From: Desulfobacteraceae bacterium
GTDB lineage: Bacteria > Desulfobacterota > Desulfobacteria > Desulfobacterales > Desulfosalsimonadaceae
Direction: 5' to 3'
Assembly (NCBI GenBank): GCA_021162325.1
Contig: JAGGYV010000220.1
Span: 1-37,728, forward strand
DNA length: 37,728 nucleotides
Positions 1-37,728 of the stretch are shown here, piece after piece (position 1 is the first letter of the stretch; every line of letters begins with the position of its first letter). A program made the translations under genes and the position numbers. Below the pieces are notes generated by a model. It had not been told where the DNA came from, made no database searches, and worked only from the letters and a program-made list of their open reading frames with translations.

Positions 1-1172
1 CGTCCAAAATCATAGGTGATGTTTGTATAATTTTTAAATAAAAACAGATTGGCGACAAACAGAGACTCTCGGTCAGAAAACTGCAGGTGCAGCGGATCGT
101 AATAAAAATCCTTAAGAAGATAATCCACATATTCATCTATGGATTTGCTGTCGGCAATCAACCGGACAATGCAGTTTAAAATGGTGTTTCTGTCGTCGTC
201 AATTGCAACGGACTTCAAATCCACCCAGAACATGTAAAAAGCATTTTCCCATTTTAAAAATAGACTCCGATGCTGATTGAACCGGGTTCTGTTAAATCTT
301 CCGGATTCGTCGAAACACTGCCGCCACATCTGAATGTATTTATTGTTATTGATTTCAATTGGAGACCGTGTGAATTTTGATTTTAAATCATCGATTATGA
401 AGATGGCATCATAGATACTGTTGGCATTTTTGAATTTTTCTCGGGATTTGTCCTGAAGCGTTAATCGATGAACCTTATCGGTTACTCCCTGGAATTTTTC
501 GATATTTAGTTTGTTTAATCCCGCCAGAATTGTCAGGCTGGGATTCGGGCGCCTGGTTTCATCCAGAATAATCCCGGTTCCATTTTTTTTTCCGGCCAGA
601 TACCGGCCCCAGCTTATTAAGGCGTCAGAGATATTTTGTTTGTCATTAAGCGTCCAGTCATTATATGAAATTTCAAGGATATAGATATTGGCATGATGAA
701 AAAATTGAAATGTTTTTTGTAATTTCTGGCCAAGTTCTTTGGTGTCCATGATCCCTAATTTAACCAGATAATCCAGCTGCTGATTATCGATGACGCAATC
801 ACCGACGGATATTACGTAATCGTTATTTAAAAAAAACTCACTTTCACCAATTTTAGCGGACGGACTCAGCCCGCGGTGACGAATAATAATTTTTTTATCG
901 TTTTCTTTTGTTGGTATCGAGATAAAGTCATTGATATTGTTGATAAGCGGGCGGATAACCGCTGTGGCTTTGACGCCCGGATCGTTCAACCGTAATTTGT
1001 CCAAGGCAACGGCCAGATTATAGGCAAATTCTAAAATATTTTTACGCCAGTGGTTCAGCTGTTCCAGTTCATCGATAAAAGAACTGGCGCAGGCACAGTC
1101 AGCAATGTCGGCAGGCTGCCCGAAGAGATCCTGAGCGGCTTTATTCAGTTTGTCAAAGTCGGACTTATTCAT
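1..1172 (-). CDS. Hypothetical protein, 3' part truncated by window start
   Basis: Uninterrupted minus-strand frame from ATG at 1172 (MNKSDFDKLNKAAQDLFGQPADIADCACASSFIDELEQLNHWRKN...) to position 1; absent from the ORF track because it has no stop inside the window. No family recognised. Confidence 0.8.
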   Translation of the reverse strand, partial: MNKSDFDKLNKAAQDLFGQPADIADCACASSFIDELEQLNHWRKNILEFAYNLAVALDKLRLNDPGVKATAVIRPLINNINDFISIPTKENDKKIIIRHRGLSPSAKIGESEFFLNNDYVISVGDCVIDNQQLDYLVKLGIMDTKELGQKLQKTFQFFHHANIYILEISYNDWTLNDKQNISDALISWGRYLAGKKNGTGIILDETRRPNPSLTILAGLNKLNIEKFQGVTDKVHRLTLQDKSREKFKNANSIYDAIFIIDDLKSKFTRSPIEINNNKYIQMWRQCFDESGRFNRTRFNQHRSLFLKWENAFYMFWVDLKSVAIDDDRNTILNCIVRLIADSKSIDEYVDYLLKDFYYDPLHLQFSDRESLFVANLFLFKNYTNITYDFG

Positions 1173-1215
1173 TGATTGGCTCTTTCTATAATTGTGCAAA
1201 AAAATATTTCGACGT

Positions 1216-2256
1216 TTACAAAAAAAGCGATTTATCAATTGCTTTTTCATATGCCGCTTTTTTGGTTATTTTATTGTCCCGCACCAGTTGAGATAAATGA
1301 CTGTCCATGCTTTGCATGCCGACGGATGTTCCGGTCTGGAGGATAGAACTGATCTGGGATATTTTTCCTTCCCGAATTAAATTGGATAACGCGGTTGATC
1401 CAATAAGAATTTCATTGGCCGCACACCGTCCGCCGGTCCGGGTTTTAATAAGTTGTTGAGCAATAACCGCCCGGAGGGATTCGGAAAGCATGGTCCGGAT
1501 TTGCGGCTGCTGATTTGATGGAAATACATTGATAATGCGATCAATTGTTCGTGCCGCGCTGTTTGTATGCAATGTCCCGAAAACGAGAATCCCCAGTTCT
1601 GCACAGGTTAATGCAAGGGAAATTGTTTCTAAATCCCGCATTTCTCCGACAAGGATAATATCCGGATTTTCACGACTGGCGACTTTTAATGCCTCTTCAA
1701 AGTTTATTGCATGAGAGCCGATTTCACGATGCGTGATCAGGCATTTTTTGTTTTGATGAACAAATTCCAGCGGGTCTTCAATCGTAATAATATGTGCATC
1801 GCGGGTATCGTTTATATAGTCAATCAGTGCGGCGAGAGTTGTCGACTTTCCACTGCCGGTGGGGCCGGTTACCAGAACAAGGCCTTTTGTATATTCGGAG
1901 ATAGTTTTAAGCACATCCGGAAGAGACAGGTCCGCCAATGTCAGTATTTTGGTGGGAATGATCCGGAACACAGCCCCAATCCCCCGATTTTGAAAAAAAT
2001 AATTACATCTGAAACGCCCAACCCCTTCCAGCTCATAGGCCATGTCAAAGTCCCGATTTTTTTCAAACTGGATTTGCTGATCCGGAGAAAGAATGTCAAA
2101 CAGTATTTTCTTACTTGAATCAGCTGTCAGAACCGGATGCTCAAGGGGAACCAGTTCGCCACTGAGCCTTATCATTGGCGGTAACCCGATAACCATGTGC
2201 AAGTCACTGGCACCACGGTCTTCCATTTCCGTAAAATATGAATGAATTTGTTTCAT
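1216..2256 (-). CDS. pilT: PilT-family type IV pilus retraction-like ATPase
   Basis: Walker A GPTGSGKST, Asp box TIEDPLEF, Walker B ENPDIILVGEMRD, His box GTLHTNSAARTIDRI, ALSNLIREGKISQ (PilT AIRNLIRE-like). Confidence 0.9.
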   Translation of the reverse strand: MKQIHSYFTEMEDRGASDLHMVIGLPPMIRLSGELVPLEHPVLTADSSKKILFDILSPDQQIQFEKNRDFDMAYELEGVGRFRCNYFFQNRGIGAVFRIIPTKILTLADLSLPDVLKTISEYTKGLVLVTGPTGSGKSTTLAALIDYINDTRDAHIITIEDPLEFVHQNKKCLITHREIGSHAINFEEALKVASRENPDIILVGEMRDLETISLALTCAELGILVFGTLHTNSAARTIDRIINVFPSNQQPQIRTMLSESLRAVIAQQLIKTRTGGRCAANEILIGSTALSNLIREGKISQISSILQTGTSVGMQSMDSHLSQLVRDNKITKKAAYEKAIDKSLFL

Positions 2257-2295
2257 AATCCAGAAATTCTCAAAAATTTATTAAATCAAAAAGAT

Positions 2296-3360
2296 TCAAT
2301 TGGGCTTATTTAAATATGGCTTGAATTGATCTGGTTTGCTTGAGCTGGACATCGCCTCTTTTGCGGATATCCTGCCATCCTGAATGAGTGCCATGAGCGA
2401 ATCGTCCATGAGCTGCATCCCGTCTTTTTTTTTGGTTTGCATCATCGATGGAATCTGAAACGTCTTTGAATCCCGAATTAAATTTGCCATTGATAATGTA
2501 CCGATTAAAATTTCAAGCGCCAAAACCATTTGACTCCCATCAGCCGCCGGAATCAATCTTTGGGTAATGATCGCTTTTAAAATCTCACTCAGCATGGCGC
2601 GGATCTGATTTTGTTCTTCAGATGGAAAGGAATCAATAATTCGCTCCACTGTTTTCGGTGCGCTGGAGGTTGACAGGGTCCCAATCACGAGATGTCCGGT
2701 TTCAGCGGCCGTGATGGCAAGAGACATTGTTTCAAGATCCCTTAGTTCTCCGATCATAATAACATCCGGATCCTGCCGGAGTGCCCCTTTTAAGGCATTG
2801 GCATAGGTTAATGTATCCGTTCCCAATTGTCTTTGGTTCACCACGCCTTTCTTAAACGGGTGAATAAATTCAATGGGATCTTCAATCGTCAGTATATGAT
2901 GTGCCCGGTTTTCGTTGATATAATCAATCATTGCCGCAAGCGTGGTTGACTTGCCATGCCCGGTGGCACCGGTGACCAGTATGAGGCCCTGATGATTGCC
3001 TAAAATCTGTTTTATGATGTCCGGTAATCCGAGAGAATCAAGGGGCGGAATTACCGGTGGGATAATACGAAAAACAGCGCTCAATCCCCGTTGATGGAGC
3101 ATGGCACTTCCCCGGAATCGACCGATGCCGGGAATGCCGTATATAAAATCCAGTTGAAATGTTTGTTCAAGGGTCTTTTTTTGCGGAGCTGTCAGGATCT
3201 CAAAAATAACTTCCTGGCATTGTGCCAGCGTCAGCGGGGGATGTTGTAGCTTTTGAAGTCTCCCCAAGTGCCTGATGATAATAGGTTCGTTCGTTACAAT
3301 ATGAATGTCTGAGGCCTTGGCATCAACAGCGGCACTGAATATTTTGTCTAATTTTGCCAT
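2296..3360 (-). CDS. PilT/PilU-like ATPase paralogue, His-box variant
   Basis: Walker A GATGHGKST, Walker B DPDVIMIGELRD, GTLSTSSAPKTVERIIDSFP; same architecture as the adjacent PilT. Confidence 0.88.
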   Translation of the reverse strand: MAKLDKIFSAAVDAKASDIHIVTNEPIIIRHLGRLQKLQHPPLTLAQCQEVIFEILTAPQKKTLEQTFQLDFIYGIPGIGRFRGSAMLHQRGLSAVFRIIPPVIPPLDSLGLPDIIKQILGNHQGLILVTGATGHGKSTTLAAMIDYINENRAHHILTIEDPIEFIHPFKKGVVNQRQLGTDTLTYANALKGALRQDPDVIMIGELRDLETMSLAITAAETGHLVIGTLSTSSAPKTVERIIDSFPSEEQNQIRAMLSEILKAIITQRLIPAADGSQMVLALEILIGTLSMANLIRDSKTFQIPSMMQTKKKDGMQLMDDSLMALIQDGRISAKEAMSSSSKPDQFKPYLNKPN

Positions 3361-3385
3361 TGAATAATTTCCTGTCAGTGAACCA

Positions 3386-3640
3386 TCATAATGACGTTTT
3401 AATTACCATATTTTCCGGGAGAATAATTTCGATATCCTCTATTCGAACATTGAGAAACGACGATTTCATTACCACCTCTCCATTCTGACGCTTTACTTCA
3501 ACCTCTGTAACTGCTATAAAAGATTTGGATTCATTTATATAATCGGTCAGCCTGACCCCCTCATAAATATGCAAATTTCCCTTAATTTCAAATTGACGGG
3601 TAAAAATAATGACCTTTAGTTTTCCGGAACCGTCACTCAT
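3386..3640 (-). CDS. Small conserved protein, resembles DUF6812-type
   Basis: 84 aa ORF starting just downstream of a purine-rich RBS (aggaggcagcc-ATG on minus strand); GKLKVIIFTRQFEIKGNLHIYEGVRLTDYIN. Family assignment from memory. Confidence 0.7.
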   Translation of the reverse strand: MSDGSGKLKVIIFTRQFEIKGNLHIYEGVRLTDYINESKSFIAVTEVEVKRQNGEVVMKSSFLNVRIEDIEIILPENMVIKTSL

Positions 3641-3680
3641 GGCTGCCTCCTGAAATTTTAAATCAAACAGATAACGTATT

Positions 3681-3717
3681 TGAGCAAAATATGCTCATGA
3701 CAGTGGGAGTATGTCAA
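3681..3717 (-). promoter_or_regulatory. Putative promoter with palindromic operator-like site for the DUF6812-pilT-pilT unit
   Basis: Minus strand TTGACA (3712-3717), 18-nt spacer, CATATT (3688-3693); perfect palindrome TGAGCA-AAATA-TGCTCA (3681-3697) overlaps the -10. Confidence 0.4.
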
Positions 3718-3768
3718 TTAAAACTCCGATCCATCATTTAATTGCCTAATCATTCTAAAGGAGGTATT

Positions 3769-3942
3769 ATGTATCTGTATTGGCGAATCAATAATGATTT
3801 GAATTGTCTCGGTGAAAGTATAGAATTCCATGACCCGGTTTTTATCCGGTGCTATCATCAATGGATTAAGCAAAATGCTTATGCCTTGGCCATGGAGGAA
3901 GACCTGATCGGCATGGATTCTTTTCATGTCTGCTTGAACTAA
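3769..3942 (+). CDS. 57-aa small protein with strong Shine-Dalgarno
   Basis: taAAGGAGGtattATG; MYLYWRINNDLNCLGESIEFHDPVFIRCYHQWIKQNAYALAMEEDLIGMDSFHVCLN*. In frame with ORF 3742-3942. Confidence 0.55.
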   Translation: MYLYWRINNDLNCLGESIEFHDPVFIRCYHQWIKQNAYALAMEEDLIGMDSFHVCLN

Positions 3943-4185
3943 TGTTCCGTTAACTCAGAACTGGCGCATATTGCTTGTCTTTTTTCGTGCCTGCGTTGTT
4001 ACGATTTGTATTTGAAAATGTTTGAAATAACCTATTCGGATACCCGTGATCGTAAAAAATCTGGCGCTTTGCATCACGCAATGATCCGCCCAAATGTGTT
4101 TCCGGCTGTTTTGAGACACCGGCGGCGGTGGTCATTGCCCCATATCATACTGAAAAACAGAAATGGGTAATCAGGTTAAGTATTA

Positions 4186-5277
4186 TCAGGCAATTGGCAG
4201 GATCAGGCTGAAGGTGGATCCCAGGCCTTCCTGGGTTTCGAACTTGATCCTGCCGTTGTGGGCTTCAATGATTTTTTTGGCAATGGCCAGTCCGAGCCCG
4301 GTACTGGTTTCCCCGCCGGTCGGCCGGATGCTGAGCCGGTGAAATTCAGAAAACAGCAGATGCTGTTCTTCTCTTGGAATGCCCGGGCCTTCATCCGTCA
4401 CACTGAACTTGACAATATTATCATCCTGCATCAGGCTTAAATACACGCTCGATCCCATGGGTGCAAATTTAATGGCATTGGAGATCAGGTTGTCAATTGC
4501 CTGTCCCAAACGGTGCGCGTCAAAAGCAATTTCCGGGATCAGGGACAGTTCTTTGTGAATAGAGATATGTTTTTTGTCAGCCTGTAATTTAATCAACTGG
4601 ATTCTTTCCAGAATTAATTTGTTTAATGATCCCTTTTTGGGTGAAAGTTGCATGTTGCCGCTTTCAATGCGTGAGATATCAAGCAGATCATTAATCATTG
4701 CCAGCATATTTCTGCTGGTGGAATAAATGATGTTTAAGAATTCATTTTGTTCCTCATTGAACGTGTTGGAATCTTTTAGCAGCAATTCGCTGAATCCTCT
4801 GATGGATATCACCGGATTCCGGAGGTCATGCGCAACAATACCAATGAATTTATTTTTCATTTCATTATTGCCGGTAAGTTCTCTTTGTTTTTCTATCAGT
4901 TTTCTTTCCAGTCTGACAATCCGCGTGCCAACCTTGATTCGGGCAATCAGTTCCTGAAGATTTACGGGTTTCATAATATATTCATCGACACCGGCTTCAA
5001 AGCCTTCAATTAAATCTTTTTTTTCTTCTTTAGCCGTCAGCATAATGATAAATACATAACCGGTTTTATGTTTTTCCCGGATTTTACGGCAGACATCAAT
5101 ACCGTCCATTCCCGGCAGGACCCAGTCGATTACGGCAATGTTGATGGGATGGTCAATAATTGTCGTAAATGTTTCAATGCCGTTTGAGGCCTCAAAGATA
5201 TTATATCCCTTTTTTTTCAGGTAGTGAGATATCATTTTTCGGCAAGCGGCATCATCATCGGCAATGAGTATATTCAT
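4186..5277 (-). CDS. Response regulator-histidine kinase fusion (REC-HisKA-HATPase)
   Basis: REC: NILIADDDAACRKM...VIDWVLPGMDG...MLTAKEE; HisKA: FIGIVAHDLRNPV; HATPase: NLISNAIKF, DEGPGIP, GLGLAIAKK. Confidence 0.93.
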   Translation of the reverse strand: MNILIADDDAACRKMISHYLKKKGYNIFEASNGIETFTTIIDHPINIAVIDWVLPGMDGIDVCRKIREKHKTGYVFIIMLTAKEEKKDLIEGFEAGVDEYIMKPVNLQELIARIKVGTRIVRLERKLIEKQRELTGNNEMKNKFIGIVAHDLRNPVISIRGFSELLLKDSNTFNEEQNEFLNIIYSTSRNMLAMINDLLDISRIESGNMQLSPKKGSLNKLILERIQLIKLQADKKHISIHKELSLIPEIAFDAHRLGQAIDNLISNAIKFAPMGSSVYLSLMQDDNIVKFSVTDEGPGIPREEQHLLFSEFHRLSIRPTGGETSTGLGLAIAKKIIEAHNGRIKFETQEGLGSTFSLILPIA

Positions 5278-5361
5278 TTTTTTTAATATCCCGTTATGGG
5301 GTTAATATATGTGACTGGCAAAAAGAGTTCGCAATCAAATAACGAAGCGTCTTCGGCCGGT

Positions 5362-7053
5362 TTAATTTTCGTGCAGTGAGTGAATTTCGGTAAAAGTGGT
5401 CAGGCCCCGGAGTACTTTTTTAATTCCGTCATATTCCTTGTCCTGGAAACCGTGTTTTTTACTTTGGTTCTTAATCTCATGGATCGTTGTATTTCGGTGG
5501 ATCGGATTTTTGATATCATTATTGATTACCAGCAGTTCCTGAATACCGATATACCCCTGATATCCGGTATGCTGACAATACGGGCAACCCATTGCGCGAT
5601 AGGCAAATATTTGGGGGGGACCTTCAAAAATAAACAGGTCTTCGGCTTCTTTGGGCGAAAGCAGATACTTTTTTTTACAATGATCACACAGCCGGCGGAC
5701 CTTTTTTTGATTGATGATGGCGGTGACAACTGAACCGATTTCCAGCCTGGTTGTGTTTAAGGCGTCAAATACATCGACCGCATTGATCCCGGCAATGATA
5801 AATTGTCCGGCCTCTGTAGCTTTTCGCAGGTTGCCGACAATCTCGGGATCATTGATGTTCTGAACATAGAGGGTTTTGGGGTGGAGATTCTGGCAGGATC
5901 TGAATGCATCCAAACGCGTAAAATTTGCCTTTGGGTTTACCTGGAGCTGATCAACTTCATTTAAAAGCCAGCGGGGAGAGTCTTCCACAGACATTATTTT
6001 ATGTGTGTTTAAAGAACGGATTTCATTGATAATTGAATAGGGAAGATCGATATAATCGGCGTCAGACGGTCCGGAAATAAGCATGATGCCTTTTCGGGCA
6101 TTGAGCTGGTGCTCGAGCAACCGCTTTGTTTTAAGAGACAGATGCAGATCAGATATTTTGGGTATATTGGTTAATGCCTGCCGGTCCATCAGTTTTAGAA
6201 ATATTTTTTCTCCGAATTTAGTGGAAAGGCTTAAAAATTGAATATCAAATTTTTTTCCGGGGGTCGGGAAGATGATCCGGCTGTATTGCGCCTCTTTTTT
6301 TTGGGCATCATCTATTTTTGCCATGGTTTTCAGCTTTTTTATCAGTAGACGATAAACGCTTTTTTCAAGTTGCAGCCGTTCATGGAACTCGCCGTTAATA
6401 ATAAAACAAATTCTGGCGATATGTTCCTCAGGCTCAATTTGAATTTCACTGCTGTGTTCTGTAATACCCAACAGAATCAGGCAAACATGAAGCTGATTAA
6501 TGCTTTCCTTGCCGGCGATTTCTTCAAACGCTTTTTCGCCGATGGGGCTGTCCGCGTCAAACACCTTGCTGGTGGAGATTTTAGTGAAAAATTCATATAA
6601 AGCAGTATTGGTCTGATATTCATTTTCAATTGCCCACTCAATATCCTGGGGCAGGGCAAAAACAAGGTTTGCCGGTCCGTTGATATAATGTTCAATCTGT
6701 TTTTTCAACTCGATACTGTCCGGAATCGGTGTGGCGACAGTCACCGTATCGCCCATCTGGTATATGGGGATGGCGTAATTTTGCCGGGCAAATCGTTCCG
6801 GTACTTTCCGGACCACTTCTGATTGAAACAGGGATTTTTCAAGATCAACGTGGGCAATGCCGATGGAATCGCACCAGAGCTGGCATAGTTGTCGTTTGGT
6901 GCCGATACCGCTTTGGATCAGGGTTGCCAGAACGTCTAATGCATTTTCTTCCAGTTCATTGAGCAGATCAGATATGAATTCATCGGGAATGATCTGTTGC
7001 TTTTTTAGGAGCTTAAAAAAAAGAGGGTTTTCAATTTTTGGCCGAATCATCAT
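5362..7053 (-). CDS. PilB/GspE-like protein with degenerate ATPase motifs (candidate pseudo-ATPase)
   Basis: C-terminal half aligns by eye to PilB/GspE: GIMLISGPSDADYIDLPYS (Walker A position), MSVEDSPRW (Asp box), VNPKANFTRLDAFRSCQNLHPKTLYVQNINDPE (Walker B region), zinc motif CDHC...CPYC-QHTGYQG retained. Confidence 0.85.
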   Translation of the reverse strand: MMIRPKIENPLFFKLLKKQQIIPDEFISDLLNELEENALDVLATLIQSGIGTKRQLCQLWCDSIGIAHVDLEKSLFQSEVVRKVPERFARQNYAIPIYQMGDTVTVATPIPDSIELKKQIEHYINGPANLVFALPQDIEWAIENEYQTNTALYEFFTKISTSKVFDADSPIGEKAFEEIAGKESINQLHVCLILLGITEHSSEIQIEPEEHIARICFIINGEFHERLQLEKSVYRLLIKKLKTMAKIDDAQKKEAQYSRIIFPTPGKKFDIQFLSLSTKFGEKIFLKLMDRQALTNIPKISDLHLSLKTKRLLEHQLNARKGIMLISGPSDADYIDLPYSIINEIRSLNTHKIMSVEDSPRWLLNEVDQLQVNPKANFTRLDAFRSCQNLHPKTLYVQNINDPEIVGNLRKATEAGQFIIAGINAVDVFDALNTTRLEIGSVVTAIINQKKVRRLCDHCKKKYLLSPKEAEDLFIFEGPPQIFAYRAMGCPYCQHTGYQGYIGIQELLVINNDIKNPIHRNTTIHEIKNQSKKHGFQDKEYDGIKKVLRGLTTFTEIHSLHEN

Positions 7054-7073
7054 CGTTTATGCCATATCTTGTG

Positions 7074-7235
7074 TTAGGTAATCTTTTTTTTTTGTTTTAG
7101 ATTTGTTATCATCAGCTCGGTGATGGTCTCCTGAGGAATATTTTTTTCCTGGCTCCGGTCTTTTTTTTGCTCATGAATATCATCATCAATTTCTTTGAGC
7201 ATGTCGGCCAGGTTATATTTATTGTCTGAGTTCAT
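7074..7235 (-). CDS. 53-aa hypothetical protein between CheY and PilB-like genes
   Basis: MNSDNKYNLADMLKEIDDDIHEQKKDRSQEKNIPQETITELMITNLKQKKKIT; the internal ATG at 7235 fits better than the 89-aa ORF start, which lies within the cheY coding region. Confidence 0.5.
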   Translation of the reverse strand: MNSDNKYNLADMLKEIDDDIHEQKKDRSQEKNIPQETITELMITNLKQKKKIT

Positions 7236-7248
7236 TCTAATCCTGGTT

Positions 7249-7641
7249 TTAAAGGGACTTTTTGTAAGCGGCCCAGGTTTTTTTGATGACTTCCCGCATT
7301 TCATTAAGAGAGAGATCTTTTCGTATAAACCCGGAAGCGCCAAGTTCGATACAGTCTTCTACTGTCTCTTTATCAACCAAAGATGTCAGCATGATGATAA
7401 ACGCGTTTGGATATTTTTTTTTGATATCCGTCAGGGCTTCTTTTCCGGATTTTAACGGCATGTTGATATCTAAAAGCAGCATATTGGGTTTCAAGGTGCC
7501 GAACAATGAAACCGCTTCTTTTCCATTGTCGGCTTCGCCAACAATTTCACAGCCCATACTTTTGATAACTGTTGTTATTAGTTTTCTGACATGATCTTCA
7601 TCGTCGACGACCATGGCCCGGATTTTGCGTTTCGGCGGCAT
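7249..7641 (-). CDS. CheY-like single-domain response regulator
   Basis: MVVDDEDHVRKLI...MLLLDINMPLKSGKEAL...IIMLTSLVDKETV...GFIRKDLS. Confidence 0.93.
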   Translation of the reverse strand: MPPKRKIRAMVVDDEDHVRKLITTVIKSMGCEIVGEADNGKEAVSLFGTLKPNMLLLDINMPLKSGKEALTDIKKKYPNAFIIMLTSLVDKETVEDCIELGASGFIRKDLSLNEMREVIKKTWAAYKKSL

Positions 7642-7976
7642 TGAATAGGTCTTTTATTTCTGTTGATTAAATTATTATTCTCGGCAGATGTCTATGATAC
7701 TATCTCTTTACGATCTAATCCTATTAATAATAACTTAATCCGTATGTAAATGCAACTGATTATCATGCACTTGATAAATTTAAGATGACATAGACGAATT
7801 GGTTATAATAAATTGGGGGAATAATCGGGTGGATTGATCGTGTGAGAGGTATATCTATTTGATTAAATAGTAGATTTTGAAAGGAGAAATTTCCTGATAA
7901 AAGTTGTTCAAGACTATTTTTTTGAGCTGGAGACGACTGGATTCGGTAAATTTTTCTTCATAGGAAGAGCGAAATT

Positions 7977-8013
7977 TGCCCGGGAACGTTTTAAGATAAA
8001 ACGTTCCCGGGCA
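7977..8013 (-). terminator. Perfect 17-bp hairpin immediately downstream of htpG
   Basis: TGCCCGGGAACGTTTTA-aga-TAAAACGTTCCCGGGCA; lies 10 bp past the htpG stop on the minus strand; weak U-tract. Confidence 0.65.
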
Positions 8014-8022
8014 GGGTTGAGA

Positions 8023-9948
8023 TTAAAGGGCTTTGGCCATCACCTCGCCGATGATTTTGCTGAATCGGGCGGGGTTTTCAATTTTTCCGCCTTCTCCGAC
8101 AATTGCCAGATCATACAACAGGTTATAGTAATCTTTTAATGACTCATCGTCATTGTTTTTTTCAAAAATTGACTGGATCTTTTCCATCACCGGATGGCTG
8201 ATATTTAATTCGAGAATTCGTTTTGCGTCCGGCATGGACTGGCCGGAAGCCTTGAGCAGTTTTTCCATGTAGGCACTCATATCATAAGCATCCCCGGACA
8301 GACAGGAAACGGAATCCTTTAAATGGGAAGAGGGCTTAACTTCTTTGATTTTATCGTCAAGCTCGGATTTGATTTTTTCAAACAGAGTGGAAAATGATTC
8401 TTTCTTTTTTTCATCGACTTTATCCAGGCCAAGGTCGCCTTTTTCCGCACTTTTAAATTTCTTTTTTTCAAACTCAGGCAAAGACTGAATAACAAATTCA
8501 TCCACCGGATCAGTCATCAAAAGTACTTCAATATCTTTATCCTTAAGGGTTTCCAGGTGCGGGCTGTTGAGAATAGCGGCAAGGTTATCACCGGTTAAAT
8601 AATAGATGTCTTCCTGATCCGGTTTCATGTTGTTAACATAATCTTGAAGCGAAACCCATTTCCCGTCTGATTTTGTTGTTTTATAACGGGCAAGTTTTGC
8701 AATTTTTTCACGATTTCCCCAGTCAGAATGGATGCCTTCTTTGACGACCGCCCCGAATTCATTGTAGAATTTATCATATTCCGCCGCATCCATTTGATCC
8801 AATGTATCGAGGATCTTTTTGACCAGGTTTTTATGAATATTTTGGACCAAAGCATCGTGCTGGAGAATTTCACGGCTGATATTCAGATTTAGGTCCGGGG
8901 CATCGACAACACCCTTAATAAACCGAAGATATTCAGGAACCAGTTCTTTGCAGTCCTCCATAATAAAGACACGTCTGCAGTAAAGCTGAACCCCGTGTTT
9001 TCTTTCCGGCATAAACAAATCCATGGGTGCCTGTGATGGAATGTATATAAGCGCGCTGTACTCGGTCAGGCCTTCGAGTTTCAAATGGAGCTGGGTCAGC
9101 GGGGGATTCCAGTCGTGGCTGATGTGCGAGTAGAAATCTTTATATTCTTCTTCCGTCACATCCTTTTTATCCCTGCTCCAGATGGCCTTCATGGAGTTTA
9201 AGGTTTCTTCATTAACAACCGTTCCTTTTTTGACGGGCTTTTTGTCTTTATCCAGAACTTGTTTGCCTTCATCATCGGTTTCAAACTCGTCATGTTCCAC
9301 ATCCATGACAATAGCGTAGCTGACAAAGTCTGAATGTTTTTTAACAATATTTCGAATTGTCCATTCCTCGGTAAAATCCTGTTCATCTTTTTCTATTGCT
9401 TTTAATGATAAAATTACATCTGTTCCCCGCCTGTCTTTGGTTGTCGGTTCAATGGTATACGATCCGTCTCCGGTTGATTCCCATTGGGTTGCGGTCTCTT
9501 CACCGGCAGCCCGGGTGATGATGCTAATCTTATCCGCAACAATAAATGCACTGTAAAAGCCGACCCCAAACTGGCCGATGAGCTCGGGAGTTAATGTGTT
9601 CTTATTGTTGGACTTTTCCAGTGCCTTCATAAATTCGGCAGTGCCGCTTCGAGCAATGGTACCGATATTTTCAACCATTTCATCATAGGTCATACCCATA
9701 CCGTTATCGGATATGGTCAGGGTTTTATTTTCCTTATCCGGAGTGATTTTTATTTTAAAATCCGTATCGTTTCTCAGGATTTTGCTGTCGGTCTGGGCTT
9801 GAAAGCTGAGTCGGTCAATGGCGTCCGAGGAATTTGAAATTAATTCCCTTAAGAAAATTTCTTTGTTTGAATACAAGGAATTGATAATTAAATGCATGAA
9901 CTGCTTTACTTCGGTTTTAAATTCATGGGTTTGTTTTGTGCGTTCCAT
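8023..9948 (-). CDS. htpG: Molecular chaperone HtpG (Hsp90)
   Basis: [50 protein letters not shown]; full length 641 aa. Confidence 0.98.
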
Positions 9949-10144
9949 TTTGACTCCTTAAATGTCTATGTTCAAAATTGTGTAAATTATTACAGATTGG
10001 TGATTGATTTTTTTATAAAATGGGTGCGATTTTTGATTTGTCAAGCCCCTTTGCTGAATCATCCCGGATAATTTGTGCATGGGGAATATGCGCAGGGGAT
10101 GAAAATGTTTTTGAATTATCTTTATTTTAAGGGTTGCTAAGTGC

Positions 10145-10310
10145 TGATGGCTTCGTAAAAAGTCCAAATTCTTTGTTGCGCTACATCCTTCGTCTCTTCA
10201 TGGTACGCTAAGTACGAATCATCACTCAGGATTTGCGCGCCTCGCCAATTTTAAGATTTGGTGGAACTTTTTTCTTTGCCATCGGAATCCGACTTTTTAC
10301 GAGTTTGTCA
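10145..10310 (-). mobile_element. MITE-like repeat family 1, copy A
   Basis: Starts TGATGGCTTCGTAAAAAGTC, ends GACTTTTTACGAGTTTGTCA; near-identical (inverted) to 18093-18245 and 37580-37728; AAGTGCT at 10139-10145 and 10310-10316. Confidence 0.85.
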
Positions 10311-10417
10311 AGTGCTAAAGATTTAAAAAATTATCCAGTGTTATCTTGTCGGCGATATGCTATAAACTTTTTATATTATTCCATTAATGACATTCTTAAA
10401 ATAATAACATCTCATGC

Positions 10418-11281
10418 ATGTATATTTTTTTTGAAAATTTAACCCAAAAACAGACAGACATATGTGTTCTGGTTCTGTCTTCATCAGCAGTGCCGCATCG
10501 GATCACGAAAAATAAAAACAGTTGGGATGTATGGGTCGGGGAGTCTCATTACGACCGTGCGCGTGAGGCAATGGCACTGTATTTTAAAGAGAATAGAAAT
10601 TCTCTTCCGGACTTTAGTGAAATAAATGTTGAGATTAAAAAAGACACAATCATTTCAGGTATTATCATATCCATTATGCTTTTGATATGGTATATACTGG
10701 TTCAAAATGCCGGTGACGCAAAAGAGATCATCAATCGGTTCGGCGCATCGGCGGTCAAAATACTTGACGGTGAATATTACCGGTCAGTGACCGCGTTATT
10801 GCTTCACAAAGATGAATTGCATCTTGCTGGGAATATGATCGGTCTTTTTATTTTTGGAACCGCTCTATGTTCAGTAACCGGCTGGGGAGCCGGGTGGCTG
10901 ATGGTTCTTATCAGCGGGGTTGCCGGCAACCTGATGAATGCATTTATGTATGAGAGTGCCCATGTTTCAATCGGTGCGTCAACCGCTGTATTCGGTGCGG
11001 TCGGCATTTTGGCCGGTTACCAGGGGTTTAAAAAAAAAAGAACACCGAAACGATTGAAAAGTGCATGGGTGCCCATAGCGTGCGGGTTGGCGCTCCTTGG
11101 ACTGCTCGGTTCCGGCGGCCCTGAAACCGATATCATGGCGCATTTGTTTGGATTTTTTTGCGGGATTCTGATGGGAAGTTTATATGCCCTGTTTATTAAA
11201 AAACCGCCTGGAAATTTTTTTCAATGCCTGTCTGCGGCGGGGATGGTGGTTATTGTTTATTGGGCCTGGTCGGCGGGATAA
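10418..11281 (+). CDS. Rhomboid-family intramembrane serine protease
   Basis: HLAGNMIGLFIFG, GASTAVFGAVG (catalytic Ser), MAHLFGFFCG (catalytic His), several TM segments. Confidence 0.9.
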   Translation: MYIFFENLTQKQTDICVLVLSSSAVPHRITKNKNSWDVWVGESHYDRAREAMALYFKENRNSLPDFSEINVEIKKDTIISGIIISIMLLIWYILVQNAGDAKEIINRFGASAVKILDGEYYRSVTALLLHKDELHLAGNMIGLFIFGTALCSVTGWGAGWLMVLISGVAGNLMNAFMYESAHVSIGASTAVFGAVGILAGYQGFKKKRTPKRLKSAWVPIACGLALLGLLGSGGPETDIMAHLFGFFCGILMGSLYALFIKKPPGNFFQCLSAAGMVVIVYWAWSAG

Positions 11282-11304
11282 CATTTGATGGACAAGGACT
11301 GAAT

Positions 11305-11856
11305 ATGAAAAATATTGCAGCATTGCTGTTTGAGGCAAACATATTGAAAAATATTCCCAGGGCAGGGTTCCATTTTCTGGGAGTTGGAAAAGAGTCTGTG
11401 GCGGAGCATTCATTTAGTGCGACGTTTATCGCGTATGTGATGTCTATGATGGCGCCGGAAATTGATTCACTCCGGCTCATCACCATGTGCCTGATTCATG
11501 ATTTGCCGGAAGCCAGAATCGGGGATCAGAATTATGTACAAAAAAAATACGTGACCGCTGATGAGGAAAAAGCAGTCGCAGACGCTACCCGGCATCTTCC
11601 GTTTGGTCAATCCATGGCAGCTTTGATAACGGAATTTAACGAACAAATGTCCCCGGAATCAAAAATGGCCTATGACGCAGATCAGTTGTCGTTTATTATT
11701 GAATTGAAATCCATTGCCGACATTGGTCATAAAAGCCCGGATCAATGGTTGCCGGTGGTGCAGCAGCGTTTGAAAACTGATATTGGAAAACGACTGGCAA
11801 AAGAAATCATGGCAACCACTTGGGATGCATGGTGGATGGACACCTATGAAGAGTGA
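11305..11856 (+). CDS. HD-domain phosphohydrolase (YfbR/HDDC2-like)
   Basis: From internal ATG at 11305: ESVAEHSFSATFIAYVM...CLIHDLPEARIGD...AYDADQLSFIIELK; HD residues present. Confidence 0.87.
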   Translation: MKNIAALLFEANILKNIPRAGFHFLGVGKESVAEHSFSATFIAYVMSMMAPEIDSLRLITMCLIHDLPEARIGDQNYVQKKYVTADEEKAVADATRHLPFGQSMAALITEFNEQMSPESKMAYDADQLSFIIELKSIADIGHKSPDQWLPVVQQRLKTDIGKRLAKEIMATTWDAWWMDTYEE

Positions 11857-11976
11857 ATTATATTGATTTTTTGGTAAAATAGCTATAAGTGACTATCTTT
11901 TTTTTAGATGTTTTTCATTCCTGTATATGAAATGGATTTTTAACAATCGATATAAACCAGCCAGAGTATTTTAATC

Positions 11977-12660
11977 ATGCGACTTCAGCTAAAAGAGATG
12001 GCAGCAGCTTTAAATATTACTCCCAACACTGTCGAACGATGGATCCGGCAGGGAAGAATTCCGGTTCGCATAAAGGAAAATACCTGTATTTTCAGCCTTC
12101 CATCGTTGCGGAAATGGGCGGATGCCAATAATCTGACATACACGCCGCCGGGTGCGGCAGTCCTGATGGCATTGAAAGAGAAGGCGGAGAATCTGCACAT
12201 TGCAATGGCGCGAGGGGGTGTCTATTATGATATTGAGGGCGAATCCGTAGCAGAAGTTATACGCGCAGGGGTGAATTGTATCACCTGTTTTGACACCCAA
12301 GGGCAAAGGCAAGCCCTGTATGACAGTTTGCTGGCAAGGGAAGAATTGATGTCCACCGGTATCGGAAAAGGCGTGGCAATCCCCCATCCCCGGACACCGC
12401 TGGATTATGGAGAAATTCCGGCTTTTATTTCCACCTGTTTTCTTAAAAACCCGGTGGATTATCAAGCGGTTGACCGCCTGCCGGTGTTTGTTTTATTTCT
12501 TCTCGTCTGCCCGTCTTCAAAGAGCCATCTTCATTTGCTGGCAAGGCTTTCGTTTTGTTTGAGGGATGAAGAATTTATACAATTTTTAAATCAACCACCA
12601 GCGTCGGCGGCTTTTTTTAAGAAAATTGAAGAATTGGACCAGCGGTTTGACGCACCTTAA
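11977..12660 (+). CDS. DNA-binding HTH + PTS EIIA type-2 (PtsN-like) regulator
   Basis: N-term MAAALNITPNTVERWIRQGRIP (excisionase/MerR-like HTH); C-term GIGKGVAIPHPR active-site His motif of EIIA-Fru/Ntr. Confidence 0.87.
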   Translation: MRLQLKEMAAALNITPNTVERWIRQGRIPVRIKENTCIFSLPSLRKWADANNLTYTPPGAAVLMALKEKAENLHIAMARGGVYYDIEGESVAEVIRAGVNCITCFDTQGQRQALYDSLLAREELMSTGIGKGVAIPHPRTPLDYGEIPAFISTCFLKNPVDYQAVDRLPVFVLFLLVCPSSKSHLHLLARLSFCLRDEEFIQFLNQPPASAAFFKKIEELDQRFDAP

Positions 12661-12683
12661 AAGGCTTAGTCTCTTATCTCTGA

Positions 12684-12877
12684 TTTTTGTGTTTTTTTGG
12701 CAAACTTTTTTAAAAACTCAAAAAGTATGAAGTGCCTAAAGTGATCTAAAGTGCCTAAAGTTGTGGACTGCGCTAAACGCGCGATCATTTTTAACATAAA
12801 AATTGAAAATGCCGAAGGCATTAACCATAACTTTAGCTCACTTCAAACTTTAGTTCACTTTTAATTTTTCCGGTTTA
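12684..12877. repeat. ~193-bp structured dispersed repeat family 2, copy 1
   Basis: Near-identical in length and sequence to 36316-36508; internal palindromes AATGCC-GAA-GGCATT and long-range arms aagtgcctaaagt.../...actttagctcactt. Confidence 0.88.
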
Positions 12878-12904
12878 GATAGTGAATATGTTGAAATTTA
12901 TATT

Positions 12905-14638
12905 GTGAAATTTATTAAAGGATTAAATATAGTACGATTTCCATCCCGATGGATTTTTTTTCGTTTTGACGATCGACTGCTTTTGATCAGTATCGGTGCG
13001 CTGGTGGGCTCATGCAGCGGCCTTGCAGCGCTCGCGCTGAATCGGGGGTTGATCGCCATGTTTGAGATGCTGGGGCATTACCGGCATTTGTGGTGGGCGT
13101 TTATTATGCCGGGAATCGGTGCTGCGTTGTCCTCTCTGTTTCTCGAAAAAATAATCAAAGAGGGTGCCGGACACGGCGTACCGGAAGTGTTATACAGCGT
13201 TTCCCGTTATGGCGGGCTGATGCGCTTTCGATCAAGCTTTTCTCGATTGATTTCAAGCTGTTTAACCATCGGCAGCGGCGGATCAGCCGGGCCGGAAGCA
13301 CCCGTGGTCATGAGCGGCGCGGCCATTGGTTCAAATATTGCTCAATTGTTTTCTTTAAATGACCGCCAGCGCGTCGCGCTTGTCGGCTGCGGCACAGCTG
13401 GCGCTGTGGCCGCAATTTTCAATGCGCCGATTGCCGGACTGGTGTTTACCATTGAGGTGATTATCGGCGAATGGTCAGCGTTGAATATTGTGCCGATTGC
13501 CGTTGCTTCAGTTTTCGGTGCCCAGGTCAGCCGGCTGCTGCAGGGTAATCAGATTGCGTTTACACATTTGCAATTTAATATTGATCCTGGCGATACCATT
13601 GCATGCCTGGGGCTTGCGGTTGTAACCGCCCTTGTATCTATCTTGTTGACACGGGCTTTAAGGTTGTCATATCGGGGCGCCCGTCATATTCATCTCCCGA
13701 TATGGGTGAAAGCAGCCATTGGCGGATGCCTGGTGGGGGGGATTGGTTTTTTTCTGCCGGATGTGCTCGGGGAAGGGTACCATTCAATTCAGGCGATGGT
13801 TGAAGGTACATTCTCCAATGGTTTGTTGTTTGTGGCGCTTCTGGTGCTTGCAAAGATCCTGGCGACTTCCTTTACCTTAGGCTGGGGTGGTTCCGGGGGT
13901 ATATTCGCACCCTGTCTGGTAATCGGCAGTTTTACCGGTTTGATGTATCATCGTTTTATTGAAATGTTATGGCCGGGGATTGCATGGGTCAATGAAGGAT
14001 GTTTTGCTTTGCTGGGTATGGCCGGCCTGATCAGCGGTATTCTTCAGGCGCCGTTGACCGGCATGTTTTTAATCGTTGAAATCACTGGCGGGTATGAAGT
14101 GATTCTGCCGTTGATTCTGGTTTCTGCAATTTCTACAACGCTATGCCATTCGTTTGAACCGGCCTCTTTTTATATGAAGGATCTGGTGGAAAAAGGCCAT
14201 TTTCTTCGTCCCCGGACAGATGCCCGGGTTCTTGCGGATTTGAGTGTCAGCGAGTTGGTTGAAAAGGACTGTATTATTGTTACCAAGGAGATGAAACTGG
14301 GGGATTTTGTAAAAATTATGCAAAAATCCCACAGAAATTTTTTTCCGGTGGAAGATGAAAACAGCCGGGAATTTCTCGGTTTGATCCACTTGGATGATAT
14401 CCGGGAATATCTTTTTGACCCATTATTTTATGAAACTGTTTTTTTAGAACAGATTATGGATACTCAGGTGCGGACAGTTGGCTTAGATGATGATTTGTCG
14501 GCTATTCTTGATCGCATGGATGCCGGTAATCTGTTCAGTATGCCGGTGGTTGCCAATAATCAGTTTGTCGGCATGATTTCCAAGGCGACGTTGCTGGATA
14601 AGTATCGTAATGAGCTGATTGTCCAGACGAATCATTGA
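12905..14638 (+). CDS. CLC-family chloride channel/transporter with CBS pair
   Basis: EGAGHGVPEV, GSGGSAGPEAPVVMSGAAIG, FNAPIAGLVFTIEV, GWGGSGGIFAPCLVIGS; C-terminal CBS repeats. Confidence 0.94.
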   Translation: MKFIKGLNIVRFPSRWIFFRFDDRLLLISIGALVGSCSGLAALALNRGLIAMFEMLGHYRHLWWAFIMPGIGAALSSLFLEKIIKEGAGHGVPEVLYSVSRYGGLMRFRSSFSRLISSCLTIGSGGSAGPEAPVVMSGAAIGSNIAQLFSLNDRQRVALVGCGTAGAVAAIFNAPIAGLVFTIEVIIGEWSALNIVPIAVASVFGAQVSRLLQGNQIAFTHLQFNIDPGDTIACLGLAVVTALVSILLTRALRLSYRGARHIHLPIWVKAAIGGCLVGGIGFFLPDVLGEGYHSIQAMVEGTFSNGLLFVALLVLAKILATSFTLGWGGSGGIFAPCLVIGSFTGLMYHRFIEMLWPGIAWVNEGCFALLGMAGLISGILQAPLTGMFLIVEITGGYEVILPLILVSAISTTLCHSFEPASFYMKDLVEKGHFLRPRTDARVLADLSVSELVEKDCIIVTKEMKLGDFVKIMQKSHRNFFPVEDENSREFLGLIHLDDIREYLFDPLFYETVFLEQIMDTQVRTVGLDDDLSAILDRMDAGNLFSMPVVANNQFVGMISKATLLDKYRNELIVQTNH

Positions 14639-14640
14639 TT

Positions 14641-14785
14641 TAACAGGCTGTTGAAAAACTATTGCGCTTGTCAATACGGCGTTAAAATTCGGCTCAAAGT
14701 GCTCATTTATAGACATAAACTCCGCTTTTTCGCCGAATTTTGCCTTGTCTTGACTGCGCTCATGACGTTTTTCAATAACCTGTTA
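14641..14785. repeat. Imperfect long inverted repeat (MITE-like, single copy here)
   Basis: TAACAGGCTGTTGAAAAAC ... GTTTTTCAATAACCTGTTA terminal arms; subterminal GCGCTTGTCAATACGGCGTTAAAATTCGGC vs GCCGAATTTTGCCTTGTCTTGACTGCGC. Confidence 0.7.
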
Positions 14786-14843
14786 GAGAATCAGGTGTTC
14801 AGCCTTTTACCTGAATACCTTATCATTGAAGAGGTGAAGAATA

Positions 14844-15674
14844 ATGGAAACAAGATTGCTTCATATTTTTAGAAATACTCCCATCGGTCGGGAGGTGTTG
14901 CTTCAGTCAATGTATTTCTGCAAATCCATCGGCGTCCACCCGGTGATCTATATTCCTGAATTTATAAAGTTTCTAATGTATTTTGAAAAAGATGTGGTTC
15001 AGATTGATTTGGATGATTCCTATCTGATCGCTCCGGAAACCGCTTCGGCGCATGCGGTGGAAATTGTCCGTTCACAGGGATTGCCGGAACCGAATTTTAT
15101 TGAGCCGAAAAATTTTACCGCTTCCACCCTGCCGGACATTCCGGTCAATTTTGACTTTATGTGCTGTCCCCGGACAATCAGTGACCTTTCCTCAAAAATC
15201 GGGTTGGGTTATATCGGCCCGAGGGTCCGGCGGATCGTGCATTCGGCTAAGTTCCCGGTGCTCATTGTCGGAACGATATATAAGCCATGGAAATCAATAG
15301 GCGTTATGTTTGGCGGATCTGCCAATGCCATTAACGCATTTCGTCTGGGGGTTCGTATCAGTCGTTTATCCGGGCTGCCGATGAATGTTTACACGCAACT
15401 GGGAAAACATTCACCTGATTATTACAAGGATATTATCCAAAAGAATGATCTTACCTGGGACATGGAGCAGTATGTGCGGAACTGGGAGTTTTTTGACTCT
15501 GGTGAGTTCTCAGTCAACCTGTACAAAGTGCCTCATGATGCCCTTGTGGTTATAGGCGCTTATGGACACGGTGTTATCAAGGAAATGCTGTTCGGCAGCA
15601 CGATGGAAAAGGTGCAATCCATATTGCCCAACAATCTACTGATTGTCGGGCCGAAATATCAGGCTGCCATGTGA
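14844..15674 (+). CDS. Universal stress protein-like (UspA fold)
   Basis: C-terminal DALVVIGAYGHGVIKEMLFGSTMEKVQSILPNNLLIVGP; SIGVMFGGSANAINAFRLGVRISR. Confidence 0.7.
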   Translation: METRLLHIFRNTPIGREVLLQSMYFCKSIGVHPVIYIPEFIKFLMYFEKDVVQIDLDDSYLIAPETASAHAVEIVRSQGLPEPNFIEPKNFTASTLPDIPVNFDFMCCPRTISDLSSKIGLGYIGPRVRRIVHSAKFPVLIVGTIYKPWKSIGVMFGGSANAINAFRLGVRISRLSGLPMNVYTQLGKHSPDYYKDIIQKNDLTWDMEQYVRNWEFFDSGEFSVNLYKVPHDALVVIGAYGHGVIKEMLFGSTMEKVQSILPNNLLIVGPKYQAAM

Positions 15675-16132
15675 TTTATTACTTAATTACATTAATGTGG
15701 GCATTATTCGGATTTTTGTCCTGGTATTTTTCAACGTATATTTTTACATTTGTCATATCTCCGGCGGTTCCGGGTGCAATGGCGTTGATGCGGGAATGTA
15801 CATCGTCCAAAGTCTTGCAGGATCTGCATTTGATGGTCCTTTCCCACATATCCGACTATACTCTGGGGTTTTTATTTGCATTGATACTGGCCATATTTTC
15901 AAATTTTTCAAAAGTACGAATGGGTTTTTATATTTTTGCCATGAGTATTTTACCCATTTACTATCATGTTATCCAATTGATTGAATATAAAAGTTATTAC
16001 GCTGGATGGCCTTACTGGATATTTGCTTCGATCGGCATGGGATTTCTATCCATACTTATTTTTTCACCGTTATTTGCATTCACCGGTGGTGTTTTGGGAA
16101 AGGCTCTTAAGATGAGATGGCAGAACGTTTAA
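15671..16132 (+). CDS. Small integral membrane protein, unknown function
   Basis: Several hydrophobic segments; overlaps the upstream stop by 4 bp (translational coupling). Confidence 0.75.
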   Translation: MIYYLITLMWALFGFLSWYFSTYIFTFVISPAVPGAMALMRECTSSKVLQDLHLMVLSHISDYTLGFLFALILAIFSNFSKVRMGFYIFAMSILPIYYHVIQLIEYKSYYAGWPYWIFASIGMGFLSILIFSPLFAFTGGVLGKALKMRWQNV

Positions 16133-16208
16133 ATTATAAAAAATTCTTTTACCTGATTATTTAGGCAGGGATAAATCTTTTAAAATATACATTAAATAGG
16201 GGAATAAC

Positions 16209-16493
16209 ATGAAAAAATTGTTTAACGGTATTAAAGCGGCGAAATTAGGTACTGAGAAGATGCCTGCTGTTGTTTGCGTCCAGACAGAAGAAAGATCCAA
16301 AGAAGTGGCATCAATATTTGAAGCGCATGGATGGAAATATTCAATTGATTTGGCATCGGACAAACCCGAAGATATTAACGACTTGGAAATTCTGTTGAAT
16401 CCGCCCAAACAAACGAAAGCCGAAACGAAAATCGGCCGCAATGATCCCTGCCCATGTGGCAGCGGGAAAAAGTATAAAAAATGCTGTGGATGA
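16209..16493 (+). CDS. SEC-C motif small protein (PBPRA1643-like SWIM/SEC-C family)
   Basis: C-terminal [24 protein letters not shown] zinc motif. Confidence 0.88.
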
Positions 16494-16503
16494 TGTAATT
16501 ATA

Positions 16504-16538
16504 CAAAAAAAACTCCGCTGGATTAATCCCGGCGGAGT
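16504..16538 (-). terminator. Rho-independent terminator of the rhlE-like gene
   Basis: Minus strand ACTCCGC...GCGGAGT hairpin followed by T8 (plus strand aaaaaaaaCTCCGC...GCGGAG). Confidence 0.8.
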
Positions 16539-16570
16539 CGTGTACCGATATAACTGATTCCGTTTCGTTT

Positions 16571-17788
16571 TTATGCATTTGCTCTTTGAGACCGCTCCTT
16601 TTTTACTCCGGCGTAATTGCGACGCGGTTTCCATTGCTTCTGAGGCTGTTTGTTGCGAGCGGGTGCCGGCGAACTATAGTTAAAATCTGATAAGGTGCGC
16701 TGCTCAATTTCCGAACCCATGACCCGGTTGATGGCGCGTACCATATCCCTGTCGTCGCCGGTAATAAGAGTGAATGCCTCGCCATTTTGTGTGGCCCTGC
16801 CGGTCCGTCCAATGCGATGAATGTATGCATCGGCGGTGGAAGGAATGTCGTAGTTGATGACATGCGAAATCTGCGTAACGTCAATGCCGCGAGCGGCAAT
16901 ATCGGTAGCTACCAGGATTTTATATGTACCGTTCCGGAAACCGTCCAAAGCGGCCTGGCGTTTTCCCTGTGAAAGGTTTCCCTGAATCGAAGCCGACCGG
17001 TAGCCGGCTTTAGCCAGTTTTTTATCTAAGCTTTTGGCCCGGTGTTTGGTTCGGGTAAAGACCAGGACTGACTGGGTGTCGATGTTTTCCAGCATCTTTA
17101 GTAGCAGCGCTGTCTTCAAGTGCTGCGCCACCGGGTAGAGTGCGTGACGAACAGTATCCGCCGGTGCAGTCGTTCCAATTTTTACAGTGACCGGATCCCG
17201 CAGAACATCATTTGCCAGATGACGTATTTCGCTTGGCATGGTTGCCGAAAAAAGCAGCGTCTGGCGATTTTTCGGAACAGATCTTAAAATCCGCCGGATA
17301 TCAGGCAAAAATCCCATGTCGAACATATGGTCAGCCTCGTCGAGAACCAGTACTTCAAGTTTGCGAAGATCAGCCGTATGACGGTTTATATGGTCAAGAA
17401 GCCGGCCGGGGCAGGCAACAACAATATCAGCACGTTTTAATTTCTGAATCTGCGGGTTAATCCCCACACCTCCGTAAACCGCCACGCTTTTTAAACGGGT
17501 TTTTTGCCCCAGGGTTTCGATTGCCTGATGAATTTGTTCGGCGAGTTCTCTTGTGGGGGCGATGATCAGGGCGCGGATGCCGCCATGGTCACTTTTTATC
17601 AGGCGATTGAGTATTGGCAGGACAAAAGCAGCTGTTTTGCCGGTGCCGGTCTGGGCCAGTCCCATGACATCTTTATGATTCAGAACATGCGGCATTGCCT
17701 GTGCCTGAATCGGGGTTGGGTCTATATAGCCTGCCGTTATAACGCCTGCCGCTACAGCAGGATGCAAATTAAATGTTTCAAATTTCAA
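16571..17788 (-). CDS. rhlE: DEAD-box RNA helicase, RhlE-type
   Basis: Q motif DPTPIQAQAMP, AQTGTGKTAAF, PTRELAEQ, VLDEADHM, SATMPSE, ARGIDVTQISHVINYD, HRIGRTGRA. Confidence 0.94.
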   Translation of the reverse strand: MKFETFNLHPAVAAGVITAGYIDPTPIQAQAMPHVLNHKDVMGLAQTGTGKTAAFVLPILNRLIKSDHGGIRALIIAPTRELAEQIHQAIETLGQKTRLKSVAVYGGVGINPQIQKLKRADIVVACPGRLLDHINRHTADLRKLEVLVLDEADHMFDMGFLPDIRRILRSVPKNRQTLLFSATMPSEIRHLANDVLRDPVTVKIGTTAPADTVRHALYPVAQHLKTALLLKMLENIDTQSVLVFTRTKHRAKSLDKKLAKAGYRSASIQGNLSQGKRQAALDGFRNGTYKILVATDIAARGIDVTQISHVINYDIPSTADAYIHRIGRTGRATQNGEAFTLITGDDRDMVRAINRVMGSEIEQRTLSDFNYSSPAPARNKQPQKQWKPRRNYAGVKKERSQRANA

Positions 17789-17889
17789 TCAATACCTTCT
17801 TTCGTATTCTATCTGAATTGAGCGCTTTAATTTTTGAAAAGCCTTTTTTTTGTACTTGCGACAGGCTCAACAATCGCCCAATCAATCTT

Positions 17890-17963
17890 TAAATAAAAAA
17901 AAGCCCCGGAACCATTCCGGGGCTTACGTAATTTTTAGTTGACAACCAAGAACTTTGTTAAAT
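17890..17963 (-). ncRNA. Candidate small RNA or leader/attenuator upstream of rhlE
   Basis: Minus strand: predicted TSS ~7 nt after -10, ending in AAGCCCCGGAA-TGG-TTCCGGGGCTTTTTTTT (hairpin 17901-17924 plus U-tract). Confidence 0.5.
17901..17924 (-). terminator. Strong intrinsic terminator
   Basis: aagccccggaaccattccggggctt perfect stem with A8 on the plus strand side = T8 on minus. Confidence 0.85.
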
Positions 17964-17969
17964 TTAAAC

Positions 17970-17998
17970 ATATAATAGATTACTGTAATTACTGTCAA
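17970..17998 (-). promoter_or_regulatory. Sigma70-like promoter
   Basis: Minus strand TTGACA (17993-17998) - 17 nt - TTATAT (17970-17975). Confidence 0.6.
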
Positions 17999-18030
17999 GT
18001 TAATTTTTATTAAAGAGATACGTGGTTGAG

Positions 18031-18526
18031 ATGAATCGGCTAGCGGATAACGGATCAAGCGCTTCAGGCAGAAAAAAGGATGGTATCAAACATGACAAAC
18101 TCGTAAAAAGTCGGATTCGGATGGCAAAGAAAAAAGCTCCAAATTTGAGGCGCGCAAATCCTGAGTGATGATTCGTACTTAGCGTACTATGAAGAAGCGA
18201 AGGATGCAGCGCAACAAAAAATTTGGACTTTTTACGAAGCCATCAAACATGATAGTCTCGTAGGAATCTTCATCGCCGCCAATGCATTTGGAAAAGATGC
18301 ATCCTCACAGGAAAATGGCAGACGACATCAAGGCCCCCCGCCGGAGGCATATTGTGCCTGTGAAGGTAAAAATGTCGGCGATACGGCAGAATTTGTCAGC
18401 CCTCGCGGAGATACGGTAACCGGCACCTGCGAGTTGGAACGCGATGGCGACCGACTTGTCCTGCGACCCGACAATCCCCCAGAAAGAAATTCCAGCGGTC
18501 GACCCATGAGAAACGATCGTGATTAA
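18031..18526 (+). pseudogene. Hypothetical gene split by MITE-like copy B
   Basis: Removing 157 nt (18096-18252) restores MNRLADNGSSASGRKKDGIKHDSLVGIFIAANAFGKDASSQENGRRHQGPPPEAYCACEGKNVGDTAEFVSPRGDTVTGTCELERDGDRLVLRPDNPPERNSSGRPMRNDRD*. Confidence 0.8.
18093..18245 (+). mobile_element. MITE-like repeat family 1, copy B
   Basis: TGACAAACTCGTAAAAAGTC...GACTTTTTACGAAGCCATCA; flanked by 11-bp direct repeat ATCAAACATGA (18085-18095 and 18242-18252), which overlaps the ends. Confidence 0.9.
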
Positions 18527-18589
18527 ACCTTAATTGCGTTGTTAACCGGGTTTTAGAAATACAGATATTCGTGGCTTTGGTGCACTGTT

Positions 18590-19096
18590 CTAACCTTCAG
18601 GAAATTGGCGGCAGTATTCATACAAAGCCATGTTGGCTGCTGAAGCGGCATTATAACTATGAGGCAGTCCCCACACAGGGATTTCGATAACATCATCAAG
18701 CTGAGTCAGAATCTCATCGCTGATTCCAAGGCGCTCGTTTCCTATAACCAGCACGGTGCGACGTTCAAAAGCAAAGTGATGAATATTTTGGGAGTTAGAT
18801 GCCTGCTCTATCCCAACGATACGATAGCCATCTTGTTTGAGTTTTTTAAGTACAGGACTCAGAGATCGGTGGGAGGCAATGGAAAGCGTTGATGTCGCAT
18901 CCCTGGCAATCTTTGGAATTAATGATGCGGCCCCGCAAATAATCATTTTTTCCACTGCGCAAGCACTGGCCGTGCGGGAAATTTGGGATATATTGACGTT
19001 GCTCCGCATAGGTACACAAGCAACAATCAACTCACGCGGCTGATTTAAATTCGTTGGGGATTTATGTCGCTGGTGGACAAAGTCACTCATGATCAA
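18590..19096 (-). CDS. TrmH/SpoU-family RNA 2'-O-methyltransferase
   Basis: VPMRSNVNISQISRTASACAVEK, LVIGNERLGISDEIL, EIPVWGLPHSYNAASAANMALYE (SpoU motifs). Confidence 0.87.
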   Translation of the reverse strand: MIMSDFVHQRHKSPTNLNQPRELIVACVPMRSNVNISQISRTASACAVEKMIICGAASLIPKIARDATSTLSIASHRSLSPVLKKLKQDGYRIVGIEQASNSQNIHHFAFERRTVLVIGNERLGISDEILTQLDDVIEIPVWGLPHSYNAASAANMALYEYCRQFPEG

Positions 19097-19920
19097 TCCT
19101 GGTCCTTTCGGTTTTTTTGGATAGCAGCGTCCAGGCTGTTTTTGTCATAAAAAACAGCATCAAGGTAAAGCCCCGAAGCAGGAGCCGTGCCAGGTGCTGC
19201 CTGACGGTTTTTTGCCTTTATAATACGGGGAAGATCTTCACTTGAAGTCTTTGACTCTCCTACCTTGACCAGTACGCGAATGATATTCCGTACCATTTTG
19301 TATAAAAAACCGTCAGCGATAATTGAAAAACACAAAGAGAATCCGTCTTGCCTGAGATCAAGCGAATGCACTGTTCTTAGAGTGGTAGCCCTTTTAAAGT
19401 TGGGAACTTTGGCAAAAGAAGCGTAGTCCATCTTGCCGACGAAAAAAGGACAGGCATTTTGCATCGCCTCCACATCCAGTTTTGCAGGGATGTACCAAAC
19501 CTTTCCTTCCATTGCAGGTGGCAAATCGACATGATTCCAGATTTTATAGCGATAACACTTGCCCACAGCAGAATCTCGTGCATGAAAATCATCAGAAACC
19601 TTCTGAAGATTCGTCACCTCAATCGCTTTATCAAGAGCATCATTAAGGCTTACAACAGCTGCTTCTTCATCGATGTCTTCCGGAAGACGAATCGATGCGA
19701 CCTGCCCCAATGCATGCGTTCCACGATCGGTTCGGCCGGAGCCCTCTATTTTAAGCCGAAAACCAAAACACTTCGTCACAGCATCTTCCAAAGCTCCTTG
19801 AACTGTCGGTTTGTCTTTATGCCGCTGCCATCCGTAATAATGTTGTCCATCATAACGAACATCCATTCTATAGTTGGCAAAACCGTTTTTTTTCGTTTCA
19901 GAAAGTGGTGAATCTGTCAT
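19093..19920 (-). CDS. truA: tRNA pseudouridine synthase A
   Basis: VRYDGQHYYGWQRH, GSGRTDRGTHALGQVA (catalytic Asp), FLYKMVRNIIRVLV; start taken at MTDSP (ORF extends to 19956). Overlaps the SpoU start by 4 bp. Confidence 0.9.
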   Translation of the reverse strand: MTDSPLSETKKNGFANYRMDVRYDGQHYYGWQRHKDKPTVQGALEDAVTKCFGFRLKIEGSGRTDRGTHALGQVASIRLPEDIDEEAAVVSLNDALDKAIEVTNLQKVSDDFHARDSAVGKCYRYKIWNHVDLPPAMEGKVWYIPAKLDVEAMQNACPFFVGKMDYASFAKVPNFKRATTLRTVHSLDLRQDGFSLCFSIIADGFLYKMVRNIIRVLVKVGESKTSSEDLPRIIKAKNRQAAPGTAPASGLYLDAVFYDKNSLDAAIQKNRKDQD

Positions 19921-20047
19921 CAAACAAACCCCAAAAGTTAAAGCGCCCACGCTCAAAATGTCATAAAAAATCTCAAAAACCGTCTAAAATAAAAAAATGT
20001 ACTTTAACGCAAAAACTGAGTCAATACAGAAAAAAAAGTGAGGCGAA

Positions 20048-21164
20048 GGGGACGCCCTTTATATTTATATATTTACATGCCGTTCGAATCATGTTATTAA
20101 AATTTTATGCCAAGAAAAGCCAGAATAGACGCACCGGGAGCAGTTCACCATATCATAGTCAGGGGTATCGAGCGGCATAAGATTTTCCGTGACGACCATG
20201 ACCGGGACAATTTTTTGAAACGGCTGGGTGATCTGGTCATCGAAACGCAGACTCAGTGTTTTGCATGGGCGCTGATCCCCAATCATTTTCACCTGCTGCT
20301 TAAAACCGGACAGGTGCCGGTGGCAACGGTCATGCAGCGGTTGCTGACCGGCTACGCCATTGGTTTCAACCGTCGGTACTGCCGAAGCGGGCACTTGTTC
20401 CAAAACCGCTATAAATCCATTCTGTGCCAGGAAGATGTCTACTTAAAAGAATTGGTTCGCTATATCCATTTGAATCCCTTACGGGCGGGGCTGGTACCGG
20501 ATCTTGCGACCCTGGATGGATTTCGGTTTGTCGGTCACAGCTATCTTATGGGAAAGCGCAAGAACGGCTGGCAGTCGACGGATAGTGTGCTGGCATTTTT
20601 TGGCGATCATATCTCGTCAGCACGGCGCAGGTATCGCGGCTATCTTAAGAAGGGTATTGCGTTGGGAAGACGCTCGGATTTGGTCGGTGGCGGGTTGGTT
20701 CGCAGTGCAGGCGGCTGGGCAGCGGTCAGATCGATGCGAAAAAACGGTGCGTTTCTAAAAAGCGATGAACGGATTTTAGGGGACAGCGATTTTGTGGATA
20801 CGGTTTTGTCCGATGCACAGGAAGCCATGCAGCGCAAGTATGCGTTGGCAGCCAGGGGTATCGATCTGAATTATGTGGTAGTTGTGGTGTCGGATTTGTT
20901 TTCTATTCACTCTGAAGATATTGTGGGTCCCTGCAAGCAGCGCGATATCGTGAAAGCCCGTATGCTTGTGTGCTACTGGGCTGTGCGGGAATTGGGTTTG
21001 TCGATGACCGAGGTGGCCGGGAAACTGGGAATATCAGTATCAACGGTGAGCGTTGCGGTTAAAAAAGGAGCGCAGACCGTTCGCCATGAAGGGTTGGTGT
21101 TGACGGATTTGATATAAAAGACGTACTCGTCGTCGGTAAATATACAAATATAAAGGGCGTCCCC
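20048..21164 (+). mobile_element. RAYT element bounded by 29-bp inverted repeats
   Basis: 20048-20076 GGGGACGCCCTTTATATTTATATATTTAC; 21136-21164 is its reverse complement with one mismatch; encloses the Y1 transposase. Confidence 0.87.
20107..21117 (+). CDS. REP-associated tyrosine (Y1/HUH) transposase with C-terminal DnaA-C/HTH-like domain
   Basis: RKARIDAPGAVHHIIVRGIERHKIF, IPNHFHLLLKTG (HUH), LVRYIHLNPLRAGLV (Tyr), C-term LGLSMTEVAGKLGISVSTVSVAVKKG. Confidence 0.93.
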   Translation: MPRKARIDAPGAVHHIIVRGIERHKIFRDDHDRDNFLKRLGDLVIETQTQCFAWALIPNHFHLLLKTGQVPVATVMQRLLTGYAIGFNRRYCRSGHLFQNRYKSILCQEDVYLKELVRYIHLNPLRAGLVPDLATLDGFRFVGHSYLMGKRKNGWQSTDSVLAFFGDHISSARRRYRGYLKKGIALGRRSDLVGGGLVRSAGGWAAVRSMRKNGAFLKSDERILGDSDFVDTVLSDAQEAMQRKYALAARGIDLNYVVVVVSDLFSIHSEDIVGPCKQRDIVKARMLVCYWAVRELGLSMTEVAGKLGISVSTVSVAVKKGAQTVRHEGLVLTDLI

Positions 21165-21378
21165 CCGTCCGGCATTCTACAAATCGTGAATAGTGGGTTG
21201 AGTTGTGATTTGATTTTATAATGTAATTATTTCAATTTGTTATCTTTTTTAATGTCGTTTTAATTATTTATATGAAAAAATTAATTTAACATAATAAAAT
21301 ATTCCGGTATAGAATTATTTTTAGGGTTGGATTTTATCGATATTACCCAAAAAGGGCAATCACGGGAGAATCAAAAAA

Positions 21379-21400
21379 GGGCAACCACGGGGGGTTGCCC
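21379..21400. repeat. REP-like palindrome
   Basis: GGGCAACC-acgggg-GGTTGCCC; a half copy aaaaagggcaatcacggg lies just upstream (~21349-21366). Confidence 0.6.
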
Positions 21401-21469
21401 CTACGGGCGACCATCGATCGCATTGACACCAATGCATCGTTTATTTAGGAAAACACGGGGAGAAACATA

Positions 21470-21620
21470 CGGTTAAATGATGCAGGAAAAATAATTCAAC
21501 CGTTTGTGTTGAAATCCCGTAATATTATTCCGGTATTGCATTCGATGAATTCGTTATCATGCCCGACCATTTCCACGGCATCGCGGTCATCGTAGGGGCA
21601 GGCCCCTGTGCCTGCCCTTT
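21470..21620 (+). pseudogene. Relic of a second, distinct RAYT/Y1 transposase
   Basis: RLNDAGKIIQ in one frame, then IAFDEFVIMPDHFHGIAVIVGAGPCACPF in a shifted frame; HFH retained; ends in hairpin GGGCAGGC...GCCTGCCC (21596-21617). Confidence 0.7.
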
Positions 21621-22520
21621 TTACGACGCCACCAAGGGCTGGGTTTTCCATCGATTATGAAGCCAGAACCACTGATCCGGATATCGTCGAATAACGCCTT
21701 CCAGGGCATTGTTGAAAATCTGGGTATTAACCAGAAGATCCTTTTCCACATCCCCTGTATTAATAACGGGAAGCTCAGGTAAAAACTCACATCGGTATTT
21801 ACCGTTTTCGCGGACAAAAAAATACATTATCACCGGCACACCTGTCATAAGGGCCAGATAGGCAGGGCCCATGTTGGCAGATGCCGTTCTTCCGAAAAAA
21901 TTAATAAAAACAGACTGGTGCCGCTTGGCATTCTGGTCGATGAGCAACGCCATACAGTTCCCTTGGCCAAGTTCACGTAAAATCGCATGAACCGCCCCTT
22001 TAAGGGGATACAGACGGCTGCCCGTTGACTCCCTTTTTTCGTGAAAATATCTCTCCGCCGGCGCAAAATCAAGTTTTCTGTATATGCCGGAGACTTGCAG
22101 GCGGGCAATGTTGTTGAGCTGAACAGATATTTCCCAGTTGCCTAAATGGCCGGAAAACATCAAGACGCCCTTACCCTTATTATGTGCAGCCCTTAAATGC
22201 TGGAGTCCGTAAGCCGTGTAATGTTTTGTAACATCTTTTGGCTTTAATGCATACATCCGGGGGGTTTCAAAAATCATATTGGTCGCGTAGAAAAAAGTTT
22301 TTCGCGCAATACGGTTAATCTCAGAAACAGTCATCTGGTCGCCAAATGCATGGGAGATATTATCAATGGCAACCTTTCTGTGCCGTTTATCCACGACAAA
22401 CCAGATTTTTGAGATAAATAAAGCAATCTTTTCACCGGTTTTAGGTGGCACCAATGCCAAAACATCAAATATCGCTTTGATTACCCGATAAATTATGATT
22501 TCAATAACAGTCATTTTCAT
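21621..22520 (-). CDS. Lipid A biosynthesis (LpxL/HtrB-like) acyltransferase
   Basis: GVLMFSGHLGNWEI, IDQNAKRHQSVFINFFGRTAS, YPDQWFWLHNRWKT. Confidence 0.9.
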   Translation of the reverse strand: MKMTVIEIIIYRVIKAIFDVLALVPPKTGEKIALFISKIWFVVDKRHRKVAIDNISHAFGDQMTVSEINRIARKTFFYATNMIFETPRMYALKPKDVTKHYTAYGLQHLRAAHNKGKGVLMFSGHLGNWEISVQLNNIARLQVSGIYRKLDFAPAERYFHEKRESTGSRLYPLKGAVHAILRELGQGNCMALLIDQNAKRHQSVFINFFGRTASANMGPAYLALMTGVPVIMYFFVRENGKYRCEFLPELPVINTGDVEKDLLVNTQIFNNALEGVIRRYPDQWFWLHNRWKTQPLVAS

Positions 22521-24414
22521 TTTTTTGTGTATCGCCTTTATTCTTTTCTATAATACCAAAACCCTCATCAAACCGAACCGATGCCGGTTGCGGCGGCAAC
22601 GTGGTTTTCATCTGGATGGCATCTTCCAGTTCAGCGGCTGAGTCCTCATCAAGCCACCAATACCATAATGCGCTGCTTTCAGCACTGTATTTGGAGAGGA
22701 CGGTTGCCGGCTTGCCGAATTTGTTCCAGTATAAAAGGCGGGTATAATCAATGTTCCAGAGCAGAACATACGGACATTCCTGGTAAATTAATTGATCAAT
22801 TTTGCGATAAATGTCATTTCTTTTTTGAATATCAAAGATAGTTTTTTGTTTTTCAATCAGCTGATCAACGACTTTGCTTTTAAAGCCGGTAATATTATTT
22901 CCGCTTTTTCTGTCGGCTTCCGCAGACAGCCACATGCTTTCCGGGTCTTTAAAAACACCGGCACCCCACGCCGCCCAGGTCATCTGGTAATTGAATTCCT
23001 CCATATCCCTTGCCCAGGATGCCCAGTCTTTTTTATCAATGATCATTTCAATTCCGGCATCCTTGAGGTCTTCCGCATAAATGGACAGGAATTTTTCAGA
23101 AGACGCAGCCCGGGTTAAAAATTGAAATGAGAATTTTTTTTCATTTTTTTCAAGAAAACCGGTTTTTGGATTAACCACCCATCCCGCCTGTTTGAGCAGT
23201 TCCCGGGCCTTTTTCTTATCCAAATCGATCACCGGATTGGGGCATGGATTGGCATCCGAGTATAGATCTTCGTAATAAGAACGGTGAAGAAAATACTGGT
23301 TGTACATCAGTGTCTGGTTCATTTTGTTTCGGTCAAGCAGGCAGGCCATGGCTTTGCGGACCCGAATGTCATCAAATGGCGGCCTGCGCATGTTCATGGC
23401 AAACCCCTGGAATCCGATTGGTTTATGGTTGTGGATTTTTTGTTTGATAATATGATTTTTTAAAAAAGCGTCTCCGCTGATTTCATTGATCCAGATGCGG
23501 GACGTGTAAACCGGGAAAAGATCAATGATTCCTTTTTTAAAAGACTCAAAGGCATTGGTCCGTTCCGCAAAGAATTTATACGTAATGGTTTCAAAGTTTC
23601 CTTTGTTTTTTGAAGATTTGGCATCAATATTCCACCAGTTATCCCGCCGGTTTAATTTTAATAAGACACCTTCATCAATGCGGCCGAGTTTATAGGGTCC
23701 GGATACAACGGGAAACTCAAAGTTGATTGTATTAAAATCAGCTTTTATATAAGCATTTTTGCTCAGGATCTGAAACCCGCTGGCTGCCAGCAGGTTTTTC
23801 CAGTGGATTTCTTTGGCAGTAAATTGGATGGTATATTCATCGATGATCTCTGGAGCTTTAAATCTTTCCATACTTATTTTGTGCGGTCCGGTCATATTTT
23901 TTGGGTCTAAAATGACATCATACGTCCACCTGACATCTTCGGCCGTCACCGGTGTGCCGTTGCTCCAACGTGCTTTGGGGTTGATATGAAACGTAAATGT
24001 TTTTTTATCATCAGAGATGGCCCATTTATCCGCCAACCCCGGCTCATAATTCATGGTAAGGGGATTCATCGTTAAAAGCGATTCAAAAAGAGCGCCGAAA
24101 ATTTCTGAAGAAAGCACATTGTTGTCCAGATAATAATTCAGGCTTTTAGGATATTGTCCGCCGAACACGGAGATTTCTCCTCCCACAAGGGCATTCTCAT
24201 CTGCCATGGGGTCCGGCAGGTCCGTCCAGGATTCTTTTGGCCAGGATTCTTTTGGCCAGGTCTCTTTCGACCGGGTTTCTTTTGGGCAAGTTTCTTTGGA
24301 CCATGTTTCTTCTGGCCCTGTTTTTTTGGAAAGAACATCAGATCCCCATGCGCTTGCCGCCGCAATAAGAACGAAACCAGTGATAATGATGAACAGTTTG
24401 ATGACTGTTTTCAT
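22501..24414 (-). CDS. Extracellular solute-binding protein, family 5 (oligopeptide/nickel type)
   Basis: Signal peptide; FESLLTMNPLTMNYEPGLADKWAISDDKKTFTFHINPKARWSNGTPVTAEDVRWTYD. Confidence 0.92.
   Translation of the reverse strand: MKTVIKLFIIITGFVLIAAASAWGSDVLSKKTGPEETWSKETCPKETRSKETWPKESWPKESWTDLPDPMADENALVGGEISVFGGQYPKSLNYYLDNNVLSSEIFGALFESLLTMNPLTMNYEPGLADKWAISDDKKTFTFHINPKARWSNGTPVTAEDVRWTYDVILDPKNMTGPHKISMERFKAPEIIDEYTIQFTAKEIHWKNLLAASGFQILSKNAYIKADFNTINFEFPVVSGPYKLGRIDEGVLLKLNRRDNWWNIDAKSSKNKGNFETITYKFFAERTNAFESFKKGIIDLFPVYTSRIWINEISGDAFLKNHIIKQKIHNHKPIGFQGFAMNMRRPPFDDIRVRKAMACLLDRNKMNQTLMYNQYFLHRSYYEDLYSDANPCPNPVIDLDKKKARELLKQAGWVVNPKTGFLEKNEKKFSFQFLTRAASSEKFLSIYAEDLKDAGIEMIIDKKDWASWARDMEEFNYQMTWAAWGAGVFKDPESMWLSAEADRKSGNNITGFKSKVVDQLIEKQKTIFDIQKRNDIYRKIDQLIYQECPYVLLWNIDYTRLLYWNKFGKPATVLSKYSAESSALWYWWLDEDSAAELEDAIQMKTTLPPQPASVRFDEGFGIIEKNKGDTQKNENDCY
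24228..24317 (-). repeat. 6 x 15-bp tandem repeat inside the solute-binding protein gene
   Basis: aggattcttttggcc x2, aggtctctttcgacc, gggtttcttttgggc, aagtttctttggacc, atgtttcttctggcc; encodes (W/C/R)-(P/S)-K-E-(T/S) pentapeptides. Confidence 0.9.
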
Positions 24415-24420
24415 AAAAGA

Positions 24421-25251
24421 TTAATTCCCTTTCAGAACATCGATCATGGTAAACACTTTTCCGCGTAGATGGGCTTCGATTTTTTTCTGGAGAAAGCAAA
24501 TCGCATCAAACGTTCCCCATGAATAGATATCCCGGCCATTGATGTTGTGTGAAAAACTGAACTGGGCGGTTTTATCCGGAGCGTCCAGTGTGTAGGTATG
24601 CCAGGCATGACCGTTTAAATATTGTTCGGGGATTTTCCATTGGTTTTTTTGAATTTCCGGATTCCGGATTTTGATAATGTCGTTTTCGGCAAAATTAACC
24701 CCGAGTTTGTTGAAATAAGTCACCATGGCTTTTGCCGTGCCGCTGGTATCCACTTTTGTTGTCTGGTGACTTTCCCTGATCTCCAGGCTGTAGCCGTCAA
24801 ACAGGCCGGGGAAATTTTCTGCCGCATACTCCATCATGGCCTGAAACCCCACGATCTGTTTGGCCATGTTTGGGGCAATCACCGCAGAGATCTGAGAATT
24901 TCGGATGGTTTGTTCCAGCATCGCCCGGTCTCCGCCGGTGGTTCCCATGACAAACGGTAACGCATGACGGCAGTAAAACGCTGCGTTGTCGTTGACTGCC
25001 ACGGGTAATGTAAAATCAACCGTAATAAAGGGCCCCACGGTTGCCTTGATTTTTTCAATTATATCATCCCGAGTATCCGGCTTTATCAGTTGAACGGGTG
25101 TTTTATCAATTACAAACTCCGATGCCGGGATGTCCGGTCCGGTCAGGGAGTGGCGTACAAGTTCAAATCTTTTGTCAGTCAGAATATGTTTCGCGATGCT
25201 GGCGGCCACATTACCCGGTATTCCGTTGACCATAACGTTTAATCGGTTCAT
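24421..25251 (-). CDS. dapB: 4-hydroxy-tetrahydrodipicolinate reductase
   Basis: MVNGIPGNVAASIAKHI, VDFTLPVAV, FVMGTTGGDR, ESHQTTKVDTSGTAKAM. Confidence 0.88.
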   Translation of the reverse strand: MNRLNVMVNGIPGNVAASIAKHILTDKRFELVRHSLTGPDIPASEFVIDKTPVQLIKPDTRDDIIEKIKATVGPFITVDFTLPVAVNDNAAFYCRHALPFVMGTTGGDRAMLEQTIRNSQISAVIAPNMAKQIVGFQAMMEYAAENFPGLFDGYSLEIRESHQTTKVDTSGTAKAMVTYFNKLGVNFAENDIIKIRNPEIQKNQWKIPEQYLNGHAWHTYTLDAPDKTAQFSFSHNINGRDIYSWGTFDAICFLQKKIEAHLRGKVFTMIDVLKGN

Positions 25252-25360
25252 TTTTTGCCTTTTTATTTTTTTATCTGGTTTTAAAGATTTTAAACAAGTT
25301 ATTTACGAATCAAAATTTTTTAAGGTTTGAACAAATTTTTTTTAATTTTTCATGATATGC

Positions 25361-27064
25361 TTATTGATTTGAATTCAGTAATATCAAAGCGTTTTTAACG
25401 ATTTCTGTCAATAAATGAAACTGATTCATGTCAGGAGACGTAAGACGTTTTTGCAGATTTGTTAATGCGATGGGGATAAATTGTTCAAAAAAGGGTTTGT
25501 TTTTGATTTTTGACAGATACCCGAAAGCGCCTAAAGACTGTAATATCCTGGTGAGTGAACAATAGCGATAGCCTTGAAAAAATTTGTTTTTATCAATTGG
25601 CATCATTTGTTCAAGTTTTTTGCCGCTGTAATCTATCAGGATTTCCTGGATGGCTTCGGCCAAATTCACATAGGGATCAGTCAAAAGTGACGCCAGGTCA
25701 TACTGGACGGGACCGAGTCTTGCGCCCTGAAAATCAATAAAAAATATCTTACCGTCAGAAACCATGATATTTCTGGATTGCAGATCCCGGTGCATGAAAC
25801 CGGTCACTGAATTTTCAAGGGCGTGGTCTGCAAGGGATTCAAATTCCGTTTTTAAATCTGAATAGGCAACATCTGATTTAAGATAATTATTTAAAAACGC
25901 GTCAACAAAATACCGGCATTCCTTATCAAGGATTAATTGCCGGTCATATGCTTTTGTCTGATAGGTCCAGGCCGGGTCAAATGATTTTTCGCCGTTTATG
26001 GACATGTCAAGCGCCTGGTCGATCACTTTTTTATAAAGGTCAATGACCTCTATATTATTCCGCGCTTTTTGAATAACCGTCTGAAAATTGATGCCCCCCA
26101 GATCCTGGACATAAACCAGGCCGGAAAATACGTCTGAAAGAAAAATTTCCGGAACCGGGATTTTTTGTTTACGCAGGTGGCTGCCGATTCTTATAAATGA
26201 TTCCGCTTCAGCGATTTCTGCTTCTGAATGGATTCCATGGTCTGCCATGATCAGGCTATGGCTGTTTGAAGAGATCCTGTACCATTGCCGGTCTGATCCG
26301 TCACCCGCAAGCAGGGTACGTTCAAGAGGTCCATGGTTTTTTGAGCCAAACGCCTTATCAAAAGCTGTCGGCGCTGTTTTATGGTATACTGCTTCCGTAA
26401 AACTTTCAGGGGTGCCGATATCTTTCCAGTAATGGTTCGTTGACGTATATGCCTTGATCGTCAAACCTTTTTGAATCATCTTTTTATATACATCAATGCT
26501 GGAAATAAACTTGTTTTCCGGGATAAATTCCATAATCAGGGGATCGAGAATCTGGATACCGGTGAACGCCTGGCAGGAGACGTTTTTAGGCATGTTTTCG
26601 TCTTTACCGGAAAATGCAATGATATTTTCATTTTTATCGACCCGCACATGATTGAATGTTTGATAATCATGCATCACAAGGGTTGCCGGGTGAGGATGCT
26701 GTTGATGAAATGCCCGAACCGCTGAAATATCAATGTCGGTTAAAATATCACTGTTGATTACAAGAAATGGCTGGTCGCCTAAAAAATCAGAGACATTTTT
26801 AATGGCCCCGCCGGTGCCGAGGACTTTTTCTTCGTATCGCGTAGTGACTTTTATCGGATAATCCCGGCTCTGTATAAAAGATGTGATCTGTTGGTGCAGA
26901 TGGTGGACATTGATAACAATACCAGTAATCCCCATATTCATCAGCCGGCAAATGGTCAGATCGATCAGGGGGTGTCCGGCAATGGGAAACAAGGGCTTGG
27001 GAATATGTTCCGTATGCGGCCGGAGCCGGGTGCCGTAACCGGCGGCCAGTACAAGCGCTTTCAT
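25361..27064 (-). CDS. Nucleotidyltransferase (MurU-like) fused to aminoglycoside-phosphotransferase-type kinase (AmgK-like)
   Basis: N-term MKALVLAAGYGTRLRPHTEHIPKPLFPIAGHPLID, VINSDIL; C-term FMHRDLQSRNIMV...FFIDFQGARLGPVQYDLASLL. Confidence 0.85.
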   Translation of the reverse strand: MKALVLAAGYGTRLRPHTEHIPKPLFPIAGHPLIDLTICRLMNMGITGIVINVHHLHQQITSFIQSRDYPIKVTTRYEEKVLGTGGAIKNVSDFLGDQPFLVINSDILTDIDISAVRAFHQQHPHPATLVMHDYQTFNHVRVDKNENIIAFSGKDENMPKNVSCQAFTGIQILDPLIMEFIPENKFISSIDVYKKMIQKGLTIKAYTSTNHYWKDIGTPESFTEAVYHKTAPTAFDKAFGSKNHGPLERTLLAGDGSDRQWYRISSNSHSLIMADHGIHSEAEIAEAESFIRIGSHLRKQKIPVPEIFLSDVFSGLVYVQDLGGINFQTVIQKARNNIEVIDLYKKVIDQALDMSINGEKSFDPAWTYQTKAYDRQLILDKECRYFVDAFLNNYLKSDVAYSDLKTEFESLADHALENSVTGFMHRDLQSRNIMVSDGKIFFIDFQGARLGPVQYDLASLLTDPYVNLAEAIQEILIDYSGKKLEQMMPIDKNKFFQGYRYCSLTRILQSLGAFGYLSKIKNKPFFEQFIPIALTNLQKRLTSPDMNQFHLLTEIVKNALILLNSNQ

Positions 27065-27081
27065 AGTTTTTCAACCCTCTG

Positions 27082-29709
27082 TTAATGGGGAAGGAAACGC
27101 CGATACTTTTGTATCACTTCCGTATAAAATTCAATCTGATCCTTGTCTTTTTCAGCTTCGGTCAGTCCGTGACTGGTGAAAAATGTGACCGCATTCTTAT
27201 AATTAATTTTGGACAATGCCTCTGTTCGTTCCACTTCTTTTCTTTTATACATCCTGTTTCCCAAAGACTGAATTTTTTTGATATAGTCTTTGGTATCAAA
27301 AATGGACTGCTTGGTATATTTCTTGTAGAAATTCAGCACGATCCAGTAAGATTCAAAATAGGACACAAGAAAAGCAGCGTACAGGTTCAGTTTTCGATAG
27401 CCGGCTGAAGTCAGATTGTAGGTGTCCGGCAGGGTCTGGTGGGGCATGATAATGGCATCATCAATAAATGCCTTGAGATTTTTTCGTACCAGATATTCCA
27501 CCGGCTGGTCCGGATCAAGAATGAATTCATTTTCAAAAAATTCCTGAAGAAATTTATAGCTGACATGAATATCCACGGATGAAAACTGAAAGGCATCTGC
27601 TTTTAATATGGCAAGTGCGGTAAATGCGGCGGGAATAAATGCGATGATCCCATTATTTTTATAATAATCAAGACCGGGCCGTTTGGAATCACTGATTTTA
27701 AACAAAGGATTGGCAATGGCGGATTTGGAAAACTCGGAGGTACTTTTTTCAATCATTTTACTATCTGCAAAGGCATCCAGTACCTTCTTAAATGTAGTGT
27801 TGCGGTCCCAAAGAAGGGTGTCTGCCAGGTTGGCTCCCTGGGACAGAAGGTACGTCATGTAAGTATTCACATGGGCCATCAGCTGGTTGTAATCAAATCG
27901 TTTTTGACCGCAGTTTAAGATGGCACCGGCAACCACCGCATGGGGTGTGATGAGAGAAACCTGGTTGATCGCGCCAATGAGTTTTTTACCAAACTCAGTA
28001 TATAGCGTTTTGGAATCGCCGGCCGCCGGTATGGAAGACGGCTTTTCCTGTTGGCTTAGATATTCTTTTAAAGAAAAGGGTTCGTGAAAGTTTAAGTAAA
28101 TTTTTCCGTATTTTCTCTTTAAAAATTTTCTGGCTTTGATAACATTTTTCAGGTTTTCCGGGTTTTTTTTCCCACCTTCAATTTCATTGATATAGGCTTT
28201 TTCCTCCAGTACCCGGTCGTAGCCGATATAGATGGGAACAAAGGTCATGTCATCCCAGTCATTTTTGGCAAAGGCATCCATCAACAGAGAGAGCAGCCCG
28301 ATTTTGGGTGTCAGCATTTTGCCGGTGCGGCTTCTGCCCCCTTCGATAAAAAATTCCAGATGAAATCCTTCATCCAGTACTTTTTTAATGTACGCGGCAA
28401 ATATTTTTGGATACAGGAGATCCCCTTTAAATGTCCGTCGGAGAAAAAAGGCGCCGCCGCCTCTGAATATAGGACCCAGAGGCCAGAATGAAAGGTTCTT
28501 TCCTGCCGCTATTAACGGGCAGGGAATGTTGTTAACCAAAAAGACCCAGGATATAATCAGATAATCAAGATGGCTTTTATGGCATGGTACCAGAATCAAC
28601 GGACCTTTTTTGGCCACCTGTCTGATCCGGTCCAACCCGTTATAGTCAATCACCATTCCTTCAAATATATTTTTAAACATCCATTTCAGTGTTATGTCAT
28701 ACATCCGGATGATTGTCGGACTATAATCAGCCGCGATTTCATCTAAAAAGTCCACCGCCTGCTTATGGGCCTGGTGGATGGAGACATCCTGGTCCCGGGC
28801 ATAGTCGGTGATAATTTCCTGAACCTGCTGGTTGGTCAGAATTTCTTCCTGGATTTCCAGTTTGGATTTTAAAATCGGCCCTGTGATTGTCTGGCGGTGT
28901 GCGTTAATCTGGGTTAAGAGATAACGGCGAAGGGCGACCGCCTGGTCTTTTGCGTTTAACTTTGTAATATCCGGTCGATTTAAAAAATCTCTTAAAATAA
29001 TGGGTTCAGACGTTTCGATAAAAATCTTTTTAGGACTTTTAAATAACGCAATCAGGCGTCGGATTTTTCCGGGATTTTCCTGAGTGCCGAAAAATATATC
29101 AATAAAGGTCATTTGAGTGGATCTTGGCGTTCTGCTGAAAAACATCAGATGGGGAAGAAAAATAATCGGTTTTTCAGTATTTTTTTGTATTTCAATCAAA
29201 TAATGCAACGGATCTGTTTTTGATTTTACAAACCGCCGGTAAAACCCTTTTTTTTCAACCAGAGATAGGAGTGCGGTTTCACCGGAGATTAATTTTTCCT
29301 GAATAAATCCGCTTTTATACGGGTCTTGGAGGGAAAAATGTTTAAAAAAGTGGTCAGCAATGCAAAGAAAAATTTTAAAAAATCGGAAAACCGGCTGCCA
29401 CAAAAAAAATCGGTAATCAAACCCGATGCCGGGATGCAGAATTCCTTCATTCTGGTATCGCAAATGGTAAAATAAATATTCGAAATAGCTTTTATATTTA
29501 TTAACCAGAATAACGATTCCTTTTTTTTCAAGATCCTGAATGGATTTTGTATAGGTGCGGGGGATTTTAATATTGATGAAAAATAATTTTAGTATGATTT
29601 GAGATATCAGTCCGGTACTTTTTGGGAGATAGCATGCGAAATGATTGTGTGTTCCGGACACCAGATTATTAATCCATTGATTGAATAGTTTTTTCATTTT
29701 TGCTCGCAA
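27082..29709 (-). CDS. plsB: Glycerol-3-phosphate acyltransferase
   Basis: LILVPCHKSHLDYLIISW, GGGAFFLRRTF, FFIEGGRSRTGKML, VPIYIGYDRVLEEKAY; 875 aa. Confidence 0.92.
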   Translation of the reverse strand: MRAKMKKLFNQWINNLVSGTHNHFACYLPKSTGLISQIILKLFFINIKIPRTYTKSIQDLEKKGIVILVNKYKSYFEYLFYHLRYQNEGILHPGIGFDYRFFLWQPVFRFFKIFLCIADHFFKHFSLQDPYKSGFIQEKLISGETALLSLVEKKGFYRRFVKSKTDPLHYLIEIQKNTEKPIIFLPHLMFFSRTPRSTQMTFIDIFFGTQENPGKIRRLIALFKSPKKIFIETSEPIILRDFLNRPDITKLNAKDQAVALRRYLLTQINAHRQTITGPILKSKLEIQEEILTNQQVQEIITDYARDQDVSIHQAHKQAVDFLDEIAADYSPTIIRMYDITLKWMFKNIFEGMVIDYNGLDRIRQVAKKGPLILVPCHKSHLDYLIISWVFLVNNIPCPLIAAGKNLSFWPLGPIFRGGGAFFLRRTFKGDLLYPKIFAAYIKKVLDEGFHLEFFIEGGRSRTGKMLTPKIGLLSLLMDAFAKNDWDDMTFVPIYIGYDRVLEEKAYINEIEGGKKNPENLKNVIKARKFLKRKYGKIYLNFHEPFSLKEYLSQQEKPSSIPAAGDSKTLYTEFGKKLIGAINQVSLITPHAVVAGAILNCGQKRFDYNQLMAHVNTYMTYLLSQGANLADTLLWDRNTTFKKVLDAFADSKMIEKSTSEFSKSAIANPLFKISDSKRPGLDYYKNNGIIAFIPAAFTALAILKADAFQFSSVDIHVSYKFLQEFFENEFILDPDQPVEYLVRKNLKAFIDDAIIMPHQTLPDTYNLTSAGYRKLNLYAAFLVSYFESYWIVLNFYKKYTKQSIFDTKDYIKKIQSLGNRMYKRKEVERTEALSKINYKNAVTFFTSHGLTEAEKDKDQIEFYTEVIQKYRRFLPH

Positions 29710-29815
29710 ATTAATTTAATTAAAATAGCAGGGAAAAATACAACATTGCCGATAACTTTAAAGGTCAATTCTTAGCAATGGGATTTTACATATTACAGCG
29801 CATTATTAAATATTA

Positions 29816-29835
29816 CGGCGCACTACAGTGCGCCG
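29816..29835. repeat. Perfect 9-bp palindrome CGGCGCACT-ac-AGTGCGCCG
   Basis: Read directly; AT-rich surroundings. Confidence 0.6.
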
Positions 29836-30093
29836 CAATTCTTTATTATATTTAAATTTAAAATAAAAAATATCAAGTAATTCTTTTGTTTGCAAGCGTA
29901 TATTCCGGTAAGCATATAAAAGGTGATTGAATTTAAAAATTTTATCCGGTGGGCGCTTTAAAATTTGAGAAATTTTACCTTGCTTTAAAAAAAAGCGTAT
30001 GTTACCTATTTTAAATAAATCGGTATACAAAAAAAGTCCTAAGTAGCTTAAATTATAAAGATAATAAATCATTAAGAAGGAGGAGTCGGCTTT

Positions 30094-30375
30094 ATGAAAA
30101 CGTTAATAGGCGGTGCAATAGCAGCCGTAATCGGAGTTATCGGTTTGGCGATTTGGTTTGGTGCATTTTTGCAGCTTCTTGCAGGCGCAATTCCTAGTAT
30201 GCTGTTGCTTGGTGGATGTCTGGCGCTTTATCTGGGATTTGATGAATTGAAAGATACCTGGCAGAATGAAAACGGTATCGCACCGGCTGATCCGGGTGCC
30301 GGGTCCGACGTAGACAAATTCAAAAAAGAAAACGAGGATCTGAAATCAGAAATAGAGGCCTTGAAAGAAAAATAA
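30094..30375 (+). CDS. Small membrane protein with C-terminal coiled-coil
   Basis: RBS gaaggagg; two hydrophobic segments then KFKKENEDLKSEIEALKEK. Confidence 0.75.
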   Translation: MKTLIGGAIAAVIGVIGLAIWFGAFLQLLAGAIPSMLLLGGCLALYLGFDELKDTWQNENGIAPADPGAGSDVDKFKKENEDLKSEIEALKEK

Positions 30376-30410
30376 ACGATTTGTTTATATCTTCGTATCA
30401 GTTTTTAAAA

Positions 30411-30441
30411 ACCCTGTAGCCATAAGCTGCGGGGTTTTTTT
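30411..30441 (+). terminator. Intrinsic terminator after the small membrane protein gene
   Basis: ACCCTGTAGC-cataa-GCTGCGGGGTTTTTTTT. Confidence 0.75.
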
Positions 30442-30478
30442 GTGTGCTCTCAAGCCTGATTTGCCCATTTGCTGTGTT

Positions 30479-30892
30479 ATAAGGGGATCGCGGTAAAACG
30501 CTACAGCATCACCCCGTATGCCCATAAGCGCTAATTTGTTTTGTATACATTTACATGTTTCATTTATGCCGTACTGGGTTGTTTTAAAAGATGAACATCG
30601 AACGTCCAACGTTGAACATCGAATAATGATGTCGCTTTGCTCCGTAATTTAATCCCATTTTATTTCAAAAATCCGATGACCACCTGAATGACGATTTCTT
30701 TTTTTTCAGCTGTTTTTTCTGGTTTTCACGGTCTTCGGCGAGAACCCATAAATCTTGTACTTGTTTTTATCTTTCATTCAACATTCGATGTTGGGCGTTC
30801 GATGTTCGATGTTTTTTTAGTGGGAACCCGAAGCATCATGCCCCTACAGTCCTTTTCGGTACAAAAAATAACTTAGCGCTTATGCCCCTTAT
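30479..30892. repeat. Nested inverted-repeat region
   Basis: ATAAGGGG/GCCCATAAGCGCTAA (30479-30534) against TTAGCGCTTATGCCCCTTAT (30873-30892); inner GAACATCGAACGTCCAACGTTGAACATCGAAT (30593-30624) against ATTCAACATTCGATGTTGGGCGTTCGATGTTC (30775-30812). Confidence 0.65.
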
Positions 30893-30925
30893 CCCTTGCA
30901 GGGAAGCCCTCGACTATTTTTAAAT

Positions 30926-31630
30926 TCAGATACCATGATTTTTTTGTGATGCAATGGCCGATGTGGCCAGTTGGTCCGCCTTTTCGTTGCCTTCAATTCC
31001 GCTGTGTCCCTTGACTTTAATGATTTTCAAATCTTTAAATTGGGTCATGCGTTTTTTGATTGAATTGACCAAGGATATATTTTTCTTTGCTTTCCAGCCG
31101 TTAATGAGCAGTCCAAGGGCATAGCTGCTGTCCGTGTATAATCGGATGGGCAGATCCGGCCGTTTTATTTCTAACAGGGCGGTTTCAATAGCTGTCAGTT
31201 CCGCAATATTATTGGTTGAATTGCCGATGTATGTTGATATTTCCCGTTCATGATCCCCGTAGCGCATGAATACACCGATGCCCGAAGGCCCCGGATTTCC
31301 GGACGACGCCCCGTCAGTATAGATGATAATAACATTTTTTTCTTCAACGGGCAGGGGAGTCCCTGGCAGATTTTTGGGACTCTTCACCGGGCGAATGCCA
31401 GGCTTTGGCATTCCAGGGGGTGTCTCCTGTTTGGAATCGTTTGTTTGACCATCCGGCTGGATCTCAAATATGGTGTCGGCTTTTACCCAGTATTCGTGTT
31501 CCTGGTCAAGCTGATATTTAATCAAGACCTTATTGTTCTGAATCAGCGGGTTGCCGGCCGGATCGGCGGCCATCCAGACTTTATTTTTTTTAAATCGTTT
31601 GCGTACCCAGTTGGCGTTTTCCGGTTTCAA
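30926..31630 (-). CDS. rnhA: Ribonuclease HI with N-terminal extension
   Basis: IYTDGASSGNPGPSGIG, NIAELTAIETAL, LYTDSSYAL, VKGHSGIEGNEKADQLA. Confidence 0.9.
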   Translation of the reverse strand: MKPENANWVRKRFKKNKVWMAADPAGNPLIQNNKVLIKYQLDQEHEYWVKADTIFEIQPDGQTNDSKQETPPGMPKPGIRPVKSPKNLPGTPLPVEEKNVIIIYTDGASSGNPGPSGIGVFMRYGDHEREISTYIGNSTNNIAELTAIETALLEIKRPDLPIRLYTDSSYALGLLINGWKAKKNISLVNSIKKRMTQFKDLKIIKVKGHSGIEGNEKADQLATSAIASQKNHGI

Positions 31631-31642
31631 TTTAATGATTCC

Positions 31643-32818
31643 TTATTTATATAGGTAGAATTTTTTAGCGGACAAGCGGTATTCTTCCAGCTCATTTATC
31701 CAACCTTTGCGGATCGACTGGATATTATCGAGATTTTCGATTTGTCGGCGTATGACGTCATTGCCGATAATCATATCTATCGGTTGTTTTTCCCATTCGT
31801 ATTCATAGGGGGGGGCTTTCCATTGAAACTGATCTTTGTGATGAAAAATAATTGCGCAAAGCAAATGCAGGGATGTCAAATAAGGCTCAAACTGGTAGGG
31901 GTCTGTGATATGGATCTGGAAGCCTTTGCACACCTGCCCGGCCCATTTGTGGGATGTCGGTTCAAATGCCACCGGTCGGAGCACTCCGCCCGGGATGCGG
32001 GGTCCTTTTATAAAAGACAGAATTTTATCAATATTAATAAACGGCGCGCCAAATTGTTCAAACGGCAGGGTCGTTCCCCGGCCTTCGGAAATGTTGGTTC
32101 CTTCCCATATGACCTGGCCGGGATACACCATGGCGGAAGTCGGAGTGGGCAGGTTCGGTGATGGCAGTACCCAGGGCAGGCCGGTATCCTGAAAATACAT
32201 TTGTCGCTCCCATCCGGTCATGGGAATGATGTCGAGCTGACAGTTGATGTTAAAGGTCCGGTTAATATATGCCGCATATTCCCCCATGGTCAGTCCGTGC
32301 CGCATGGGAAGTGGATATCTGCCGACAAATGAAGATACGGACAGGCACAGGCAGTTCCCCTCAACCTGTATCCCGTTGACAGGGTTTGGGCGGTCAAGGA
32401 CGATGACTTTTTTATTTTGTTTGGCTGCAATCTCCAGGCAATAGGATAGGGTTGATGTAAAGGTATATACCCGTGTACCGACATCTAACAGGTCTATGAT
32501 CAACACATCAATCTGTTCAAACATCTGAGGGGTGGGAATACGGGTTTTACCGTACAGGCTGAAAACAGGTATTTTGAGTTCTTCATCGATAAAATCATCA
32601 GATTCAATCATATTGTCCTGTTTTTCAGCAAATAAACCATGCTGGGGCGAAAACAGCGCCGTCAGTTGTCCGGGGAATTTATTATGCAGCAGATTCTTTG
32701 CGTGTTGATAATGAGTGTCTACAGACGCCGGGTTGCATAATAAGCCAATCCGCTTGCCGTTTAGCCATTTCCGTGGCTCTGCAATGAGGGTTTCTAATCC
32801 GGTGGTAACTTTTGCCAT
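31643..32818 (-). CDS. DUF1343/NamZ-like exo-beta-N-acetylmuramidase
   Basis: RIGLLCNPASVD, LFSPQHGLFAEKQDN, VLIIDLLDVGTRVYTFTSTL, VLDRPNPVNGIQVEG, SEGRGTTLPFEQFGAPFI. Confidence 0.88.
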   Translation of the reverse strand: MAKVTTGLETLIAEPRKWLNGKRIGLLCNPASVDTHYQHAKNLLHNKFPGQLTALFSPQHGLFAEKQDNMIESDDFIDEELKIPVFSLYGKTRIPTPQMFEQIDVLIIDLLDVGTRVYTFTSTLSYCLEIAAKQNKKVIVLDRPNPVNGIQVEGNCLCLSVSSFVGRYPLPMRHGLTMGEYAAYINRTFNINCQLDIIPMTGWERQMYFQDTGLPWVLPSPNLPTPTSAMVYPGQVIWEGTNISEGRGTTLPFEQFGAPFINIDKILSFIKGPRIPGGVLRPVAFEPTSHKWAGQVCKGFQIHITDPYQFEPYLTSLHLLCAIIFHHKDQFQWKAPPYEYEWEKQPIDMIIGNDVIRRQIENLDNIQSIRKGWINELEEYRLSAKKFYLYK

Positions 32819-33522
32819 ATGCGAGAGGCCCCTTCCAGGTTTGTTTAAAGAAATAGAAAAATGTGTTTCTGAATGCGTGTTTTAAAGTCATGTGGCTGAC
32901 ATGTTATTAGCGGTGCATGATAAAAAACTGAAAATCAGAACTGAACAGCGTTTATTTTAATAAACATGCAACCAGCCGAATTATCAGCTAAATAAAAAAT
33001 TGGAAAAAACAGTGTGTTCGGTTTTTTATTAAATTGTCGGATATGTATGAAAAACAATGAAATTTTAAGAAAATGGTAAAATTTCAAAGGTAATGGATTG
33101 TTGATAAAGTCTGTAAGTATTCCTAAGCGCCTTAATATTGCTGGTGATTTGCAAAATGAATGAATTATTAGAAGTTTTAAATAGTTGTACTAAGTCGATA
33201 GTCTAACCTGCTTAGAATTATATAAATATATATTGTTTAAAAATCATTTTCAAAAAAAGCAATATCGCTAAAAACACAATTTGACGTCAAAGTGGATTTA
33301 CTTTATAAATGTTTCAAATTTCCTGCTGATGGTTTCTTGATCAATCAGCACAAATCCTAAGTTAACCATGAATAAAATTTATTGCCCTTCCATTTGTCTG
33401 TATAGCAAAATGGTATTTCTTTTTTTGTTGTTTTATTCGTCTTTTGTAACCGATTTTAATGGCCTCAACAAGTAGTATTTTTAGCACGTTTCATGTGTAT
33501 TTTGGCAAGGAAGAAGCCCCCT

Positions 33523-34878
33523 ATGGAAAAAATCTGGCAAAAAGTAAAAGGTACGATTAAAGAGAGAGTCCCGTCCCATGTATATAAAATGTGGATTGAG
33601 CCGGTTCATTTTTTTAAATCAACCGGTGAGAATATCGTACTGATCTGTCCCAATAATTTTTTAAAAAAACGGGTTATCGAAAATTTCGGCGCAATGATAA
33701 AAAATGAACTGCATCGGGTGGCCGGGGATGGGTATAATTTTTTGCTGGAGGTGTCGCGGGGAAACGGCAGGGGCACTATGCCAGTGATCAGAAAAAAAGA
33801 AAATCCTAATATACAGCTCACATTGCCGCAAGTGAATGCCCGGCCGAAGAACGGGAGACTGCTCCGGCGGGATTTTACGTTTGATCAGTTTGTCGTCGGC
33901 AATAACAGTGATTTCGCCTATATGGCGGCATTGTCGTTGGCTTCCCAGAAAAAACCGTCACAGAATTCATTGCTATTATTTTCACCACCGGGTATGGGAA
34001 AAAGTCATTTGTCCCAGGCCGCAGGGCATCAGATACTTTCCCATTTTCCGAATGAACGGGTTTTTTATATCACGGCGGAAGACTTTACCAATGAAATGGT
34101 CATGGCCTTTAAAAGAAATTCCATTGATGAATTTAAAAAGAAATATCGATCCTGCTGTGATGTCCTTTTATTGGAAGATATTCATGTGCTGTCCGGGCGG
34201 ACGCGAACCCAGGAGGAACTGGCATTAACACTGGATTATTTAAATGAGACCGGTAAGAAAATAATTTATTCAAGCAGTATTCCGCTGGCGAAAATTCCGA
34301 AAATGAGTGAGCAGTTAAAATCCAGAATCGCACTGAGCCTGATCTCTGAAATCGAACCACCGGATTTCCGGACTCGGGTTAAAATTCTTCGCCATAAAGC
34401 CAGGCATAAAGCCCTTCGTGTGCCGTCCGAAGTCATTGAGTTTATGGCAAGCGAATTAAAACAAAACGTAAGGATCCTGGAAAGTGGCCTCATTGGCGTG
34501 ACCACAAAATCCTGTCTTCTTGGAATGCCGGTTGATTTGGCACTGGCTGAGAGCGTTGTTAAAAATATTATTTCAACCCAGAAACATATCACCATTGATG
34601 TGATCAAAAATGTTGTGTCCAAGGAATTTGGTATTACCATTAAAGATATGATTTCCAAATCCCGTAAACAGTCTGTGACCCGGCCGCGCCAAATCGCTAT
34701 TTTTTTGTCACGACGGCATACGGGTCAGACCATTCAGTCCATCGGGAAAAATTTTAACCGGTATCATGCCACCGTCATTCATTCCATTAATGCGGTTGAA
34801 AAGCAATTAAAGCAAAAAGGTGAAATGAAAAAGCAGATGGAAATCATTGAACAAAAGTTAAGTTCCGGAAAGTTCTGA
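33523..34878 (+). CDS. dnaA: DnaA replication initiator (divergent)
   Basis: Domain I MEKIWQKVKGTIKERVPSHVYKMWIEPV; AAA+ FSPPGMGKSHLSQA, DVLLLEDIHVLSG, LKSRI; domain IV RPRQIAIFLSRRHTGQTIQSIGKNFNRYHATVIHSI. Start chosen at the ATG at 33523. Confidence 0.88.
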   Translation: MEKIWQKVKGTIKERVPSHVYKMWIEPVHFFKSTGENIVLICPNNFLKKRVIENFGAMIKNELHRVAGDGYNFLLEVSRGNGRGTMPVIRKKENPNIQLTLPQVNARPKNGRLLRRDFTFDQFVVGNNSDFAYMAALSLASQKKPSQNSLLLFSPPGMGKSHLSQAAGHQILSHFPNERVFYITAEDFTNEMVMAFKRNSIDEFKKKYRSCCDVLLLEDIHVLSGRTRTQEELALTLDYLNETGKKIIYSSSIPLAKIPKMSEQLKSRIALSLISEIEPPDFRTRVKILRHKARHKALRVPSEVIEFMASELKQNVRILESGLIGVTTKSCLLGMPVDLALAESVVKNIISTQKHITIDVIKNVVSKEFGITIKDMISKSRKQSVTRPRQIAIFLSRRHTGQTIQSIGKNFNRYHATVIHSINAVEKQLKQKGEMKKQMEIIEQKLSSGKF

Positions 34879-34908
34879 TTCATATTTTTTATTGTCAAAT
34901 ACTGACCA

Positions 34909-36288
34909 ATGGCCTTTTCACATAAGATTTTAAAAAAAATTGAAAATATTGTTGGCAAGCCCAACTGTTTAAATAAAAAAGAAGATATCCTTTGTTATGC
35001 TTATGATACGACACCGGATGTTTTTTATCCGGATGCCGTTGTTTTTCCTCAAAACCCGCAGGAAGTCTCATCTGTTTTAAAGCTTGCCAATCAATATGGA
35101 TTTGCCGTCACCCCCCGGGGGGCTGGATCAGGAATGACGGGTGGATCTCTGCCGGTTAACGGCGGTGTTGTCATGGCAATGACTCGGTTCGATCGAATTA
35201 TAGATATTGACAGAGACAACCTGGTGGCGGTAGCTGAGCCCGGGGTGGTGACCGGTGATTTCCACAGAGCGGTTGAAGCGCATGGCCTTTTTTATCCACC
35301 GGACCCTTCGAGTGCTGATTTTTCAACTCTTGGCGGTAATGCGGCTGAGTGCGCCGGCGGACCCAAAGCAGTCAAATATGGTGTGACGCGGGATTATGTC
35401 CTGGGACTTGAGGTGGTTCTGGCGACCGGTGAAATTATTAAAACCGGTGTTCAAACTTCCAAGGGCGTGGTCGGATATGATTTGACACGCCTGATGGTGG
35501 GCTCGGAGGGAACGCTTGCCATAATTACCCAATTGATTCTTCGTCTGCTCCCGCTGCCTGATTCGGTGCAGACGATTACAGTGATTTATGATAAAATTGA
35601 AGCCGCTGCAGAAACAGTATCTGAGATTATTCGCCAGGGAATTATTCCGAGATGCATTGAATATATGGATAATGCGTCCATTCGGTGTGCTGAAGACTAT
35701 ATGAATGCCGGACTTCCGACGGATGCGGAAGCTATTTTGATCATAGAGGTGGATGGCACTGAAAATGAAGTGTCTCATGCGGTGAATCGCGTGACGTCGG
35801 TCTGTGAAAAATCCGGTGCCAGGCAAATTAAAACTGCTGAAAACAGACAGGATGCGGAAATCTTGTGGAAAGCCCGGAAATCTGTTTCACCGGCACTTTT
35901 TAAATATGGACCGGATAAGATTAATGAGGATATTGTGGTTCCCCGAAGCAGAATCCCGGATATGGTTAAAAAAATAAAAGCATTAAGCCGTGAGACCGGC
36001 CTGACAATGGTCAGTTTTGGCCATGCCGGTGACGGAAATATTCATTTTAACATTATGCTGGATAAAAAGGTGTCTGACCAACTGAGTAAAGCCAATCAGG
36101 CAGTCGATGAAATTTTTGATTATACGCTGGCTCTGGGCGGGACCATATCCGGTGAACATGGCGTGGGAATAACAAAATCAGCATTTATGACAAAAGAAAT
36201 CAGCCCTGAATCCATTGCATTAATGAGAAGAATTAAATCCGCCTTTGATCCGGCTGGGATATTAAATCCCGGTAAGATGCTTGTGTAG
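34909..36288 (+). CDS. glcD: FAD-linked oxidase, GlcD/D-lactate dehydrogenase-type
   Basis: VTPRGAGSGMTGGSLPVNGGVV, DPSSADFSTLGGNAAECAGG, VSFGHAGDGNIHFNIM, GEHGVGITK. Confidence 0.92.
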   Translation: MAFSHKILKKIENIVGKPNCLNKKEDILCYAYDTTPDVFYPDAVVFPQNPQEVSSVLKLANQYGFAVTPRGAGSGMTGGSLPVNGGVVMAMTRFDRIIDIDRDNLVAVAEPGVVTGDFHRAVEAHGLFYPPDPSSADFSTLGGNAAECAGGPKAVKYGVTRDYVLGLEVVLATGEIIKTGVQTSKGVVGYDLTRLMVGSEGTLAIITQLILRLLPLPDSVQTITVIYDKIEAAAETVSEIIRQGIIPRCIEYMDNASIRCAEDYMNAGLPTDAEAILIIEVDGTENEVSHAVNRVTSVCEKSGARQIKTAENRQDAEILWKARKSVSPALFKYGPDKINEDIVVPRSRIPDMVKKIKALSRETGLTMVSFGHAGDGNIHFNIMLDKKVSDQLSKANQAVDEIFDYTLALGGTISGEHGVGITKSAFMTKEISPESIALMRRIKSAFDPAGILNPGKMLV

Positions 36289-36315
36289 GGAAGGGGTTTT
36301 GGTTCTTATCCTTAA

Positions 36316-36508
36316 TTTTTGTGTTTTTTTGGCAAAATATTTCAAGATTTAAAAAGTATGAAGTGACTAAAGTGAGCTAAATTGCCTAAAGTTGAGGACT
36401 GCGCTTAACGCGCGATTATTTTTATTATAAAGATTGGCAATGCCGGAGGCAGTAACCATAACTTTAGCTCACTTCAAATTTTAGTTCACTTTTAACTTTT
36501 CCGGTTTA
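36316..36508. repeat. ~193-bp structured dispersed repeat family 2, copy 2
   Basis: Matches 12684-12877 throughout, with hairpin variants TGCC-GGA-GGCA and GCGCTTAACGCGC. Confidence 0.88.
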
Positions 36509-36509
36509 T

Positions 36510-36704
36510 CTACTGTACCTTTAAAGGGATCTCCTGAACATTGATCAAATCTTCAAGTTGTATCAGACGGTTTTGCTCAATTTTTTCAATGGCGCATTTT
36601 AATCGTAATGCACAATATTTCCGGCAGATAGGATCGGCTAAATTAAGATCGCCGTAACATTCAAGGTAATTATCAACGAGCTTGCCTTTTAATAGTTCAT
36701 GCAT
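36510..36704 (-). CDS. Small Cys-containing hypothetical protein
   Basis: MHELLKGKLVDNYLECYGDLNLADPICRKYCALRLKCAIEKIEQ...; same strand and 10 bp downstream of suhB. Confidence 0.6.
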   Translation of the reverse strand: MHELLKGKLVDNYLECYGDLNLADPICRKYCALRLKCAIEKIEQNRLIQLEDLINVQEIPLKVQ

Positions 36705-36714
36705 AATATATTTT

Positions 36715-37500
36715 TTATATCTCCAGTGTGAATTTCATTTTATCATGAATATGGCGGTTGGTTGCCAGTATTTCTTTTTTATTCAGAGAAAATGGTACGC
36801 CTGAAAAATCAGTGACCAGGGCACCTGCTTCTTCGGCAATAAGCCATCCGGCAGCCGTGTCCCAAGGCTTTAGATTCTCTTCCCAGAAACCCTCAACTCT
36901 TCCACAGGCAACAAAGCATAGGTCAAGAGCGGCAGATCCCAAGCGTCGAATGCCGCGGGACACAATAATGCAATGTTTAAATCGGCGCATGACCGGGTCG
37001 ATCAATTGCTTAACGTCATATGGAAAACCAGTAGCCAGCAGACTGTCAGATATGTTTTTTTCTTCTGAAACCCGGATACTTTTACCATTTAAGGTTGAAC
37101 CCTGCCCGCGTACTGCGGTAAAAAGTTCACCACTTACCGGGTTGAGCACAATGCCGACCTTAATCTCATTGTTTACTGCAAAGGCAATCGATACAGCAAA
37201 AACAGGTATTTGGTGTGCAAAATTGGTTGTGCCGTCCAACGGATCAATTATCCATTGGCAGGTTGAATCAGCGGTTTTATTCAATCCGCTTTCTTCAGCG
37301 AATATTTCATGGTCCGGAAACCGCGATCGAATGGTTTTAATGATATTTTTCTCAGAAGCAATATCTGCTTCAGTAACCAGGTCAATCGGTCCTTTTTTAT
37401 CAACAGACGTTAAATTCCCTAAATACTTATTAATGATAACAGCACTTGTATACGCAGCACCAATCCCCGTATTTTTTATCAGATTATAATCCATATTCAA
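36715..37500 (-). CDS. suhB: Inositol monophosphatase family protein
   Basis: DLVTEADIASEKNI, FAEESG, WIIDPLDGTTNFAHQIPVFAVSIA, KPWDTAAGWLIAEEAGA. Confidence 0.93.
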   Translation of the reverse strand: MNMDYNLIKNTGIGAAYTSAVIINKYLGNLTSVDKKGPIDLVTEADIASEKNIIKTIRSRFPDHEIFAEESGLNKTADSTCQWIIDPLDGTTNFAHQIPVFAVSIAFAVNNEIKVGIVLNPVSGELFTAVRGQGSTLNGKSIRVSEEKNISDSLLATGFPYDVKQLIDPVMRRFKHCIIVSRGIRRLGSAALDLCFVACGRVEGFWEENLKPWDTAAGWLIAEEAGALVTDFSGVPFSLNKKEILATNRHIHDKMKFTLEI

Positions 37501-37579
37501 TTAATTATATCAAGCCATTCATTTTCGTCAATATTATTCATTTTGTTTATTGATTTTCATTTTTTGAAATTACAAATTT

Positions 37580-37728
37580 TGACAAACTCGTAAAAAGTCG
37601 GATTCCGATGGCAAAGAAAAAAGTTCCAAATTCGAGGCGCGCAAATCCTGAGTAATGATTCGTACTTATCGTACCATGAAGAAGCGAAGGATGCAGCGCA
37701 ACAAAGAATTTGGACTTTTTACGAAGCC
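37580..37728 (+). mobile_element. MITE-like repeat family 1, copy C (right end at window edge)
   Basis: TGACAAACTCGTAAAAAGTCGGATTCCGATGG...GAATTTGGACTTTTTACGAAGCC; same orientation as copy B. Confidence 0.88.

Follow-up and report, generated by a model that had tools for sequence, protein, structure and literature searches.

What can become of a PilB/GspE-like motor protein that has lost the residues needed to use ATP, and which signals might then act on it? The question is raised by a gene in the window analyzed here, the whole stretch of 37,728 nucleotides, which stems from a MAG (~3.1 Mb, 93% complete) of the Desulfobacterales, in a group of sulfate reducers, with Desulfococcaceae, Desulfobacteraceae and Desulfobacterales MAGs as its nearest named relatives. 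A conserved family of such proteins without ATPase residues asks which parts of a pilus motor matter besides ATP hydrolysis, and its linkage to a kinase and a receiver asks by which route filament machines receive two-component signals. The features concerned are collected in Table 1.

Table 1 Features of the three-gene locus. The coordinates of codons 334-335 follow from the ORF start, position 7053.
Feature	Position	Strand	Basis
Single-domain (CheY-like) receiver, 130 aa, upstream partner	7249..7641	minus	Pfam Response_reg 9e-27
Non-catalytic PilB/GspE-like protein (pseudo-motor), 563 aa	5362..7053	minus	ATG to stop
Pseudo-motor, MshEN-like N-terminal domain	residues ~36-150		
Pseudo-motor, N2D	residues ~191-300		
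Pseudo-motor, RecA-like core	residues 321-440		
Pseudo-motor, zinc tetracysteine and C-terminal part	residues 441-563		
Codons 334-335 (Y-I), Walker A Lys-Thr position in GPSDADYIDL (residues 328-337)	6049..6054	minus	Alignment to active relatives
Codon 399 (Asn), catalytic Glu position	5857..5859	minus	Residue table
REC-HisKA-HATPase kinase, 363 aa, downstream partner	4186..5277	minus	Pfam

Fold family and catalytic residues of the pseudo-motor

A sequence-only reading of this DNA had described an intact frame of 563 codons with a T2SSE_N-like N-terminus and had placed the protein among PilB and GspE, and both statements withstood the searches. The frame is uninterrupted, the plus strand opposite it is rich in stops, and the protein matches Pfam MshEN (formerly T2SSE_N) with 44.8 bits (E 1.3e-11) and Pfam T2SSE (PF00437) with 169.5 bits (E 1.1e-49), passing the curated cut-off of 24.9. 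NCBIfam models for PilB/GspE match over the full length with 211 and 208 bits, which is far below their equivalog cut-offs and about a third of these (TIGR02538, 211.1 versus 675.65; TIGR02533, 207.8 versus 630.25). Among solved structures, those of Thermus PilF, Geobacter PilB and Vibrio GspE are nearest in sequence, and an AlphaFold model computed with 28 relatives as input (pLDDT 84, pTM 0.54) found GspE 4pht (2e-36), PilF 5oiu/5it5 and PilB 5tsh as top Foldseek matches, with a TM(target) of 0.81 for 5it5. By profile and by predicted structure, the product is a true PilB/GspE homologue. With the PilB/GspE ATPases (PilT-like ASCE family) it shares length, fold and the domain order MshEN-N2D-RecA core-zinc tetracysteine; it differs from them in the loss of the arginine fingers, the Walker A Lys, the catalytic Glu and the HIS-box His, and its gene does not adjoin one for PilC/GspF.

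Residue roles were assigned according to McCallum et al. 2017 (PMC5424180). Nine key positions were compared. At the two arginine fingers, the Lys and Thr/Ser of Walker A, both Glu of the ASP box, the catalytic Glu and the Thr and His of the HIS box, active relatives have RRK[TS]EEETH and the pseudo-motor has QKYIERNGN. Both arginine fingers are replaced (Q272, K287), the Walker A consensus GxxGxGK[ST] is unmet by GPSDADYI, the second ASP-box Glu has become R, the HIS-box Thr has become G and the HIS-box His N424. Glu357, the first ASP-box Glu, is the only survivor of the nine and is kept in every sequence compared. The Walker A string, the altered Walker B region HPKTLYVQNINDPE and the zinc tetracysteine CDHC...CPYC had all been quoted correctly in the sequence-only reading; the HIS box is degenerate as it claimed, with the string AGINAVDV in place of its AGINAVDA. 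Judged by these residues, the protein lacks every part needed for ATP use.

This condition is common to the family. No competent catalytic site was found among 24 full-length orthologues: the catalytic Glu and the HIS-box His are lost in all 24 and the arginine fingers in most, while CDHC and CPYC are common to all of them and the C-terminal segment DGIKKxLRGLT is kept throughout. About half of the orthologues retain a GK[ST] P-loop although catalytic Glu and His are gone. Together with the invariant first ASP-box Glu, which coordinates Mg in PilB, and with the signaling of nucleotide-free PilB in Myxococcus (PMC5544727), this speaks for a nucleotide sensor that no longer hydrolyzes and whose binding still gates signaling. 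We nevertheless regard such a sensor as improbable, since the position of the Walker A Lys holds Y/F in the pseudo-motor and its genus and Q/A in genus g7, and most members lack the phosphate-contacting arginine fingers. A different ligand had been suggested as well, c-di-GMP. The c-di-GMP receptor MshEN carries a tandem 24-residue motif, RLGxx..G..LxxxLxxQ (PMC5013675), for which neither the non-catalytic family nor its intact clade relatives yielded a strict or relaxed match; the one relaxed copy found lies in an outgroup protein (L111). The missing motif weakens the idea of a c-di-GMP sensor, and sensing via MshEN was rejected on this ground.

Maintenance, shifted constraint and order of loss

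Full-length, stop-free orthologues are present in 24 of the 36 genomes of the family, and one further genome holds the gene in two pieces at contig ends. As these orthologues come from separately assembled genomes and share the loss of catalytic residues, chance or assembly error is excluded. The 12 genomes without a full-length match comprise nine of genus g4, the others being incomplete or fragmented, and the pseudo-motor is therefore dispensable. Between genus members, dN/dS of the pseudo-motor amounts to 0.12-0.23, compared with 0.07-0.17 in the receiver, 0.06-0.12 in the kinase and 0.04-0.09 in HtpG (Nei-Gojobori, custom script; several dS values exceed 1, so that the ratios are rough). 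Within the pseudo-motor, residues 1-190 reach 0.06-0.11 and the core ~0.1-0.3. These ratios, which the sequence-only reading had proposed as a check, show purifying selection.

Constraint has moved within the protein. Mean pairwise identity in the non-catalytic family is 0.73 for the N-terminal domain and 0.45 for the core, with the N2D and core surfaces diverging fastest; the reverse holds for 17 intact relatives of similar overall depth, with 0.47 for the N-terminal domain and 0.76 for the core. The non-catalytic family has a new residue fixed at 20 positions, among them G398->Q (the Walker B Gly), D203->E and F339->Y (each 24/24), and the new invariant residues are located where active ones are lost. 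These two features, the shift and the new fixed residues, fit a change of function better than a loss of function. That the gene is decaying on its way to loss would agree with the stepwise disappearance of motifs, the faster change of the core and the absence from genus g4. This is extremely unlikely, since 24 genomes have the frame at full length, every segment, the core included, has a dN/dS well under 1, new invariant residues have arisen and the N-terminal domain has a mean identity of 73%; a pseudogene is ruled out by the frames and the dN/dS of 0.12-0.23. The earlier description of a maintained, non-catalytic paralogue and not a decaying gene is borne out by the full-length orthologues, the low dN/dS and the shared catalytic loss. 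Orthologues with intact Walker motifs in combination with frameshifts at this locus had been named as evidence against that description, and half of this applies: intact relatives do exist farther out in the clade, but there is no frameshift here.

A tree built without the motif columns unites the intact relatives and the non-catalytic family in a clade of 48 sequences (24 of them from this family), which is separated from GspE/PilB paralogues with a bootstrap of 100. An order-wide search told the clade from other motors by score (E <1e-183, then 1e-143 and 1e-138, then ~1e-127). In a phylum sample of 395 genomes, a search with the N-terminal domain found, besides two genomes of the own genus, only three, all of family f155, where 9 of 26 genomes carry a clade member. 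Since the clade holds the same protein in intact, partly eroded and fully dead form, the order of loss can be read. Outside the non-catalytic family the intact form is the commonest, and partly or fully eroded forms are found at L055, L098, L099, L103, L105, L106 and L126. L103, eroded, is sister to the non-catalytic family; L052, which belongs to the next group out, has an intact site; L106 sits on a long branch and its placement is unsure. By parsimony, the catalytic Glu changed at least four times and the Walker A Lys at least twice, with both Lys changes inside the non-catalytic family. Among the sampled sequences, partly eroded relatives have altered arginine fingers and HIS box while Walker A and catalytic Glu are kept. 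In this sample, catalytic residues were lost first and the Walker A Lys last, twice. One further PilB-like frame (L107:4526-6148) has unknown residues across the HIS box and the first Cys region and was left unscored.

The kinase-receiver locus and the neighbors of intact relatives

On the minus strand of the window, the genes follow in the order receiver, pseudo-motor and REC-kinase, with htpG and then a rhomboid gene upstream. The receiver retains the acidic pair, the phospho-Asp, the Thr and the Lys, and in the kinase phospho-Asp, phospho-His and the ATP-binding boxes are intact. The same three genes occur in the same order in all 17 relatives with contigs long enough. We consider the flanking receiver and REC-kinase, which the sequence-only reading did not mention, the most specific functional clue. 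The linkage could in part reflect the position near htpG. In three genomes of the sister genus g4 that were checked, the htpG-rhomboid-HD-PTS-CLC locus is present and the three-gene block is missing, and neither a receiver orthologue (E<=1e-20) nor a pseudo-motor was found in nine g4 genomes, two of which are less than 90% complete and gave no htpG hit. This pattern of presence and absence of the block argues against mere positional inertia. Predicted promoters and terminators are equal in number to those in shuffles and carry no information.

The module contains no platform protein and no pilin, and its target could therefore lie outside pili; likewise, the partner of the conserved N-terminal domain need not belong to a filament system. 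One such possibility is that the pseudo-motor scaffolds the kinase-receiver pair, perhaps as a localization platform, and has no filament role left. Receiver and kinase as sole constant partners, the lack of a filament gene in the module and the relaxed catalytic and interface parts all point this way. Pure scaffolding would make the tetracysteine and DGIKKxLRGLT, which are kept throughout, needless, and the intact relatives are clearly motors, in one family even next to a PilT-like gene, so that we hold this explanation to be quite unlikely.

Several candidates for further members or other roles of the module were rejected. The PilT pair next door (1216-3360) does not belong to it, as no PilT flanks relatives of 57-79% identity. 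It belongs to a region (window 3-3640), located beside the module only in this genome, in which DUF6812 and a 416-aa protein that matches no Pfam or NCBIfam model accompany two PilT-type genes. An ODP-type sensor feeding the module of the window was not found at the locus; the hits of the ODP profile in the own family lie elsewhere, and the best of these measure ~400 aa, which we take to be the size of ordinary flavodiiron proteins. A defence system was dismissed because PADLOC gave no hit for pseudo-motor or receiver and weak partial hits for the kinase only.

Nearly all clade members adjoin a receiver, and the intact ones usually a kinase too. At L053, L054, L108, L109 and L176-L181, the order is ODP-family protein (PF19583), kinase, receiver and PilB-like motor, and at the eight f155 loci among these (L108, L109, L176-L181) a PilT-like protein precedes the ODP-family gene. 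The PilT-like protein of L108, the only copy scanned, has an N-terminal MshEN domain according to Pfam. All ten readable ODP-linked motors have intact motifs; none of the eroded motors has a neighboring ODP-family gene, and some intact ones are without it too. The first iron-ligand segment of flavodiiron proteins reads HxExDH, and it reads HYDPD or NYDPR in the ODP-family proteins of the relatives. In Treponema denticola, ODP senses oxygen for chemotaxis (PMC7666581); we do not claim oxygen sensing for the proteins of the relatives because of their altered segment.

The arrangement [PilT-like]-ODP-family-histidine kinase-receiver-intact PilB-like motor may constitute a sensor-to-pilus-motor cassette in its own right. 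At L110/L126 (G682), a PilT-like gene adjoins an eroded PilB-like gene and ODP, kinase and receiver are missing; sister genomes have the full cluster. The PilT-like proteins L108:12406-14073 and L109:11326-13005 read STILAT or STLMAA in the HIS-box region, which looks eroded.

Proposed function and relation to known systems

There is strong support that the pseudo-motor belongs to this fold family, has lost its ATPase residues, is under purifying selection and has a fixed linkage to a receiver and a REC-kinase, both competent. From this we infer its partners and output. The pseudo-motor is probably not a motor but a phosphorelay-controlled, non-catalytic adaptor that arose from a kinase-coupled, PilB-like type IV filament motor. 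The REC-kinase, fed via its own N-terminal receiver, would pass phosphate to the single-domain receiver, and the phosphorylated receiver would bind the pseudo-motor, most likely via the unusually conserved MshEN-like N-terminal domain. The bound pseudo-motor may then change its engagement with the platform protein PilC/GspF or with active PilB/GspE/PilT motors, and would in this way act on filament dynamics as a brake, clutch or adaptor that is gated by phosphorylation. We advance a scenario for its origin more tentatively: it is possible that a PilB-like motor was at first driven by the kinase-receiver cassette in response to an ODP (metallo-beta-lactamase-fold) sensor and that this motor was later stripped of catalysis in several lineages with the phospho-switch kept, so that it would now be a clutch, controlled by phosphorylation, on the other pilus or secretion motors of the cell.

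Besides GspE, GspF and further T2SS genes, the genome encodes a PilC that adjoins a PilS-like kinase, two more PilB-like motors, both with extended N-termini, and PilT-type proteins, so that possible intact partners are at hand. Two nearly complete relatives each have at least five intact PilB/GspE-type motors and three platform proteins, the latter counted as pairs of T2SSF matches. Candidate targets thus exist, but nothing singles one out. The intact GspE and PilB-like motors would also allow a mixed hexamer, in which active PilB/GspE would be poisoned or tuned by the dead protein, whose incorporation the receiver would control. The dead protein retains the hexamer-forming fold of its Foldseek matches GspE 4pht, PilF 5oiu and PilB 5tsh as well as the C-terminal and zinc parts, and cooperation between PilT and PilU, with Walker-dead PilT rescued by PilU, offers a parallel (reviewed in PMC11656802). 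However, the arginine fingers and the HIS-box Thr and His, which bridge neighboring subunits, are lost, and the N2D and core surfaces diverge fastest, weakening the conservation of an interface with active motors. We therefore judge the mixed hexamer unlikely and prefer the phosphorelay-controlled adaptor.

The components of the module are of known kinds. PilU is PilT-like, keeps its ATPase motifs and has no tetracysteine, unlike the pseudo-motor. As a second motor paralogue modulating the main one (PMC6762196), it is nonetheless comparable to the role proposed for the pseudo-motor. The inferred steps are supported by precedents for receivers acting on PilB and for signaling by Myxococcus PilB. 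In Xanthomonas oryzae pv. oryzicola, the receiver EmvR binds PilB and inhibits it non-competitively, for which Asp-59 is needed (PMC11973254). Like the module proposed here, this is a stand-alone receiver acting on a PilB-type protein; EmvR is an orphan and its PilB active, whereas here receiver, kinase and dead PilB-like protein form one gene cluster. PixE binds PilB1 in Synechocystis (reviewed in PMC7690835), so that a CheY-like output protein meets a pilus motor as we propose, but this motor is active and the PATAN domain of these CheY-like proteins is absent here. Walker-mutant PilB of Myxococcus xanthus serves as an exopolysaccharide signal, and nucleotide-free PilB signals (PMC5544727). 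This is a signaling role of a non-hydrolyzing protein without pilus assembly, held there by an engineered allele of the sole motor, whereas here it would be held by a natural, dedicated paralogue. The catalytic glutamate and Walker A/B are described as common to all extension ATPases in a 2024 review that covers PilB and its cofactors (PMC11656802). In the literature searched, in which coverage of subscription journals was limited, we found no published equivalent of a natural, degenerate PilB/GspE pseudo-ATPase family coupled to a kinase and a receiver.

Some further genes are recorded as separate observations. The two long, intact PilB-like motors of the genome, G000:C241 (L149:1888-4212) and G000:C249 (L148:3253-5640), have ~200 extra N-terminal residues; one of them has a GAF domain and the other lies one gene from an adenylate/guanylate cyclase-domain gene. 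Elsewhere in the window, an IS200-like (Y1) transposase is fused to a DnaA C-terminal helix-turn-helix domain (20107-21117, plus strand), and a nucleotidyltransferase domain is fused to an APH-type phosphotransferase domain (25361-27064, minus strand).
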